Shown one piece after another: positions 1 through 64,000 of a DNA stretch of 64,000 nucleotides (positions are counted from its first letter, which is position 1; each line of letters starts with the position of its first letter). The stretch is from Planctomycetia bacterium (lineage in GTDB: Bacteria; Planctomycetota; GCA-002687715): positions 27,906-91,905 of the forward strand of contig SXUL01000115.1 in the NCBI GenBank assembly GCA_005790545.1. The letters are read 5' to 3'. A model generated the notes under the pieces. The model searched no databases. It saw only the letters and a list, made by a program, of their open reading frames with translations, and was not told the origin of the DNA. The translations under genes and the position numbers were made by a program.

Positions 1-738
1 CTCGAACAATTCCACCGCGAGGTTTACATAGAGCGCGGTGGGCTCCAGCAATTCATCGCCGATGGTGCGCCCGAAGGCCGGCTCGAAGCGGTGATAGTCC
101 TCGACCTGTGGCGCGAGCACGCGTCGCGCCAGCGTGTAGCCGTTGCTGTGAATGCCGCTCGAAGCGACGCCGACCACCGCGTCACCGGGCCGTACATGCT
201 GCCCGAAGATGGCGCGCTCCATCGGCAACACGCCCACGGCGGTGCCCACGAGGTCGAAGCCTTCCGTCGGGCCGGTGCCGCGGAGCATTTCACCGACCTG
301 CGCGATCTCACCGCCCGGAATGCTGATCCGGCAGCGCTTGCAACCTTCGAGCAAGCCCTTGCCCACTTCGGCAAAGACCGCGTTGTTGATCTTCCCCACC
401 GCGATGTAGTCGAGCATGGCAATGGGCTCGGCGCCAACGCAGATGAGATCGTTCACATTCATCGCGATGCAGTCGATGCCGATGGTGTCGTAGCGACCCA
501 TCACTTCTGCCACCATCAGCTTGGTGCCGACGCCGTCGCTGCTGACGGCGAGCCCTTGGCCATTGCCGAGGTCGAGCACGTTGGCGTAGTAGCCGAGCCC
601 GCGAATGGGGGCGCCGACGCGGCCTGCGCGGAGCCCGAACGTGCCGCGGATGGACGCCGCCAGCGTCCCCACGGCGCTCGCCGCCGCGTGCGTATCCACA
701 CCCGTCTGCCCGTACGTGTCGATGTTGGCCTTGCTCAT
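1..738 (-). CDS. purM: Phosphoribosylformylglycinamidine cyclo-ligase (AIR synthase), 3' end outside window
   Basis: Catalyses ATP-dependent closure of FGAM to aminoimidazole ribotide in cytosolic purine synthesis. The minus-strand frame opens with ATG at 738 (MSKANIDTYGQTGVD) and stays open for 246 codons to base 1. It is absent from the ORF track because its stop lies outside the window. Family signatures are the N-terminal YxxxGVD segment, GLGYYANVLDLGNG, the glycine-rich SSDGVGTKL loop, IAMNVNDLICVGAEP and the GGEIAQVGEML segment, followed by SSGIHSNGYTLARR. All are typical of PurM. About 100 C-terminal residues of the usual 340 to 350 are missing at the edge. No strong ribosome binding site is visible. 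Identity is confident. Confidence 0.95.
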   Translation of the reverse strand, partial: MSKANIDTYGQTGVDTHAAASAVGTLAASIRGTFGLRAGRVGAPIRGLGYYANVLDLGNGQGLAVSSDGVGTKLMVAEVMGRYDTIGIDCIAMNVNDLICVGAEPIAMLDYIAVGKINNAVFAEVGKGLLEGCKRCRISIPGGEIAQVGEMLRGTGPTEGFDLVGTAVGVLPMERAIFGQHVRPGDAVVGVASSGIHSNGYTLARRVLAPQVEDYHRFEPAFGRTIGDELLEPTALYVNLAVELFE

Positions 739-916
739 AGGGCTTTTTTGCCGCCGCGAAGGGCCTTCCATGACCGCTTGCTGCGCGCGCGGATGCTAGC
801 AACCCCCGCGCGTGGCTGAGCGCGTCGCATGCGCACACGTCAGCGCTGCGGTTGCTGGGGGTCGGCATCACGCGGCGCCGCTACGTTGGTGCGCCGCCCG
901 CGCAGCGCGCGGTGCG

Positions 917-1228
917 TCAGAACTTGGGGTGCAGCAGCGCCGCGTGGGCCGCGCGGAGGATGGCTTCGCCGTGGGTGGCGAACGGGCCCCACTCGGAGCT
1001 ACCCGCGCACGGGAATCCGGTGGCCGTGCTGCGGTGAAACGACGCCATGCGCTTCAAGGCTGACGCCACGGCTGAGTTGGTCATGAGGTAGAGGCCGCGC
1101 GCTTCGAGCGCTGTGACAAGGCGTCCGAGATCGGCCCAGTCCCGCTGCGGCGCAAAGCCGTCGACCGGCAGCGCTGGAAACAAGCGTTGCCTCAGATCCT
1201 CGGCCAGTTGTGTGCAGGAGTCGGTCAT
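917..1228 (-). CDS. Hypothetical protein, 103 aa
   Basis: The track ORF begins at 1372, but its first 48 codons run through the terminator and tRNA-Leu gene, so the internal ATG at 1228 (MTDSCTQLAEDLRQRLF) is the sensible start. The product is a soluble protein without signal peptide or membrane segment. It has a helical N-terminal half and a middle part with aromatic and glycine residues (TGFPCAGSSEWGPFATHG). I do not recognise the family. It lies between purM and tRNA-Leu on the same strand. Codon use fits the neighbours, which is the main reason to believe it is coding. Confidence 0.55.
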   Translation of the reverse strand: MTDSCTQLAEDLRQRLFPALPVDGFAPQRDWADLGRLVTALEARGLYLMTNSAVASALKRMASFHRSTATGFPCAGSSEWGPFATHGEAILRAAHAALLHPKF

Positions 1229-1312
1229 GAAGGAAGCTCGCTGCCCATGAGGCGCGAGCAGGATCCTCGCACCCAAGGGTGGGTTCCGCCAGCGCGCCGA
1301 GCACCAATGGAA

Positions 1313-1340
1313 GAGCCCGCCCCGGTGAAGGGGCGGGCTC
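1313..1340 (-). terminator. Hairpin downstream of tRNA-Leu
   Basis: A perfect 11-bp inverted repeat (gagcccgcccc / ggggcgggctc) with a 6-nt loop begins a few bases beyond the 3' end of the tRNA on the minus strand. The following T tract is weak, as is common in GC-rich genomes. It probably ends the tRNA transcript and separates it from the 103-aa gene. Confidence 0.65.
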
Positions 1341-1345
1341 AGCGT

Positions 1346-1431
1346 TGCCCAGGGCGGGACTTGAACCCGCATGGCCTAAAGCGGCCGTTAGCACCTCAAG
1401 CTAGTGCGTCTGCCAATTCCGCCACCTGGGC
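1346..1431 (-). tRNA. tRNA-Leu (anticodon GAG)
   Basis: The minus strand folds as a class II tRNA of about 86 nt. The acceptor arms are GCCCAGG and CCTGGGC, the D-arm region is TGGCGGAATTGGCAGACGC (typical of tRNA-Leu), the anticodon loop TTGAGGT carries GAG, there is a long variable arm around GGCCGCTTTAGGCC-like sequence, and the T arm is GCGGGTTCAAGTCCCGC. CCA is not encoded in the gene. It decodes CUC/CUU leucine codons. Confidence 0.95.
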
Positions 1432-1558
1432 GTGCGATCCGAACCCTGTGCCCACCTTCCCGAAGGAGAAGCGTCCACAGGGAGCGCGATCATATCCCCC
1501 GACTCGGCCTGCAAAAGCCCCGGTACGGAATGGCCCCCCGAACCTCGCGGAACGGCCC

Positions 1559-3565
1559 TCAGTTCACTTCAAGGCGCCAGCGCACCTCGCAGCGCGAGCC
1601 GTCCACCACCACGGACATCGCGGCCGCGCGCAGGAGCGTCTTGAAACACGAGGTCCACGTGTGCATTTCGCGCTCGATGCGCGGGCGTTCCACGGCGGTC
1701 AGGCTCTGTTCCTGCCGCGCGATGTACAGGTCTTCTTGCTGCTTCCAGGCCGCGCTACCGGGTTGGAGGCCCCGGCGCACCGCATCCATCTGAAATTCCT
1801 CGCGCCAGCGGCGGTAGCGGATGTCGCCGAGGGTTGTCTGCTGATAGGCCCAGCCGGGGATGCTCTGCTCCACAAAGGGCCAGAGGTTGTGCCCGTCGAG
1901 GATGGCCCCGGCCAGGAGGTCGCGGGGTGCGGCGAGGGCTGCCTCCCCGAGGGTCTCGATGGCGGCGAAGCTCGATGCCGGGGAGCGGCGCGTTGCCCGC
2001 ACCACATCGAAGAGCGGCGCCCAGTTCGTGACGATCGCATGCGATCCGACGAGCGCGAGGCCCGGCACCAGCACGCGCGGGTCGTCGCGCACGCCCTCCT
2101 TCAAGCGCGGAACCAGGGTGAGCACGCCCTGCTCATCCTTCCGTTCGAGTTCGTGCATGAGGGACTGCGCCGGATCGGCCTTGTGCACCTTCTCGATGGT
2201 CCCCACGAGTTCGAGCAGCCGCTCGCGTTGACGCAACGGCAGTACGAGAGCGAAACCCGCGGTCGACTTGTCGAGCACGTTTTCGCGCTCTTCGCGGAAG
2301 AAGAACAGTGCGCCGCGCGAGCCGAGCGCCTCGTCGAGACGCTCCGCAAGCCCCGCGAGGCTTCCCGTCGCGAGCTGTGTGCGACACCACTCATCAAAAG
2401 TGCGCTTCTCCTCCGCGCTGAGCACGTCCGGCCGCGAGAGCAACGCTCTCAGGAGCCTCCCCGGCGGCACGTCGCAGCCCAGCATGGCGAAACAGTCCGC
2501 GGGCAGGTACCCGCCGCAAGCATGGCGGAGTTCTGCCAGCGCGCCCTCCTCCATGGGTTGAAAATGAGAGAGCAGGCTCCCGGGCTGAGCCTCCGCCGAG
2601 AGCGCGATTTCGAGGGCCTCGTCAGCATCGAGGGTGAAGAGCAGATCCTCGCCCGAAGGTCGCGGGAGAAGATCCTGCACGAGCCCGTAAACCACGGGAC
2701 CCCAGAGGCGCTTCAGCGAGGCTTCGACCTGCAACTGCGCATCGGCAGCGTCGCGGCGCACGAGGAGCGCGAGAGCGCTGGTCGCGGCGTCGGTTCCCGC
2801 GAGCAAGGGCCCGTAGCGAACGGCGCTCGTCTCCGGCATGCCGTCGAGAGCGATGGCATTTCGGATGCGCGCAAGCAGTTCGCCTTCGCTGCTGACCAGC
2901 ACCGTGTCCGCGATGCGCGTGATGTGCATGGCGCGCCCTCCGCGCGGTGTGAGGCTCACCGTATCGCGGAAGCGTTCGAGGGTGATACCTGCCGCGGCGA
3001 TCTCCTCCGCGAGGAACCAATCGCAGAGGCTCTCATCAAGGAGCGCGTTCACGCCCGCCAGCGCCAGCCACGAACCAGGCCGGAACGCGAGCAGCATGCG
3101 GAATGCGTCCCCGCGCGCGGCCGGCATCCAGCCTGCCATCACCACGTGTTCACCCGTCACATCCGGCGCCAAGGTGAGGCCAAACGGGAGGCGTGTGTTC
3201 AGCACCTCCATCTCGTGGAAGGCCGCGCGCACAGCTTCGGGCAATCCGGTGTCCCGCAGTGTGGGCGTATTCAGAAACTCGCGGAAGCCGTCGTCGCTGA
3301 GCAAGCGCGCGAGCGCCGGACGCTGGGGCAGGTCCTTCACGAAAGCGGGAAAGCGCGGGATCGAAATGACGAAGTCTGCATCTGCGGGAAGCAGTGCGAG
3401 ACTGTCCGGCACGCGCGGGCCAAGGGGATTGTGCACCTTGCCGAGGAACAACACCGCGCCGCCGCCGATGATCACTCCGAGCAGAGCCGCGAAGATCCAG
3501 CGCCGCCAACGGCGTCGAGGTCGAAGAGTGGTGCGGCCACTGCTGGCGGTCGTTGGTCGTGCCAT
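1559..3565 (-). CDS. Membrane-anchored hypothetical protein, 668 aa
   Basis: The N terminus is a basic, Arg-rich cytoplasmic stretch (residues 1-22) followed by one transmembrane helix at about 23-42 (WIFAALLGVIIGGGAVLFLG). The rest would be an extracytoplasmic domain of more than 600 residues. It opens with VPDSLALLPADADFVISIPRFPAFVKDL, a pattern resembling DUF3352-type proteins of planctomycetes and cyanobacteria; that resemblance is from memory and not verified. There are no catalytic motifs that I recognise. It is divergent from the downstream aminotransferase gene, with about 105 bp between starts. It keeps an open frame of 2 kb with high-GC codon use, so coding is likely. Function is unknown. 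Confidence 0.75.
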   Translation of the reverse strand: MARPTTASSGRTTLRPRRRWRRWIFAALLGVIIGGGAVLFLGKVHNPLGPRVPDSLALLPADADFVISIPRFPAFVKDLPQRPALARLLSDDGFREFLNTPTLRDTGLPEAVRAAFHEMEVLNTRLPFGLTLAPDVTGEHVVMAGWMPAARGDAFRMLLAFRPGSWLALAGVNALLDESLCDWFLAEEIAAAGITLERFRDTVSLTPRGGRAMHITRIADTVLVSSEGELLARIRNAIALDGMPETSAVRYGPLLAGTDAATSALALLVRRDAADAQLQVEASLKRLWGPVVYGLVQDLLPRPSGEDLLFTLDADEALEIALSAEAQPGSLLSHFQPMEEGALAELRHACGGYLPADCFAMLGCDVPPGRLLRALLSRPDVLSAEEKRTFDEWCRTQLATGSLAGLAERLDEALGSRGALFFFREERENVLDKSTAGFALVLPLRQRERLLELVGTIEKVHKADPAQSLMHELERKDEQGVLTLVPRLKEGVRDDPRVLVPGLALVGSHAIVTNWAPLFDVVRATRRSPASSFAAIETLGEAALAAPRDLLAGAILDGHNLWPFVEQSIPGWAYQQTTLGDIRYRRWREEFQMDAVRRGLQPGSAAWKQQEDLYIARQEQSLTAVERPRIEREMHTWTSCFKTLLRAAAMSVVVDGSRCEVRWRLEVN

Positions 3566-3670
3566 GTCACGTCGGCCGGATGGAGCGGCGGATCATAACC
3601 GTCTGGCCCGCAGGAAGGCCCTCTGGTACCTTCCGCGCGCCCGTCGTATGGCACGACGCCGAACCCCGCT

Positions 3671-4867
3671 ATGAGCACCGAGCCGCACATCTCCCGACGA
3701 GCCGCCAGCATTGAGGGCTCACCAACTCTCGAGATCAGCGCCACGGCGGCGCAGATGCGCGCCGAGGGGAAGGATGTCATCGCCTTCGCCGCGGGCGAAC
3801 CCGACATCGGAACGCCAAGCCTCGTGGATGAGGCCGCCATCGCGGCCATCCATGCTTCGAAGGGCCGCTACACCTCGGCCGCAGGGTTGCCGGAAGTCCG
3901 CAAGGCGATTTCGGAACGCTTCCGGGCCGATGGCTACGACTACGCGCCGGATTCCGTCATGGCTGTCGCGGGCGCCAAGGCCGGGCTCTACATGGCCATC
4001 TACGGCACCGTCAACGAAGGCGACGAGGTGCTGTTCCCGAGCCCATTCTGGGGTTCCTACACGGAACTTGTGCGCGCGGTAGGAGGCATCCCGCGGCCCA
4101 TTCCGTGCGAAGCCAGCGCCGATTACCAGCCCGATCCTGCACGCGTCGCCGCGATGATCACGCCGCGCACGCGGGCGATCATGCTCAACAGCCCGAACAA
4201 TCCGACGGGCACGGTCTATTCGCGAAAAACGCTGGAAGGCATTGCAGAGATCGTGCGCCGGCACCAGTTGATGGTCATCAGCGACGACATCTACGACTGC
4301 CTCGTCTACAGCGACGAGCCATTCCTCAACGTGTTGAAGGTGGCGCCGGATCTCCGCTCGCAGTGCGTGATCGTGAACAGTCTCTCGAAGTCGCACAGCA
4401 TGACCGGTTGGCGCTTCGGGTTCGTGGGCGGGCCGAAGGATCTCATCCAGGCCATGATCCGCGTGCAAAGCCAGGTCATCGGCAACCCGCACACCATTTC
4501 GCAGCATGCAGCCATCGCGGCCCTGCGTTCCCCGATTGATCCCACCCGTCGCGCCTCCCTTGATGCGCGGAGAAAACTCATCGTCAACGAGCTCGCAGCG
4601 GTGAAGGACATCACCTTCCCCGTGCCGCGCGGTGCGTTCTATGTCTTCATGTCCGTCGAACGCTGGATCGGGCGGAGCTTCCGCGGGCAGACCATCACCT
4701 CGTCCGCCGAACTCGCGAACATCCTCCTGAAGGACATGCTGCTGGCCGTGGTGCCCGGCGAAGCCTTCGGCGTCGAACGCCACATCCGCCTCACCTACAC
4801 GGTTTCGGAAGACCACATCCGCCGAGGCATCCAGCGCCTCGCGGAGTTCAGCCGCGAGCTCTGCTGA
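3671..4867 (+). CDS. aspC: Aspartate-type aminotransferase (class I/II, PLP-dependent)
   Basis: A fold-type I PLP aminotransferase of 398 aa, the normal length for the aspartate/prephenate aminotransferase Ib subgroup. Motifs in order are FAAGEPDIGTP (N-terminal substrate segment), YTSAAGLPEVRKAI, GAKAGLYMAIYG (phosphate-binding loop region), LNSPNNPTGTVYS, ISDDIYDCLVY (cofactor Asp and Tyr), SLSKSHSMTGWRFGF with the Schiff-base Lys, and the C-terminal HIRLTY Arg that binds the alpha-carboxylate. It would interconvert oxaloacetate/glutamate and aspartate/2-oxoglutarate, and may also accept aromatic or prephenate substrates. It is monocistronic and converges on the acyltransferase gene 12 bp away. 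Confidence 0.92.
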   Translation: MSTEPHISRRAASIEGSPTLEISATAAQMRAEGKDVIAFAAGEPDIGTPSLVDEAAIAAIHASKGRYTSAAGLPEVRKAISERFRADGYDYAPDSVMAVAGAKAGLYMAIYGTVNEGDEVLFPSPFWGSYTELVRAVGGIPRPIPCEASADYQPDPARVAAMITPRTRAIMLNSPNNPTGTVYSRKTLEGIAEIVRRHQLMVISDDIYDCLVYSDEPFLNVLKVAPDLRSQCVIVNSLSKSHSMTGWRFGFVGGPKDLIQAMIRVQSQVIGNPHTISQHAAIAALRSPIDPTRRASLDARRKLIVNELAAVKDITFPVPRGAFYVFMSVERWIGRSFRGQTITSSAELANILLKDMLLAVVPGEAFGVERHIRLTYTVSEDHIRRGIQRLAEFSRELC

Positions 4868-4879
4868 ACCGCGCGCGCT

Positions 4880-5479
4880 TCAAGCGCTTGTCGCCGTGTC
4901 CCGCTGCGGGGCACCGAGCGCTGCGATGGCTTCCATGATGCGCGCCGCGTAGTCGTCGTTCTCCATGTCGGCGGTCGGCGGCGCGAGGGGCGCGCCATAT
5001 CGCACCGTGAGAGTGCTGCGCCGTGGCCAACGCGCTGAGCGCGGCAGAAAGGTGAAGCTCCCGAGCAGAGCCACGGGAATCACGCTGATACCCGCCTTCC
5101 GTGCGAGGAACGCAACGCCGCCTCGTCCGCGATGGAGGCACCCGTCATCACTGATGCGACCTTCGGGAAAGATCGCCACACTGCGCCCCGCCTCCAGTGC
5201 CGCGAGCGCGCGCTTCAAGGCCTCGCTGCTCGATCCGGCGTCCGGCACGGGAATGGCGCTCCAGAGCTTGAAGAACCAGCGCATCCACCAGATGCGATGC
5301 ACGGACTGCGTCATGAGAAAGGTGAGATGCCGTCCTGAGGCGCGCTGCAAGATGACGGGATCAGCAAAGGAGCAGTGATTGGGCGCGAGAATCACCACGC
5401 CCGTCGCATCCCAATCCGGCTCGTTCTCGACGTGCACCCGCGCCCAGATGCGGATGAGCAGACGGCCGAAGAGGCGCAC
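4880..5479 (-). CDS. plsC: 1-acyl-sn-glycerol-3-phosphate acyltransferase (PlsC-like)
   Basis: Transfers an acyl chain to lysophosphatidic acid at the inner membrane. The catalytic NHxxxxD motif is seen as NHCSFAD and the substrate motif as FPEGRIS, followed by a PVALLG-type segment. It is 199 aa from the GTG at 5479. The frame continues open upstream into the end of gyrA, so a start a few codons earlier is possible. It follows gyrA on the same strand with about 47 bp between and may be read from the same transcript. A hydrophobic segment around residues 65-80 would hold it to the membrane. Family membership is clear, but the exact lipid substrate is not. Confidence 0.85.
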   Translation of the reverse strand: MRLFGRLLIRIWARVHVENEPDWDATGVVILAPNHCSFADPVILQRASGRHLTFLMTQSVHRIWWMRWFFKLWSAIPVPDAGSSSEALKRALAALEAGRSVAIFPEGRISDDGCLHRGRGGVAFLARKAGISVIPVALLGSFTFLPRSARWPRRSTLTVRYGAPLAPPTADMENDDYAARIMEAIAALGAPQRDTATSA

Positions 5480-5526
5480 ACCGCGCTGGACGAAACCCCG
5501 CGGCGTGCGTGCAAACCGACGCCGGA

Positions 5527-8037
5527 TCAGGATGGTGGCACCTCGAGGGCGGCCTCGCTCGCCGGCAGCACCACGCCAGACGCAACGCGATCGCCTTCCT
5601 GCAGCTTCTTCACACGCACGCCACCACCGCCACGACCAATGGTGCGCACGTCATCCAGCGCCATGCGGTTGATGATGCCGCCGCCGCTGATGAGGATGAG
5701 CTCGTCGCCCTTCCGGACCACGCTCACCGCCACCACTTCGCCGTTCCGCTCCAGCATGCCCATGTTGATCACGCCCTGACCACCGCGACCCTTTTGCGGG
5801 TACTCGCTGATCGGTACGCGCGTGGCATAGCCACCTGCAGAGACGCTCAAGAGCTCCGCCGTGTCTTCTGCCACCGCCATGTCCACCACGTGATCGCCTT
5901 CCTTGGCTTCCTTGAAACGCACCGCGATGACACCCACGGCGCCACGCCCCATGGACCGCACCGAATCTTCGCTGAACCGGATGGTCTGGCCCTGCGAGGT
6001 GGAGACAAGAATGTCGTCCGTGCCGGATGTGAGCATGGCGCGCACGAGGCTGTCGCCTTCATCGAGGCCCACGCCAATGATGCCGTTGCTGCGCGGGTTC
6101 GAGTAATCAGCAAGTGGCGTCTTCTTGATGATGCCGTTCTTGCTGATGGTGACCATGAAGCGTCCGTCGAAGTCGCGCACAGGCAGCACGCTGGCCACCT
6201 TCTCGCGACCACGCCCGCCGGCCTCGGTCTCCTCGCGCAGCAGCACGAGGTTGCCGATGTAGCTGCCGCGGTTCTCGCGCGTGCATTCCTTGATGCGCCA
6301 GCACTTGAGCCAGTGCACCTGGCCCCAGTTGGTGAAGATCAGGAAGGTGTCGTGGTTGTCCGCCACCAGCATGCGCTCGACGAAATCGTCGTCGCCGGTG
6401 TCAGCGCCGATCACGCCCACACCGCCACGGCCCTGCACACGGAACGAATCCGGCAAGAGGCGTTTCACGTAGCCGGCGTGGCTCATGGTGACGAGCATCT
6501 GCCCGGCGGGCACGAGGGATTCGTCTTCGATCTCGCCTTCCTGTTCGCTGATCTCGGTCTTGCGCTCGTCGCCCATGGCGGCCTTCAACGCTTCAAGATC
6601 CTGGATGATGAGCGCGTACACCTCGCGGATGTCAGCGAGGATCTTCGCGTAGCGCTCGATGTCCGCGAGCAAGCCTGCCTTCTCCAGCTGCAGCTTCTCC
6701 ACTTCGAGGCCTGTCAGACGCGCAAGCCGCATGGCGAGGATGGCGTCCGCTTGCCGGTCGCTGAGCACGAAATGCGCAATAAGCCCCGTCTTCGCCGCTG
6801 CCGGTGAAGCACTCGAGCGGATGATGCGCACCACCTCGTCGATGTCCGCAATGGCGATCAGCAGCCCCTCAACGATGTGCAAGCGCTCTTCCGCTTTGCG
6901 TTTCAGGAAGCGCGTGCGCCGCTGGATCACGTCCACGCGGTGATCGCGGTAGCCCGCGAGAAGTTCCTTGATGGTGAGTGTCTTCGGACGCCCACCGACG
7001 AGCGCAAGGAGGTTGATGCCGTACGTCGATTGCAACGGCGTGAGGCGGTAGAGCTGGTTGAGCAGCACATCGCCCTGGAAGCCCTTCTTCGCCTCGAAGA
7101 CCAGACGCAGCCCGCCTTCGCGGTCGGTCTCGTCGTTCACATAATCGAGTCCTTCGATTTCCTTGCGCTCGAGAAGTTCCTTCACCTTCTCGAACACGTT
7201 CGTCGGATTGACCTGGTAGGGCAGCTCGGTGATGACCACGGTCTCGCGATCACGCCCCGCTTGCTCGATGTGAGCCCGCGCGCGCACGGTGATGCGCCCA
7301 CGCCCCGTGGAATACGCCTCTGCGATGCCACTCCGGCCGAGAATGATGCCGCCCGTAGGGAAATCCGGGCCCGTCAAGATCTTCGCGATCTCGCCGAGAT
7401 GGATCTCGGGATTGTTGATGAGCGCAATGAGCGCGTTGCAGACTTCCGTGAGATTGTGCGGCGGAATGCTCGTCGCCATGCCCACGGCGATGCCTTCCGA
7501 CCCATTGCAGATGAGGTTCGGAAAGCGGCCGGGCAGGACTGTCGGTTCGTCGCGCGTGTCGTCGTAGTTGCGGACGAAGGAGACCGTGTCCTTGTCGAGG
7601 TCCTCCATCATGTCCACGGCAGGCTGTGCCATGCGCGCTTCCGTGTAGCGCATGGCCGCAGGCGGCGAGCCATCGATGGCGCCGAAGTTGCCCTGTTTGT
7701 CCACCAGCACGTAGCGCATGTTGAAGTCTTGCGCCATGCGCACGAGCGTGGGATACACCACTTGGTCGCCGTGCGGGTGATAGTTGCCGGTGGTGTCGCC
7801 AGCGATCTTCGCGCACTTCCTGAACTTCGCCCGCGGCCCGAGGTTCAAGTCGTTCATGGCGACGAGAATGCGCCGCTGGCTCGGCTTCAATCCGTCGCGC
7901 ACATCGGGCAGCGCTCGCGAAACGATCACGCTCATGGCGTAGGTGAGGTAAGAAGACTTCATCTCCTCTTCGAGGAGTTGATCCTTCACTCTCACTGCGC
8001 CCGGGTCTGGAGCTGTCGCTGCTTCTTCCGCGCTCAT
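5527..8037 (-). CDS. gyrA: DNA gyrase subunit A
   Basis: The breakage-reunion subunit of gyrase, 836 aa from the ATG at 8037. I prefer this start to the track start at 8076 because a GGAAAGG Shine-Dalgarno sequence lies just before it. The N-terminal half has [26 protein letters not shown], the YHPHGD loop and the catalytic tyrosine (Tyr131) in [10 protein letters not shown]. The C-terminal beta-pinwheel carries a GyrA box (QKGRGGQG), which argues for gyrase and not topoisomerase IV. Unusually, the positions matching E. coli Ser83 and Asp87 are Gln92 and Pro96. gyrB lies 28 kb away next to dnaN. It is divergent from the DGQHR gene across a 298-bp region. Confidence 0.97.
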
Positions 8038-8144
8038 TTGAACCTTTCCAAGGAGGCTTGGGAGCGGCCGAACCATGCCCCCTCACACTGCCAGCGGCTG
8101 AGGCCGAGGAGGCCTCGTTTTCTCGCTGGCCGATTCTACATCAG

Positions 8145-8163
8145 GTCTTTGTCCTATAAAGAC
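8145..8163. promoter_or_regulatory. Inverted repeat between divergent gyrA and DGQHR gene
   Basis: The palindrome GTCTTT-N7-AAAGAC lies in the 298-bp divergent region and overlaps the AT-richest part (CCTATAAAG), which could be a plus-strand -10 element. It is a plausible operator or promoter element. This rests on symmetry and position only. The rest of 8038-8335 shows no gene. Confidence 0.35.
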
Positions 8164-8335
8164 TTAGGGCAAAAGATGGCTCCGTCGCGAGGGCGTGCCC
8201 AACCATGTGCCGGGCAAGGGCTTCCGTGGACCTCTAAGATGCCCTGCCCGCGGGCGCGCGCTCTGTGCCGGACAGTGCCCTGTTTCGAGCTCCGGAGACT
8301 GGCCTCGGGCGCCCCGTTTGGGAGAGGAGACTTCA

Positions 8336-9451
8336 ATGCTCGGCACACAGATTCGGCAGAAGGACAGCGTGTTCTATTTCGTGGCGTGGCCTGCTGAAGA
8401 CCTCCTCCGCAAGGTGCGCTTCATCAGCCGCTTCTATGCCGAGGGTGACCAGATCGCGCCGGAGAAGGTCGCACCAGGCGACGAGGTGGCGGGCTTCATC
8501 GAGAAGATCGAGCGCAGTGACAAGGCGTTCCAGCGCACCATGTCAAAGTCGAAGATCACGCAGATCGTGAATTTCTACGAAACGGCCGTGAGCCAGCCGC
8601 CCATCCCGGGAACCGTGCTGCTGTTCACGCCACAGAGACTCGCCTTCAGCTCCCTCGGCAAGTACGAGAACGTCGGAGATCTCCAGGAGCCGGAGCGGCC
8701 GTTCCTCATCATTGATGGCCAGCATCGCCTCGCCGCGCTGCAGTTCTACAGCAGGAAGCATCCCGATGAGGTGCGCGGCCTGCATGTGCCCTGCGTCATC
8801 TTCGACGGCAAGGCCGACGATTTCGCGACGGAGATGTTCGTCACCATCAACAGCACGCCCACGCGCATCAATCGCAGCCACCTTGTGGATCTCTACGAGA
8901 AGGTCTCGTGGGCGGCGCCAGACAAGAAACTCGCCGCCCGGGTGGGGGAAATGCTCTACAGCGAAGCAGACAGCCCTCTTCGCTACAAGATCAACCGTCT
9001 CGGTGGACGTTCGCGGCAGGTGAAGTGGATCCTGCAGGCGGAGCTCTTCAACGAATTGCACAAGTGGGTAGCGGGGGTGCGGAAGCTCGACGCCAGCGCC
9101 GCGGCGGCGAAGAAACGCTACGAAATCGTGCGCGACTTCCTGAAGGCGGCGGAAGATGCCTGGGGTGATGCCTGGGGCCACGAGCGCTTCATGGTCACGA
9201 AGCCCGTGACCTTGAAAGCGCTGCTGCGGGTCTGCTTCGACCTCGCCGAAGCCGACCCCGCGACCGAAGACCGGCTGGCACGCTGGAAGCGACGGCTCGC
9301 GCGCTGGGAGAGCCTCTTGCCGGACTTCCGGGCGGAGGGCTTCTACGAGCGCTTCCCGGCAGCCGGTCAGGTGCAACGGGTGATGAAGATCCACAAGCGG
9401 CTCCGCGAGGCTCTGGGCGTCGAGGCGAGGAAATCGGCCCGCGAGGACTGA
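8336..9451 (+). CDS. DGQHR-domain protein (DndB/DGQHR superfamily), orphan
   Basis: The hallmark FLIIDGQHRLAALQFY motif lies at about residues 118-133, followed by VPCVIFDG and FVTINSTPTRINRSHLVDLYE. Both are typical of the DGQHR family that includes DndB of the phosphorothioate system. The start is ATG 8336 (MLGTQIRQKDS), preceded by GGAGAGGAGA; the track's 47-residue upstream extension is low-complexity and rejected. The 371-aa length matches stand-alone DGQHR proteins. No dnd, restriction or phage genes lie nearby; the neighbours are gyrA and ftsH. Family members have been linked to regulation and modification systems, but no specific function can be given here. Confidence 0.8.
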   Translation: MLGTQIRQKDSVFYFVAWPAEDLLRKVRFISRFYAEGDQIAPEKVAPGDEVAGFIEKIERSDKAFQRTMSKSKITQIVNFYETAVSQPPIPGTVLLFTPQRLAFSSLGKYENVGDLQEPERPFLIIDGQHRLAALQFYSRKHPDEVRGLHVPCVIFDGKADDFATEMFVTINSTPTRINRSHLVDLYEKVSWAAPDKKLAARVGEMLYSEADSPLRYKINRLGGRSRQVKWILQAELFNELHKWVAGVRKLDASAAAAKKRYEIVRDFLKAAEDAWGDAWGHERFMVTKPVTLKALLRVCFDLAEADPATEDRLARWKRRLARWESLLPDFRAEGFYERFPAAGQVQRVMKIHKRLREALGVEARKSARED

Positions 9452-9468
9452 GCGCGGGCGCGCGGCGG

Positions 9469-9488
9469 GTGGCTTCATGCGAAGCCAC
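9469..9488 (+). terminator. Hairpin after the DGQHR gene
   Basis: A perfect 8-bp stem with a 4-nt loop (gtggcttc-atgc-gaagccac) lies 17 bases after the stop codon and before ftsH. There is no T tract, so termination is uncertain. It could instead be an mRNA 3'-end stabiliser. Confidence 0.4.
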
Positions 9489-9575
9489 GCCACGAGAGTT
9501 GCGTAGAGCGGCCGCCGTCACTCTGGTTGGTACCATCCGCGCCGCGCGAGTGGTGATCACTCCGCGGCAACACTG

Positions 9576-11657
9576 ATGTCTGAACGTCCTACGCAAACAC
9601 CTCCTGGCGGAGCCGCTCCCAAGGGCTTCTTCGGCCGCAATCCCATCCTGATCATCTTGTTCATCCTCGCGGGTGTGCTGATGCTCAACATCATCCTCGG
9701 CCAGGGCGGCGAGGCGGCCATCGACTACAGCACGTTCTGGAGCGAAGCCTCGCGCCTGCCCGTGGTGCGCGAGCAGGTCTATGAACCGACCAAGCCCTCG
9801 TTGCTGAACGAGGCCGAGCTTGCGGCCAATGCCCGCAAGGCCTTCCGGAAAATGGTGGTGCGGCCCACGGACATCCATGGCGAAGTGCTCTGGGAGCGTG
9901 TGAAGGAGAAGTCGGGCTTCGAGAAATTCGAAAGCTACGTGCGCCAGGACTACTTGCCATTCATCACGGAGACTCCGGGCGTCAGCGACGATCTCATCCG
10001 CGACCTCCGCGCCCGCGGCATTGAATTCAAGGTGGAGAAGCCGACCGACTGGACCGGCATCTGGCTCTGGGTGCTGCCGCTGGTCTTCTTCATCTTCATC
10101 ATGAGCATGATGGTGCGTTCCTCGCGCATGACCGGCGAGAACGTGCTCTCCTTCGGGCGCTCGAAGGCGAAGATCGTGGGCGAGGACAAGACCGGCGTCA
10201 CCTTCGCGGATGTCGCTGGCGCCGATGAGGCCAAGGAAGAACTGAGCGAGATCGTCGATTTCCTGAAGGAGCCCGAACGCTTCACGGCTCTTGGCGGCAA
10301 GATCCCGAAGGGCGTGCTGCTCATGGGCCCGCCTGGTTGCGGCAAGACACTGCTCGCACGCGCTGTTGCCGGCGAGGCTGGCGTCGCCTTCTTCAGTATC
10401 AGTGGCTCTGACTTCGTGGAGATGTTCGTGGGCGTGGGTGCCGCACGCGTGCGCGATCTGTTCAACACCGCCAAGCAGAAGTCGCCCTGCATCATCTTCG
10501 TGGATGAAATTGACGCCGTCGGTCGCCATCGCGGCGCAGGCCTCGGCGGTGGACACGACGAACGCGAGCAAACCCTCAATCAGCTCCTCGTGGAGATGGA
10601 CGGCTTCGATGGCCGGAAGCACGTCATCGTGATTGCCGCCACCAATCGCCCGGACATTCTCGATCCTGCGTTGCTGCGCCCTGGCCGCTTCGATCGGCAT
10701 GTGGTTCTCGATGCTCCGGATCTCCGCGGGCGCGAGGCCATTCTGAAAATCCACGCCAAGGGCAAACCCCTTACCGCCGACGTGGATCTCGGCCGTGTCG
10801 CGCGGCGCACGCCGGGTTTCAGCGGTGCTGATCTTTCGAATGTCATGAACGAGGCGGCGCTGCTCGCCGCCCGTCGGCGCCGGAAGGACATCTCGCTACG
10901 CGAAGCCGAAGATGCGGTTGAGCGCGTCATGGCCGGCCCGGAGCGTCGCTCGCGTGTCATCGGCACCAATGAGAAACGGGTGCTCGCGTATCACGAACTC
11001 GGTCACGCCCTCGTGGCGCGCTTCACTCCCAATGCCGACCCTGTGCACAAGGTCAGCATCATTCCCCGCGGACGCGGCGCACTCGGATACACGCTCACCC
11101 TCCCCGACGAGGACCGCTACATCCTCACGCAGGACGACCTGCTTGCACGCGTGAAGGTGACACTCGGCGGCCGCAGCGCAGAGGAAGTGGTCTTCGGCCA
11201 GAAGTCCACCGGTGCAGAGGACGATCTGCAAAAGGTGACCTCCCTCACGCGCTCCATCGTCTGCCGTTGGGGCATGACCGATGCTCTGGGGACTGTGACC
11301 TACCAGAATGCGCCGGGGAATCCGTTCCTCGGGCGCGATATGGGCGGCCGCACCAACGAGTATTCAGAGAGCACTGCCGAGCGCATCGACACAGAGGTGC
11401 GCGTCATCATTGACCGCTGCCACCAGGACGCGCTCGCCATCCTCACCACGAATCGAGTGCTCCTCGACAAGTTGGCCGAGGTCCTCATCGAACACGAGCA
11501 GCTCAATTTCGACGAGTTCGAGGCCGCCGTGCAACAGCACGCCACCATCACACCCCCGCCGCTCCGCCTCGCAGCCGATGGCAAGGGCGCCCTTGATCGC
11601 AGTGCTCCTGCGCCAACTCCCGCTCCTGAATCTCCAGCCGCGCTGCCCGACGCCTGA
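9576..11657 (+). CDS. ftsH: ATP-dependent zinc metalloprotease FtsH
   Basis: A membrane-bound AAA+ protease that degrades unfolded and regulatory membrane and cytosolic proteins. The 693-aa product has a first transmembrane helix at about 24-43, a periplasmic insert, a second helix at about 165-185, then the AAA module: Walker A GPPGCGKT (with Cys where Thr is usual), Walker [12 protein letters not shown], the second region of homology with [19 protein letters not shown], and pore segment [15 protein letters not shown]. The M41 zinc site is HELGH, with the third ligand expected in the STGAEDDLQ segment. The C-terminal tail is Pro/Ala-rich. It is monocistronic. Stop and flank abut the insertion sequence. 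Confidence 0.96.
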
Positions 11658-11711
11658 TGCGTACGGAAGCGCCGACTCAGAGCGGGGGGCCGCGTGTGCA
11701 CCTCGTTCGGT

Positions 11712-13141
11712 TCATGAATCACTGCGTGACGCAACTGATGTATAACGCATTAGCAGCCCGTTGAACAATGGAGGTTGCGTAGCCCACGCGACCTGACTGT
11801 GCGAAGCGCTACCGTCGCTCTCTTGGGTATGACATCCGCGTGATTTTCGAGCGACCGAGCGCCAGGTGGGTTTCCAGAAACGAATGAGCGCGAGCACAGC
11901 GCACCAAATGGCCGCCCACGTGGCGGCAAACCCCCGCGGGGTGCCGAAACCGCAGAGCTTCCTCATCTCCAAGCCCAAGTTGAAGGCGCTCACCTGCACC
12001 AAGTACCGCTTCTCATTGTTCTCTCGTCCACGCAGATGCGTCCGCCTCAACCCTCCCGTTTCCAGCACGTGTGCAAGCGATACCTCCACCGCTCGCCTCT
12101 CTTCCGCAAGAGCCGCTTCCCCGTAGTCAATCCGGACCCGTTTCCGATTCCTCTGCATCGCCCTGCGCGGGAGGTCGCTCTTGTCCTTCCACCGACGCCT
12201 TCCCCGCGTGCGCAGCTCGGACACACATGTCTTCGGTTCCGCCACTGCGCACCCCGCAATCACCGCCTCGGAGTGGTAGCCCTTGTCCGCCACAATCGTC
12301 AGATCCTGCGCTGGCATGGCGACGTGCTCAAGGTTTTCAAGCGCGAGCACCAGTGTGCCTGTCGAAGTGTCGCGATCGCTGCGGGCCGCCGCATTGATCG
12401 TCGCGGCCACGATCGCACCACTCTCGATATCGACTGCATGCTCCGGCTTGTACGCCAGATGGGTGCGCCGGTCCTTCGTTCGCGTGATCTTCGCTGCGGG
12501 ATCCGTTACTGAAGTCCAGTCCGCATTCGAAGTCCTGCGGCCTTCACGGTTCTTGTCGAATGACACCTGCGTCGCACGATCTGGAGCTTGCTCTCCAGCC
12601 GACTTCGCAAGCCCTTCCACGTAGCTCGCGTAACTCTCATTGGTGTCTTTCCGCACAATCGACCGCCTCGCTGCAGTCGCATCCATCTCGAAGCGTCCAG
12701 TGCCAGCACCCGCGCCTGCAGAAGCCCTGCGTCCTTCAGAATCTCCAGCACGAGCTTGTTCACCGCGTCAAACACATCCAGCGGAATCCGCTTCCTCATG
12801 ACCGATCGCGAACTGTGATCCGGCGCTGCATCAGCCACCCCAAGTCCAAGAAACGCCTTCCTCGACAGCGAGTCCTCGCAGCGCCAGGCAAGACCACGCT
12901 CCGAGCAGATGTCCTCAAAGTACCAGATCATCAGCATGCGGAAGTAGCGGCCAGGAGGAATCGAAGGGCGACCAGATGACTTTGCGTAGTAAAGCCTGCA
13001 AAGAGCCGCCACGCGCTCATCAAAGTCATGCTGCGCGAGAAGGGCGTTCAGCTTCTTGAAGAAGGGATGCCCCGGAGTCTTGATCGCACCCGAAACGATC
13101 CAAAACTCTCCCTGCTCCGGCTCCATGTGTCCCATCGACAC
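11712..13141 (-). pseudogene. IS transposase (DDE type), frameshifted
   Basis: Two overlapping minus-strand frames encode one transposase. Frame A (13141-12506) gives the N-terminal DUF772-like part (FDERVAALCRLYYAKSSGRPSIPPGRYFRML) up to LQARVLALDAS. Frame B (12686-11712) resumes at MDATAARRSIVRKDTNESY and continues with the DDE core (IVADKGYHSEAV and a downstream EKRYLVQVSAFNLGLEMRKL tail). The join is in the DAS..MDA block, consistent with loss of one base. Frame B also runs out through the left terminal repeat into host DNA, so the natural C terminus may be damaged too. Resembles IS5/IS1182-type transposases. Probably inactive unless frameshifting rescues it. Confidence 0.85.
11751..11768 (+). 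repeat. IS left terminal inverted repeat
   Basis: tagcagcccgttgaacaa; it matches the reverse complement of the right end apart from one base. Confidence 0.8.
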
Positions 13142-13215
13142 TACGTCTTCTCCTTAGTCAGGTGGTCGATGACTCAACGCGTGGGTGAGTGAATTGGTTC
13201 ACTGAGCGACGCGCG

Positions 13216-13233
13216 TTTTTCAACGGGCTGCTA
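13216..13233 (-). repeat. IS right terminal inverted repeat
   Basis: The segment ending caacgggctgcta is the inverted partner of the left end and abuts the 3' end of dapF. Confidence 0.8.
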
Positions 13234-13238
13234 GCGCT

Positions 13239-14063
13239 TCAGTGCCAGCGGCCGGTGAAATCGCGGCGAACGGGGCCGGTGAGGAGGACTTCTGCGTGTT
13301 CGGATGGCCACGCGACTTCGAGCATGCCGCCCTGCAATTCTACTGAGGCATTGCGCTCAGTGCGCCCCGTGAGCACTCCGGCAATCACACTCGCACACGC
13401 GCCGCTGCCGCAAGCTTTCGTTTCGCCGACACCGCGCTCAAAGGTGCGCTGGCGCAACTGGGTGCGCGAGAGCACTTCAACAAACTCGACATTGGTGCGC
13501 TGTGGGAAGCGCGGATCGCGTTCGATGAGCGCGCCGAGTCTTTGCACGTCCGCTGTATTCACATCCGGCACGAACAGGACGCAATGCGGATTGCCGAGAC
13601 TGAGCGCTGTGATGCGCAGTGATTCCCCGCCGATGGCCATGGGCTCGTCGATCGCTCGCCCCGCGGGACCGACCATGGGCACCAATCCTCGTTCAAGGCG
13701 CGCAAGGCCCATACTCACGCGCACACGCGCTATTGCGCCGTTGTCTTCAAGCACCGCGCATGTCCGCGCCTCTCCGCCTGACTGGATGCGCAGCGTGCGT
13801 CGTTGCAACCGTTGCGCGACCAGCATGGCCGCACAGCGCAGGGCGTTGCCGCAGGTTGCAGACTCCGTGCCATCCGGGTTCACGAAGACCATACGGGCGT
13901 CGGCATCGTCGCTGTCGAGGAGGAGCATGAGCCCGTCAGCGCCGATGCCACGTTCACGATCACAGATGGCGCGTGCAAGGCGCGATGCGTCCTCAAGCCA
14001 GCGCGCGCCCTCAAGGACGCACACGAAATCGTTGCCGCAGCCTTCGACCTTGACGAAGTCCAT
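13239..14063 (-). CDS. dapF: Diaminopimelate epimerase
   Basis: Converts LL- to meso-diaminopimelate for lysine and peptidoglycan synthesis. The 274-aa product has the N-terminal KVEGCGNDFV motif and the two catalytic cysteines in CGNALRC (about residue 71) and GETKACGSGAC (about residue 217). Substrate-binding segments FVNPDGTESATCGN, LGNPHCVLFV and RTNVEFVE are also present. Start is ATG 14063. It sits 34 bp after the small secreted-protein gene on the same strand. The insertion sequence lies immediately after the stop, so any original terminator has been displaced. The presence of dapF implies DAP-type peptidoglycan or lysine synthesis. Confidence 0.96.
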   Translation of the reverse strand: MDFVKVEGCGNDFVCVLEGARWLEDASRLARAICDRERGIGADGLMLLLDSDDADARMVFVNPDGTESATCGNALRCAAMLVAQRLQRRTLRIQSGGEARTCAVLEDNGAIARVRVSMGLARLERGLVPMVGPAGRAIDEPMAIGGESLRITALSLGNPHCVLFVPDVNTADVQRLGALIERDPRFPQRTNVEFVEVLSRTQLRQRTFERGVGETKACGSGACASVIAGVLTGRTERNASVELQGGMLEVAWPSEHAEVLLTGPVRRDFTGRWH

Positions 14064-14097
14064 GCCGCGATCATAAGTGCGCGGCGCTGCGCGCTCG

Positions 14098-14427
14098 TCA
14101 GCGCAGGGCGCCCGCGCTGATCACAAGTGGCCGTTCGGATGGCGCGAAGTGCACGGGGATGGCATGGCCAAGGTGGCCGACCCGGGCGAAGCTCCACTCC
14201 GCGTCGCATTGCGCGGTTGGCTGCGGTGTGACAGGCACTGCGACCAGCGCTCCGGAGCAGCCCGGAACTTCCTGGAGCATCACCGGCGCATCACCACACT
14301 CGAACGTATCCGCAGGCCAGACGATCCGATCCGCATCCGCTTCAGCAACGCGGCCCGGCCGTGGAACGGCCATGAGCGCCATCACGGCGAGAAAGGCGAC
14401 GCCAAGGAGAATCGTGGGTGTGCGCAT
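14098..14427 (-). CDS. Small secreted hypothetical protein, 109 aa
   Basis: It starts MRTPTILLGVAFLAVMALMAVP, a signal peptide or single anchor, followed by a short domain with two Cys (TFECGDAPVMLQEVPGCSG) that may form a disulfide outside the cytoplasm. I do not recognise a family. The start and upstream DNA resemble those of the RCC1 gene (MRTLAIAISFLVILLVMGVPF), which suggests that its leader arose by duplication of the RCC1 upstream region. It lies just upstream of dapF on the same strand and could be co-transcribed with it. Confidence 0.6.
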   Translation of the reverse strand: MRTPTILLGVAFLAVMALMAVPRPGRVAEADADRIVWPADTFECGDAPVMLQEVPGCSGALVAVPVTPQPTAQCDAEWSFARVGHLGHAIPVHFAPSERPLVISAGALR

Positions 14428-14545
14428 GGGGCATGTGTGGCCGCGAGGCCATGCCTTCCGCCTATCGGCGGCTCCGGGAGACGGGCTTGAAGCCGGGGCG
14501 TTGCCGACGTGGTTCCGTCGCGAATTGCGACACTTTGGAGGCTAT
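14428..14545 (-). repeat. Diverged copy of the segment upstream of the RCC1 gene
   Basis: This segment aligns with 16278-16390. Shared blocks include GCCTATCG, GCTTGAA, GACGTG and TGCGACAC in the same order and spacing. In the 16-kb copy the blocks cover the last codons of the beta-CASP gene. The copy here still reads SVAIRDGTTSAT in one frame against GVAVPHEGTSVT there, so it looks like a remnant of that gene end plus the RCC1 leader. The remaining gap to 14640 holds nothing else recognisable. Confidence 0.6.
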
Positions 14546-14640
14546 GCCGGCCCAGCAAGACGAAGTCCCGCGGCAGCGGCGCGTGCGTGGGTGTGGTTGC
14601 TGGCGCGCTCACCGGCTGGCCCGTGAAGCCGACACGCGGA

Positions 14641-16277
14641 TCAGAACGTGTAACTCGAGACGTCCGAGTCGGCCACCATCGTCGTCGTGGCGGGGTTGAG
14701 CGCGATACTGACGCCGTGCAGCGTGATGCCGCTCAGTGCTGCCGGGGGCACGGGAACCGTGGCTGTTGCCTCGCCGCTCGCGCCCAGCGCACCGAATGCG
14801 ATGGGCAGTCCGACCGTCGCGAGGTTCATCCAAGCAATCAAGTCGGTCTGCGAAATGTGCAGGCCATGCCAGAGTCCCCCACCTGGCGCCGACGTATTGA
14901 GCGGATCCAGGCTGAATGCGTTGAAGTAATAGTAAGTGCCACCGAGGGCGCTTACCTCGGTGTTGCGTGGAATGGTGAATCCGACAGCACCAGCGCCAAA
15001 GGGCGAAATCAATAACCTGTAGCTGTTGCCGTTGGAATTGAGATTGAGACACGGGATGAATTGCGGGCTGTGCCGATCAACGCTGTTCCCGAGGCCCAAT
15101 TGACTATTGCCATTGCGGCCCCAGACCATCACGGTGCCAAGAGAGAGCAACGCCATGGAGTGCTCCTTGCCCGCTGCGACGGCCACAACGCCTGCAAGGC
15201 TCGGTATGGGCTGGGGCGCCGTTTGATGGACCGTGTTCCCGAGCCCGAGCTGGCCGTGACTGTTCCTCCCCCACGCCTTGACGGTGCCGTCCAAGAGCAG
15301 TGCCAAGGAATACTCTTCACCGGCTGCGATCGCCGCGGCACCCGTCAGCCCGGGGACAAGCTGTGGCGTCGACTGATTGCTCGTGTTTCCGAGCCCGAGC
15401 TGTCCGTGGCCGTTTTTCCCCACGCCTTCACCGTGCCGTCCACAAGCAGCGCGAGAGAATGCTCTTTGCCAGCCGCGAGGGTCATGACTCCGGCGAGGCC
15501 GGGGACAAGTTGCGGGGACAGTTGATCATTCGTGTTTCCAAGCCCGAGTTGGCCGTGGCCGTTATTGCCCCACGCCTTCACGCTGCCGTCCGTGAGCACC
15601 GCCAGAGAGTGCACCTTCCCCGCCGCGAGGCCGGCGACTCCCGCCAGCACCAGGTTTTGCTGTGGTGTCAACTGGTCATACGTGTTGCCGAGGCCGAGTT
15701 GACCTTCGCCGTTCTTCCCCCACACCTTCACGCTGCCGTCCGTGAGTAACGCCAAGGAGTGCTCCTTGCCAGCCGCGAGGGCCGTGACTCCTGCAAGCGC
15801 GGGGATGAGTTGCGGTGAGTTCTGCTCAAACGTGTTGCCGAGGCCGAGTTGACCATCGCCATTCTTTCCCCACGCCTTGACGGTGCCGTCAGCAAGCAGC
15901 GCCAACGTGTGTTCCTTGCCCGTGACAAGACCTGCGACTCCTGCAAGCGCGGTGATGACTTGCGGCGTGTTCTGATCAACGGTGTGTCCGAGGCCGAGTT
16001 GTCCGGCGGAGTTTCTTCCCCACGCATTCGCGGAGCCGTCAGCACATTGCGCCAGAGAGTGCTTTTCGCTGGCGGCGAGCGGCCCCGTCCAGCCAGAAGG
16101 CAACGCAGGCGAGGCCGCGGCCGCCGCTGGCAAAGGCGTCACAGCAGCCGCCGCTTGCGCGGCGAGTGCCTCGACCTGACCCGCAGCGGGGCTTGCGTCT
16201 GTGCGGGTGCTCATGAAAGGCACGCCCATGACGAGCAGGATCACGAGAAAAGAGATGGCGATAGCGAGTGTGCGCAT
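14641..16277 (-). CDS. Secreted RCC1-repeat protein, read in two frames (545 aa if joined)
   Basis: It starts at ATG 16277 with a signal peptide (MRTLAIAISFLVILLVMGVPF), an Ala-rich linker and then seven RCC1/BNR-like blades, each with the pattern AWGxNxxGQLGLGNT plus KEHSLALLxDGTVK. A C-terminal domain of about 150 residues follows (FTIPRNTEVSALGGTYYYFNA). The frame changes in the fifth blade at about 15414-15420. Frame 1 runs into TATDSSGSETR, while the -1 frame gives the expected NGHGQLGLGN. The change falls exactly on TGG GGA AAA AC, a G GGA AAA slippery heptamer in frame. The two ORF-track entries (15345-16277 and 14641-15423) are therefore one gene: programmed -1 frameshift, a one-base deletion or a homopolymer error. 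It is probably extracellular; the binding partner is unknown. Confidence 0.85.
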
Positions 16278-16390
16278 AATGCATGCACGAACCAGCGGGT
16301 CTGTGCTTCCTGCCTATCGATGGCCTGTGAGATGCGCTTGAATTCAGATCGTTACTGACGTGCCTTCGTGAGGAACTGCGACACCTTTGA
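16278..16390 (-). repeat. RCC1 leader region, partner copy of 14428-14545
   Basis: Covers the RCC1 upstream region and the last codons of the beta-CASP hydrolase gene. Homologous blocks recur in the same order at 14.4 kb, which supports a local segmental duplication. Confidence 0.55.
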
Positions 16391-17738
16391 AGCCGCGTTC
16401 CCGAAGAAGCTGACCGAAGGCAAGACTCGATGCGGGCTCGCCGTGCACAACAAACACATGCGACGCGGCGCTCTTGATGGGAGTCAGCGCATCCAGAAGT
16501 TCCAATTGGTCCGCGTGAGCCGAGAGTCCGCGGATGCGCACGACCTCCGCACGCACGTGCACAGGATCGCCGAAGATGAAAACCGGGTTCTGGCCATCCT
16601 CGAGGCGGCGCCCGAGTGTGTACGGCGCCTGAAAACCGCTGAAGGCCACGATGTGCTCGGGTTCCGTGAGCAGATGGCTCAAGTGATGCAGCACGCGGCC
16701 TGATTCGCACATGCCCGAGCCCGCGAGAATCACGGCGCTGCCGCGATACGCGTTGATGCCCTTCGACGCCTCCACCGTTTCGGTGTAGTAGACGTGGTCG
16801 GTCTTCAGAAGCGCCAGCGAACCGCGCACGCGCTTCAGCGCTGCCGCATCGAATTCTCCCGGATGCTCTTCCATGATCCGTGTGGCCTTGATGCCGAGAG
16901 GCGAATCCACGAACACCGGAACGCGCGGAATCAAGCCCTTCTCCATCCCCTCGTTGAGTGACCAGAGCAGATTCTGCGTGCGGCCCACGCTGAAAGCCGG
17001 AATGAGGAGTTTGCCTCCGCGCCCTGCGGCGCGTCGCACGGCGGAGCAGAGTTCCTCGCACGGCCGCACCGCGTCTTCGGGCCGATGCTCATGCACCCGA
17101 TCGCCGTAGGTGCTTTCGGTCAGCACGACATCCGCGGGCGGCAATGCCTCCGGATCACGCAAAACAGGAGTTCCGCGGCGTCCGTAATCACCGGTGAACG
17201 TGAGATGGACCTTCCCTCCGTCTGGCTCCACGATTTCGAGTTGCACGGAGCTGGAACCGAGAATATGTCCCGCATCGTGGAACTGCGCGCTGACACCTCC
17301 GGTCACCGGAAACCAGCGGCCGCGAGCCTGACCGACGAAGTGCCCTGCCACGCCTTCGGCATCACTCTCCGTGTAGAGCGGTTCGCGCGCGGACCGGCCC
17401 CGCTTCTTCAACTGAGCATTGTCTCGCGCCTGAATGGCGGCGCCATCCGCGAGCAACAATGCGGTGAGCGGCACCGTCGGACGCGACATGTACACCGGTC
17501 CTGTGAAGCCCTGTCGATAGAGGATGGGCAGCGCACCCGAGTGATCGATGTGCGCATGCGAAAGCACGATGGCATCCACGGAGCGCGCATCCAGCCGCGG
17601 TTGGGAGTTCCGCAGCCACGCCTCGTCGCGCCGGCCTTGGAACAAACCACAATCGAGCAGCACGCGCGTGCGGCCGGTTTCGATCAGATGCATCGAGCCT
17701 GTCACGCCGCCCGCTGCACCCAGAAATGTGATGCGCAT
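16344..17738 (-). CDS. MBL-fold beta-CASP RNA-processing hydrolase
   Basis: A 464-aa metallo-beta-lactamase/beta-CASP protein of the CPSF73/YsgC type. Zinc-site motifs are SHAHIDHSGALP (HxHxDH), DAGHILGSSSV, LTFTGDYGRRGTP and, in the beta-CASP cap and after it, ILAGSGMCESGRVLHH, RGLSAHAD and VHGEPASS. All metal ligands that I can check are present, so it should be an active ribonuclease or phosphodiesterase in the cytosol. It is divergent from the thioesterase gene with only 34 bp between starts, so the promoters must overlap. Its 3' end is the part copied at 14.5 kb. Confidence 0.9.
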   Translation of the reverse strand: MRITFLGAAGGVTGSMHLIETGRTRVLLDCGLFQGRRDEAWLRNSQPRLDARSVDAIVLSHAHIDHSGALPILYRQGFTGPVYMSRPTVPLTALLLADGAAIQARDNAQLKKRGRSAREPLYTESDAEGVAGHFVGQARGRWFPVTGGVSAQFHDAGHILGSSSVQLEIVEPDGGKVHLTFTGDYGRRGTPVLRDPEALPPADVVLTESTYGDRVHEHRPEDAVRPCEELCSAVRRAAGRGGKLLIPAFSVGRTQNLLWSLNEGMEKGLIPRVPVFVDSPLGIKATRIMEEHPGEFDAAALKRVRGSLALLKTDHVYYTETVEASKGINAYRGSAVILAGSGMCESGRVLHHLSHLLTEPEHIVAFSGFQAPYTLGRRLEDGQNPVFIFGDPVHVRAEVVRIRGLSAHADQLELLDALTPIKSAASHVFVVHGEPASSLAFGQLLRERGFKGVAVPHEGTSVTI

Positions 17739-17772
17739 GGCCGCGAGCCTACACGGCGGCTACTCTCAACGC

Positions 17773-18237
17773 ATGAGCACGCTGTCCCTCCAGGATCAAT
17801 TCGCTGCGCAGAGCATCTGTTTCGGTTGCGGGCCTTCCAATGTGAAGGGCTTGCACGTACGGAGTTTTCCTGCCGGAGATGAAGTGGTGTGCCACTGGAC
17901 TCCGGAACCCCATCACCACGCATTCCCCGGCGTGCTGAATGGCGGCATCGTGGGCGCGATCCTCGACTGCCACTGCAACTGGACCGCGTCCTGGCATCTG
18001 ATGCAGCGGGATCATCTTGCCGCGCCGCCGTGCACCGTCACTGCCGACTACTCAGTCACGTTGAAGCGCCCGACCCCCGTGGATGTCGCGCTCGAAATCC
18101 GCGCGCGCGCCGTGTCGAGTGAAGGGCCGAAGGTCCTTGTCGAAGGCACGCTCACTGCCAAGGGCAAGGTCACGGCCACCTTCCGCGGCACCTTCGTCGC
18201 CGTCACTGAAGGCCACCCCGCCTGGCATCGCTGGTGA
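17773..18237 (+). CDS. Hotdog-fold thioesterase (PaaI-like)
   Basis: A 154-aa single-domain protein. The start is ATG 17773 (MSTLSLQDQFAAQSICFGCG); the longer track ORF overlaps the divergent gene and is rejected. The hotdog signature is HHHAFPGVLNGGIVGAILDCHCNWTA, with the helix after the G-N-G-G loop, followed by the strands VTADYSVTLKRPTPV and VLVEGTLTAKGKVTATFRGTFVAV. Members hydrolyse acyl-CoA thioesters. An N-terminal CFGCGP motif is common in this planktonic subgroup. The substrate cannot be named. Confidence 0.8.
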   Translation: MSTLSLQDQFAAQSICFGCGPSNVKGLHVRSFPAGDEVVCHWTPEPHHHAFPGVLNGGIVGAILDCHCNWTASWHLMQRDHLAAPPCTVTADYSVTLKRPTPVDVALEIRARAVSSEGPKVLVEGTLTAKGKVTATFRGTFVAVTEGHPAWHRW

Positions 18238-18319
18238 CACCCGACGCATGCAAACAACGCGTCGCAGGCTCTCAAGGGACGCTCGGCGCAAGCCTCTGAA
18301 CCTGTGCCTTGCCGGCACT

Positions 18320-19159
18320 TCATCCAGGGAGGGATATTCCAAGGCCGCGCGCAAGTTCGCGCACCGTCGCGGGGGCGTGGCCTGCGTAATGATTGTTGGC
18401 GAAGACGAAGGTGGTGGCGACGCGCTCCGAGAGCTTGGCAAGGAGATCCGCCCAGCGCGCGATTTCCGCGCTCCGGTCGATGACCGTCTCCGCGAAGGTG
18501 GTTGTCAGCGCGTCCACCGCCTGACGGTTTCCGATGAGGCGGGCGTAGAGGAAGTCCGTGGTGACCACATCGAAGCGCTCCGCCAACTCCGCCGGATGTG
18601 GCATATATGAGACTTCGCTCAGCGTGAGCGCGGTGCGGTGCTGGCTCAAAATCTCGAGCAGTGGCTCGTCAATCCAGCGCGCGTTGCGGATTTCCACCGC
18701 GTAGCGGAAATCCGGGGATAGCCCCCCGAGAAATGTGTCAAGCCGCTCGAGAAATGGCTTCGGCCCCGTGAAGGCCGTGCGATTGAAGTACGGGAATTGA
18801 AGCAGCAACGGGCCGGCGCGTGGCCCGAGCGCACGCATGCGCGCAAGGAAGAGACTGGTGGGCGCCGCGGTGTGCTCCGGCACCAGCACCTTGGCGCCAT
18901 CTGGCTTCGCCTCTTGGCCACCATGAACAATGTCCCGCGGAAACTTGGCTGCAATGATGAAGTTCTCGGGCGTGCGCTCGGCCCAGCCCTGAACCAATTG
19001 CGCTGAGGGCAGGTGGTACCACGTGGTATCCGCTTCCACCGCAGGAAAGCGCGTCGCGTAATGACGGATCTGCTCCCGCGCCGCCAGACCTTCGGGATAG
19101 AAGGTGCCCGTCCAACCCTGTGCGCTCCACGAGGAGGTGCCGAGCAGGATGCGGACCAT
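18320..19159 (-). CDS. DUF72 family protein (YecE-like)
   Basis: A 279-aa TIM-barrel-like DUF72 protein. Signatures are LLGTSSWSAQGWTGTFYPEGL at the N terminus, VEADTTWYHLPS, NFIIAAKFPRDIVH, LLLQFPYFNRTAF, YAVEIRNARWID and FVFANNHYAGHAPATVREL at the C terminus, in the order usual for the family. The biochemical role of DUF72 is not established. It follows the M61 peptidase with a one-base TGATG stop/start overlap, so the two are translationally coupled. Confidence 0.88.
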   Translation of the reverse strand: MVRILLGTSSWSAQGWTGTFYPEGLAAREQIRHYATRFPAVEADTTWYHLPSAQLVQGWAERTPENFIIAAKFPRDIVHGGQEAKPDGAKVLVPEHTAAPTSLFLARMRALGPRAGPLLLQFPYFNRTAFTGPKPFLERLDTFLGGLSPDFRYAVEIRNARWIDEPLLEILSQHRTALTLSEVSYMPHPAELAERFDVVTTDFLYARLIGNRQAVDALTTTFAETVIDRSAEIARWADLLAKLSERVATTFVFANNHYAGHAPATVRELARGLGISLPG

Positions 19160-21258
19160 CAGCGCGCTGCGACTGGCCTTGTATGGCCCGTCTTGAGGCC
19201 GTCGCGGAGCGCCGCCGCACGTGCGGGCGCGGCCGCGTCCATCTCGAACTTCTTCACGCTCGTTGATTGGAGTTGCTCGTTCCGGACCTCGACAGTGCTG
19301 ATCTCGCCATCAATCTCCACGCCGAGTTTCGCCGGCGCATCCACACCCACGCCAGCGAGGAGTTGCTGTGCGTGAGCCGCGTGACGCACCGCGACCGCAT
19401 TGACCGAGCGCAGCAGCGCCATCCCTTCGAACGCCTTGCCGTGGAAAGCCTTGATCTGGGGAGCGCCTGCAATGCTCACTCCGCCCTCCGCATCCAGGCA
19501 ACGCACAAGCGCGAGGGCTCCCGCCGCGGGTGCCGGATTCTCGAGCACGACCTCTCCCGCGCCGCGCTTCACCTTGAGTTTCGTGGCTGCGCCGGCCCCG
19601 AGGCTGCCGAGAGCGCGCAACGCATCCTTCACATTGCCGACGGCGGTTTCTCCCACCGCTGTGATCTCGTCACCCTCTTTCAAGCCGAAGCGCGTGAGCG
19701 GCAGCCCTTCGCCGAGGGGCAGCGCGGCCGCATCCGGACCGCGTGCCCACCCGCGCAGGGCCGCGAAGGCCGAACGCTGCGTCTGCTGCGTCTCCATGAC
19801 GAATCCCGCAGCTGCGAGATAACGCGTCCAGTCCACGGGCTCCGCGCGACGAATGTGCGCTGCGAAAAACGGATCCACATTCACGCCGGTGGATTCACGG
19901 ATCACCCGTGGGAAATCCGCCGAGGCGAAGCCCGCATCGGCTTTGCCATGCCGGTACATGCCGCCATAGGTCCGATACATCTGGCGCATGGCCGTATCGA
20001 GACTCGCCTTGTTGTTGCTGCTGTCGCGGATCAGAAGATCGAGGGCGAGTCCGAGAACCTCGCCTTGCAGGTAATACGAAATGCGCCCATCGCCCGTCCA
20101 CACACCGCGGCTCGACACCTGCGGAGACACTTCGAGGTGCGATGGGTTGCTCTCGAAACCTCCGATGGCCGAGCGATACATGCTGCAAAACTCGGAGTCG
20201 CCCACGAGGCCGCCGCGCCACAAGAGCATGTTGGCGTAGTAGCTCGTCAGGCCTTCGCAGATCCAGAGATCATCCACTGGCACTGGCTGCGAATAGTCGA
20301 ATGGGCCGAGGACGAATGGCCGCATGCGCTTCACATTGAAGGTGTGGAAGTACTCGTGCGCGGTGACGCCGCGAACGCCCGCCACGGTGATGCGCGCCGG
20401 ATTGGCGGTGCCGATGGTCGTGGAGCTGAGATGTTCGAGCCCGCCACCGCCTCGTGTGTAGATGAAGGTGTAATGCGGGTACGGGATGTCGCCGAAGATG
20501 TCCACGCTGCATTCAACGATGCGACGAATTGCGTCCTCAAGGGCCGGCCAATCCGTGCCGGATTCGCCCCCACCCGTCACCGCCGCAATGCGGTGGGGCA
20601 CGCCGCGCACAAGCTGCGTGCGACACTCCATGCGCCCGATGGCGACCGGGCAATCTGCGAGCCTGTCGTAATCATCCGCATGAAACACGAAGGGGTCCGG
20701 CGTGCTTTCAAGACCACAAGCCACCTGCCATTCGGGCGGCAACGTGAAACGCACCATGGCGGGCTGATCCAGGGCGCCGTGGAGGAATGCCCATGAACGC
20801 GGGCCATCGATCAGCCCGGATGCAGCCGCAAGAAAGGAGCGGTTGTTGGGCGTCCCGCCCGGCTCGTTGTTCACATAGCTGAAGCGGACGCTCGCAGCCC
20901 CATTGCGACGCACCTTGATACGCCGCTCGCCTGCGCGCTCGAGCGGCAATGCGACGCCGGCTTCCGACACCGCCCGGAATTCGCCCATGCACTCGAACGC
21001 GGGCTTGCCACCCAAGACCCCTGACGTGAGCGGACGATAGGCCCCGGGCGCCCAGAACGGGATTTCAAAAACCAATTCCTCGGCCGCAGGGTGACGCACC
21101 TCGAGCGCGAAGTGAATGCGCTTCGCATCCGTGGCTTTCACTTCCGCGCTGTAGAAAAGCTCCATGCGCGGCGGCTGGGCTTGCAGCGACACGCCCAACA
21201 ACAGCGCAACAACACACACTCCGCGGCGCCAGTGCGCCACTTGCAGGAAGGAAATCAT
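19159..21258 (-). CDS. M61 family metallopeptidase with PDZ domain, secreted
   Basis: About 699 aa from ATG 21258, chosen because a GAGGAG site at the end of the upstream gene lies just before it; the track GTG is two codons earlier. A signal peptide (WRRGVCVVALLLGVSLQAQ) is followed by the M61 N-terminal beta domain, the catalytic HEYFH motif in VTAHEYFHTFNVKRMRPF, third-ligand region LWICEGLTSYYA, and a C-terminal PDZ domain (LKEGDEITAVGETAVGNVKDAL). The family cleaves N-terminal Gly/Ala residues (glycyl aminopeptidase type). It lies in a coupled minus-strand cluster and is likely periplasmic. Confidence 0.9.
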   Translation of the reverse strand: MISFLQVAHWRRGVCVVALLLGVSLQAQPPRMELFYSAEVKATDAKRIHFALEVRHPAAEELVFEIPFWAPGAYRPLTSGVLGGKPAFECMGEFRAVSEAGVALPLERAGERRIKVRRNGAASVRFSYVNNEPGGTPNNRSFLAAASGLIDGPRSWAFLHGALDQPAMVRFTLPPEWQVACGLESTPDPFVFHADDYDRLADCPVAIGRMECRTQLVRGVPHRIAAVTGGGESGTDWPALEDAIRRIVECSVDIFGDIPYPHYTFIYTRGGGGLEHLSSTTIGTANPARITVAGVRGVTAHEYFHTFNVKRMRPFVLGPFDYSQPVPVDDLWICEGLTSYYANMLLWRGGLVGDSEFCSMYRSAIGGFESNPSHLEVSPQVSSRGVWTGDGRISYYLQGEVLGLALDLLIRDSSNNKASLDTAMRQMYRTYGGMYRHGKADAGFASADFPRVIRESTGVNVDPFFAAHIRRAEPVDWTRYLAAAGFVMETQQTQRSAFAALRGWARGPDAAALPLGEGLPLTRFGLKEGDEITAVGETAVGNVKDALRALGSLGAGAATKLKVKRGAGEVVLENPAPAAGALALVRCLDAEGGVSIAGAPQIKAFHGKAFEGMALLRSVNAVAVRHAAHAQQLLAGVGVDAPAKLGVEIDGEISTVEVRNEQLQSTSVKKFEMDAAAPARAAALRDGLKTGHTRPVAAR

Positions 21259-21267
21259 GAACACTCC

Positions 21268-21690
21268 TCAGGGGCCGGTTGCTGCTTCCGTCCGGCAGGA
21301 GACGGACAGGAACTCGTCCTGTTGCAACACCACTTCAACAAGCGATCCGCGGGGAACGCACTCTTCCGCGAGGCGACGGATTTCGAGCACGAGGTTTTCT
21401 GCGGTGGGCACCCTGTCCCGCAGGCCCTCGAGATCCACATTCATGTTGCGGTGATCGAGACGGCGGAGCACTCCCTCCTCGATGGCGCGATCAAGCGCTT
21501 CGATATCCACTGCGCGGCCAGTTTCAGGATCAACGGCTGCACGCAGCACGAGGGTGAGGCGGTAATTGTGCCCGTGGCCGCCAACATTCGCTGCCGGTCC
21601 GTAGGTCGCGAGATTGCGCTCATCGGACCACTCGGGCCGGAAGAGGCGATGCGATGCACAAAAGCGCCAGGTCCGGCGCACTTCGATCAT
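21268..21690 (-). CDS. 6-pyruvoyl-tetrahydropterin synthase family protein lacking the usual catalytic Cys
   Basis: A 140-aa T-fold protein of the PTPS/QueD family. Zinc ligands are visible in CASHRL and in HGHNY (two His). Also present are RLDHRNMNVDLEGL and PTAENLVLEI, which bind the pterin. In classical PTPS/QueD the HGHNY box is preceded by a GKCNNxxG-type loop with the catalytic Cys; here it reads YGPAANVGGHGHNY, with Ala33 at the Cys position. It could be a dihydroneopterin-processing PTPS variant. The gene overlaps sfsA by 4 bp (ATGA). Confidence 0.82.
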   Translation of the reverse strand: MIEVRRTWRFCASHRLFRPEWSDERNLATYGPAANVGGHGHNYRLTLVLRAAVDPETGRAVDIEALDRAIEEGVLRRLDHRNMNVDLEGLRDRVPTAENLVLEIRRLAEECVPRGSLVEVVLQQDEFLSVSCRTEAATGP

Positions 21691-22379
21691 GGCGAGATGA
21701 TAACGGGCACGCTGCCGAGGGGAGTGATGCCCGCTGCGTCCACCGCGCAGCGTATGGCTTCGGCGCGCACACCGGCTTGCGTCGCTTCGCTGAAAGCGGC
21801 CGCCCAGTCCGGGTCGATCCTCGATGCCGGCGCGAAGGCCTGCACGTCCTCGCGCAAGATCATGAAGAGCATGAGCGCGGCTTCGCCCCTGCGCGCACGC
21901 TGTGTGAGCAAATGAAGGTGTTTCAGGCCCCGCGCGGTGACCGCATCCGGAAAGAACGCGGTTCCTGCCGAGGCCATGGTGACGCTCTTCACTTCGATGG
22001 CCAGCGCGTCACTTCCGCTCCCGACAACGAAGTCCGTGCGCGAGCCCGGCTCCAGCACGATTTCCGCCCGCACTGGCCCCGCCGGAAGCGCGCACTGAGC
22101 GAGGCCTGCTTGCAGTACTTCGCGGGCCACCTGATTGGCGCGCAACGTGTTCACTGCAACCCATGTGCCGGCCACTTCCAAGGCCTCAAGAGCGTAGGGC
22201 AATGTGGCGCGGGACGGCCGGATGAGCGCACGGGCGCCAGGAGCGAGCAACCCCATCATGGAACCGGTGTTCGCGAGGTGGGCGGTGGTGAGGCGGCCGC
22301 CAGGGAGCTCCACATCCGCGAAGAAACGCTTGCGGCGCCCGAGAAAGCGCGCGAGAGCCAGCGGCGGATCGAATTGCAC
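21687..22379 (-). CDS. sfsA: SfsA family DNA-binding/sugar fermentation stimulation protein homologue
   Basis: The 230-aa product from GTG 22379 has the SfsA landmarks: LGRRKRFFADVEL (N-terminal OB-like region), THLANTGSMMGLLAPG, VAVNTLRANQVAREVL, SRTDFVVGSG with the nuclease-like Asp, and IEVKSVTMASAGTAFFPDAVTARGLKHL. SfsA proteins have a restriction-nuclease-like fold, and a role in sugar-gene regulation was proposed in E. coli. The actual function is not settled. It lies between a lipoprotein gene and the PTPS-like gene with very tight spacing. Confidence 0.9.
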   Translation of the reverse strand: MQFDPPLALARFLGRRKRFFADVELPGGRLTTAHLANTGSMMGLLAPGARALIRPSRATLPYALEALEVAGTWVAVNTLRANQVAREVLQAGLAQCALPAGPVRAEIVLEPGSRTDFVVGSGSDALAIEVKSVTMASAGTAFFPDAVTARGLKHLHLLTQRARRGEAALMLFMILREDVQAFAPASRIDPDWAAAFSEATQAGVRAEAIRCAVDAAGITPLGSVPVIISP

Positions 22380-22385
22380 GCCGCT

Positions 22386-22889
22386 TCAGTTCACCGTCGG
22401 CACGAACACCGCGCTTTGACGCGGAGAGCCGCGACGGAAGGTGGCCACATACGGCAGCTGCTGTTCGCGTGTGAAGCCCCAGACCTTCATCACATCGCCG
22501 CTCCGCGAGAACTCCAGCCGGGTCGCGACACCCAGAGGAGCACGCACGCTGGCCGCGTCATCTTGCACCACGCTGGAGCCGTCCACGCGGCCGGAAAAAG
22601 CGAATACGGGCCAGTTCATGATCCGTTCACGGCCTCCAAGGGTCAGGATCTGTTCCTTGATGGTCACTGTCACGAGCATGCGCCCTTCCGAAGTCGTTTC
22701 GATGACTCCGTGCGCTCGCAGTTCGTCACCGCTGGGAGAAATGTCGCCCCGCCGCCAGACGGGCAGTGTCCCGCGATTGCTGACGTGTTGCGGATCAATG
22801 GCGAGCGCTTCGAGGCTCCAGACATTGCCGCCTGTCGCCGTGCTGCAGGCGCTGAGAATGAAGAGCGACAAGAGAGAAAGGATGCGCAT
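22386..22889 (-). CDS. Hypothetical lipoprotein, 167 aa
   Basis: It starts MRILSLLSLFILSACST, a type II signal peptide with lipobox LSAC (lipidated Cys15). The mature protein is beta-rich (GDELRAHGVIETTSEGRMLVTVTIKEQILTL) without a motif that I recognise. It resembles the FlgH type in overall style, but that is not supported by enough residues to claim. It is in the same minus-strand cluster between the methyltransferase-like gene and sfsA. Export and membrane anchoring are likely; function is unknown. Confidence 0.7.
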   Translation of the reverse strand: MRILSLLSLFILSACSTATGGNVWSLEALAIDPQHVSNRGTLPVWRRGDISPSGDELRAHGVIETTSEGRMLVTVTIKEQILTLGGRERIMNWPVFAFSGRVDGSSVVQDDAASVRAPLGVATRLEFSRSGDVMKVWGFTREQQLPYVATFRRGSPRQSAVFVPTVN

Positions 22890-22919
22890 GGGTTGACTCC
22901 GCGGGCGCGACTCGAAGCA

Positions 22920-23882
22920 TCATGAGCGCTTCCCCGCCTCAAGCACAAGCTCCTTGTTCTCGGCGCCACCGCGGAGATCGAGGATGGCTTCGAGCCCTGC
23001 GGAAGAAGCCCTGAAAAGCGTGGCCACATTCGAGGAATCCGCTTCTTCGCGGGTGCGGCCGATGAGCAAGAGCCCGCCCGGCAGAAGGCTGCCCGCGAGC
23101 GCGCGCACGGCCTCGCGCTGCCGCTCAGGCGAGAAGTAGCCCGGATTGAGCACATTCATGGCCCGCACGAAATGCCAGCGGGGTGACATGACCGCACACA
23201 CATCGTGCCGCCCGAGAGTGAAGCGTGCATCCGCGGCCGCCGCGAGGCGGCATGCAGGGTGCCAGAGCGCCACGACCTCCACGCTCCAACCGCTCGGCAA
23301 TGTCCGGCCCTCTTTGCGCGCAGCGATGACACGCGCCACGTCCGGCAGACGCGCACGAGCTCGCGCCTGCAACCAGCGGTTGCACGGGCGGAAGAGGGAC
23401 TCCCTCTGCCCCGCACTGAACACGAATTCACCCAAGGTGAACTGCAGCGGCGCGCCCTCTTCGTCACAGGCCACCACGAGCGGATGCCCCTCACAGCGCA
23501 CGAGCAACATGTTGGCGTAATAGTCGCTCGCATGGGCGCGCCCCGGACGCACGGAGAGCAGTGTCTTCCAGAGTTCGAGCGTCGTGACGCCGCTGCTCGC
23601 GCCCACATCGTGCAGGGCGATCTCCGGCACGTCCGGCAGCTCGCGCCCAAGCACCTCCACGATGATGCGGTCGAGACCCTTGAAGCGGTTGCGGCGCGTG
23701 GTCTTGTGAATGCGCCCGGCGACGACCAGCTCGTTGTAGAGGCGCGCCAGCAGGATCTCGTCCTGCACGCGCATGGCCGCGTCACTTCCCGCGAGCAGCG
23801 TCAACGAGAAACGCCGCGTGCCCGGGTGTTCGAGGGCCCGTTGCATGCGCGCTCCGGGAATGACGACGCCGCGTTTCCACAT
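22920..23882 (-). CDS. SAM-dependent methyltransferase-like protein, 320 aa
   Basis: Class I methyltransferase hints are motif I as IALHDVGASSGVTTLELW (D-x-G-x-S-x-G) and a late segment AMNVLNPGYFSPERQREAVRALAGSLLPGGLLLIGRT. The latter matches the motif IV-VI pattern of CheR-type and Rossmann methyltransferases. The middle part is less typical (PLQFTLGEFVFSAGQRESLF). The N terminus is helical with ILLARLYNELVVAGRIHKT. Substrate is unknown. It precedes scpA by minus-strand order, with a 9-bp gap, and follows it in transcription. Confidence 0.65.
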   Translation of the reverse strand: MWKRGVVIPGARMQRALEHPGTRRFSLTLLAGSDAAMRVQDEILLARLYNELVVAGRIHKTTRRNRFKGLDRIIVEVLGRELPDVPEIALHDVGASSGVTTLELWKTLLSVRPGRAHASDYYANMLLVRCEGHPLVVACDEEGAPLQFTLGEFVFSAGQRESLFRPCNRWLQARARARLPDVARVIAARKEGRTLPSGWSVEVVALWHPACRLAAAADARFTLGRHDVCAVMSPRWHFVRAMNVLNPGYFSPERQREAVRALAGSLLPGGLLLIGRTREEADSSNVATLFRASSAGLEAILDLRGGAENKELVLEAGKRS

Positions 23883-23891
23883 GCGCGCCGC

Positions 23892-24659
23892 TCAGCGGAA
23901 ATCGTCTTCCTGTTCGAGATCGACGGTGCCCGCCGCCTCGCGGAAGCCCACGCGCAGCTCGCCTTCATCGTCCCCTTGCGCCACACTGATGAGTTCCTTC
24001 TTCAGCAGCAACAGCAGCGCGAGGAACCACCCGATGGTCTCCTGGCGTGTGGCCTTGCCGCCCACGATTTCGCTGAAAAGCAGCGTGCCGTCCTTCTTCA
24101 GGCGCTCGTGCAGATCGGCTGCATAGGCCCGCACCGGTTTGTCATCGATGCGCACGCGGCGTTCGCTGCGATTGGCTTCGGGGCCGAGCGCGTCGAGGAT
24201 CTTCTGGAACGCTGCCAACATGTCGAAGAGGCCGACCTCCTCGAAGCTCTTGTCCTCGATGCGCAGCGGTTCCGGGCGCGCACTCGCCGGGCGACTGACC
24301 GTGCGCGCAAAGCTCTCCGCGCGCGCTTCGAGTGCCTGGGTCGAATCCTTCAGACGCTTGTATTCGAGCAGTTGCTGGACCAACTCGTAGCGCGGGTCGA
24401 TCTCTTCGGCGAGGTCCACGTCCTCCGAGGGCAGGAGCATGCGTGACTTCACCAGCATGAGCGTTGAAGCCATGACCATGAAGTCCCCGGCCTCCTCGAG
24501 ATCCAATTCGGTCATCAAAGCGAGGTAGCCGAGGTACTGGTCGAGGATGCTCGAGATGGGGATGTCATGGATATCGACCTCCTCCTTGCGGACGAGGTGA
24601 AGCAGGAGATCGAGCGGTCCGGCGAACCGCTCGAGATTGATGCGCCAGTCCTCGCTCAC
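23892..24659 (-). CDS. scpA: Segregation and condensation protein A (kleisin)
   Basis: The kleisin subunit that bridges SMC heads in the SMC-ScpAB complex, acting on the nucleoid. The start is GTG 24659, giving WRINLERFAGPLDLLLHLVRKEEVDIHDIPIS (the SMC-neck-binding N terminus). The middle has YLALMTELDLEEAGDFMVMASTLMLVKSRMLLP, and the C-terminal winged helix ends in GWFLALLLLLKKELISVAQ. The length of 255 aa is normal. The longer track start is rejected because GTGA overlaps the M50 gene's stop by 4 bp, implying coupling. No scpB or smc lies in the window. Confidence 0.92.
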   Translation of the reverse strand: MSEDWRINLERFAGPLDLLLHLVRKEEVDIHDIPISSILDQYLGYLALMTELDLEEAGDFMVMASTLMLVKSRMLLPSEDVDLAEEIDPRYELVQQLLEYKRLKDSTQALEARAESFARTVSRPASARPEPLRIEDKSFEEVGLFDMLAAFQKILDALGPEANRSERRVRIDDKPVRAYAADLHERLKKDGTLLFSEIVGGKATRQETIGWFLALLLLLKKELISVAQGDDEGELRVGFREAAGTVDLEQEDDFR

Positions 24660-25369
24660 AGGATGCTTCTCCAGAATGCCGCCATGGCGAACACGTTGTC
24701 CTCCGCTCGCGCCGCGAGCAAGCCGTACACCTCGGGCCAACCGCGGCCGAAGCCGAAACCTGCCAAAGCGCCGCCGACCCAGAGCGTCAGCACCAGCGCG
24801 AGAATGATGCCCGCAGGACCGATGGCGTACCAGACCCGGCGCGGGCGATCCGGAAGAAACATGGCCACCACATGGCCACCATCGAGGGGCGGAAAGGGCA
24901 GCAGGTTGAAGAGGCCGAGAATCACCGAAAACCAGATGGCGGGCTTGAGGATCTTCCAGACGGGTGAGGCCACGGCCGCCGTGCCGTCCACCCAGCCACC
25001 GCCGATGAGGAACCCGAGCACGGCGATGAAGAACCCCGCGTAGAGGAAGTTCGCCAGCGGCCCCGCCAGAGCGACAAGTGCCATGCGCCGCGGACCGATG
25101 GTTCCCGCGTCCACCCGCACCGGCTTCGCCCCGCCGAGAATCCAGCCGAGCAGCAGCAGCGAGAGGAATGGCAGCACCACCGTGTAGAGCCAGTGGATAT
25201 GCGGGATAGGATTGAGGGTCGCGCGCCGGAACACCTCCACGCGGCGGTCGCCCAGTTGGAAGGCGCTGAAGGCGTGGCCGGCCTCATGGCAGGCATTGGT
25301 CATGAGGATCATGAACACCACGCCGGCAAAGATCAGCCACTCCTCCGTGGTGCGGGGCATGGAGGTCAT
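24656..25369 (-). CDS. Site-2 protease family zinc metalloprotease (M50)
   Basis: A 237-aa polytopic membrane protein with the M50 zinc site HEAGH in NACHEAGHAFSAFQLGD within the first membrane segment. The second catalytic motif is LFNLLPFPPLDGGH, carrying the Asp ligand. Further membrane segments are at about 60-80, 97-120 and 195-215. It would cut substrates within the inner membrane. It is upstream of and coupled to scpA, a pairing seen in many bacteria. It is divergent from kdsD across a 116-bp region holding a strong promoter. Confidence 0.9.
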   Translation of the reverse strand: MTSMPRTTEEWLIFAGVVFMILMTNACHEAGHAFSAFQLGDRRVEVFRRATLNPIPHIHWLYTVVLPFLSLLLLGWILGGAKPVRVDAGTIGPRRMALVALAGPLANFLYAGFFIAVLGFLIGGGWVDGTAAVASPVWKILKPAIWFSVILGLFNLLPFPPLDGGHVVAMFLPDRPRRVWYAIGPAGIILALVLTLWVGGALAGFGFGRGWPEVYGLLAARAEDNVFAMAAFWRSIL

Positions 25370-25418
25370 GATGCGACCAGTCTACGGCGCACTTGTGGAA
25401 GGCACGACACCGGCTTCG

Positions 25419-25448
25419 TTGACGCTGTTCGTGAGAGGTTCCTATAAT
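25419..25448 (+). promoter_or_regulatory. Sigma-70-type promoter of the LPS operon
   Basis: TTGACG at 25419-25424 and a perfect TATAAT at 25443-25448 are separated by 18 bp. They lie 38 bp before the kdsD GTG, with GGGAGA as ribosome binding site in between. This is the clearest promoter in the window and presumably drives kdsD through lptD. Confidence 0.8.
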
Positions 25449-25485
25449 CCGCCGCGCGAGGCGTCCCCGCGCGGGAGATCCCCTT

Positions 25486-26451
25486 GTGAACAGGATCGAG
25501 CGGGCCCGACAAGTCCTCGAAACCGAAGCGCGCGCCATCCTCGCGTTGGTGCCGACCATCGGAGAGCCCTTCGAGCGCGTCGTGGAGCTCATGCTGGCCT
25601 GCCAAGGGCATGTGGTGGTGAGCGGGCTCGGCAAGGCCGGACTTGTCGGTGCCAAGGTCAGCGCGACCCTTGCCAGCACCGGCACGCCCTCCCACTTCCT
25701 CCATCCGGCTGAGGCCTTCCACGGTGATCTCGGGCGCATGCGCTCCGGGGATGTGGCGCTCCTCATCAGCAACAGCGGCGAGACCGGAGAGGTCGTGCGC
25801 TTGGTGGACCCGCTGCGTCGCCTCGGGGTTCACATCGTCGCCATGACCGGTGCGGCAGGTTCTGCTCTCGCGCGCGGCGCGGATCTGGTGCTCGATGTGG
25901 GCAAGGCCGCGGAGGCCTGTCCGCTCGGGCTTGCCCCGAGCACCAGCACCACGGTGCTGCTCGCTCTCGGGGATGCGCTCGCTCTCTCCCTCGTGGATGC
26001 GCGCCAGTTCAGCCGCGAAGACTACGCGCGCTTCCATCCCGGCGGCCTGCTGGGACGACAACTCCTCCGCGTGGATGAAATCATGCGCCGCGGCGATGGC
26101 ATCACCGTGATGCCGGAGTCTGCGACCGTCCGCGAGGTTCTCATCGCTATCAACAGCACCCGCGGACGCCCCGGTGCCGCCATGCTCGTGAGTGCCGACG
26201 GACGCCTCAGCGGATTCCTCACCGATGGCGACCTCGCGCGCCGTTTGCAGGAAGGCACGAGCTTCCTGGCAGAATCAGCATCGAGCATCATGACCAAGGC
26301 GCCGCTCTCCATCCGTGCGGATGAACTCGTCTCGCAGGCCTGGCACTTGCTGCAATCACGTCACGTGGACCAGTTGCCCGTGGTTGGTTCCGATGGCAAG
26401 CCTCTCGGCCTGGTCGATGTCCAGGACGTGCTCTCTTCGAGGACCCTCTGA
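25486..26451 (+). CDS. kdsD: D-arabinose 5-phosphate isomerase (KpsF/GutQ family)
   Basis: Interconverts ribulose 5-phosphate and arabinose 5-phosphate, the first committed step to KDO of lipopolysaccharide. The 321-aa product has an N-terminal SIS domain (GLGKAGLVGAKVSATLASTGTPSHFLHPAEAFHGDLG, LLISNSGETGEVV, LGLAPSTSTT) and two C-terminal CBS domains (VREVLIAINSTRG.., LPVVGSDGKPLGLVDVQDV). The start is GTG 25486. It is the first gene of a run of genes with overlapping starts and stops: kdsD-kdsC share TGATG. It sits behind a near-consensus promoter. Confidence 0.95.
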   Translation: MNRIERARQVLETEARAILALVPTIGEPFERVVELMLACQGHVVVSGLGKAGLVGAKVSATLASTGTPSHFLHPAEAFHGDLGRMRSGDVALLISNSGETGEVVRLVDPLRRLGVHIVAMTGAAGSALARGADLVLDVGKAAEACPLGLAPSTSTTVLLALGDALALSLVDARQFSREDYARFHPGGLLGRQLLRVDEIMRRGDGITVMPESATVREVLIAINSTRGRPGAAMLVSADGRLSGFLTDGDLARRLQEGTSFLAESASSIMTKAPLSIRADELVSQAWHLLQSRHVDQLPVVGSDGKPLGLVDVQDVLSSRTL

Positions 26452-26957
26452 TGCCGGCAGAGATCAAATTGCTCGTGCTGGATGTGGATGGCGTGCTCAC
26501 CGACAATCATCTGCACGTGGATGTCGTCGGCAACGAGACCAAGTGCTTCTGCATCGCGGACGGCCTCGGCATCAAGCTCTGGCTGAAGGCCGGGCTGCAC
26601 CTTGCAGTGATCTCGGGCCACCCTTCCTTGCAGGCTCGACACCGCCTCGCGAAGCTCGGAGTCTCGGAAGTGCATCTCGGTGTGGAGGACAAGCTCCCGG
26701 TCTTCGAGGAGATCCTCGCGCGCCTCGGCGTGAGCCCTGCGGAGACCGCGGTCATGGGCGACGATCTCCCGGATCTTCCGCTGCTGCGCCGCGCGGCCCT
26801 CGCGGTCACTGTTCCCGTGGCCCATCCCGAGATCCGCGCCGTCGCTCACGAAACGACCAGCGCCCACGGCGGCAGCGGCGCAGTGCGCGAACTGATCGAG
26901 AAGCTCCTCCGCCGTGCGGGTCGCTACGACGACGTCAGCGCCGTCTTCCGGAAATGA
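26451..26957 (+). CDS. kdsC: 3-deoxy-D-manno-octulosonate 8-phosphate phosphatase
   Basis: A HAD-superfamily C0-type phosphatase of 168 aa, the family's standard length. Motif I is LDVDGVLTD (nucleophile Asp), motif II is the VISG segment, the Lys is in EDKLPVFEE, and motif IV is GDDLPDLPLL. It dephosphorylates KDO-8-phosphate in the cytosol. The start overlaps the kdsD stop by one base and its own stop overlaps the next start (ATGA), so three genes are translationally coupled. KDO synthase (kdsA) and transferase are not in the window. Confidence 0.93.
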   Translation: MPAEIKLLVLDVDGVLTDNHLHVDVVGNETKCFCIADGLGIKLWLKAGLHLAVISGHPSLQARHRLAKLGVSEVHLGVEDKLPVFEEILARLGVSPAETAVMGDDLPDLPLLRRAALAVTVPVAHPEIRAVAHETTSAHGGSGAVRELIEKLLRRAGRYDDVSAVFRK

Positions 26958-29629
26958 AGCAGGCCTTCGTCATCGCCTGTATCGCGAGCCTCGCTCTGGC
27001 GGGCGTGCTCTGGTGGACGGGTTCCGCGGCCACGGACGCGCGTGAAGGAAAGCCGCGTGTGCGCGCCGGCGGCAAGGCCATCCTCGATCCGCGCACCGCC
27101 TCCGGACGCGACCTCTTCGTGCCGGATCTGGCCACTTGTTCCCTCGAGGGCGCGGAATGCGTGTGGCCCGCTTGGCTTTTCTACTGTGCCGCGCTGGAGC
27201 CGGTCGATGGCGAGCGGCTGCGCATCGAGAATCTGCGTGTGCTGCAGAACGCGCGGCCTGTGCAACGCGCGGATCTCGCGCGTCACGTGCAGTTGGCGGA
27301 CGAGCTGTCGCCGGCCGAAGCCGGGCGCCGCTTGGAAGAGCTTGTCAGTGCGAGTCAAGCGGGGCTCCTCGCGGACAGCGCGGAACTGGTCGGTGGGCAC
27401 ACCATGCTGAGCGTGCGCCGCGTGGATCTGAAAGGCCGCGCACTGCTCGCGCGCATGAGCGCCGGTGTGCGAGAAACCGTGCGTGCCGCCGATCTCGCTC
27501 TCGACTTCGACCAAGGGCGGCTCACGCACGCGCGCACCGCCGGTGAGGTGGATATCGAGGGTGCGTTGTTTGCCCTGAAGAGCCGCGGGCTCGCCCTCGA
27601 CTCCGTGACCGGCGGTGTGGATCTCCTCCGCGATGTGAGCGGGCGTTCCCTGCGTCCCGTGCTCCAGCCAGAGGGCACGGAGCCGTTCCGCTTCGAAAGT
27701 GCCGGGCTCGTACGCTTCACTCCCGACAAGGCGCCCACAACGGACCGCGTGCTGCCCGCCGGTGGAACACTGCGGGCTGCGGGCGGTGTCGAAGCGAAGG
27801 AAGGGGCCGCGGCCATGCGCAGCGCCTCTCTGGAACTCACTTTCGGTGGCGAGCCCGCGCGCATCCAGCGCCTGCATCTTGAGGGTGGTGTGGATGCACA
27901 GTTGCCGGTGTTCAGCGCCAGCGGCGAGCGCGTCCTTGTCGACATCAACACCGGAACTGTCGAGGCTGCGGGGGCTCCGCTCGCTCTGCGCTGGAGCGAT
28001 CCGGACAGCCTGCTCCAACTGGTCGAGTCCGACGGGCTCGTCACCGTGAGCGCGCCGGATGCCAACGGGCTCGTGCAACTCGAGGCCCGCGAATCGTCGC
28101 GTCTGAGCGGCCCGGCCACTTCCATCAACGGCCGCGCCATCCATGCGGTGCTCGAGCGCGGTATGGGCGGACGCTTGCGTCCCCGGGAGATCTCGGCGCG
28201 GGTCGTGACGGGTCATTTCGGCCCCGCGGACTTTGCCGCCGGAGAACTCGCGCTGCGAGCGAAGGGTGCGCTCCGCGAGCTCCTGCTCACAGGCGCACCG
28301 CGTCTCGTCTTGCGTCTCTCCGACGGTTCCGGACGTGTCGCGGCGGTGCTGGGTGTCGCTGAGGATGTGCCGCTGGTGTTGGTGCTTGAGAGCGCCGGTC
28401 CGCTGCGGGTCCTCGCAGATCCAATGCGCCATCTTCCCGGCACCGTGAATGCAACGGAGGCCGTGCGTTTGTCACTGCATCAAGGAGACGAGCGTGGTCC
28501 CGTGCTCGCCCGCGTGCAAGCCGCCTCGCTGTCCCTCGGGTTCCTCGACGTGCACACGCGCGAAACTCTCGGGGGTGTGCGCTACCAGAGCCGTGTCGAC
28601 CTGATCCGTGCGGAAGCGGCGGGCTCCGTGTTGCTGGAGCGTGGTCCCTTCAACGCGCGTGCGCAGGCACTCGACATCGATCTCAAGGGCAGCGCGGTGC
28701 AACTGCGCGGCTCGCCCGCTCGCATCGAGCATCTCGCGGAGGATGGCTCCCTGCAGTGGTGCACCGCTGGCGAATTACGGCTCTCCGTGCTCTCGCGCAC
28801 GCTCTCCGTCGAGGGGCCGTGGCAGGGTGTCGTGCGCATGCCCGCATTCACGCGCGAGCCGGGGCAACTCATACAGGCCACCGAAGCGCGCGGCACCGGA
28901 GGGCAGCTTGCCTTCAGCAGCGATGGCCGCGCCCTCGAGTCTCTGGAAGGTGTGACGGCGGTGCAGCTCCATCAGGCCGCCGGTGGCGGAGCGCGCGCGG
29001 ACGCACTTGAATACACTCTGGAGCCTCGACGCTTCGCGGCGCGTGGTTCCGTGCGTCTCGAACTCGCTCGCAAGGACGGCGCTCCGGAAGTTGTCACCGC
29101 TCCGGAGGTGCAGTGGTTTGGCGAAGCACTTCTTGCTGCCGGGCCCTTGCAGGCAGCGCTGGCGGCCCCGCCGTTGCGTTTGAGCGGTCGGCCGACAGCG
29201 GCGACAACGCAAGCACTCCTCGAGATTGCGTGCGCCGGTTCGCTCTCCAGTCACGGGGGAATCCTCGTTCTCGAAGGCCCCCTTGCGGCGCGCCAGAACC
29301 TCGATGCCGTTCGCGCCGTGGAGCTCTCAGGGCAACGCGCGCTCTTCTTCTTCGACGAATCCGAAGCGAATCGCTCCCTCGAACGCCTCGTGCTCGAAGG
29401 GGATGTCATCTGCCACACAGAAGACATGGATGTGCGCGGCGCGGTGCTGCGCGCAGACATACCTGATCGGCGCATGCTCCTCAGCGGCGGAGTCGATCCT
29501 TGCGTGCTGAGTCTCGCCGCCGCCGGGCTGCGGGACCACCGGCGCCCCGCGTTCCTTGTCGATTTCACCGACCCCGACAATCCCGTGGTCGAGTCTGTGG
29601 ACCGACCCATTCCGCCGGAGGCCCGCTGA
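26954..29629 (+). CDS. LptC/OstA-like LPS export protein, unusually large (891 aa)
   Basis: The start is ATG 26954, overlapping kdsC by 4 bp; the track ORF's 213 upstream residues are out-of-frame kdsC sequence and rejected. The product opens with a signal anchor (MKQAFVIACIASLALAGVLWW), then a long extracytoplasmic region rich in short beta strands of OstA/LptA/LptC style (for example VDIEGALFALKSRGLALD and LEGDVICHTEDMDVRGAVLRAD). Ordinary LptC is about 190 aa, so this would be a fused or expanded bridge component. The function is inferred from position between kdsC and lptD and from the strand pattern. Confidence 0.65.
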   Translation: MKQAFVIACIASLALAGVLWWTGSAATDAREGKPRVRAGGKAILDPRTASGRDLFVPDLATCSLEGAECVWPAWLFYCAALEPVDGERLRIENLRVLQNARPVQRADLARHVQLADELSPAEAGRRLEELVSASQAGLLADSAELVGGHTMLSVRRVDLKGRALLARMSAGVRETVRAADLALDFDQGRLTHARTAGEVDIEGALFALKSRGLALDSVTGGVDLLRDVSGRSLRPVLQPEGTEPFRFESAGLVRFTPDKAPTTDRVLPAGGTLRAAGGVEAKEGAAAMRSASLELTFGGEPARIQRLHLEGGVDAQLPVFSASGERVLVDINTGTVEAAGAPLALRWSDPDSLLQLVESDGLVTVSAPDANGLVQLEARESSRLSGPATSINGRAIHAVLERGMGGRLRPREISARVVTGHFGPADFAAGELALRAKGALRELLLTGAPRLVLRLSDGSGRVAAVLGVAEDVPLVLVLESAGPLRVLADPMRHLPGTVNATEAVRLSLHQGDERGPVLARVQAASLSLGFLDVHTRETLGGVRYQSRVDLIRAEAAGSVLLERGPFNARAQALDIDLKGSAVQLRGSPARIEHLAEDGSLQWCTAGELRLSVLSRTLSVEGPWQGVVRMPAFTREPGQLIQATEARGTGGQLAFSSDGRALESLEGVTAVQLHQAAGGGARADALEYTLEPRRFAARGSVRLELARKDGAPEVVTAPEVQWFGEALLAAGPLQAALAAPPLRLSGRPTAATTQALLEIACAGSLSSHGGILVLEGPLAARQNLDAVRAVELSGQRALFFFDESEANRSLERLVLEGDVICHTEDMDVRGAVLRADIPDRRMLLSGGVDPCVLSLAAAGLRDHRRPAFLVDFTDPDNPVVESVDRPIPPEAR

Positions 29630-31906
29630 ATGCGCTGCCTGTTGTTGCTCTGCGCTCTCGCTGCCTTCCTCGCCGCCCAGCAACCCGCGCCCGAGTTCCG
29701 GCTCACCCGGACAAAAACCCCGCGCATCGAGCGCTTCGATGCGGGTGAACGCCGCCTCGTGCTCATCGGTGGTGTCGATGTGCAGGTGAACGATCTCCGG
29801 CTCCGCTGCGACAGCCTCATGGCGTGGCTCGCAAAGGATGAGCCCTCTGCTGCGGGAGATCCCGCACCGGACGCAGGCGCGCTCCAGCGCAGCGGTCAGA
29901 AGGTCGTCGAGATCTACGCCGAGGGCACCGTGCTCCTCTTCCAGGGCGAAGAGTTCACGCGCGCCGAGCGGGTGTGGCTCGATCTGCCCCATGGCACAGG
30001 AGTGATCGTGGATGCGGTGCGCCGCATGCCACTGCCGCTCGCACGACCGGAGGGAGCGGAGCCGGTGGAGCTCCGCTTGCGCGCGGACGAGTTGCGTGTC
30101 CTCGGGCCCGAGCAGCTGGTTGCGCTCGGCGTGCAGGTGAGCACGTGCACCTTCGGTCATCCGCACTGGCATCTCGCGTCGGGCGAGCTCGCAATCCTCC
30201 GCGAGAAGCGGGCCGCCGGGGCGCCGCATCTTCGCGTCACCACCAAGGACAACGCGCTGTCTCTGGGCAGCCTCGGCAGCATTCCGTTGTTTGATCTCGC
30301 GTACGACACCGAGTCCGAGTACCTGTTCGACCGCATCGAATCTGCGCGCCTTGGCCACACCGATCAGTTCGGTTGGAGCCCGCGCGTGGTCATCGGCACC
30401 ACGCTGCGCGATGACACCGGGCCGCTCGCGCGCCTGCACTTCCCGCTCGAATGGTTCACCGCGAGAGGGCTGTCTGCTGGTGTGGATGCCGAATACGGCA
30501 GCACTGAGCGCTCTTTCGAGGGCCGTGTGATCTCGCGCCTGCAGCACGATGGCGGAGTGGACCAGTGGTATGGCGCACCGCCTGATGAGACCCGTGGGCG
30601 CCTTTCCGTCTGGCATCGCCAGCGACTCGCCACCGGACTGCGTGCCGATGCCGAGGTGAATCTCTTCAGCGACGCGGGCTACCACCCCACCTGGTTCGAG
30701 AACGAGCTCAAAACGGGAAAGCCGCCGGAGAATCTGCTTTACCTGCACCAGACGCTCGGGAACTCCTGGCTCACGGGCCTCTTCTCGCACCGTTTTCACG
30801 GCTTTGACAACACGACGACTTTCGAGCCGAAGCTGCGCTGGGATCTCCTCTCTGAACCGCTGTTCGAGATTGCAGAGCGTCCGACGCTGCTCAGTGTCAC
30901 GGCTGAACTGACCGAGGTGCGGCCGGCCCCCAGCCTCGTGCCGGGAGACTCCGAGGCTTCCCTGCTGCGCTCGGACCTCGATGCGCTCCTCGAGCACTCA
31001 CTTGATCTCGGCGCATTCACACTCACTCCCTTTGCCGGCGTGCGTTGGTCCACTTGGTCGCGAGATGCAGCAGGTGCATCCGCAGCGCGCGCGGCCGCTG
31101 TCTCGGGACTTCGCTTGCAGTTGCAAGCGTGGCGCGACTTTCCCTCCCTCGCGGAACTTCTGGGCGTGGAAGCCTTGCGCCACACCGTCCAGGCGGGCTT
31201 GACCCTCCGCGATGTGAGTGGCAACACGCTGGACCCTGCGTCCCTCATTCGCGTGGATGCTGTCGAGGAAACACGCGACGTCACCGAACTTGAACTGGCA
31301 CTGCGCAACACGCTGACGACCATCAGGACCGCCAAGGGTGTGCGCGAGCCCGTGCAGTGGGCGGATGTCGACTTGGCGCTTGCCTGGTACCCCGACCGCG
31401 AGCGCTCGCCGTTTGGTTCTGAGTTCTCTCCGCTCCACTTTGACCTGTTGCTGCGCCCCATCGCGCATCTCGAGTTCGTCGCGGATGGCGACTGGGACTT
31501 CGACACGGGCAGCGGCGACCTCGTCAACACCGCGCTGGCCGCCAGACCGTCGGACGCGCTGCGCGTGGCGCTGGGCTGGCGCCACTTCGGCAACGCACCC
31601 ATGCGTCCGGGTTCGCTCCCGTTCGATTCGTACTACCTGCAGTCCGACTGGCGCATCGAAGAGAAGTGGATGCTGGCCGCACAGACCGCCTACGAGGTGC
31701 GTCAGAGCTCAGGCTTGCGCTACACCCTCGGCCTCGCGCGCATCGGCCACGACGCCGTCTTCCAGGGAACCCTGTTCGCCGATCCCCTCGAGAACGACTT
31801 CGGGTTCTCGCTGTCCTTCACACCACGCCTCGGCTTCCGCGGCACACGCCATTTCGGAGTGGGTGCCGCCGAACCGCGCTTCGATCTCTTCGAAACCCTG
31901 CGCTGA
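29630..31906 (+). CDS. lptD: LPS-assembly protein LptD-like (OstA) outer-membrane beta-barrel
   Basis: The 758-aa product has a signal peptide (MRCLLLLCALAAFLAAQQ), an N-terminal OstA-like beta-jellyroll (RRLVLIGGVDVQVNDLRLRCDSLMAWL) and the characteristic VSTCTFGHPHWHL segment of LptD. A long barrel of alternating strands with aromatic girdles follows (WFTARGLSAGVDAEYG, FSPLHFDLLLRP, YTLGLARIGHDAVFQGTLF). LptD inserts LPS in the outer leaflet with the lipoprotein LptE, which is not seen here. The gene starts one base after the preceding stop. Its presence shows a diderm envelope with LPS. Confidence 0.85.
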   Translation: MRCLLLLCALAAFLAAQQPAPEFRLTRTKTPRIERFDAGERRLVLIGGVDVQVNDLRLRCDSLMAWLAKDEPSAAGDPAPDAGALQRSGQKVVEIYAEGTVLLFQGEEFTRAERVWLDLPHGTGVIVDAVRRMPLPLARPEGAEPVELRLRADELRVLGPEQLVALGVQVSTCTFGHPHWHLASGELAILREKRAAGAPHLRVTTKDNALSLGSLGSIPLFDLAYDTESEYLFDRIESARLGHTDQFGWSPRVVIGTTLRDDTGPLARLHFPLEWFTARGLSAGVDAEYGSTERSFEGRVISRLQHDGGVDQWYGAPPDETRGRLSVWHRQRLATGLRADAEVNLFSDAGYHPTWFENELKTGKPPENLLYLHQTLGNSWLTGLFSHRFHGFDNTTTFEPKLRWDLLSEPLFEIAERPTLLSVTAELTEVRPAPSLVPGDSEASLLRSDLDALLEHSLDLGAFTLTPFAGVRWSTWSRDAAGASAARAAAVSGLRLQLQAWRDFPSLAELLGVEALRHTVQAGLTLRDVSGNTLDPASLIRVDAVEETRDVTELELALRNTLTTIRTAKGVREPVQWADVDLALAWYPDRERSPFGSEFSPLHFDLLLRPIAHLEFVADGDWDFDTGSGDLVNTALAARPSDALRVALGWRHFGNAPMRPGSLPFDSYYLQSDWRIEEKWMLAAQTAYEVRQSSGLRYTLGLARIGHDAVFQGTLFADPLENDFGFSLSFTPRLGFRGTRHFGVGAAEPRFDLFETLR

Positions 31907-31950
31907 GCCTGCCGCCTGTAAGCCGCGCGGCAACGTCATATGATGGGCGC

Positions 31951-32379
31951 ATGCCCCTTCTTTTCCTCGGCAACATCGGCTTCCAGGAGATGTTGATCAT
32001 TCTCTTTGTCGGGCTGCTGATGTTTGGCTCCAAGCTGCCGAATGTGGGGCGCTCCATCGGGCGCAGCGTCGCGCAGTTCAAGAAGGGCCTCTCCGACATG
32101 AAAGAGGAGATGCGCGACGTCGAGACGAGCGTGGATCGCCGCGTCGATGAGGAATTGAAGCGTCGCGAACCTGAGCGTGCCCACGCTTCCGATGCCACCG
32201 CGCCGGCTGGTGCGACCACGGATGCTTCCGCCGCCACGCCCGCAAGCGCGCCGCCCACCGACGCAGCGCCCGCCGCAGCGGCGGACGGAGCTCCGGTCGC
32301 CACCGCGGCGCCGAATGATGCGCCGGTGGTGACGCCGGTTGCCGACGCGGGGCGCCCGCCCCACGGCTCGAACGGCTGA
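31951..32379 (+). CDS. tatA: Twin-arginine translocase subunit TatA
   Basis: The start is ATG 31951 (MPLLFLGNIGFQEMLIILFVGLLMFGSKLPNVGRSIGRSVAQFKKG). It has the standard TatA/B architecture: one N-terminal membrane helix, the FGxxKLP hinge and an amphipathic helix. A long Ala/Pro/Thr-rich tail brings it to 142 aa, longer than typical TatA (about 60-90). It follows lptD by 44 bp and may share the operon's transcript. tatC is not in the window. The stop codon sits in the stem of a hairpin shared with the convergent GGDEF gene. Confidence 0.92.
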   Translation: MPLLFLGNIGFQEMLIILFVGLLMFGSKLPNVGRSIGRSVAQFKKGLSDMKEEMRDVETSVDRRVDEELKRREPERAHASDATAPAGATTDASAATPASAPPTDAAPAAAADGAPVATAAPNDAPVVTPVADAGRPPHGSNG

Positions 32380-32393
32380 GCTGCGGCTCAGCC
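32374..32393. terminator. Bidirectional hairpin containing both stop codons (tatA / HDOD-GGDEF)
   Basis: A perfect 8-bp stem GGCTGAGC-TGCG-GCTCAGCC. The tatA TGA lies in the left arm and the convergent gene's stop (TCA on plus) in the right arm. There is no T run. It is a likely two-way terminator. Confidence 0.6.
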
Positions 32394-33836
32394 CGTGGTC
32401 ACGCAGCGATTGCGACCACCGCGCTTGGCGGCATAGAGCCTCCGGTCCGCGATGGCCACGAGCTTCTTCGCATCGCCACCAGCTTCGTCCCCGTGCGCGA
32501 CGCCGAGGCTGATCGTGCATGCCGGTGCTCCCGGCTCTGCGGGCGTCGCCGCGATGATGCTGCGCAGGCGTTCCGCCACCACGGCACCATCTGCTCCAGC
32601 GTCGTGCGTGAGGACTGCGAATTCCTCGCCGCCACAGCGGAAGGCCTCGCCCGCGCGCGAGTGCACTCTCACGAGGCTGCCGAGCCGTCGCAAGACCGCA
32701 TCGCCCGCCGGGTGACCATGCTGGTCGTTGATGGCCTTGAAGTGGTCCACGTCGAAGAACACAAGGCTGCCCTTGCGCCCCGTATCCGCCAGAGCCACAT
32801 CGAAGGCTGCCCGGTTGAGGAGCCCCGTCAGTGCGTCCGTGCGCGAATCCACGCGGAGGCGCTGCGCTTCCGCCTCGGCTTTTTGCACGCGCTCTTCCTG
32901 CTGGATGTTGTCGCTCAGGAGCGATTCCTGGGCATCGGCAAGTTGCAACGCGAGTTCCTCCCGCGCGCCGCCTCCGATATCCAGATCCATGATCTGGGCC
33001 AGCTCGGTCGCTTGGCGACTGATGCGCTCCTGCAACTGCCGCGCCGTTTCCTGATCGACGCGCATCAGTTCCACCAGTTGACGCAGCGTGCTGCCCGCCG
33101 TGAGCTCGGTTTCCGCCACGCTGTGTGCGCAGCGAAGCGCCTCCACGATGTGTGCGGCCTGATCGTTGCCGCTCGCGGTGTCGTGGTGAGTTCGCACTGG
33201 CTCCGTAAGCAGCGGCGCGAGCCCCCAATAACGGAGCATCGCCGCCATGAGATCCGCATGGGTGAATCCCAGCACGGCACGCTCGACCTCCGGATCAGGA
33301 TGGCCGGCCTTGAACGACTTCAGCACACTGGCCCAACCCTCGGGGCGCGCATTCAGCAGCACCCCGGTGCCAGCGTCCATCAGAAGTCCGCAGAGAAACG
33401 CTTCCTCCGCCACAGCCGGACAGCGCATCAATGCGCATTCGCGTGCCGTGACAGCGGAGAAGACCGCGCGTCGGCGAAAGGCCCGGTACAGCGGTGCTGC
33501 GGGATCATCGCTCGAGGGTTCGCGGGTCGCGGTCAGCGAGAGGCTGATGGCGGTGAAGCGCACGTTCTTGAGACCGAGCAGCATGACTGCCTGGCGCAAG
33601 TTCGTGACCGTCCGCGAGCGAGCGAACAGCGACGAATTCGCGAGCTTCAGAAGGCGCGCGGCAAGAGCCGGGTCTTTCCCCGCCGCGTCAGCGACAGCGA
33701 TCACGTCTGGTTCCGCGGCGCGCGTACGGCGCACCACTTCGAGTGCCACCGCCGGCATGGGCGGAATGACACCACTCTGGATGAATGCGGACAGTCTGTC
33801 CGCGGCTTGTGACACGGGCACGGGCAACCTCGACAC
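32388..33836 (-). CDS. HDOD-GGDEF signalling protein (putative diguanylate cyclase)
   Basis: An N-terminal HDOD domain (IPPMPAVALEVVRRTRAAEPDV through LLKLANSSLF, NLRQAVMLLGLKNVR and CGLLMDAGTGVLL) is followed by a coiled linker and a GGDEF domain. The latter has DALTGLLNRAAFD, VFFDVDHFKAINDQHGHPAGDAVLRRL and the active-site motif CGGEEF. The intact A-site suggests c-di-GMP synthesis. I place the start at GTG 33836 (VSRLPVPVSQAADRL, about 482 aa) after a GGGACAAG sequence; the track extension overlaps gyrB. The start remains uncertain. It follows gyrB on the same strand. Confidence 0.85.
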   Translation of the reverse strand: MSRLPVPVSQAADRLSAFIQSGVIPPMPAVALEVVRRTRAAEPDVIAVADAAGKDPALAARLLKLANSSLFARSRTVTNLRQAVMLLGLKNVRFTAISLSLTATREPSSDDPAAPLYRAFRRRAVFSAVTARECALMRCPAVAEEAFLCGLLMDAGTGVLLNARPEGWASVLKSFKAGHPDPEVERAVLGFTHADLMAAMLRYWGLAPLLTEPVRTHHDTASGNDQAAHIVEALRCAHSVAETELTAGSTLRQLVELMRVDQETARQLQERISRQATELAQIMDLDIGGGAREELALQLADAQESLLSDNIQQEERVQKAEAEAQRLRVDSRTDALTGLLNRAAFDVALADTGRKGSLVFFDVDHFKAINDQHGHPAGDAVLRRLGSLVRVHSRAGEAFRCGGEEFAVLTHDAGADGAVVAERLRSIIAATPAEPGAPACTISLGVAHGDEAGGDAKKLVAIADRRLYAAKRGGRNRCVTTG

Positions 33837-33960
33837 CTTGTCCCGCCGCGCAGTTGCGCAGCGCACTCTGAGCCCGGAAACCCCGCGCCCGCGGGGTGGC
33901 CTTTTCCGGACCTCGTGCGCCCCTCCTATCGGCAGGGTGAGCGCAGCGCATGATCCGCCT

Positions 33961-36450
33961 TCAGACGTCGAGTTGCTGGACGTTGAGCGCGTTGCGCTCG
34001 ATGAACTCGCGCCGCGGCGCCACTTCTTCGCCCATGAGCAATGAAAAGACTCCGTCCTGGTTCCCGTCCTCGGGAACGGCGACGCGCAGTAGCACACGCT
34101 TCGCGGGGTCCATTGTGGTCTCCCACAGTTGGTCCGGGTTCATTTCGCCCAGTCCCTTGTAGCGCTGCACGTCGATGCCCTGCTTCCCGGCTTCGTGCAC
34201 GGCTGCGGGAAGGTCGCGCAACCTCGACAAGGCGCGTTTGCTCTCGTTGTGTCGCGTGCGCACCTCGAAACGGAAATCGTCTTCCACGTCCGGAACACGC
34301 GCGCCGGAGGAGAAATCGAAGTCCGCTGCCGTGAAGCCATGCGTTCGCAGCTGGCGCAGCAGTTGCGCGAGCTCGCTGCTGCCCCAGATCTCGTTGAGCA
34401 CGAGATCCGCTTGCGCGCGCGTCGCGGTGTTCGCGTCGCCGTCGCAAACCACCAGTGCGCGGCCGAGGCGTGCCTCCTCGGCACTGCGGAATGCGGCCAA
34501 TTCGTCCACATCGTAGAAGAATTGAGGCGCTGCACCGGCGCGTCCATGCCAACGGGGCAGCGCGAGTTCCTCGCCGCGCGCGAGGGCGAGGTAGTCCGCA
34601 AGCGAGAGGCCGACGCGCCGCAACTGGCCCTCGCGTGCCGCGAGTCTCTGCACCACTCCGAGCAGTGCCTCCAGCTCGGCGCCTTCCACAGAGCGGCCTT
34701 GCGCTCCGCGCACCACCAGCACGGATTCGGCGATCCCGAGCCGCGCCAGTTCGGCTTCCATCTCCGCGCTCGTCAGCACGTAGCGCTCCGAGCTGCGGCT
34801 CTTCACCCGGAAGAGCGGCGGCTGCGCGATGTGCACATGCCCCGCGGTGATGAGAGCCCGCATATGGCGATGGAAGAAGGTGAGCAACAAGGTGCGGATG
34901 TGGTTTCCGTCCACATCGGCGTCCGTCATGATGATCACGCGGCCATAGCGGAGCTTCGCGAGGTTCAGGTCTTCGCCGATGCCGCAGCCCAACGCACCGA
35001 TGAGTGCCTTGATTTCATCGTGGTCGAGAACTTTGCCGAGTTTCGATTTCTGGACGTTGAGGATCTTGCCCTTGAGCGGCAGGATGGCTTGGGTTGCGCG
35101 ATCGCGGCCCTGCTTCGCCGAGCCACCGGCGCTGTCACCTTCGACGATGAAGATCTCGGCGCTCGCGCGGTCCCGCGTGGTGCAGTCGGCGAGCTTGTCG
35201 GGCAGGCCGCCACCGCGCAGTGTGCTTTTCCGGAGCACGTTTTCGCTGGCCTTGCGTGCTGCTTCGCGCGCCTCGGCGATGATGCGCGCCTTCTCGACGA
35301 TGGACTTCGCGTCTGCTGGGTGCTCTTCAAGCCAGCGCGAGAGCTCCGCGTAGACCGTGGACTGCACGACGGTCTGCGCGTCGCGATTGGCGAGCTTCAC
35401 CTTGGTCTGGCTCTCGAAGGCCGGGTCAGGCAGGCGCAACGACACCACCGCCACGAGGCCTTCCTTCAGGTCCGCGCCGGTGAGCGGTTCGTCATCCTTG
35501 CCGCGGCCCTTGATCCAGGCGTTGAAAGCGCTGGTGAGGGCTGTGCGGAAGCCCGTCAGGTGTGTGCCGCCGGAAGCGGTACCGATGGTGTTGGCAAACG
35601 TCAGCACCGTCTCGCCCATGGACGTGTTGTATTGGAGTCCAACCTCCACGTCGTAGATGGCGGTCTTGCCATTCTCGCGCGGAAGTGGCGTTTGCGCGCG
35701 GAAGTAGATCGGGTTTTTGTGAACGAGCTCGTGGCCTTCGCCGAGCGAGCGCACGAATTCGCGCACGCCATCCGGGAAATGAAGCATGTCCACGCGGTCG
35801 TCTTCCGCGCGCTCATCCTCGAACTCGATGCGCACGCCGGCATTGAGGAACGCGAGTTGTTTCAGGCGCGCGATGAGCACTTCGGCCTTGAATTCCATCA
35901 CCTTCATCACAGCCGGGTCGGGCTTGAAGGTCACCTTGGTGCCGCGCTGGTCCGTCGTGCCGAGCACCTTCAACTGCTGCGCGGTCACGCCCTGCTCGAA
36001 GCGGATGAGATGCGCCTTGTTGTCGCGATAGACCTCGACCTCCATCCAGAGCGAGAGCGCACACACACAGGAGACACCGACGCCGTGCAAGCCGCCTGAG
36101 ACTTTGTAGTTCTCGCCATCGAACTTGCAGCCGGCATGCAGCTTGGTCATGACGACTTCGACCGCTGGCTTGCCCTCTTCCTCGTGCATGTCCACAGGGA
36201 TGCCGCGCCCGTTGTCCAGCACAGAGAGGCTTCCATCCGGATGAATGGTCACGCGGATACGATCGGCGTGGCCGTTCTGCACCTCGTCGATGGCGTTGTC
36301 GACCACTTCGTAGACGAGGTGGTGCAAGCCGTTTTCGTAGGTGTCCCCGATGTACATGTCGGGACGCTTGCGCACGGCTTCCAGCCCCTCGAGCACCTTG
36401 ATGGTCGAGGCGTTGTATCCACCGTTTGTCGGCGCGGTCACTTCAGCCAT
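33961..36450 (-). CDS. gyrB: DNA gyrase subunit B
   Basis: The ATPase subunit of gyrase, 829 aa from ATG 36450 with GGAGCG before it; the 63-residue track extension overlaps dciA and is rejected. The GHKL ATPase has EVVDNAIDE, DNGRGIPVDMHEEEGKPAVEVVMTKLHAGCKF and GGLHGVGVS. The transducer has an Arg/Lys-rich QTKVKLANRDAQT segment. TOPRIM shows VEGDSAGGSAKQGRDR and MTDADVDGNHIRTLL. The tail is RYKGLGEMNPDQLWETTMDP. A roughly 170-aa insert in the TOPRIM-tail region matches the large Gram-negative form. It is in the dnaA-dnaN-dciA-gyrB order typical of replication-origin regions. Confidence 0.97.
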   Translation of the reverse strand: MAEVTAPTNGGYNASTIKVLEGLEAVRKRPDMYIGDTYENGLHHLVYEVVDNAIDEVQNGHADRIRVTIHPDGSLSVLDNGRGIPVDMHEEEGKPAVEVVMTKLHAGCKFDGENYKVSGGLHGVGVSCVCALSLWMEVEVYRDNKAHLIRFEQGVTAQQLKVLGTTDQRGTKVTFKPDPAVMKVMEFKAEVLIARLKQLAFLNAGVRIEFEDERAEDDRVDMLHFPDGVREFVRSLGEGHELVHKNPIYFRAQTPLPRENGKTAIYDVEVGLQYNTSMGETVLTFANTIGTASGGTHLTGFRTALTSAFNAWIKGRGKDDEPLTGADLKEGLVAVVSLRLPDPAFESQTKVKLANRDAQTVVQSTVYAELSRWLEEHPADAKSIVEKARIIAEAREAARKASENVLRKSTLRGGGLPDKLADCTTRDRASAEIFIVEGDSAGGSAKQGRDRATQAILPLKGKILNVQKSKLGKVLDHDEIKALIGALGCGIGEDLNLAKLRYGRVIIMTDADVDGNHIRTLLLTFFHRHMRALITAGHVHIAQPPLFRVKSRSSERYVLTSAEMEAELARLGIAESVLVVRGAQGRSVEGAELEALLGVVQRLAAREGQLRRVGLSLADYLALARGEELALPRWHGRAGAAPQFFYDVDELAAFRSAEEARLGRALVVCDGDANTATRAQADLVLNEIWGSSELAQLLRQLRTHGFTAADFDFSSGARVPDVEDDFRFEVRTRHNESKRALSRLRDLPAAVHEAGKQGIDVQRYKGLGEMNPDQLWETTMDPAKRVLLRVAVPEDGNQDGVFSLLMGEEVAPRREFIERNALNVQQLDV

Positions 36451-36451
36451 G

Positions 36452-36769
36452 TCAAAACGCTCCGTGGCGGAATCTGAGCCCGCGCACTTCAGCACCCCGG
36501 ACCTCGCGCACGAGCTCCGGCAGCAGCCGTTCCTTCTCGAATGAATCCAGTCGGTGGCAGAGCGGTGGCGAATCCACCTCGATGGTGACGACGCCGTCCC
36601 GCACCCCCGCCACACGCGTGTGTTCTGCAAGCTCCGCACCGGCCACGCGACACCAGGCCTCGCTCACGGCCGCAAAGCCGCGCCGGCTGCGCGCCAGCGG
36701 CGCGGCCTTGCGCATCAACGCGGCCAGCACCACGCCGACCGGTGGCGGTGTTCCCCGTGCATCCGCCAT
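36452..36769 (-). CDS. dciA: DciA-like DUF721 protein (helicase loader/operator candidate)
   Basis: The 105-aa product has the DUF721 core: VVLAALMRKAAPLARSRRGFAAVSEAWCRVAGAELAEHTRVAGVRDGVVTIEVDSPPLCHRLDSFEKERLLPEL. DciA loads DnaB in bacteria that lack DnaC/DnaI. Its place between dnaN and gyrB is the usual location for this family in many phyla. The stop lies one base before the gyrB start and the gene begins 4 bp after the dnaN stop, so all are likely co-transcribed. The motif match is by eye, but the synteny strengthens it. Confidence 0.8.
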   Translation of the reverse strand: MADARGTPPPVGVVLAALMRKAAPLARSRRGFAAVSEAWCRVAGAELAEHTRVAGVRDGVVTIEVDSPPLCHRLDSFEKERLLPELVREVRGAEVRGLRFRHGAF

Positions 36770-36773
36770 CGCG

Positions 36774-37874
36774 TCAGCCCGCCCGCAAGGTCACAGGCAT
36801 CACGATGTAGACGAAGTTCTCTTCGCCCTCGACGAGCGCGGGCGTCTCGGCTCCGGAGATCACCAGCTTCACGGCCTCGCACTCCATGTTGCGCAGACCC
36901 TCGACGATGTAGTCCGGGTTGAAGGCCACCTCGATGCCGGTGCCCTCGACCACGCATTCGATTTCCACGCGGGAATCGCCGATGTCGGCGGCCCGCGAGG
37001 TGATCACCATGCGGTCGTCTTCGAACTTGAGACGCACAGAGCGGCTCTCTTCCGTGGTGAGCACCGCGGCCTGACGCAGAGCCGTCAGAAGGTCGAGTCG
37101 CTTGAACGTCGCCGTGAGCTGCTTGGTTTTGGGAAGCACATTCCGCCACTCGGGGAACACGCCTTCAGCCACGCGGGACGAAACCTCCGCGCAACCGCTC
37201 TTCACCATCACTTGTTTGTCCTCGATGCACACGCGAACCGTCGGATCGCTGCCGAGGATGCGCTCGAAGGTCATCAGGCCCTTCTGGAGCACGATGGGCG
37301 CCTGCTTCACTTCCAGCGCGTTCTCGAAACCCGCGGATTTCATGGCCAGACGCTTGCCGTCCGTCGCCACCATGCGCACTTCATCACCTGAGACCTCGAA
37401 ACGAACGCCGTGAAAGGCGAAGCGCGTCTTCTCCTTCGCACAGGCAAACAACGTGCGCGCGATGAGCAGCTTGAAGGTGTCGCGCGGGAGCGAAAAGGCG
37501 CGCTCCTCGTCGAACGCCGGAATCACCGGGAATTCCTCGGGGTTCTCGCCGTGCACGCGGAAACTCGCCTTGCCGCAGGTGATGCGCGCGGTACGGTCCT
37601 CCACTTCGAAACGCACGACATCTGCAGCGCATTCGCGGAGGATGCTCGCGAGCCTGGCCACTGGCAACAGAATGTCGCCCACTTCTTCAACGCCCGTGAG
37701 TTCGACGCGATAGCGAATAGCGACCTCGAGATCCGTCGCCAGCAGCGTCGCGCCGTTGTTGTCCACCATCAGGCGCAGGTTCTGCAACACTGGCCGCACG
37801 GCCTTGGGCCCGGCCACTGAGCTGACAACCTGAACCGCGTCCAAAAGCCGCTGACGAGTCGCTGAAAAGCGCAT
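36774..37874 (-). CDS. dnaN: DNA polymerase III beta subunit (sliding clamp)
   Basis: A 366-aa clamp protein from ATG 37874 (MRFSATRQRLLDAVQVVSSVAGPK), preceded by GAGGTG; the track start is nine codons upstream. It has the three-domain pattern with VRPVLQNLRLMVDNNGATLLATDLEVAIRYRVEL, the middle FRVHGENPEEFPVIPAFDEERAF, and the C-terminal LVISGAETPALVEGEENFVYIVMPVTL, with the conserved P-V-x-L end. It holds the polymerase on DNA during replication. It lies 181 bp downstream of dnaA in the same direction. Confidence 0.96.
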   Translation of the reverse strand: MRFSATRQRLLDAVQVVSSVAGPKAVRPVLQNLRLMVDNNGATLLATDLEVAIRYRVELTGVEEVGDILLPVARLASILRECAADVVRFEVEDRTARITCGKASFRVHGENPEEFPVIPAFDEERAFSLPRDTFKLLIARTLFACAKEKTRFAFHGVRFEVSGDEVRMVATDGKRLAMKSAGFENALEVKQAPIVLQKGLMTFERILGSDPTVRVCIEDKQVMVKSGCAEVSSRVAEGVFPEWRNVLPKTKQLTATFKRLDLLTALRQAAVLTTEESRSVRLKFEDDRMVITSRAADIGDSRVEIECVVEGTGIEVAFNPDYIVEGLRNMECEAVKLVISGAETPALVEGEENFVYIVMPVTLRAG

Positions 37875-38055
37875 CGCATCACCTCTTCCCTGATGGTCCA
37901 ATGCAGCGCCATCGGGGGCCCCCAGAGGAACCTTCCCCGAGGCCGCGCGCTGCGGTGCTCATGCTAACGGCACACCCCCCTTCCGGGAAGTGCCGCCGCG
38001 CCCTTGGGCACGGCTGCAACATGTTTGCACCGCAACGGGTTGCGGTCGCTCTCTC

Positions 38056-39483
38056 TCAGGACGCCGCGATGCTCATCGCGCGAGCCGCGAGGCGCTCCAC
38101 AACCTCCCGGAATTCGACATTCTCGCCGGCCTGCTTTTCGGCCTTGTCGATGCTGTACGAGACGGTCGAATGATCGCGTCCGCCAAAGAAGTGACCGATC
38201 TCTTCGAGGGAATGTCCGGTGAGTTTGCGCGCGAGGATCATGCCGACCTGACGCGGGAGTGCCACCGCTTGAGTGCGACGCTTGCCTTGCAGGTCGTGCA
38301 AGCGCACGCCGTAGTGCTCTTCGACTGCGCGCGCAATGTGATCGAACGCCACGCGGCGGCGACGCTCGGTCACCACGTCCTTCAGGACATCACGCACGAG
38401 CTGCGTGCTGATGCGCTGGTTGCCGAGGAACGCCTGGCCAGCGACGCGCGTGACAGCACCTTCCAGTTCCCGCGCGTTGGTCCGCACATGCTCGGCGATG
38501 AATGACGCCGCCTCTTCGGGCAATTCGACACCAAGGCGTTGCGCCCGTGCGCGTACGAGTCCGAGACGCACTTCATAGTCCGGTGTTTCCAAGGTGCAGA
38601 CAAAACCGCCCGCGAGACGCGAGCGCAGCCGTTCGTTGAGCCCCTCGAGCAAGCCCGGCTCGCGATCGCAACTCATGATGATCTGGCGCCCGGCGTTGTG
38701 CAGCGCGTTGAAGGTATGCAGGAACTCCTCCTGCGTGCGCTCCTTGTTCTCGAAGAACTGCATGTCATCGACGAGCAAGACATCCACGTCGCGGAAACGT
38801 GCGCGGAAAGCCTCCACAGAACCCTTTTCCAGCGCCGCGATGAAGAGGTTGACGAAGTGCTCGGCGGTCACCCACAAGACCCGCTGCGCGGGGTTGCGGT
38901 CGAGGAATCCGTGCGCGATGGCTTGCAAGAGATGAGTCTTGCCGGTGCCGACGCCGCCATGGAAGCAGAGCGGGTTGTAGAGCCTCGCGCCCCGATCGAC
39001 GACGGACTGTGCCGCCGCCACCGCAACGCGATTCGACGGCCCGCTGATGAAGCTCCTGAAGCGGAAGTCGCGGTTGAGTGCGAGTCCGAAGCGCGGCCCT
39101 TGCACGGGAGCTTCGAGAGCGCTCCGGGCGGGCAGCACGGGCTCCTCGCGCTCGCCGGCATCCGGTGCACCGGTCAAAACCTCGCTCTCTGCATCGGACA
39201 GCGGTGTGCTGACAACGGGCGCATCCTCGCGCACCACGAAGCGGAGCGCGGGGCGTCGGCCACCGGTCACCTTCTCGAGAGCAGCAAGGATCACGTCCGA
39301 GAAGCGCGAGCGGATCCACTCGCGCGCGAACGAGTTCTGCGTCGTGATCTCGAAGGCGTCCTCGGAGGATCGTCCCGGACGAAGTCCCCGGAACCACGTG
39401 TCGAACTGTTGCTCTGTGACGTGCTGGCGAATATCCGCGAGCACGTTGTTCCAGAGAGTCACGGCAAGTGCATCAGGTGACAT
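38056..39483 (-). CDS. dnaA: Chromosomal replication initiator DnaA
   Basis: The initiator ATPase, 475 aa from ATG 39483 (MSPDALAVTLWNNVLADIRQHVTEQQFDTWF). Domain I is followed by a linker and the AAA+ module: FRSFISGPSNRVAVAAAQSV, Walker A GGVGTGKTHLL, Walker B DVDVLLVDDMQFF, and box VII LRSRLAGG. Domain IV has the DnaA-box-binding helix GGRDHSTVSYSIDK. It begins the minus-strand replication cluster. The 357-bp region upstream is the natural place for oriC. Confidence 0.97.
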   Translation of the reverse strand: MSPDALAVTLWNNVLADIRQHVTEQQFDTWFRGLRPGRSSEDAFEITTQNSFAREWIRSRFSDVILAALEKVTGGRRPALRFVVREDAPVVSTPLSDAESEVLTGAPDAGEREEPVLPARSALEAPVQGPRFGLALNRDFRFRSFISGPSNRVAVAAAQSVVDRGARLYNPLCFHGGVGTGKTHLLQAIAHGFLDRNPAQRVLWVTAEHFVNLFIAALEKGSVEAFRARFRDVDVLLVDDMQFFENKERTQEEFLHTFNALHNAGRQIIMSCDREPGLLEGLNERLRSRLAGGFVCTLETPDYEVRLGLVRARAQRLGVELPEEAASFIAEHVRTNARELEGAVTRVAGQAFLGNQRISTQLVRDVLKDVVTERRRRVAFDHIARAVEEHYGVRLHDLQGKRRTQAVALPRQVGMILARKLTGHSLEEIGHFFGGRDHSTVSYSIDKAEKQAGENVEFREVVERLAARAMSIAAS

Positions 39484-39840
39484 GTGACGAAACCCCATCC
39501 GGTGTCCGGGCGTGCCCCGACACCGATTCGTTGCTTGAACTCACTAACCAACTTGTCCTGGTGGCTACCGCCTGCCGCCGGTTTCAGATCTCGAAGCTCG
39601 TGAGCTCCGTGCTCTGGTCGTGCTGTGCATCTCTGCCAGAGATGCTCACCACACCGGCGACCACCGCGGCCTGAAGGCGCGCGGCGGGCAGCGATTCCGA
39701 TTTGTTCTTACTTCCGGGCTCTCCACAGGTCAAGAAAAATCGCCGGTTTTCCGCAGCGATTCCACAATGTTTCAAAGTCCGCAGAAGCCGCGTCCGGCAC
39801 GAACGGTGCAACCCGCGGCCCTTGCCACAGTTGCGCTGGC
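39484..39840. other. Candidate oriC region upstream of dnaA
   Basis: No ORF here looks real. The segment contains several weak DnaA-box-like 9-mers (CTCTCCACA near 39720, GATTCCACA near 39767, CTTGCCACA near 39821; consensus TTATCCACA). It also holds a locally AT-rich stretch at about 39690-39780 with caagaaaaatcgccggtttt. The sequence cagcgattcc occurs twice. None of the boxes is perfect, so the assignment rests mainly on position next to dnaA. Confidence 0.4.
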
Positions 39841-40950
39841 TCAGCGTTGTCCACGCATCCGGTTGACCATGCGCCCGAAAATCTCGCCAGCGCGGGTCGC
39901 CTCTGCCTCCGGTGTGCTCGCCGAGAGAGAAACCCGCAACGATTCCACAACAACTCCCGCGGCGAGTCCCATTGTGTCAAGTACATGACTTGGCCTCGCT
40001 GCGCCACTACTGCAAGCACTGCCGACACTGAGCGCAAGGCCTTCGAGGTCGCACGCGATCACAAGCGTTTCTGCGAGCAGACCCGGAACGCGGAGGGAAA
40101 GTGTGCCCGGGGCTCGGCCTCCCGGCTGTTGGGTTCCGTGAATCTGGAGGTCCTGGGCCGCTGCGCGGGCTGCCACAAGAAAAAGCGCCTCGCGCTGCTC
40201 CAGTCGGAGTGTCCGTTCCTCACGCTCGACACGCGCGATCCGGCACGCAACGCCGAGGCCGACGGCCGCCGCAATGTTCTCCGTACCTGCGCGCCTCATT
40301 CTCTCCTGCGCGCCGCCGAGAAGGAGCGGCGGAATCCTCGTCTCCGGCGCGATCCAGAGAGCGCCAATGCCCTGTGGGCCTCCGAGCTTGTGCCCTGAAA
40401 TGGCCATCGTGAATCCGGGAAAGGCCGCACAACAAAGCTCGCCCTTGCCAGCCTCTTGCACGGCGTCCACGTGCAGGCGTGCACCCTGCGCGGCGCAGAG
40501 CGCGGCTGCTGAACGCCACGGCTGCCGCACACCGGTCTCGTTGTTGGTGGCCATCACCGCTGCGGCGCGACAGCCTTCCTTGAGCGCTACCTCCAGGTCC
40601 GCGAGACACACAACGCCATCGCGACCGGTAGCGAGTGTTCTCAGGCGCTGCTTGCGTCGCAGCGGCTCCAGCACGGACGGGTGCTCGATGCCCGAGGCTG
40701 CCGTGGGGCCCTCCCCACCCATGGCCATGTTGTTCGCCTCTGTGGCGCCGGAAGTGAACACGACGTCGCGCGGTTCCGCCGCAAACAGCGCCGCCACGTC
40801 TTCCCGGGCGTCTTCGAGAGCGCGCCGCGCCGCGCGCCCTTCCGCGTGCAACGAAGACGCGTTCGCCGCGGCGCTGAGCCACGGCTCCATCGCGGAACGC
40901 ACACGCGGCTCCATGGGCGTGGTGGCGTTGTGGTCGCAATAGATGCGCAT
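39841..40950 (-). CDS. Cysteine desulfurase (NifS/IscS family)
   Basis: A PLP enzyme that moves sulfur from cysteine to an active-site Cys for Fe-S clusters and thiolation. The start is ATG 40950 (MRIYCDHNATTPMEP); the track extension crosses the divergent GTPase gene and is rejected. Seen are FTSGATEANNMAM, TNNETGV, the Schiff-base Lys in MAISGHKLGGPQG, RAGTENIAAAVGLG and the persulfide Cys loop SVGSACSSGAARPS. The 369-aa length fits group I. No iscU or other Fe-S genes are adjacent. It is divergent from the MglA-like gene. Confidence 0.92.
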   Translation of the reverse strand: MRIYCDHNATTPMEPRVRSAMEPWLSAAANASSLHAEGRAARRALEDAREDVAALFAAEPRDVVFTSGATEANNMAMGGEGPTAASGIEHPSVLEPLRRKQRLRTLATGRDGVVCLADLEVALKEGCRAAAVMATNNETGVRQPWRSAAALCAAQGARLHVDAVQEAGKGELCCAAFPGFTMAISGHKLGGPQGIGALWIAPETRIPPLLLGGAQERMRRAGTENIAAAVGLGVACRIARVEREERTLRLEQREALFLVAARAAAQDLQIHGTQQPGGRAPGTLSLRVPGLLAETLVIACDLEGLALSVGSACSSGAARPSHVLDTMGLAAGVVVESLRVSLSASTPEAEATRAGEIFGRMVNRMRGQR

Positions 40951-41042
40951 GGGCGTCGGTTTTCCGGAGGCGCGGTCAAGAGAACCCCGCGGCTGGCCGA
41001 AAACGATGGCGTGGTTGTACGCTGCGCGCGGCCCTTGCGGGA

Positions 41043-41063
41043 GTACCGCGGATTCCCCGGTAC
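41043..41063. promoter_or_regulatory. Inverted repeat upstream of the MglA-like gene
   Basis: GTACCG-N9-CGGTAC, 21 bp before the start codon in the 134-bp divergent region. It is a possible operator; symmetry is the only evidence. Confidence 0.3.
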
Positions 41064-41084
41064 ACCCGCTGAAACACATCCAAG

Positions 41085-41744
41085 ATGTCCATCCTGAATC
41101 CACGCGAAAAGAGCCTTGTTTGCAAACTCGTCTACGACGGCCCGGGGCTGGGAGGCAAGACCACGTCGCTGCGGTCGATCCACACGCTGCTGGACCCGGC
41201 TCAGGCCACGCGACCCGTGCTGCTGAACACCGAGGACGCACGCACGCTTTTCTTCGACTTCGTGCCATTCGATCTCGGAGCGCCCTGCGGACACCGCGTG
41301 CGCATCCAGGGGTTCACAGCGCCTGGTCAGGTCCGCTACAACCTCACGCGACGCTGCCTCTTGATGGGCGCTGACGGCGCGGTGTTCGTTGCCGATGCGT
41401 CCCGCGACCGCCTGGAAGAGAATCGCGCCGCGCTTGTATCCCTGCGTACCAACCTGCGCGCGAACCACCTCGATCCGGCGCACTTTCCGCTCGTACTCCA
41501 GTACAACAAACGTGACGCGAGTGACGCACTCACGCGCGAGGAGTTGGAAGCGGCTCTCAATCCGGAGGGCCTCCCCTCGTTCACTTCGAGCGCGCTCCGG
41601 GGTGAAGGCGTCTTCGACGCATTCGCCGCCGTTGTGCAGCGCATGCTCAATGTCGCCGCAAAGAAGCACGCGCTGGTTGTGGACGAACCGCTCGGAGATG
41701 TGGCCGCGCGCTGGCTCTCCCGCCTCGCGGCGCCACGCAGCTGA
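41085..41744 (+). CDS. mglA: MglA-like small Ras-family GTPase
   Basis: The 219-aa product has the P-loop GPGLGGKTTSLRSI, effector/switch region FFDFVPFDLG, switch II FTAPGQVRYNLTRRCLLMGADGAVFVADAS and the base-recognition motif LQYNKRD. MglA proteins carry PGQ in place of the usual DTAGQ, as here. In myxobacteria MglA sets cell polarity and motility with the GAP MglB. No mglB is visible here. It is convergent with bshA with no gap. The C-terminal 20-30 residues are longer than in MglA (about 195 aa). Confidence 0.85.
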   Translation: MSILNPREKSLVCKLVYDGPGLGGKTTSLRSIHTLLDPAQATRPVLLNTEDARTLFFDFVPFDLGAPCGHRVRIQGFTAPGQVRYNLTRRCLLMGADGAVFVADASRDRLEENRAALVSLRTNLRANHLDPAHFPLVLQYNKRDASDALTREELEAALNPEGLPSFTSSALRGEGVFDAFAAVVQRMLNVAAKKHALVVDEPLGDVAARWLSRLAAPRS

Positions 41745-42872
41745 TCACGTCCGGCTCGCCAGCACCTCTTCGTACAGCGCCTCCCAACGCGGCGCGATGC
41801 GCTCCATCGCAAAGTGCTCCAGCACACGCGCGCGCGCGGCCACACGCATGCTTGTGTGCGCCTCCTCGCGCACGCTCTGCACCGCCGCCGCCAGTGCGGC
41901 CGCATCATGGACGCCAACAAGACAGCCGGTCGCTCCATCCTCCACCACTTCCGGGAGTCCCCCTGCGCGATAGCCGGCAACGGGCACCCCGCAGGCCATC
42001 GCTTCGAGAGCGGCAAGTCCGAAGCTTTCGCCCGCGGAGGGAAGCAAGAACCAGTCGAGCGCTGGAAGCACGCTCTCCACGGCTTCTTGCGCTCCCAGGA
42101 AAACCGCACGCGCCCCCAGCCCGCGGCGTTCGAGATCTTCCTCGGCGCGCTGACGGTCCGGGCCGTCGCCCACCATCAAGAGCCGTGCCGGTTGTTGCGC
42201 AGCAATGCGTGCGAAGACTTCCACCACGTCACCGACGCGCTTCACGGGCCTCATGTTCGAGGCGTGGCCCAACAACAACTCTCCCTCCCTTGCAAAGCGA
42301 CGCCGGCTTGACAGCCCCTCGCGGGGCCTGAACCGCTCCGTGTCCGTACCGTTGGGAATGACGCGCGCATTCGTGGTGCATCCAAGGAGCCGGGTGGCCT
42401 CCTCTGCGAGCCACACCGAGACCGTTGTCACGGCATCGCTGGCGCCGAGGGCGAAACACACCGCTCGTCGGAACTCCGGGTGCGCGCCGAAGACGGTTAC
42501 ATCACTGCCGTGCAGGGTGGAGATGAGACGCACTCCAGCGCGGCCCGACATTGCGCGCGCCATCCAGATGGCCATGCTGTGCGGCACCGCGAAATGCGCG
42601 TGGAGGATTTCGAGTTCGTGCTCTTCCACGAGCGCTGCAAGACAAGCCGCCTCCGCCATGAGTTGCGGTGGCGTGCCCGTGGCGGGGTGCTCCGGTATTT
42701 GCGGCGCATGCACGTGCAGGCGTCCGCGCCCTGTGTAACGGAAAGGACGATCCCGGGCGATGAGATGCACGTCGTGCCCGCGCTCGGCCAGCGCAGCCGC
42801 AAGCTCCGTCGCCACCGTGCCCGAACCGCCAAGCCCTGGATGACACACGATCCCGATCCGGCGCGCGTTCAT
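41745..42872 (-). CDS. bshA: N-acetyl-alpha-D-glucosaminyl L-malate synthase (bacillithiol), GT4
   Basis: Transfers GlcNAc from UDP-GlcNAc to L-malate, the first bacillithiol step. The start is ATG 42872 (MNARRIGIVCHPGLGGSGTVATELAAALAERGHDVHLI), overlapping the bshB1 stop by ATGA. The BshA-specific YPxxGGSG-type N terminus is seen as HPGLGGSG. Also seen are LHAHFAVPHSMAIWMA, STLHGSDVTVFG, VIPNGTDTERF, SNMRPVKRVGDVV and the C-terminal GT-B motif PSAGESFGLAALEAMACGVPV with the EAMA glutamate. It is 375 aa, the usual length. It is the last gene of the bshC-bshB1-bshA run. Confidence 0.92.
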   Translation of the reverse strand: MNARRIGIVCHPGLGGSGTVATELAAALAERGHDVHLIARDRPFRYTGRGRLHVHAPQIPEHPATGTPPQLMAEAACLAALVEEHELEILHAHFAVPHSMAIWMARAMSGRAGVRLISTLHGSDVTVFGAHPEFRRAVCFALGASDAVTTVSVWLAEEATRLLGCTTNARVIPNGTDTERFRPREGLSSRRRFAREGELLLGHASNMRPVKRVGDVVEVFARIAAQQPARLLMVGDGPDRQRAEEDLERRGLGARAVFLGAQEAVESVLPALDWFLLPSAGESFGLAALEAMACGVPVAGYRAGGLPEVVEDGATGCLVGVHDAAALAAAVQSVREEAHTSMRVAARARVLEHFAMERIAPRWEALYEEVLASRT

Positions 42873-43612
42873 GTTGCTGCCTGTGTGGAGGGATAACGAC
42901 CGGGATGCGCGAAGAGCGCCACCGGGTCGTCGATGCGGAGTGGCCCCCTGTGCAGGAAACCCTCCCCGAACTCCGCGCCAATGGCGTGTCCAAAGGTGCG
43001 CGCGCGAGCCTCCCACCAGGTGAAAAACTCCGGCCGCGCAATGTAGGTCGCGGGCTCGGTGCTCGCCGGGTCATGAAACTGGCTCTTGTAGGCAAGGCAC
43101 GCTTCCTTCTTGCGCGCGAAGTGAGCGCTGATGTCCACCACGAAGTCCGGTTCGCGCACGTGGTGCATGAAGGCCGACAGCACTCCGCGCGGGCGGTGGG
43201 GCTTTCCCGTGCCGAGCTTCGCGACGCCGGCGAGAAACGCGGCCTCGCGCACGAGACGACCGGTCCATGCGTGGTCCGGGTGCAGATCCTCCTCGTCCGG
43301 CGCAATGACCAGCCGAGGGCGCCAGCGCCGGATGCTCTCGATCACCCGCAGGCGTGATGCCTCGTTCAGCAACACACCGCAGTCGGACAACTCGAGTTGC
43401 TCGCGCTCTCTCACGTCGAGAAGCGCCGCCGCCGCGGTCGCCTCGCGCGCGCGTGTGGCCGCGTCACCGCGTGTGCCCATTTCGCCGCGCGTGAGATCCA
43501 CGATGACCACGCTCTGCCCGCGCGACCGGGCCGCGAGCAGTGTGCCACCCACGCTGAGCTCCACATCATCCGGGTGCGCACCGAAGGCCAGGATGTCAAT
43601 GTCTTCTTTCAT
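42869..43612 (-). CDS. bshB1: Bacillithiol deacetylase BshB1 (PIG-L/LmbE family)
   Basis: Removes acetate from GlcNAc-malate. The start is ATG 43612 (MKEDIDILAFGAHPDDVELSVGG), overlapping the bshC stop by 4 bp. The zinc motif AHPDDVELSVGGTL contains the HPDDxE ligands. LTRGEMGTRGDAATRAREA and IAPDEEDLHPDHAWTGRLV provide the catalytic Asp and third His. The 247-aa length suits BshB1, and the flanking bshA/bshC genes favour the bacillithiol role over other PIG-L deacetylases. Confidence 0.92.
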   Translation of the reverse strand: MKEDIDILAFGAHPDDVELSVGGTLLAARSRGQSVVIVDLTRGEMGTRGDAATRAREATAAAALLDVREREQLELSDCGVLLNEASRLRVIESIRRWRPRLVIAPDEEDLHPDHAWTGRLVREAAFLAGVAKLGTGKPHRPRGVLSAFMHHVREPDFVVDISAHFARKKEACLAYKSQFHDPASTEPATYIARPEFFTWWEARARTFGHAIGAEFGEGFLHRGPLRIDDPVALFAHPGRYPSTQAAT

Positions 43613-44928
43613 GGTGTTGAGGCGCTCCCCGGCCGGAAGATGACGGCCGGTCGCGAATCCAGCACATCGTAGCTCTCCAGCTCTTGCGCGGGCTCCTTGC
43701 CGATGGCCCACCAGCAGTGAGCTCGTTCCTGCGGACGGCCTCGCGGGCGAAGCCATGTGGCGAGCTCATGCACGCGCGCGCCATCGGCTGTCAGGCGCGG
43801 CCAGTCTCCGGGAGCGCTCGCGGCCAAGGCGAGCGCGATGCCTTGCGCCTTCATGAGCGCCTGCATCCGTGGCGTGACCCAAGTGATGGAGGGGCGCGGG
43901 ATGAGCGCCGGCACGGGGAGCCCGAAGACTTGGAAGAGCGCCGGGAGTTGCGCGAAGTACGCATTCTCAGCGGGGCCATTCACATGTGCCACCACCGGAA
44001 GCAGCCATTGTTGCACCAGCGGGCGCAACAACACGCCCGGTGAAAGTGCTCCCGTGTGTTCAGCCGCATTTGCCGGAAGGGCTCGCCGCACGCCCTGCTG
44101 GTCCAGCATCCAGATCTGCGCGCCGCCCCGCGGATCGACCTGAGGTGTGAAGCCTGCGCTCGTCACACGCCGCACGCCTTCGTGCGCCGCGACCGCCACT
44201 TCGGCGTGAAGCGCGTGAGCCTCCGCGAGGAACGGGCGCGCGCTCAGCGACAGCTCTGTCGCGCTTGCGAAGAGCACGGGCATGCCGTGCGGTAGCGCGT
44301 GGTAGAGCGCGCGTGTTGACCAATGCGCAAGAGACTCTCCAGCGTGGGCGTGCAACGCGGGTTGATCTGCCACACCAAGCCGCGCGAGCCAGCCCGCGAT
44401 GCGTTGCACGCACGCCGCGTCAAGCAACCGGGCCGCCAGCGGCGCGCCGTCATGATGCAGTGGCAGCCTTGCCTTCTCGAAGTCTCCGCCTGCTGGAACG
44501 AGGCCGCGATTCGCTTCACCGAGATCGTGATCCACATCGTGCACCCAGAAGACGGGAACCACTGGCCGGCCGCTGTGTTCCCGAAGCCTCTGCGCGAGCA
44601 GTGCGGCGCCGGCGCACTTGTGCAGCGCCAGCAAGGGTCCACCGAAAAGAGCAGGTTGCTGGCCGGCTGTCACCACCAACACGTCCGGACGCTGAAGCAT
44701 CTCCACCAGCCCCGCTGCGTGTAGGTTGCCGAGCGCTGTGTTGAAGACGCGGAGATGCTCCAGCACTGCTGGCTCGGGACGCGCGAGTTGCTCTGCGGCC
44801 ACTTCCATGATCCCGGCGAGATCCGGGGGGCGCGGCAGAAGCTCTGTGTGGCGCGACCGGGGTTGATGACGCAGCACCGCATCGATGCTCGTGGCCGCTC
44901 CGGGTGTGTGCTCGACACGCAACTCCAT
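43609..44928 (-). CDS. bshC: Bacillithiol cysteine-adding enzyme BshC (short form)
   Basis: Adds cysteine to GlcN-malate to finish bacillithiol. The 439-aa product shows the family's VVTAGQQPALFGGPLLALHKCAGA and PVVPVFWVHDVDHDLGEANR (usual FWVATEDHDWEE-type core). Later it has LSPGVLLRPLVQQWLLPVVAHVNGPAENAYFAQLPALFQVFGLPVPALIPRPS. Typical BshC is about 540 aa, so the C-terminal part is shortened here. The start overlaps the methyltransferase stop by one base. Function is supported by bshB1 and bshA in the same operon. Confidence 0.9.
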   Translation of the reverse strand: MELRVEHTPGAATSIDAVLRHQPRSRHTELLPRPPDLAGIMEVAAEQLARPEPAVLEHLRVFNTALGNLHAAGLVEMLQRPDVLVVTAGQQPALFGGPLLALHKCAGAALLAQRLREHSGRPVVPVFWVHDVDHDLGEANRGLVPAGGDFEKARLPLHHDGAPLAARLLDAACVQRIAGWLARLGVADQPALHAHAGESLAHWSTRALYHALPHGMPVLFASATELSLSARPFLAEAHALHAEVAVAAHEGVRRVTSAGFTPQVDPRGGAQIWMLDQQGVRRALPANAAEHTGALSPGVLLRPLVQQWLLPVVAHVNGPAENAYFAQLPALFQVFGLPVPALIPRPSITWVTPRMQALMKAQGIALALAASAPGDWPRLTADGARVHELATWLRPRGRPQERAHCWWAIGKEPAQELESYDVLDSRPAVIFRPGSASTP

Positions 44929-45644
44929 CAGACGCGCTCCGCCAGATGTACGTGCCGCAACGCGCGTGACGCGACATCAAGGTTGCCGTGGCACGAATGC
45001 CAGCGCAGCCCCGCTGCCTCCAGGAGAATGCGGGCCTCCTCCGCCGTGTACAGCCGCACGGATTCCTGCCAGCTGCGCGTCCCGGTGGCATCCCGCAGCT
45101 CCACGGTTTTCTCGACGCGCTCGCCCCGCAGTCGCCGCGTCTCCGTGATCTCGACATCCACCAGCATGCGGACGGTGCGCGGCTCAAGGTGTGCGCGCAC
45201 GTACGCGGGCTCCGCGAGGTCCAGGGCCACGATGCCGGCAGGTGCAAGGACGCGTGCAACCTCGGCCAAGACCCGTGCATCTTCGGCGCTGTTCTCGAAG
45301 TAACCAAAGGTCGTGAAGAGCAGAGTCACGAGATCGAAGCTCTGCTCCGCGAACGGGAGGCAGCGCATGTCTGCGCGCACCACGGCGCTGCCGCGCGTCC
45401 GCGCAACCCGGAGCAGCGCAGCCGAAAGATCCACGCCCAAGCCGCGCACGTTGTGCGTCTTCCAGGCATCGAGGTGACGGCCGAAGCCGCAGCCCACATC
45501 CAACACGCGACCCGCTGAGCGTTCTGGCAGGCGCCGCACCAACTCCGCTATTTCGCGGTGAGCCTGAGCTTCGTCGCGGTGCGTGTACACGCGGAGATAA
45601 TCCTCGCCGAAGGCGCGTTCGAACCAGGGCGCCTCCGCGACCAC
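44928..45644 (-). CDS. Class I SAM-dependent methyltransferase
   Basis: The 238-aa product from GTG 45644 has motif I VLDVGCGFGRHLDAW, acidic motif II VRGLGVDLSAALL, motif III region VRADMRCLPFAEQSFDLVTLLFTTFGYFENS and post-motif VARVLAPAGIVALDLAEP. These are the UbiE/small-molecule methyltransferase pattern. The substrate is not indicated. It is between pyrF (one base away) and bshC (overlapping), so it belongs to the same operon. A role in thiol or bacillithiol metabolism would be speculation. Confidence 0.82.
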   Translation of the reverse strand: MVAEAPWFERAFGEDYLRVYTHRDEAQAHREIAELVRRLPERSAGRVLDVGCGFGRHLDAWKTHNVRGLGVDLSAALLRVARTRGSAVVRADMRCLPFAEQSFDLVTLLFTTFGYFENSAEDARVLAEVARVLAPAGIVALDLAEPAYVRAHLEPRTVRMLVDVEITETRRLRGERVEKTVELRDATGTRSWQESVRLYTAEEARILLEAAGLRWHSCHGNLDVASRALRHVHLAERV

Positions 45645-45645
45645 G

Positions 45646-46539
45646 TCACGTTCTCCGCTGCAAGGCCACGTCGAGCTCGCTGCGCATCTTCTCCGCCGCA
45701 GCGCCGATCATTCCGCGCCAGTCCGCGGGCGCCGCGCTGGACCCCCACGGGAACGTGACGGACCGGCTCGCCGTGACGATCGCGCCCAGGCCATCGGCAT
45801 CGAAGCCGCCGACAACATCAGCAGCGCCGGCCCCCTGCGCGCCGTAGCCAGGCAGCAAGAGCACGCTGCCGGGAAGCTCCGCGCGCAAGGCCACGAGATG
45901 AGCCGGCCACGTTGCGCCAACCACCGCGCCCACCGGGCCATACGCCTCCCCGCTCCTCTCGTTCCAGCCGCGCACCAGGGCCGCCACATGCGCACTAATC
46001 GTCTTTCCGTCGCTGACGAGATCCTGCAACTCGGCGCTGCCCGGGTTGCTCGTCTTCACAAGCACAAAGATCCCACCGCCGTGTTGTGTTGCCGCCTTCA
46101 CGAAGGGTTTGACACCGTCGCCGCCGAGGAACGCGTTGACCGTACAGGCATCAGCCAGCGGCGAGAACTCCGCGCCCCCAAGCCAGGCTTCCGCATAGGC
46201 CTCAGCGGTGGTTCCGATATCGCCACGTTTCACGTCCGCGATCACCAGCAGGTCGCGCGCGCGTGCAGCAGCAATGACGCGCTCGAGAGCCGCCACCCCG
46301 GGGCTGCGCAAACGTTCGAAGAAGGCTGCCTGCGGCTTGACCGCCACGGCGACATGTCGCACGGCATCGAGCACGCCAACACAGAACTCCTCGAAGGCCG
46401 CGGCCTGCGCCACAGCGTCGCCCCGTGCAGCTCCCCGGAGCGGTGCTGGAAGCGCCTCGAGGCGAGGGTCCAGTCCGACACACACCGCGGATTTCTTCGC
46501 ACGCATGGCCTCGTGAAGTCGTGCTGCAAATGGTTTCAT
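45646..46539 (-). CDS. pyrF: Orotidine 5'-phosphate decarboxylase (type 2)
   Basis: Makes UMP in pyrimidine synthesis. The start is ATG 46539 (MKPFAARLHEAMRAKKSAVCVGLDPRLEALP), overlapping the upstream amidotransferase stop by 4 bp. The catalytic Asp-Lys-Asp core reads VIADVKRGDIGTTAEAYAEAWLG. Other segments are VKPQAAFFE, FVLVKTSNPGSAELQDL, VGAVVGATWP and LLLPGYGAQGA. These mark the roughly 300-aa type 2 family found in mycobacteria, myxobacteria and planctomycetes. Length 297 aa. It is mid-operon. Confidence 0.94.
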   Translation of the reverse strand: MKPFAARLHEAMRAKKSAVCVGLDPRLEALPAPLRGAARGDAVAQAAAFEEFCVGVLDAVRHVAVAVKPQAAFFERLRSPGVAALERVIAAARARDLLVIADVKRGDIGTTAEAYAEAWLGGAEFSPLADACTVNAFLGGDGVKPFVKAATQHGGGIFVLVKTSNPGSAELQDLVSDGKTISAHVAALVRGWNERSGEAYGPVGAVVGATWPAHLVALRAELPGSVLLLPGYGAQGAGAADVVGGFDADGLGAIVTASRSVTFPWGSSAAPADWRGMIGAAAEKMRSELDVALQRRT

Positions 46540-47123
46540 GCTCGTGGCTCCGCGCACAGGCGGAGAAAGTTCTTGGCGATCTCGTTCCCGTGTTCCGACA
46601 GGAACGACTCCGGATGGAACTGCACGCCGTACAACCGGCGCGCGGGCCAACTCAGCGCCATGATGGTCGACGGATCCCCAGCAACGGTTGCATCACAGGT
46701 CACGGAGTCTGGCAACGTGGATCGCTCCACGATGAGCGAATGGTAGCGCATGACCGTGCAGGGGCTCGGTACCCCGGTGAAGATGCCGTCTCCACAATGC
46801 TCGATCTCGGATGTCTTGCCGTGGCGCTGTTCCAAGGCGCGAACGACGGCGGCTCCGCACGCGCTGGCAATGATCTGCATTCCGAGGCAGACACCGAGAA
46901 TCGGTATGGCTCCATTGCTCTGGCGCACCAGTTCCATGCCGATACCGCGTTCTCCTGGCGCGCCTGGGCCCGGCGAGAGAACAATGCCGACAGGCCGCAT
47001 GCTTGCGACGTCGGCAAGGTTGGTGCGGTCGCAACGCTGTACCAGGACCTTGGCGCCTGCCGCCTCGAGAAGATGCGCGAGGTTGTGCGTGAACGAATCG
47101 TAATGATCGAGAAGGAGCAGCAC
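46536..47123 (-). CDS. trpG: Anthranilate/aminodeoxychorismate synthase glutamine amidotransferase subunit
   Basis: A class I glutamine amidotransferase of 195 aa from GTG 47123. It has LLLDHYDSFTHNLAHLLE at the N terminus, the oxyanion segment LSPGPGAPGERGIGMELV, nucleophile Cys in ILGVCLGMQIIA, and the His-Glu dyad in GVQFHPESFLSEHG. It supplies ammonia to TrpE or PabB for tryptophan or folate. Neither partner is in the window, so trpG and pabA cannot be told apart. It is 6 bp after hemW. Confidence 0.92.
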   Translation of the reverse strand: MLLLLDHYDSFTHNLAHLLEAAGAKVLVQRCDRTNLADVASMRPVGIVLSPGPGAPGERGIGMELVRQSNGAIPILGVCLGMQIIASACGAAVVRALEQRHGKTSEIEHCGDGIFTGVPSPCTVMRYHSLIVERSTLPDSVTCDATVAGDPSTIMALSWPARRLYGVQFHPESFLSEHGNEIAKNFLRLCAEPRA

Positions 47124-47129
47124 GCTGGA

Positions 47130-48323
47130 TCAGACCTTGGGCCAAGCCTCGAACAGTTTGAGCAGAATGCTGTCGAGAAGCCAGAGCCCGTCGTGAGTCA
47201 GTCGGAGATTCTCCGAGTCTTCGTGCAACAGACGCGCTCTCGTTAGATCGGTCAGTATCTCCTTGCATCGTCCTGCCGTGTTGAAGCCGGTGCGTTGATC
47301 GAGTTCTTGAAGGCTCACACCCTCTGCCGTCCTGAGGCCGCTGGTGAGACACTCCATCCAGTCTTCTCGCGGGCCGAGAATGTCTTCCTCTTCAACAGGT
47401 CTTGTGCCGGCCTCGATGGCCTCGATGTAACGCGTCGGTGAATTCACATTGCGGGTCCGCCGTTTCCCGATGCGTCCCCATGCCCCAGCACCCAGACCGT
47501 AATACTCAAGGTTGCGCCAGTAGTTCAGGTTGTGGACCGACTCTTGTCCTTCGCGGCTGAAATTGGATATCTCATAGAGATGGAACCCGGCCTTGTTCAG
47601 ACGCTCACATGCGAGCGCGAACATACGCCGCACAGTTTCCTCAGGGCAAACACTCATTCTACCCTGGCGCAACGCCTCGAAGAATGGTGTTCCCTCCTCA
47701 AACTGGAGTGCGTAGGCGGAGAGGTGTTCCGGTTCGAGCTCGAGCAGTCTCTCCAGGTCCTGCAGCCAGTCCTCTTTACTCTGCCACGGCTGTCCGTAAA
47801 TCAGGTCCAGGTTGATGCGCTGAATACCGGCTTTACGCAGCACGGCGACACTTTCACGAACATCTTCAACGCTGTGCACACGGCCCAGTTTCGAGAGGCG
47901 CTCAGGGTCCATGCTCTGAACCCCCATACTCACACGATCAACGCCAGCAGAGCACAACGCCTCAACGTGATCTCCCGTCAGAGTTCCCGGATTGGCTTCG
48001 ACTGTCCACTCTCGCAAGTGTCCGCGTTCCACCATTGAACCAATGCCTTGCAGGAGTCTCCGGAATTCTGCTGGCTCCAGTTCCGTGGGTGTTCCTCCTC
48101 CGATGTAGATGCTGGAAACCGTATGCCCATGCTGTGTGAGCATGGTGTTCGTTTCACGCAACAAGGCACTGACATAACGCTCCTGTTCTGCTCGAGAGCG
48201 TCCAGCAGCCGAATTGAACGCGCAGTATTCACACTTCCTGACGCAGTAAGGAACATGCACATACAGGGCCGGGAAGAGCGTGGCTTCTCGGCTTGCGCTG
48301 GGTGTCGTGCGCGCGCTTGTCAT
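47130..48323 (-). CDS. hemW: HemW-like radical SAM protein (heme chaperone, HemN family)
   Basis: The 397-aa product has YVHVPYCVRKCEYCAFNS with the CxxxCxxC cluster motif and no fourth Cys of HemN, the HemW-type pattern. Next come IYIGGGTPTELEP, VEANPGTL, VDRVSMGVQSMDPERLSKLGRVHS, NLDLIYGQPWQ and LSAYALQFEEGTPFF. The C-terminal HemN_C region has YEISNFSREGQESVHNLNYWRNLEYYGLGAGAWG. HemW delivers heme and does not oxidise coproporphyrinogen. Base composition is lower in GC than neighbours (hand counts on sampled lines 52-60% against about 67%). It is first in the operon leading to bshA. Confidence 0.9.
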   Translation of the reverse strand: MTSARTTPSASREATLFPALYVHVPYCVRKCEYCAFNSAAGRSRAEQERYVSALLRETNTMLTQHGHTVSSIYIGGGTPTELEPAEFRRLLQGIGSMVERGHLREWTVEANPGTLTGDHVEALCSAGVDRVSMGVQSMDPERLSKLGRVHSVEDVRESVAVLRKAGIQRINLDLIYGQPWQSKEDWLQDLERLLELEPEHLSAYALQFEEGTPFFEALRQGRMSVCPEETVRRMFALACERLNKAGFHLYEISNFSREGQESVHNLNYWRNLEYYGLGAGAWGRIGKRRTRNVNSPTRYIEAIEAGTRPVEEEDILGPREDWMECLTSGLRTAEGVSLQELDQRTGFNTAGRCKEILTDLTRARLLHEDSENLRLTHDGLWLLDSILLKLFEAWPKV

Positions 48324-48677
48324 GAGAGGATGGTTTTATATTGAAACCGCAGTCATCATAGACGTGAGTGAAAGTTCGTGGAGAAGCGAGATGGCGCGCG
48401 CAAAACAACGTTCAAAGAGCGGAAGAAGCAGTTGCGCGTGTTCCACGAAAGATGAGAGTGGAATGTTCAATAGTGGTGTCGGTCATCTGTCGCCGCACGA
48501 ACAAAGCGAGGTGAAGGACGCTTGTCGGACGCGCTCTCCGGAAGAAGAAGGAATGTTCCAGTCGGAAGCCAGGCCTCATACCGGCAGGAAACGGACTGCA
48601 ACAGAGCACCAAGGCTGGGACGCGACAGGTGTCTTCCGGCGTGCGCACAACCAAAACTTGCAATCGTTGTTGATAAC
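48324..48677. other. 354-bp gene-free region upstream of hemW, lower GC
   Basis: No convincing coding frame is present; the longer ORFs here overlap real genes antisense and have poor composition. It must hold the promoter of the hemW operon. A TATAAA on the minus strand lies only about 14 nt before the hemW ATG, with no Shine-Dalgarno sequence, hinting at a very short leader. The 9-mer GAACATTCC occurs twice on the minus strand (near 48463 and 48553), about 90 bp apart. I see no tRNA, SRP, RNase P or tmRNA signature. Confidence 0.5.
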
Positions 48678-49481
48678 TCAGTCGACCATCACGGCGCGCA
48701 GGCGTTCCAGAGTCAGCATCTCGATCTGGCGCACGCGTTCGCGCGTCAGTCCGACGAGATCACCGATCTCCTTGAGGGTTCTCGGGGCCTCTCCATCCAG
48801 GCCGAAGCGCAGGCGCAGGATGGTGGCTTCGCGTGGCTCCATGCCAGCGAGCAATTGTTCAACCTCTTCGCTTTCCGCGAGGGCGAGCAAGGCTTCGTCC
48901 GGTGTTGGCTGCGAGGTGTCGCGCACGAGATCAGCCGAGGAGTTGTCCGGCTCGATGGGAATGGGCTGAGCCATGCCCTGAGCGGCGGCCATGGCGCGCT
49001 CGATGCCGTTCACGTTGTCCACAGGAACCTCGAGCGCCGTGGCGAGCTCTTCTTCTGTGGGCTGACGCCCGAGCTTCTCGGTGAGGTCGCGCTGTGCGGT
49101 GCGCAGGCGGTTGATCAGTTCCATCATGTAGGAAGGGATGCGCACGGTTTTCACCGTGTTGGTGAGAGCGCGTCGGATGGACTGCTTGATCCACCAGGTG
49201 GCATAGGTCGAGAAGCGGCAGCCGGCGTTCGGGTCGAACTTCTCGACACCTTTGATCAACCCCATGTTGCCCTCTTCAATGAGGTCCATGAAGCTCATGC
49301 CGTGGTTCACGTAACGCTTGGCAATACTCACGACGAGCCGGAGATTGGAGCGGATCAGGAGGTCACGGGCCTCGAAATCTCCAGCCTGGACTTTGCGCGC
49401 AAGCCGAACCTCATCCGCCGGGCCGAGCAGGTCCACCGTGTTGATCTCACGGAGATAGATGTTGAGCGTTGCGTCGGCCAT
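48678..49481 (-). CDS. rpoD: RNA polymerase sigma factor, sigma-70 primary type (RpoD/SigA-like)
   Basis: 267 aa from ATG 49481 (MADATLNIYLREINTVDLLGPADEVRLARKVQAGD). Region 1.2 is followed by region 2 (RLVVSIAKRYVNHGMSFMDLIEEGNMGLIKGVEKFDPNAGCRFSTYATWWIKQSIRRAL, including the -10 recognition helix), region 3 (IPSYMMELINRLRTAQRDL) and region 4.2 (TLKEIGDLVGLTRERVRQIEMLTLERLR). Region 1.1 is absent, giving a short form near group 2/RpoS-like size. It could be the main or an alternative sigma-70 factor. The perfect -10 in front of kdsD suits such a sigma. Confidence 0.88.
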   Translation of the reverse strand: MADATLNIYLREINTVDLLGPADEVRLARKVQAGDFEARDLLIRSNLRLVVSIAKRYVNHGMSFMDLIEEGNMGLIKGVEKFDPNAGCRFSTYATWWIKQSIRRALTNTVKTVRIPSYMMELINRLRTAQRDLTEKLGRQPTEEELATALEVPVDNVNGIERAMAAAQGMAQPIPIEPDNSSADLVRDTSQPTPDEALLALAESEEVEQLLAGMEPREATILRLRFGLDGEAPRTLKEIGDLVGLTRERVRQIEMLTLERLRAVMVD

Positions 49482-49501
49482 GGCGAGTGTGCCCTCATGC
49501 G

Positions 49502-50650
49502 TCACCCGCGTTGTGGAATGGGGCGGCGACGCACAGCCCGCAACACCGTCACCACCAGGATCCATAGATCCAAGGCCGGTGACCAGCGTCGCGCATAGGC
49601 GAGGTCGTGGCGCAGCCTCCGACTGATGGACGTGTCGCCCAGAAAGCCGTTGACCTGCGCGAGCCCCGTCATTCCGACGGGCACACGGTGACGCAGGGGG
49701 TACTTCGGCCAACGAGCGGAAAAGGCTTGAGCGAACGCGGGTCTTTCCGGCCGAGGGCCGACAAGAGACATCGAACCCAAGAGGACATTGCCGAGCTGAG
49801 GCAGTTCATCCAGCCAAAACCGGCGCAACAGCCTGCCGTGGCGCGTGATGCGAGGGTCGTCATCCTCTGGCCAGACCGGGATTCCACCTGGCTCGGCGTT
49901 CACCACCATGGTGCGGAGCTTGGGGACCATGAAGAGGCGCCCCCCCAGCCCCAGCCGGACTTGCGCATAGAAAACGGGGCCGCGTTGCAGCCCTTTGAGA
50001 ACAAGCAAAAGCAGAGCGAAGCACGGCAGCAGAAGCGGCAGCGCGGCAAGCACGAGCAGTGTGTCGCACACGCGCTTGACGCAGCTGGCCATGCCCTCGG
50101 CGGGGCCTTCCGGGTGAAGCGGCAACTCCCCGCTCGTCACCTGAACAGAACTCGCGATATCGAGAGGGTCCGGCGGTTCGCCTGCTGGAAAAGGTCCGGG
50201 TTGCCAACGACAGCGTGGCCAGGGGGTGTTTTGCGCGGCAAGGCCGAGGCAGCGCTGGACCTCCCCGTGCTTGAAAGTTCCGCGACAGGCGTCGGGGGGC
50301 AGGAGCATCCAGACCCGAGAGAGCGCCCAAGGAAGGCAGGAAGCGAAAGCTAGTTGCAGGGGCGCTGTCCCCCACATGTCAGTGGCCCCGAGGGCGGCGC
50401 CCAGGCAAAGCTCGAAGCTCCAAGCAACCGCGGCGGCGCCCGAAACCCCGGCGATCCAGACAGACGGCCTCCGCCAGCGCAGCAGGAGGTCGTGGCGAAA
50501 GGCCACCCAGCCCACAAGCAGTGCAGGCAGTGCGCAGGTTCCGGCGCGTGCGGCTGGCAAGAGCGCAGCCAGAAGCAGCGCCGTCCCCAGCAGCACGATG
50601 CGCAGGAGCAAGGGAGCGCGCCCAGGAGGTGGAGCCGTGGTGTCCCGCAA
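49502..50650 (-). CDS. Bacterial sugar transferase (undecaprenyl-phosphate glycosylphosphotransferase)
   Basis: A 382-aa product from a TTG start at 50650 preceded by GGGGA. The N-terminal half has several hydrophobic helices. The C-terminal catalytic domain has VKRVCDTLLVLAALPLLLPCFALLLLVLKG, GPVFYAQVRLGLGGRLFMVPKLRTM and DPRITRHGRLLRRFWLDELPQLGNVLLGSMSLVGPRPERPAF, ending in RHRVPVGMTGLAQVNG. This is the PglC/WbaP-type motif order. It starts polysaccharide repeat-unit assembly by moving a sugar phosphate to a lipid carrier at the inner membrane. It is divergent from the phosphoesterase-like gene. Confidence 0.9.
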   Translation of the reverse strand: MRDTTAPPPGRAPLLLRIVLLGTALLLAALLPAARAGTCALPALLVGWVAFRHDLLLRWRRPSVWIAGVSGAAAVAWSFELCLGAALGATDMWGTAPLQLAFASCLPWALSRVWMLLPPDACRGTFKHGEVQRCLGLAAQNTPWPRCRWQPGPFPAGEPPDPLDIASSVQVTSGELPLHPEGPAEGMASCVKRVCDTLLVLAALPLLLPCFALLLLVLKGLQRGPVFYAQVRLGLGGRLFMVPKLRTMVVNAEPGGIPVWPEDDDPRITRHGRLLRRFWLDELPQLGNVLLGSMSLVGPRPERPAFAQAFSARWPKYPLRHRVPVGMTGLAQVNGFLGDTSISRRLRHDLAYARRWSPALDLWILVVTVLRAVRRRPIPQRG

Positions 50651-50722
50651 GTGATCCCCGTGTCGAACGCCATGCTAGGGCGCGCGGAGCGGCGCGGCAA
50701 TCAATGATCCCCGGCGCATGGC

Positions 50723-50745
50723 TATAGTGCCGCTCGAAGAGCGGC
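50723..50745 (+). promoter_or_regulatory. -10-like TATAGT followed by a perfect 7-bp hairpin
   Basis: TATAGT at 50723-50728 is followed immediately by GCCGCTC-GAA-GAGCGGC at 50729-50745, about 45 bp before the start of the phosphoesterase-like gene. No good -35 is seen. The hairpin would lie at the 5' end of the mRNA or act as an operator. Confidence 0.4.
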
Positions 50746-50789
50746 TTGGGGCCGCTTCCCGCGCCCCTGAACCGAGTGGAGATAGCGCC

Positions 50790-51269
50790 ATGTGGATCGG
50801 AGTGATCAGCGACACGAGCGGCGAGCTGGACCCACGCGTCGCCGACTTGTTCGGCGGTGTGGACTATATTCTGCATTGTGGCGGCATCGGTGACCCGGCC
50901 ATTCTGGATGTGCTCTCGCATATTGCTCCGGTGGCCGGTGTGCTGGCGGCCCATGACGACCCCGGGATCGTGCCGTTCGAGAAGACGCTATTCAGGAAAT
51001 GGTTCGAAGTGGGCGTTTACACATCGCATGTCATTGGCGAACCCACCAATCTCTCTCGCCTCACTGCCAAGGATCTCGAGGAGTTGGCCCCGCAGGTTGT
51101 GCTATTCGGAAATCAGCGCAGCGCGTGTAATTCACGAATTGATGGGCGCCTGTTTTTTGCGCCCGGCCCGGCGGGTCCATTCGCGGGAGCGACCCAACGC
51201 AGTGTCGGTATTCTTGAAATCGAGGGACGCAACCATCGCGCGGAGTCGATTCCCCTCGACGGGCGTTGA
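50790..51269 (+). CDS. Degenerate YfcE/MJ0936-like phosphoesterase homologue
   Basis: 159 aa from ATG 50790. It follows the plan of small calcineurin-like phosphodiesterases, but each metal-binding motif is altered. SDTHG reads SDTSG, HCGD reads HCGG, GNxD reads AAHDD, and the C-terminal GHTH region reads GNQRSA followed by FFAPGPAG (usual NPGS). The fold-level strands (MWIGVISDT, DYILHCGG, VVLFGN) remain. It is probably a catalytically dead member with a binding or structural role. It converges with the membrane-protein gene with no gap. Confidence 0.7.
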   Translation: MWIGVISDTSGELDPRVADLFGGVDYILHCGGIGDPAILDVLSHIAPVAGVLAAHDDPGIVPFEKTLFRKWFEVGVYTSHVIGEPTNLSRLTAKDLEELAPQVVLFGNQRSACNSRIDGRLFFAPGPAGPFAGATQRSVGILEIEGRNHRAESIPLDGR

Positions 51270-51992
51270 TCAAATACGCTGACGACGACCGCGCGTCGCG
51301 TCGATGCTCGCGAGCACCGCGCTCAGGGCCAGCGGGAAGAGGGCCTGCAGGGCGGCGTAACCGAGGAGCGCCGGGAGTGGAGGGCCGCGGAGTCCGTGGC
51401 CGACCGGCCCCAGCAGCGCGAGATCCGGCAGGAAGGCCAAGGAAGGCAGGGTTTGGTCCGCTTCCGCCCACGCGGAGGCCCCCAAAAAGAGGATCAGGAG
51501 CGCGAGTGCGCCCGGCAAGGGGCCGAGACGGCGGCCAAGGAAGACGGCCCAGGCTAGAACAACAAGGGTGGCCGCGAGGCTGTGTGTGAGCACGCGGACA
51601 AGAGTTTGACAACCAACAAAAACCGTAAGACATTGCAAAACAAGCAGTTGAATCGCTGCGAGGGCTATGAGGGCGAGCGCGGCGATGGCCCATCGACCCA
51701 CAACGGCAGCAGAGCTCTCCAGGCCAGAGCCAATGGGTGAAGCTCGGGGCCCGCCACGCACGCTCAAAGTGGTGTGCAGGCCGAGCATCACCACCAAGAG
51801 GAGCTGACAGGACGCGGCCGCTTCGTGCAGGGCCGCGGTGCGATCGCCGAGAGGCAGTGGGAGGGCGACCAGTAGACCAAACAGACCGGCAGCAACGAGC
51901 GCGGCTATGCGCGTGATCGGTGAACGCAGTGCCTGGCGGGCCGCGCCCCTGGCGCAAGCTCCCCACGGGTTCTTGGCGCTGGGCTCAGCCAC
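51270..51992 (-). CDS. Polytopic membrane protein, unknown
   Basis: 240 aa from GTG 51992. At least six hydrophobic segments can be read (for example RIAALVAAGLFGLLVALPL, WAIAALALIALAAIQLLVLQ, LVVLAWAVFLGRRLGPLPGALALLILFLGA). The arrangement is similar to ABC-2-type exporter permeases, but no defining motif is seen and no ATPase gene is adjacent. Divergent from the ParA-like gene; the intervening 41 bp contain a parS palindrome, so both promoters may be affected by ParB binding. Confidence 0.65.
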   Translation of the reverse strand: MAEPSAKNPWGACARGAARQALRSPITRIAALVAAGLFGLLVALPLPLGDRTAALHEAAASCQLLLVVMLGLHTTLSVRGGPRASPIGSGLESSAAVVGRWAIAALALIALAAIQLLVLQCLTVFVGCQTLVRVLTHSLAATLVVLAWAVFLGRRLGPLPGALALLILFLGASAWAEADQTLPSLAFLPDLALLGPVGHGLRGPPLPALLGYAALQALFPLALSAVLASIDATRGRRQRI

Positions 51993-52008
51993 GTGTAGCC
52001 TTCGTCTC

Positions 52009-52022
52009 GTTCCACGTGGAAC
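52009..52022. promoter_or_regulatory. parS: parS centromere-like site 1
   Basis: The perfect palindrome GTTCCACGTGGAAC matches the core of the bacterial parS consensus (TGTTNCACGTGNAACA). It lies 11 bp before the start codon of the ParA-like gene, overlapping its translation initiation region. Confidence 0.88.
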
Positions 52023-52033
52023 ATGGAGCGGCC

Positions 52034-52531
52034 ATGCGTTGGGTTGAGATCACAGGCTCAAGTGCTTTCCAGCGCGCGCGCGTGGCCGCAAATCTAGCGG
52101 TTTTGGCCGCACTGGGGAAGGTCGGTGGTGGCTTGGTGTGCGCAGATCAGCGCCTGGCCAGTGCGGCTGCGGCCCACGGGGTCGCGATCGGTGGGTCCGC
52201 TGATGGGCCTGGGGTTGGGTTTTCTGGTGAAGGAGCACTGCCGGGCGCCCCTGTTCTCCAGCTCCGACTGCTGGATACCCCCACGGACGACTTGTTCCAC
52301 GTGGAACGTGCGTCCCATCCTCCCGTGCGGCTTGTGGTGGTGGGCTCGGACGTGGACGTCTTTGAGCGCGCTGTGCGGCGCCGACAGGTCGCGGGCCTGG
52401 AGCCTGTGCTGCCCTATCGCGCGCCGACCCTCGACGCTGAGCCGACACTTGTGGTGGTGGACGCGGATATGAGTCCGTCAGGTTTGGCTTTGGTGGAACT
52501 GTTGCAGGAGGTCATGAACGATGTTGGATAA
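52034..52531 (+). CDS. ParA-like protein without a Walker A motif (remnant or variant), 165 aa
   Basis: The start is ATG 52034 with GGAG before it. It is the gene directly upstream of parB, the usual place of parA, and overlaps parB by 11 bp. The N terminus MRWVEITGSSAFQRARVAANLAVLAALGKVGGGLVCADQ lines up with ParA (VIAIxNQKGGVGKTTTAVNLAAALA..GK.VLLVDxDPQ). The KGGVGKTT loop is replaced by SSAFQRAR and the DxDPQ motif by CADQ. It is far shorter than ParA (about 255 aa). A parS site lies inside the coding region. Homology is by eye and not certain; ATPase activity is not expected. Confidence 0.6.
   Translation: MRWVEITGSSAFQRARVAANLAVLAALGKVGGGLVCADQRLASAAAAHGVAIGGSADGPGVGFSGEGALPGAPVLQLRLLDTPTDDLFHVERASHPPVRLVVVGSDVDVFERAVRRRQVAGLEPVLPYRAPTLDAEPTLVVVDADMSPSGLALVELLQEVMNDVG
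52294..52307. promoter_or_regulatory. parS: parS centromere-like site 2
   Basis: A second perfect GTTCCACGTGGAAC, inside the ParA-like gene (coding for part of DLFHVERA), 285 bp from site 1 and 214 bp before parB. Confidence 0.88.
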
Positions 52532-53429
52532 GGGAAGTCGACTGGGGCGCGGGCTGGAAGGTCTCATTCCGGCAGCTCGTGAAGGCAAGCTCACCGCGGC
52601 GGTGGTGGCGGCCGCAGGCCTGCAGGTGCTGCGCATCCCCTTGAAGAAACTCCAGGCCAACCCATGGCAGCCGCGGAAGGACTTCAGCACACAGGCCCTG
52701 AACGAACTCGTGGAATCGCTAAGGGTTCATGGCCTGATGCAACCCATTGTGGTCCGGACGCACGCGAGCGGATATCAGCTCATCGCGGGCGAACGGCGCT
52801 GGCGTGCAGCCCAGGAACTAGGCTGGACGGAGATGGATGCTGTGGTGGCGGAAGCTGACGACCGCCGGATGATGGAGTGGGCGCTGCTGGAGAATCTCCA
52901 GCGCCAGGACCTTGGTCCCCTCGAGATCGCAGAAGGTCTGCAACGCTTCATGGCGGGCACGGGGCTCGGCCAGGAAGAGATGGCAAAGCGGCTGAGCATG
53001 AGTCGGCCAGCGGTTGCCAATCATCTCCGGCTTCTCGAGCTGCCCGCGAGTATTCGCAGCCGGATTGCGCAGGGCACCATCAGTATGGGCGCGGCGCGCG
53101 CCCTCCTGAGCATCAAGGACCGCAAGGTCCAAGAGGACGCAGCCCGACGTGTGGCCGAGGGCCTGCTGACGGTGCGTCAAGTTGAAGCCTTGACACAGGC
53201 GCGGGCGGCCAGCGTGACGCCTGTCGATCCCAACCTCAAGGCGGTGGGGGAGGAAATCCAGTCCCTTCTCGGCACACGCGTGCAGGTGCGAGGACGCCTG
53301 GACCGCGGACGCGTGGTGGTGAGCTACAGCTCGCGCCGCCAACTGGACGGGCTGTTGCGCAAACTCCGCGCTCTCGACGCCGAGCGCGCAGAGGATGCCT
53401 CAGGTGATGACGGCCTGCTCAAAATCTGA
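52521..53429 (+). CDS. parB: Chromosome-partitioning protein ParB
   Basis: 302 aa from ATG 52521 with GGAGG just upstream. N-terminal RLGRGLEGLIP is the conserved ParB start. The CTP-binding domain shows IPLKKLQANPWQPRKDF, IVVRTHASGYQLIAGERRWRAAQELG (C-box GERRxRA) and ENLQRQDLGPLEIAEGL. The helix-turn-helix reads GLGQEEMAKRLSMSRPAVANHLRLLELP, followed by ISMGAARALLSI. The C-terminal dimerisation part is VQVRGRLDRGRVVVSYSSRRQLDGLLRKL. It loads at the two parS sites next to it. The canonical parA partner is missing here. Confidence 0.95.
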   Translation: MLDKGSRLGRGLEGLIPAAREGKLTAAVVAAAGLQVLRIPLKKLQANPWQPRKDFSTQALNELVESLRVHGLMQPIVVRTHASGYQLIAGERRWRAAQELGWTEMDAVVAEADDRRMMEWALLENLQRQDLGPLEIAEGLQRFMAGTGLGQEEMAKRLSMSRPAVANHLRLLELPASIRSRIAQGTISMGAARALLSIKDRKVQEDAARRVAEGLLTVRQVEALTQARAASVTPVDPNLKAVGEEIQSLLGTRVQVRGRLDRGRVVVSYSSRRQLDGLLRKLRALDAERAEDASGDDGLLKI

Positions 53430-53466
53430 ACGCGCGTTCACACAACGCGAGGTGGCACTTCCGGCG

Positions 53467-53492
53467 GCGCTTCACGGCCACCGGTGAAGCGC
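53467..53492 (+). terminator. Hairpin after parB
   Basis: GCGCTTCAC-N8-GTGAAGCGC, a perfect 9-bp stem starting 38 bp after the parB stop, without a clear T tract. Confidence 0.55.
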
Positions 53493-53561
53493 GCCGTCGC
53501 GCCCGGACGAGCCGGACATTCAGCGCAACCGCTCTCCCATCACGAGGGCGCAAAAGCGCGA

Positions 53562-53587
53562 ACGGCGCGCCGGGGGAGGCGCGCCGT
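53562..53587 (-). terminator. Hairpin after the cyclophilin-like gene
   Basis: ACGGCGCGCC-GGGGGA-GGCGCGCCGT, a perfect 10-bp stem, lies 21 bp past the stop of the minus-strand gene. Together with the 53467 hairpin it separates two convergent transcripts. Confidence 0.6.
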
Positions 53588-53607
53588 CATGGAGCGGACA
53601 AGCGCCG

Positions 53608-54816
53608 TCAGTTCTTGGCTTCGGGCTTCGCGGGAAGTTTGAAGGAGCGCAGCACGGGCACCGCGGGCTTCACCGCAGGAGAACCAGTAACCGTCACCGC
53701 AGTGATGGTCCACGGCTTCTCGAGCACGTGCACTGCACAGTGGTCCACATGACCCTGCGGATCCTTCTTCGCGAGCGCACCATCGAGTTGGGTCAGCACC
53801 TCATCCGAACCCTTCACCTCTGCGAAGACCGTGCGGTCGTCGTTGCGGGGGAGCTCCTTGGTGAGCAGCAGCATGTTCACAGGGCTGATGCCCACGAATG
53901 AAACACCATCGAAGGCCTTCTCCATGAGCAAGCGGCCGCGCTTGCACTTCAAGCGGTTGGCTTCCTTCGGCAGAGTGAAGCCGGCGTCTTCCGAGTTGCC
54001 GCCCCAGAGGTCCTGCCGATCCGGCGCAACGCGCGCGAGCACAGAGCCCATGAGGACACCCCGCCCCGCAGTGCTTTCGAGCGTCTCTCGCTCCTGCGCA
54101 TAAACGAGCGAGCCGTTGAAGTGACCCTCGGTCGCCATCTTGATGAAGTTGTCGACGGCTTGCGGTGCTTCTGCGGAGAAGAACTGCAACTCCAGCGCGT
54201 GGCTCTTGCCATCCGGATCGGTGAGGGTCAGCGTGGCGCTGAGCCTTGCGTCCGGAGTCTCCGCTGCATCCGCCTTGTGCGATTCCAGCCAGGCGATTTG
54301 CGTGCGGCAATACTCGACCAGTTTTGCCGGAGCCGTGGGCACAGTCTGCCCCGGCTGCAACACCGGACGCCATGGAATCTTCGCGATGAGATTCTCGTTG
54401 AAGCGTCCCTGAAAGGCGCTGGCATCTTCCAGCGCACGCTTGAAGTGCTCGAGCTTCTTCGCGGGGTCTTCGCTGTTGTCGCCCGCCTCACGCTCGGCAC
54501 GCGCGGTGTTCATCAGCACAAAGGCTTCCTGCGGCTTGCCCTGCACCGACGCAAGGACGTCGCGCAGCGCAGCGGCGCGTTCGGCGCCCTCGGGCTTCGT
54601 CACCGCAGAAGTGTAATTCTCGGCGAGTTTGTCAGAGGCCTCTCGGTCCGAGGAGCTGGTCAAGTTGCGCACGATGATGATGCCAGCCACGAGGGTGCCC
54701 GCGATGAGCAGCAGCGTGACGTAGCGCTTCGGGCGCGCCGCAAGATCGTCACCCAGAGCTGCGAGTCCGGCCTTCGGCTCGGCAGCCGCGTTCTTGTCAG
54801 TTGAAGTCTGTGCCAT
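53608..54816 (-). CDS. Membrane-anchored cyclophilin-like protein with degenerate active site
   Basis: 402 aa from ATG 54816 (MAQTSTDKNAAAEP). One transmembrane helix at about residues 33-51 (YVTLLLIAGTLVAGIIIV) is followed by a helical segment and a C-terminal cyclophilin-like domain. The domain pattern EAPQAVDNFIKMATEGHFNGSLVY matches the PPIase start (usual ..NFxxLxxxGxYdgtxFHR), but the FHR Arg is absent. The usual SQFFI block reads SPVNMLLL, while DDRTVFAEVKGSDEVLTQLDG matches the ltVFGkV segment. It is probably not an active prolyl isomerase. It lies downstream of a lipoprotein gene on the same strand. Confidence 0.7.
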   Translation of the reverse strand: MAQTSTDKNAAAEPKAGLAALGDDLAARPKRYVTLLLIAGTLVAGIIIVRNLTSSSDREASDKLAENYTSAVTKPEGAERAAALRDVLASVQGKPQEAFVLMNTARAEREAGDNSEDPAKKLEHFKRALEDASAFQGRFNENLIAKIPWRPVLQPGQTVPTAPAKLVEYCRTQIAWLESHKADAAETPDARLSATLTLTDPDGKSHALELQFFSAEAPQAVDNFIKMATEGHFNGSLVYAQERETLESTAGRGVLMGSVLARVAPDRQDLWGGNSEDAGFTLPKEANRLKCKRGRLLMEKAFDGVSFVGISPVNMLLLTKELPRNDDRTVFAEVKGSDEVLTQLDGALAKKDPQGHVDHCAVHVLEKPWTITAVTVTGSPAVKPAVPVLRSFKLPAKPEAKN

Positions 54817-54836
54817 GTCGAATCCTTGGGTCCTTG

Positions 54837-55289
54837 TCAGCGATCGCTGGCGCCGCGGCGCTTGATGACGATCCGTGTGCCGTCCTTGACCGTCGTTATT
54901 TCGACCAGACAAGTGGAACGGTCCTTGGCAAATGTGAGAGAGCGGGTCCCGCTATCGTTCGCGTCGCCCTTCGAGGTCCAGCCGTACGGGCGGGCCCCCA
55001 TGGTGTCTTTGTAGAACGTCGCCACTCGTTCCGCGTCGAGCAGTCCCCAATAGTGCTGATCGCAGAGCTTCACGCCGCCCTCTTCATAGGAGAACGACCT
55101 GTTCTCGCGGTCGACGAGCTCGAAGCGCTCGGGCACAGGAACATCGTCCATCTGTGCTCGTTGAAGCTCCCTCGAGCGCGTCTCATCGACAGACGGCTGC
55201 GCGGGGTTCAGGGTGCGCGGGTTTTCGAGCTGTTCGGTGCAGGCCACGAAAAGCAGGCCCGACGCGATCACAAGCAGAGCGTTCTTCAC
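54837..55289 (-). CDS. Hypothetical lipoprotein, 150 aa
   Basis: From GTG 55289 behind GGAGGA. The N terminus MKNALLVIASGLLFVACTEQ carries a lipobox (FVAC) with lipidated Cys17. The mature part has DVPVPERFELVDRENRSFSYEEGGVKLCDQHYWGLLDAERVATFYKDTM, which resembles small planctomycete/proteobacterial lipoproteins that begin with VPxPxxF. The link to a named family is not firm. It is transcribed into the cyclophilin-like gene 20 bp downstream. Confidence 0.72.
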   Translation of the reverse strand: MKNALLVIASGLLFVACTEQLENPRTLNPAQPSVDETRSRELQRAQMDDVPVPERFELVDRENRSFSYEEGGVKLCDQHYWGLLDAERVATFYKDTMGARPYGWTSKGDANDSGTRSLTFAKDRSTCLVEITTVKDGTRIVIKRRGASDR

Positions 55290-55350
55290 GGCAGTCCTCC
55301 TCCGGAGGAAAGCGATTATACGAAGGCACTCGCGCTCAAAAACGGGAGCC

Positions 55351-55356
55351 TATAAT
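55351..55356 (+). promoter_or_regulatory. -10-like TATAAT before the HNH gene
   Basis: A perfect TATAAT hexamer 18 bp before the proposed TTG start. No recognisable -35 is 16-18 bp upstream, so a real promoter would have a short leader. Confidence 0.4.
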
Positions 55357-55374
55357 GCAGCGGGAAGTGCCCCT

Positions 55375-55971
55375 TTGCCGCACCTCGAAGAGCCGACACT
55401 CGTACTCAATCGCTCGTGGGTTGCCGTCAGCACCACGACCGTGCGCGAGGCCGTGTCGATGGTCTACCGCGGCGTTGCTCGCGTGATCCAGCCTGAGACC
55501 TACCAGGTCCATACCTTCGACTCATGGGCGGACCTCTCGGTGCGCGAGGGCGAGGATTGCGTCCGCACCGTGCGCCTCGCGTTCCGCGTTCCCGAGGTGA
55601 TCCTGCTCACGCGCCACGCGCGCATGCCGCTGCGAGAAGTGCCATTTTCCCGCCGAAATCTCTATCGTCGCGATGGCTACCGTTGTCAGTACTGTGGCCT
55701 GCACGGACCGACGAGCGAGCTCAGCATCGATCATGTCGTCCCACGCAGCGTCGGTGGCGGCACGTGCTGGGAGAACTGCGTCCTGGCGTGCCTCGACTGC
55801 AACGTGCGCAAGGCCAACCGGACGCCGCTCGAAGCCGGAATGGAACTGCGCCGCCCGCCGGCGCGGCCGCCATGGTCCCCCTGCCTCATGGTTCATGTCG
55901 GTCGACGCCGCGCGAGCTGGGAGAAATTCGTCAGCGATCAGTACTGGAACGTGGCACTGGAAGCGGATTAA
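55375..55971 (+). CDS. HNH endonuclease domain protein
   Basis: Proposed start TTG 55375 (LPHLEEPTLVLNRSWVAVSTTTVREAVSMVYRGVARVI) with GGGAAG before it; there is no ATG in frame nearby. The treble-clef HNH motif reads RRDGYRCQYCGLHGPTSELSIDHVVPRSVGGGTCWENCVLACLDCNVRKANRTP, with two CxxC zinc pairs and the DH catalytic pair. About 198 aa. The family is common as a solitary chromosomal gene in many phyla. No methylase or phage genes are nearby, and the target is unknown. Its 3' end overlaps the convergent lipoprotein gene by 41 bp. Confidence 0.85.
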   Translation: MPHLEEPTLVLNRSWVAVSTTTVREAVSMVYRGVARVIQPETYQVHTFDSWADLSVREGEDCVRTVRLAFRVPEVILLTRHARMPLREVPFSRRNLYRRDGYRCQYCGLHGPTSELSIDHVVPRSVGGGTCWENCVLACLDCNVRKANRTPLEAGMELRRPPARPPWSPCLMVHVGRRRASWEKFVSDQYWNVALEAD

Positions 55972-56611
55972 CAAGGGGTTCGCGTCTGGGAGGCAGGCCT
56001 TCCGCCCGCCACCACGCGTCGACTGCCGGGAGGATGCGCGGCAGGCCCTCATCACAGGACGCGCGCAAAGCGCGCCCCAGCAACCACGCAGCCTCGCCTT
56101 CGAGGCCACCGAGGGGCGCGGCATGGCCATCCAGTCTCGCCAAAGTCGTGCTGTCGAGAAAACAGCGCCCGTGGCGGTCGAGAAACCGCCACCGAAGCTC
56201 GCAAGTGGCTACCAGCGAACATGTTGGAGCAACAAACAGCAGCGACTCCAGCCCCCCGGAGATCTCTGTTCCAAGATGCAGAATGTCCAATTCCAAGAGG
56301 TAGGGGGCATCCACTGCGGAGAGGGTTGTTTCAAGCGCCACACCCGCACGAACCAGATCAAGCGCCACGGCCGAAGCAACCTCGACAAGTGTCGGAACAT
56401 CAAACTGTCGGTGTTGTAATTGATGCCGGCCCAATGCCTTGAACGTACCGTGCTCTGCGATCGGACGCATGTCTGCGCTGATGCGGACGTGGACCAAAGC
56501 GAGGGGCTCGCCAGGGACACGAATCTCTGTGGCCGCCACGGGCAAGCGCTGCGGCACGCTGGCGCAGGACCAGAACAGGGCGATGAAGACGAGCGAGAGA
56601 AGCCGGTTCAC
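55931..56611 (-). CDS. Hypothetical lipoprotein, 226 aa
   Basis: From GTG 56611: MNRLLSLVFIALFWSCASVPQ with lipobox FWSC. The mature part contains HVRISADMRPIAEHGTFKALGRHQLQHRQFDVPTLVEVASAVALDLVRAGVAL and LRWRFLDRHGRCFLDS. This is the layout of periplasmic or outer-membrane lipoproteins of the LptE/DUF4136-like kind. I cannot assign a family. The last 41 bp overlap the convergent HNH gene. Confidence 0.7.
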   Translation of the reverse strand: MNRLLSLVFIALFWSCASVPQRLPVAATEIRVPGEPLALVHVRISADMRPIAEHGTFKALGRHQLQHRQFDVPTLVEVASAVALDLVRAGVALETTLSAVDAPYLLELDILHLGTEISGGLESLLFVAPTCSLVATCELRWRFLDRHGRCFLDSTTLARLDGHAAPLGGLEGEAAWLLGRALRASCDEGLPRILPAVDAWWRAEGLPPRREPLVNPLPVPRSSTDR

Positions 56612-56732
56612 GGGTTCGGATCATCGCCACTGTGGGGCGCGGACGCAATCGAAGGAACGCCATCTGAGAAGAAGCGCCACATCTCGGGGCCTCCCGGCCT
56701 AAGATCACTCACCCAACGCATCGAAAGGCCAT

Positions 56733-59732
56733 ATGCTGTACCGCACACTCCTCTGCAGTCTCGCGACCCTGGCGACACTGACGGGCCTCGCCGCTCAGGG
56801 CTGGGTCTCCGACCACGTGGGCCCGGAGGCGCCAAGTCCCAAGCCTTTCTTCATTGACTGGGAGCAGCAGGCCGCGCTGGCGCGCCGCAGCGGCGCGTGG
56901 CAAGCAGCACGCGAGGACCTTCCGGGCTGGATGGCCGTCCTCGACGAACGCAGCCATGCACCCCGTTATGCCTTCGGCCCGGGCATCCTGATGACGCGCG
57001 CATTGCCATCAGCCGACGAGGTCTCCGTCGCCGCGCTCAGATTGCGGCCGCTGCTCGCGCGCCTCTATTCCATTCCGGAAAATCAAATACATCTCCGCCA
57101 CGTGCAGGATGCCGGACGCATCTGGTTTGTGCACCTGGAGCAGCGTATTCTTGATTTTCCTGTTGACGGCGCCGTCATCAAACTGCGTTTCGACAAGACG
57201 GGTCATCTTGTCCTTGTTGGCGGGCTCGTCGTGCCCATGGCGGAGCGAGACGCCGCGCCGGAAATATCAGCCGGCAATGCACGCGAGCGATTTGCGGCAT
57301 ACCTCATGGATCAAGGCTGGCTCGGCGCTGCGCGCGACGTCCAGTGGCTCGAAACCTCCCACGTGGTGCGCGTGCTCGAAGGAAGCACGCATATCGAGGG
57401 GAGGGCGGCCTGGAAGCTCACCGCGCTGACGGAAACACCCCGCGCGGACTGGGTGGGCTACGTGGATAGCCGGACCGGCGAAGTCATTCAGTGCTGGAAC
57501 GATGTCCGCAATTGCTCCCATGGCGGACCGGAGGAAGTGGCCGCTCTGCTCGCGACGGCCACCGTGAACGGCACTGTGCGCGGCATGAACCATGAAGGCT
57601 TGTTGCCGAGCCAGGCCCCAGCCATGCAGGCCTACCCGGAGGTCCGGCTTACCGTGAATGGCGCCCTGCTCACCACCAGCGCCACGGGCACCTGGAGCTA
57701 CTCCGGCGGCGCCACCACGATTCCGGTCACCAGTTCTCTGGATGGCCCGTGGGTTGCAGGGACGGCCAGCACAGGCACCATTGCCAGTTTCAGCAACGCA
57801 GCCGTTCCGTCCGGCGTCTTTGATGTCACATTCGACGACACGAATTCCACCGTCGGTGAGCGGGACATGGTCTATTTCGCCAACAAGGCGCACCGGGTCC
57901 TGAAATTGCACGCACCCACGATCACGCAGATGGACTCACCAGTGGTGGCGAATGCGAATCTCACATCCGGAACATGCAACGCGTTCTACAGTTCCGGCGC
58001 GAATTCCATCAATTTCTATGCGGCGGGAGGCGCGTGCATCAATACAGCCACATCGGCCAGTGTTGTCGAGCATGAATATGGCCATGGCATTACCATCCGG
58101 ACTTACGCAGCTTCAGGACAAGCCGTACCGGGCCATCTCGGCGAAGGCTATGGCGATTGCATTGGTGGCGCCTGTGAGGACACCGCCACGGTTGGCAACG
58201 GATTCAGCGGACCGGGAACCATGGTCCGCAACATGAACAACACGTGCCAATACCCGTCGAGCTGCGGCACCGAGATCCATGCGCGCGGACTGGTGATCGG
58301 TGGTTGCTATTGGCACACCCGCGTCCAATTCGCCAACGCCTTTGGTGCCGCGGGCAAGACCCAGATGGATCAGTACTTGTTCCGGCACTTCATCGGTGCA
58401 CCCCAGTCGGAGACGGACGCCCTGACGGACATGCTGATTCTGGATGACAACGATGCCAATCTCGCGAATGGCACCCCCAATTTGTCGAAATTCCATCAAG
58501 GCTTCACGGTGCAGCATGCGGTGCCTTTCCCGTTGCCGCTCGTCAACATCACGCACGCCCCGCTGCACGACACGCTCGATCAATACCAGCCCTACGAAGT
58601 GCGGGCCACTGCGACGGCATTCAGCGGCTCGGGGGCGACGGGCGTGACGTTGTTCTGGAGGAACGGCGCGAGCGCGTCGTTCACCAGCGTGGCCATGCAG
58701 GCGCTCGCCGGCAACGAATGGCGGGCCGCGATTCCTGTGCAACCCGCGGGCTCGGTGGTCCAGTATTACCTGCAGGCCAGCGCGGCGGGCGGCCTGACCG
58801 GGCTCTCGCCCAGCGGGGGAGCGGCAGCACCCCACCTCTTCAGAACTTCACGCCTTGGCGCCTTCTGGTCGGACGGCTTCGAGACGCCCAGTGGCTGGGT
58901 GCACATGCTCGTAGCGGGGCAGGATGACTGGCACAACAATGTGCATGGCAACCCGGGCCATGCCTACGACCCGGACACGGCCTACCAAGGCACACTCACA
59001 TGGGGCAACGACCTCGTGCCTGCCGCCAACTGGAATGGCGATTACGCCGCGAACACAAACAACAACATCACGTCGCCGACGATCAACTGCACCGGCCGCA
59101 CCGGAGTCAACCTGGTTTACCGACGCTGGCTGACCATCGAAGACGCGGTTTACGACCACGCGCGCATCCTTGTCAGCAACAACAATGGCACGAGCTGGAC
59201 CGTTGTCTGGCAGAACGCGACCGGCAACGGTTCGCAGGACCACATCGACACCAACTGGATCGAGCACACCATTCCTCTCAGCAGCTTCGCGGACAATCAG
59301 GCACAGGTGAAGCTTCGTTTCGAGCTCACGTCGGATGCCGGTCTGCAGTACGGCGGCTGGAACATCGATGACTTGAAGATGACGGCGGCCACAACCGGCA
59401 CCATGCTCGGAAGCTCAGGCTCTTCGTCCGTCGGGCAGACCTGGAACTTGTTGGTGAATGGTCTGGCGGGCGATCAGGTGGTGTTGGCAGCGGGAACCGC
59501 GTTGCAGGGCATGTACTACCCGGGGATCGGGAGCCTGAGCCTGAACCTCTATGCACCATCCACGGCGATCATGGCGACGGTGGTGGTTCCGGCGGGCGGT
59601 CAGGTGCAGATTCCCTTCGCGATTCCTGCACTCGTCGGGTTCTCTGCCCACTTCCAGGGCCTGCTGTTCCCGGCAGGTGCAGCAACGAACTTCCTCATCA
59701 GCAACGTCGTATCGGTCACCATCACACCCTGA
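56733..59732 (+). CDS. Secreted zinc metalloprotease (gluzincin, M36-like) with Ig-like and C-terminal domains
   Basis: 999 aa from ATG 56733 with GAAAGG before it. A signal peptide (MLYRTLLCSLATLATLTGLAAQ) is followed by an FTP-like propeptide (residues about 60-250: VAALRLRPLLARLYSIPENQIHLRHVQDAG). The catalytic domain carries VVEHEYGHGITIR (HExxH) and the Glu ligand in GHLGEGYGDCIGGA. Then come a fibronectin/Ig-like segment (HDTLDQYQPYEVRATATAF), a MAM/jellyroll-like region (DGFETPSGW..., YDHARILVSNNNGTSW) and a C-terminal beta domain (GQVQIPFAIPALVGFSAHFQG). It should be extracellular and degrade protein. The C-terminal domain may act in export or anchoring. Confidence 0.88.
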   Translation: MLYRTLLCSLATLATLTGLAAQGWVSDHVGPEAPSPKPFFIDWEQQAALARRSGAWQAAREDLPGWMAVLDERSHAPRYAFGPGILMTRALPSADEVSVAALRLRPLLARLYSIPENQIHLRHVQDAGRIWFVHLEQRILDFPVDGAVIKLRFDKTGHLVLVGGLVVPMAERDAAPEISAGNARERFAAYLMDQGWLGAARDVQWLETSHVVRVLEGSTHIEGRAAWKLTALTETPRADWVGYVDSRTGEVIQCWNDVRNCSHGGPEEVAALLATATVNGTVRGMNHEGLLPSQAPAMQAYPEVRLTVNGALLTTSATGTWSYSGGATTIPVTSSLDGPWVAGTASTGTIASFSNAAVPSGVFDVTFDDTNSTVGERDMVYFANKAHRVLKLHAPTITQMDSPVVANANLTSGTCNAFYSSGANSINFYAAGGACINTATSASVVEHEYGHGITIRTYAASGQAVPGHLGEGYGDCIGGACEDTATVGNGFSGPGTMVRNMNNTCQYPSSCGTEIHARGLVIGGCYWHTRVQFANAFGAAGKTQMDQYLFRHFIGAPQSETDALTDMLILDDNDANLANGTPNLSKFHQGFTVQHAVPFPLPLVNITHAPLHDTLDQYQPYEVRATATAFSGSGATGVTLFWRNGASASFTSVAMQALAGNEWRAAIPVQPAGSVVQYYLQASAAGGLTGLSPSGGAAAPHLFRTSRLGAFWSDGFETPSGWVHMLVAGQDDWHNNVHGNPGHAYDPDTAYQGTLTWGNDLVPAANWNGDYAANTNNNITSPTINCTGRTGVNLVYRRWLTIEDAVYDHARILVSNNNGTSWTVVWQNATGNGSQDHIDTNWIEHTIPLSSFADNQAQVKLRFELTSDAGLQYGGWNIDDLKMTAATTGTMLGSSGSSSVGQTWNLLVNGLAGDQVVLAAGTALQGMYYPGIGSLSLNLYAPSTAIMATVVVPAGGQVQIPFAIPALVGFSAHFQGLLFPAGAATNFLISNVVSVTITP

Positions 59733-59768
59733 CCGGTTGCGCGTGCCGGACGCGCATACAATCCGGCC

Positions 59769-61949
59769 ATGGAGATCTGTGCGGCGCATCGCGCGCCCTG
59801 GTGGGAGCGCGCCATACCCGTGTGCTTGGCGCTCGGCGTCTGGGCGTGGGTTGTCGGGTTGCCGTTCCAGCTCGACGACCACACATTCCTGCGCTGCGGG
59901 TACGTGTTCATTCACGGCGGTGACAGCGCTACGGCCGAGACGGCCTTTGGCGGCGGCGACTATTTGTTCCGACCCGTGCTGGTTCTGTGGTTGTGCGGAT
60001 GGTCGTTTCTCGATGGCATTCCGTTGCATCCGGGCGTGCACCATGCAGCCTCGTTGTCTTTGCATCTTCTGACCGTCTGGCTCCTGCATGTGTTGCTGCT
60101 CAACTGGACGGGACGTCGCGCCGCGCTGCTCGGCGCGTTGGTGTTCGCAACACTCCCGGCAGGGGGCGAGGCCATCGCCTGGATCGCGGCCAGCGGAGAT
60201 CTGATGGTCACAGCCGTCGGGCTTGGAGCGGCATGTCTTCTGGTGCGGCCGGATGCCGGCTGGAAACAGTGGTTGGGCGCCGGGTTTCTCGGCGCCATCG
60301 GGCTGCTTTCCAAGGAGACCATGCTCTCCGTATTGCCGGTTCTTCTGCTGCTGACGGCGCTGCACCGGACACCCGCGGCGTTGCGCAACAGGCTGAGCGC
60401 CGCGGGGTTGTTCTTGGCGCCGATCATCGCTGCCTGGCTTTTTCGGGGCTGGGTGATGGGCAGCCTGTCCTTCCACTACGCGGGAGGTCGAAGCCTCAGC
60501 CTCGATGCGGAGCAGCTTGCGAGCTTTGCGGAAAAGCTCCCGGATCTCCTGCGCGTGTTGCTGGCGCCCTTCACGCCCAGCTTCGAGCAGAATCATCCAC
60601 CCGCGTTGCCCTGGCCACGCGTCGTCTCGCTCTGTCTGCTGGCGATTCCCGCGCTCGTCGGCGCCTGCAGCGGCCGCCGCGGCCTCGCGGCCCTCGCAGC
60701 CTTCGCGTTGCTGCTTCCGGCGCCACTCTTCGCGGCGCCGCCTCAGGCTGGCGAGGTGTTCCTGCGCTCGCTCTACCTTCCGGGTGTGGCGCTGGCACTG
60801 CTGTGGGCCTTCGCGCTGGACGTGGGCCTGCGCAGAGGGGGCATGACAACGATCCTTGCTTTTGCGTTCCTTGTGGGCGCACTCGTCGTCAATGGGGAGG
60901 GCCTGCTGCGCATGCGCGCCTTGTGGCTGGATGTCGGTGGCGAAATCAACGCGGAGCTGCAGATGATCAAGGCGGCGCGCGGCATGGACCAGTCCGGCGC
61001 CGTCGTTGTGCTCGGGTCGCGTGATGGCCGGGATGGCGTTCCCATGCTCGGGAACCTCGTGCAATACGCCTTCATTCCGCCTTTCAGGGAGAAGGATGCG
61101 GGCGTGATCGCGCTCACGGACCGGCGCGCACTGCTGGGCGAGGAGGTCTTGATCCACGCGAGCGCGGCCGCGCCGCTCACCATTCTGGAGTTCAATCAGC
61201 AGAGCGCGCTCATGCGCAGGTTGGATCTGCCCGCGGGGTCCGAACTCGGAACAGCTACTGGACCGGATGCGGAAGGTTGGTGGCGGCTTGATGACGAACT
61301 GGCACCGCGGGCCGCTCCGGAACTCGGGCTCGCGTTCACAGCAGGACCGGCCGCGAGCGTCGCCATTGAAATGGACTTCGGCGGGCGTGCTCTGCGACGG
61401 GAATTGTCGTTGCCGCAATCGCTCACACCGCGCACGGCGCACTTGTTGCTCGATCAGGATGAGGAATGGATGCTGGCCCCCAAGGCGCCTCGCATCCGTG
61501 TGACGGGAGCGGCACTGTCAGCTCCGTTGCGCGCGGGACGCGTGGCACGCACCCTCACCATCCGGCAGCCGGCGGAGAACGCGGACCTCTCGGACGGATT
61601 GACGGAACTACAGCTCGTCGGTCTGCCCGAAGCGGCGCAGTCCATCGCCGTCGAGTGCCATCTCAGTGCAGGGAAGGGCCAGTGGCTGACGGCCTTTCAG
61701 TTGGCCGCCGAAGCACCACAGCGTGTGCAAGGCTCGGCATTCCGGACGTGGCGCTACGGCTCCGGGGACCGCGTGGAAGCCGCGCTCGACCCGCTCTTGC
61801 GGCCCGACAACATCACGGCGCTGGCGAGGAAACATCTGTTGCCACTGGGGCTCAGCGCGATCGTGCTGCGTGTACGGGCCGAAGCCCGGAGCGCCGACGG
61901 ATCCGTGCTGGCGCGCTCCGACTGGCGCCACGTCAAACTCGCGTACTGA
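59769..61949 (+). CDS. Large membrane protein, GT-C glycosyltransferase-like
   Basis: 726 aa. The first 370 residues hold about ten hydrophobic helices. The first loop has LPFQLDDHTFLRCGY and the FRP..HPGVHHAASLSLHLLTVWLLHVLL pattern seen in TMTC/PMT-like GT-C enzymes (acidic loop after helix 1; HxxNxxLH-like motif). The C-terminal 350 residues are soluble and extracytoplasmic, beta-rich. The polyprenyl-sugar donor and acceptor are unknown. It starts 36 bp after the metalloprotease stop and may be co-transcribed, but a functional link is not shown. Confidence 0.65.
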   Translation: MEICAAHRAPWWERAIPVCLALGVWAWVVGLPFQLDDHTFLRCGYVFIHGGDSATAETAFGGGDYLFRPVLVLWLCGWSFLDGIPLHPGVHHAASLSLHLLTVWLLHVLLLNWTGRRAALLGALVFATLPAGGEAIAWIAASGDLMVTAVGLGAACLLVRPDAGWKQWLGAGFLGAIGLLSKETMLSVLPVLLLLTALHRTPAALRNRLSAAGLFLAPIIAAWLFRGWVMGSLSFHYAGGRSLSLDAEQLASFAEKLPDLLRVLLAPFTPSFEQNHPPALPWPRVVSLCLLAIPALVGACSGRRGLAALAAFALLLPAPLFAAPPQAGEVFLRSLYLPGVALALLWAFALDVGLRRGGMTTILAFAFLVGALVVNGEGLLRMRALWLDVGGEINAELQMIKAARGMDQSGAVVVLGSRDGRDGVPMLGNLVQYAFIPPFREKDAGVIALTDRRALLGEEVLIHASAAAPLTILEFNQQSALMRRLDLPAGSELGTATGPDAEGWWRLDDELAPRAAPELGLAFTAGPAASVAIEMDFGGRALRRELSLPQSLTPRTAHLLLDQDEEWMLAPKAPRIRVTGAALSAPLRAGRVARTLTIRQPAENADLSDGLTELQLVGLPEAAQSIAVECHLSAGKGQWLTAFQLAAEAPQRVQGSAFRTWRYGSGDRVEAALDPLLRPDNITALARKHLLPLGLSAIVLRVRAEARSADGSVLARSDWRHVKLAY

Positions 61950-61991
61950 AGCCGCGGTCGCGGGCGTGCTAGAAACCAGCGAGGAAACTCC

Positions 61992-63134
61992 ATGCGCTTC
62001 CAGACCCGAGCTATTCACGTGGGACAGGAACCCGAGAGCAAGACGGGTGCTGTGGTCGTCCCGATTTTCCAGACCTCCACGTACGCGCAAGCGGCGCCCG
62101 GTGTCCACAAGGGTCACGAGTATTCGCGCACGAGCAATCCCACACGGGACGCTCTGCAAGAGTGCCTCGCCTCTCTGGAAAGCGCGCGGCATGGCCTCGC
62201 CTTCGCTTCCGGCATGGCAGCGTCCAGCACGCTCCTGCTCGCGCTCAGCTCTGGTGATCATGTGGTCAGCAGCGATGACGTCTATGGCGGCACTTTTCGC
62301 GTGTTCGACAAGGTCATGCGGCGACACGGGCTTGAGTTCACCCAGGTGGACACATCGAGCATCGACGCCGTGCGCGCGGCGCTGCGCCCCGCAACGAAGC
62401 TCGTGTGGGTGGAGTCGCCCACCAATCCGCTGCTCGGCATCACGGACATTGCAGCCGTGGCGACACTCTGTCGCGAGCGCGGCATCACGTTGGTCGTCGA
62501 CAATACATTCATGAGCCCGGCACTGCAGCGTCCTCTTGAACTGGGCGCGGATCTCGTGCTGCATTCCACTACGAAATACATCGGCGGCCACAGTGACGTG
62601 GTGGGCGGATTCATCGGCACCAACTCGGCCGAGTGGCACGAACGTCTCAAGTTCCTGCAGAACGCGGCCGGCGGCGTGCCCGGTCCGTTCGATGCGTGGC
62701 TCACGCTGCGCGGCCTCAAGACCCTCGCGCTGCGCATGGAGACACATTGCCGCAGTGCGTTGCAGATCGCGGAGTGGCTGAGCACCCACGAGCGCGTGGA
62801 GAACGTGCTCTATCCAGGTCTCGCGACACATCCGGGCCATGCGGTGCATGCGCGGCAGGCATCCGGTGGTGGCGGTGTCATCAGCTTCCGCGTGAAGGGC
62901 GGGCTCGATGCTGCGCGCAGGGTCTGCTCAGCGACGAAGCTCTTCTTCCTCGCGGAGTCCCTGGGCGGCGTCGAGAGCCTGATCGAACATCCGGCCATCA
63001 TGACGCACGCTTCCGTTCCGGTGGAACAACGCACCGCGCGCGGGATTGGCGACAATCTCATCCGCATCTCCGTGGGCATTGAGCACCTTGAGGATCTGCG
63101 CGCCGATCTTGCCCAGGCACTGGCGCACGCCTGA
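61992..63134 (+). CDS. metB: Cystathionine gamma-synthase/lyase family PLP enzyme
   Basis: 380 aa from ATG 61992 with GAGGAAA before it. The Cys/Met metabolism PLP family is shown by TGAVVVPIFQTSTYAQ, YSRTSNPTRDALQECLASLES, FASGMAASSTLLLAL, DDVYGGTFRVF, VESPTNPLLGITDI, VDNTFMSPALQRPLELGADLVLHSTTKYIGGHSDVVGG (Schiff-base Lys) and SLGGVESLIEHPAIMTHASVP. It would make or break cystathionine in methionine/cysteine metabolism. Synthase and lyase cannot be told apart from sequence reading alone. It is alone in its transcription unit. Confidence 0.92.
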   Translation: MRFQTRAIHVGQEPESKTGAVVVPIFQTSTYAQAAPGVHKGHEYSRTSNPTRDALQECLASLESARHGLAFASGMAASSTLLLALSSGDHVVSSDDVYGGTFRVFDKVMRRHGLEFTQVDTSSIDAVRAALRPATKLVWVESPTNPLLGITDIAAVATLCRERGITLVVDNTFMSPALQRPLELGADLVLHSTTKYIGGHSDVVGGFIGTNSAEWHERLKFLQNAAGGVPGPFDAWLTLRGLKTLALRMETHCRSALQIAEWLSTHERVENVLYPGLATHPGHAVHARQASGGGGVISFRVKGGLDAARRVCSATKLFFLAESLGGVESLIEHPAIMTHASVPVEQRTARGIGDNLIRISVGIEHLEDLRADLAQALAHA

Positions 63135-63442
63135 GAGGCGCCCGCGCATTGATCGCGCGCAAGCAATCGCAAAATCCGGTTCAGATTCGTCACGACAGCA
63201 CACAACTGCCGTCGGTCAAGCGTTGAAAGGCCGGGGCTTGAGCCGAAGAGAGCCGCGTCTGCTCTTCCGGGACGCACTGCCCGCGCGAGGCCCCGTGTGG
63301 TGAAGAACAGACCAGCGCACGCACACAGATGGATGTGCCTACCGCCTGGATGCACCGACACCTGATTGAGGAGGATGGGGTCTACGCGGACTATTTGCGC
63401 TTCTGCAGCGGCCGTACTCATCCCCCCCAGGAGTCGGAAACA
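63135..63442. other. 308-bp gap between convergent genes
   Basis: I see no gene, tRNA or strong hairpin here. The ORFs in the track are shadows. Base composition is normal for the window. Confidence 0.5.
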
Positions 63443-64000
63443 TCAGGAGCGGTCTGAGCCGCTGCCGGCGAGGCAGGGCTCAGCTGAGCGCGATGCTGCA
63501 TCTGCTTCGGCATGATGCGCGGCGGCGCTCCGCGGCTTCGTCGTGGGTAGGTAGCCGCTGCTGCTGGCCAATGATTCACGCAACTGGAAGCGGCCAACAC
63601 TGAGAGTGAGCTCGCGCGCCTCGGTGCGCATGGCCTGCGTGGCCGCACTCGATTCTTCCACGAGCGCCGCATTCTGCTGCGTGACGGTGTCCATCTCGCG
63701 CATGGCACTGGCGAGCTTCGCGATACCCACGTTTTGCTCGCCGGTTGATGCGGCGATGGAGTCCATGAGCGTGGTCACCTTGCGAATGGACGCCACCACG
63801 TCCTGCATGGTAGAGCCCGCGATCTGGACCTGGCCGGAGCCAGCGCGAACGAGTGTCGCGGATTCCTCGATGAGCTTCTTGATCTCGCGCGCCGCTTCCG
63901 CGGAGCGTTGGGCCAGTGAGCGAACCTCGCTCGAAACAACCGCGAAGCCACGCCCCTGTGAAGTGCGAAGCAAGCTGGCGGAACTGGAACTTCCGATAGA
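63443..64000 (-). CDS. Methyl-accepting chemotaxis protein, C-terminal signalling domain (partial)
   Basis: The frame stays open to base 64000, so the N-terminal sensor part is outside the window. The signalling domain shows QGRGFAVVSSEVRSLAQRSAEAAREIKKLIEESATLVRAGSGQV followed by VTTLMDSIAASTGEQNVGIAKLASAMREMDTVTQQNAALVEESSAATQAM (methylation helix, Q/E-rich). It transmits ligand signals to CheA/CheW at the inner membrane. The residues just before QGRGFAVV (SIGSSSSASLLRTS) do not match the near-invariant VEAARAGE of the hairpin tip, which is odd. The ORF track places a TTG start at 63973; that is internal to the frame. Confidence 0.85.
   Translation of the reverse strand, partial: SIGSSSSASLLRTSQGRGFAVVSSEVRSLAQRSAEAAREIKKLIEESATLVRAGSGQVQIAGSTMQDVVASIRKVTTLMDSIAASTGEQNVGIAKLASAMREMDTVTQQNAALVEESSAATQAMRTEARELTLSVGRFQLRESLASSSGYLPTTKPRSAAAHHAEADAASRSAEPCLAGSGSDRS

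Follow-up and report, generated by a model that had tools for sequence, protein, structure and literature searches.

How does a chromosomal partition operon work when the gene in the place of its parA does not appear to encode an ATPase? The question is raised by a 165-aa ORF of genome G000 that precedes parB, overlaps it by 11 nt, and carries a parS site, all within a 64,000-nt stretch of DNA (the window). A probable answer, and the one favored here, is a ParABS system whose ParA acts in trans and whose linked parA has eroded to an open remnant carrying parS. The assembly of G000 spans 2.87 Mb in 133 contigs and is 91% complete, with ~9% of the genome missing. The features of the locus are collected in Table 1.

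Table 1. Features of the parB locus, in window coordinates
Feature	Position	Strand	Basis or remarks
Divergent putative membrane protein	51270..51992	-	no Pfam family
parS site 1	52009..52022		perfect palindrome; 5′ leader of the 165-aa ORF; only two such sites genome-wide
165-aa ORF, putative remnant of parB-linked ParA	52034..52531	+	transitive profile homology, synteny, alignment, in-frame conservation
parS site 2	52294..52307		inside the 165-aa ORF, codons FHVE; aligned codons in congener G002
AGGAGG, Shine-Dalgarno-like sequence of parB	52505..52510	+	within the last codons of the 165-aa ORF
parB, 302 aa	52521..53429	+	ParB_N, HTH_ParB, ParB_C; N-terminal ParA-binding motif LGRGLEGLI intact
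Downstream neighbor, putative cyclophilin (peptidyl-prolyl isomerase)-like	53608..54912	-	sequence reading; conserved, synteny marker

The first-pass annotation read the 165-aa ORF as ParA-like, with SSAFQRAR in place of the phosphate-binding loop and CADQ in place of DxDPQ. Both motif readings are right in the alignment, which has TG-SSAFQRARVAAN at the P-loop and V-CADQ at the DxD motif; SSAFQRAR does not conform to the deviant Walker A motif KGGxGK[ST]. The P-loop, the signature lysine, the Walker B region, and the ParB-binding pocket are all missing from the aligned ORF. No ParA family model in Pfam or NCBIfam matches it, and its link to ParA is therefore drawn through relatives. In the congener G002, the slot is occupied by a 175-aa ORF that also lacks a P-loop and has parS at the same two positions. 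G004 and G005, of the same family as G000, have ORFs of 219–220 aa with recognizable P-loops (GKPRVGKTT and RQSKVGRTT). The profile of the G000 and G002 ORFs matches that of the G004 and G005 ORFs with an E value of 3.3e-6 over 166 columns, and the latter profile matches ParA with an E value of 2.2e-23 over 218 columns; compared directly with ParA, the G000 and G002 profile gives no significant match (E 0.17). Reversed-sequence controls for these comparisons are negative. Two-step profile homology and synteny indicate that the 165-aa ORF shares descent with ParA, via intermediates only, and together with the alignment they uphold the initial description of a ParA-derived ORF without a Walker A motif in the parA slot. 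A single-sequence AlphaFold2 model of the product (pLDDT 44, pTM 0.31) is too low in confidence for a fold search.

Across the order, the surroundings of this slot are common to family f1 (that of G000) and family f3, and mostly to f2, with the gene order pyrF-pabA-hemW-sigma70-sugar transferase-phosphoesterase-[ORF]-parB-cyclophilin-like gene. Because this order is shared, the ORFs before parB can be taken to occupy one and the same parA slot. Linked ParAs of f2 are ~250 aa long, with a P-loop present in G008 and G010 and both P-loop lysines replaced in G006. Of the f1 intermediates, G004 keeps GKTT and G005 has GRTT, with Arg for Lys. The P-loop is absent from the linked ORFs of G000, G002, and the f3 genomes G009 and G011, and in G003 the slot is reduced to a ~225-bp gap that contains parS and no ORF, next to an intact parB. 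Pfam AAA_31 scores are 175 bits for the stand-alone ParA discussed below, 97 for G008, 72 for G006, 29 for G004, and 25 for G005; the linked ORFs of G000, G002, G009, and G011 give no AAA_31 match. These states show a graded decay of the parB-linked parA from (i) a gene with its P-loop, through (ii) loss of the lysines and (iii) a remnant of ~165–190 aa, to (iv) deletion.

Several details accompany this comparison. In the G006 linked ParA (L021), the P-loop lysine is replaced by Met and the signature lysine is lost, with DLDPQ and DCPPT intact. The divergent membrane protein gene has a clear homologue in G002 only (32%), and a minus-strand ORF fills its slot in G003–G005. A scan for related loci with ParB returned distant relatives only, and ParB absence is uninformative for G001, where the neighbor gene was not found, and for G007, whose contig ends right after it.

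The f3 linked ORFs carry an internal parS at a different position from that in G000 and G002. Their homology to ParA covers 34 N-terminal residues only (E 0.0017), complemented by position, and was not shown beyond those residues. If f1 is one clade (tree support 87/83), the linked-parA losses in the G000 genus and in f3 would be independent; a single loss is also conceivable because the stand-alone ParA tree groups the G000 genus with f3.

Relatives thus have fuller copies of parA at this locus, one half of what the first-pass annotation had named as counterevidence; the other half, a stop-riddled copy here, does not hold, the G000 copy being stop-free and conserved in frame. With parS and the parB overlap masked, the G000–G002 similarity reaches a Z score of 7.8 in frame and at most 1.9 in the other five frames, so the codon-level check outside the parS bases came out in favor of conservation. 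All indels between the two ORFs are multiples of three. These data bear on whether the ORF is a gene or merely a GC-rich open frame spanning the parS region together with the parB promoter. Long open frames are common at high GC, a 132-aa antisense ORF overlaps this one, and no family model matches it; against such a reading, conservation is found in this frame alone, GC by codon position is coding-like, and both the slot and the parB overlap are the same as in fuller ParA genes. A spurious ORF is extremely unlikely.

The same in-frame signal and indel pattern favor another possibility, namely that the product is a retained pseudo-ParA, a protein without ATPase activity that still binds ParB, ParA, or DNA and modulates partition or the expression of parB. 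The similar-looking ~190-aa ORF of f3 is more clearly constrained (37% identity, masked Z 30), and there a null model forbidding only stops is rejected at every distance tried. For the G000–G002 pair, whose synonymous distance is ~1.4–1.6 (NG86, near saturation), this null reaches the observed score in 0 of 150 simulations at distances of at least 1.2 but in half of them at 0.8. Since the similarity exceeds the frame-keeping null at a synonymous distance of at least 1.2, some protein function may remain. Against a retained pseudo-ParA, the congener ORFs are only 28% identical, versus 67% for ParB and 71% for the stand-alone ParA, which points to a fast-evolving ORF under weak amino acid constraint. 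The dN/dS values of 0.56 for the ORF and 0.21 for parB are not relied on, given the near saturation of dS and the similar per-position differences obtained with a codon-shuffled control. In addition, the ORF has lost the segments that form the ParB pocket and the Walker B region, G003 lacks the gene altogether but has intact parB and parS, and the ParA homology of the f3 ORFs is as short as described above. A retained pseudo-ParA is therefore considered unlikely, although it is the chief competitor of the favored reading. Quite unlikely, too, is the wider proposal of two independent conversions of linked ParA, in separate lineages, to a pseudo-ParA without ATPase activity; the gene would then serve as the centromere, and its product would still act in partition together with a ParA in trans. 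Of the two roles first suggested for the ORF, parS carrier and ParB partner, the former stands; the latter is unproven, given the missing pocket regions, although weak conservation remains.

The carrier role is evident from the distribution of the sites. The window contains GTTCCACGTGGAAC exactly at the two parS positions of Table 1, both perfect, as initially reported, and palindromic, and no third parS occurs in it when up to two mismatches are allowed. Genome-wide, GTTYCACGTGRAAC matches only these two positions of the 2.87-Mb assembly, and nine further genomes of the order also contain matches, all of them at the parB locus. The two sites share one codon frame. One lies inside the ORF, as noted at the outset; the other, then placed over the translation start, stops 11 nt short of the ATG (52034) and hence belongs to the 5′ leader.

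Elsewhere in the phylum parS is also found within parB. In G003, G004, and G005 (L011, L012, and L013), a parS reading GTTTCACGTGGAAC lies ~540 nt into parB, and the same sequence apparently occurs at a similar position in many other genomes of the phylum. The parB of G000 has no internal parS, its second parS being inside the parA remnant. The cumulative GC skew has its minimum at ~46–50 kb (window positions 46000–50000), at a distance of 2–6 kb from parS, which weakly hints at a nearby replication origin.

ParB itself has the features of chromosomal ParB/Spo0J proteins, including ParB_N, the HTH, the C-terminal dimer domain, and the ParA-binding peptide. Translational coupling of parB is suggested by the position of the AGGAGG within the final ORF codons and by the overlap of the linked ORF with parB, which is retained in most relatives. 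The 165-aa ORF is probably a translational leader of parB, which would be coupled to it.

As the first-pass annotation had surmised, a ParA is encoded elsewhere. A genome search found a Soj-type ParA of 430 aa on contig C88 (NQKGGVGKTTT), the sole true ParA found in G000 and unlinked to parB. It is full length and has the KGGVGKT, DxDPQ, and CPPS motifs of ParA/Soj proteins, and its closest PDB relatives are 8ray (ParA), followed by Soj proteins. The other AAA_31 matches in G000 are Mrp/ApbC and Ffh; the 488-aa match is presumably Ffh, judging from its sequence. A canonical ParABS operon has an intact parA adjacent to parB, whereas here the intact parA lies on another contig. In eight of the nine order relatives for which the locus was fetched, the stand-alone ParA gene adjoins queC, the contig of the ninth (G010) ending at that point; lysS is found close by, likewise in eight of these nine genomes. 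In G004 both the stand-alone ParA and queC are missing, so the locus is probably unassembled and the absence uninformative. Phylogenetic analysis of 49 ParAs places the stand-alone copies of the phylum in a single clade (98/96), which includes one long-branch intruder, and the parB-linked copies outside that clade. The stand-alone ParA is slow-evolving. A PSD1 domain occurs in G000 and its relatives but is absent from all 14 control genomes, which suggests that the phylum is Planctomycetota. The stand-alone ParA (L001:1471-2763) ends in a C-terminal tail of ~160 residues with a high content of Ala, Pro, and Lys; long tails are also found in congeners, and those of other relatives are shorter and differently composed.

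Whether this protein partners ParB can be approached through the interface of the two. In M. xanthus ParA, the pocket for the ParB N-terminal motif comprises V116, L150, L152, L155, L187, and L192 (PMC12462528). The C88 ParA has Leu at all six positions, keeping five of the six residues with Val replaced by Leu at the sixth; the 165-aa ORF lacks the segments bearing most of them. All 10 order members in which a ParB locus is present, among them G003 without any linked parA, have an intact ParA-binding motif in ParB. The motif has been lost in the family f7 genomes G015 and G046, in which no Soj-type ParA was found, and these two are candidate natural ParA-less ParB-parS systems. The f7 ParBs (L089 of G046 and L075 of G015) begin directly at the ParB_N domain. 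G043 keeps the motif without a detectable Soj-type ParA. Among 42 genomes scored by hand from upstream ORFs, an unlinked ParA of at least 150 bits occurs in 23 of 28 without a canonical linked ParA versus 3 of 14 with one (p 4e-4 by a Fisher test that ignores shared ancestry). The threshold was chosen in this analysis; p is 0.0015 at 100 bits and 0.0002 at 200 bits. Divergent linked ParAs (G004–G006, G008, G010, and G021) were left out of the count. The conserved pocket residues suggest that the C88 ParA may partner this ParB, although it could serve another cargo.

The interface also bears on the suggestion that segregation relies on ParB and parS without any ParA, solely through SMC loading, as is the case in Streptococcus pneumoniae and Staphylococcus aureus. 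Such ParA-less systems are known (PMC7333895), and G000 encodes SMC, whose presence is usual anyway. This mode is not supported and is very unlikely, because one complete Soj-type ParA is present in the genome and ParB retains the ParA-binding motif that is lost in f7.

The favored reading, ParABS with its ParA in trans, can be outlined as follows. The own parA of the chromosomal parABS operon would have eroded, leaving the 165-aa ORF. ParB bound at both parS sites would be moved by the single intact Soj-type ParA (G000:C88, beside queC), acting in trans via the conserved N-terminal LGRGL..LI peptide of ParB. The remnant, predicted to be devoid of ATPase and ParB-binding activity, would be kept open by the parS within it and by the translation of parB from its end, through the overlap and an internal ribosome site; its amino acid sequence would be under weak constraint.

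The system resembles chromosomal ParABS (Soj/Spo0J) in its ParB N-terminal motif, canonical parS, Soj-type ParA, and SMC. Unlike in such systems, the linked ParA has decayed or been deleted, the sole intact ParA is encoded at an unlinked locus, and all parS sites are at the remnant. With the ParA-less ParB-parS systems of Streptococcus pneumoniae and Staphylococcus aureus (PMC7333895, PMC7022226) it shares the lack of a working parA beside parB, but it has an intact ParA at another locus as well as a remnant, and its ParB retains the motif. Orphan ParAs that serve other cargo (PpfA, ParC, and McdA; PMC9178275) are likewise encoded away from parB; the C88 protein, in contrast, is the only ParA found in its genome, is Soj-like with KGGVGKT, and has conserved ParB-pocket residues, its cargo being putative. 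Partition in Borrelia burgdorferi, described as being under unusual control (PMC9712426), is similar in that it departs from the standard arrangement. A limited search of the open-access literature found no description of a linked parA remnant combined with a ParA in trans, which is weak evidence of novelty. To our knowledge, no parA remnant carrying parS is known in B. burgdorferi.

Within one order, these loci form a graded natural series in which a partition operon loses its ATPase while ParB, parS, and synteny stay, and they point to a separation of ParA from ParB throughout the phylum. Should the unlinked ParA be confirmed as the motor, ParA could be supplied from an unlinked locus and a parB-linked parA would often be dispensable. 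Why parA and parB are usually kept together would then become a testable question.
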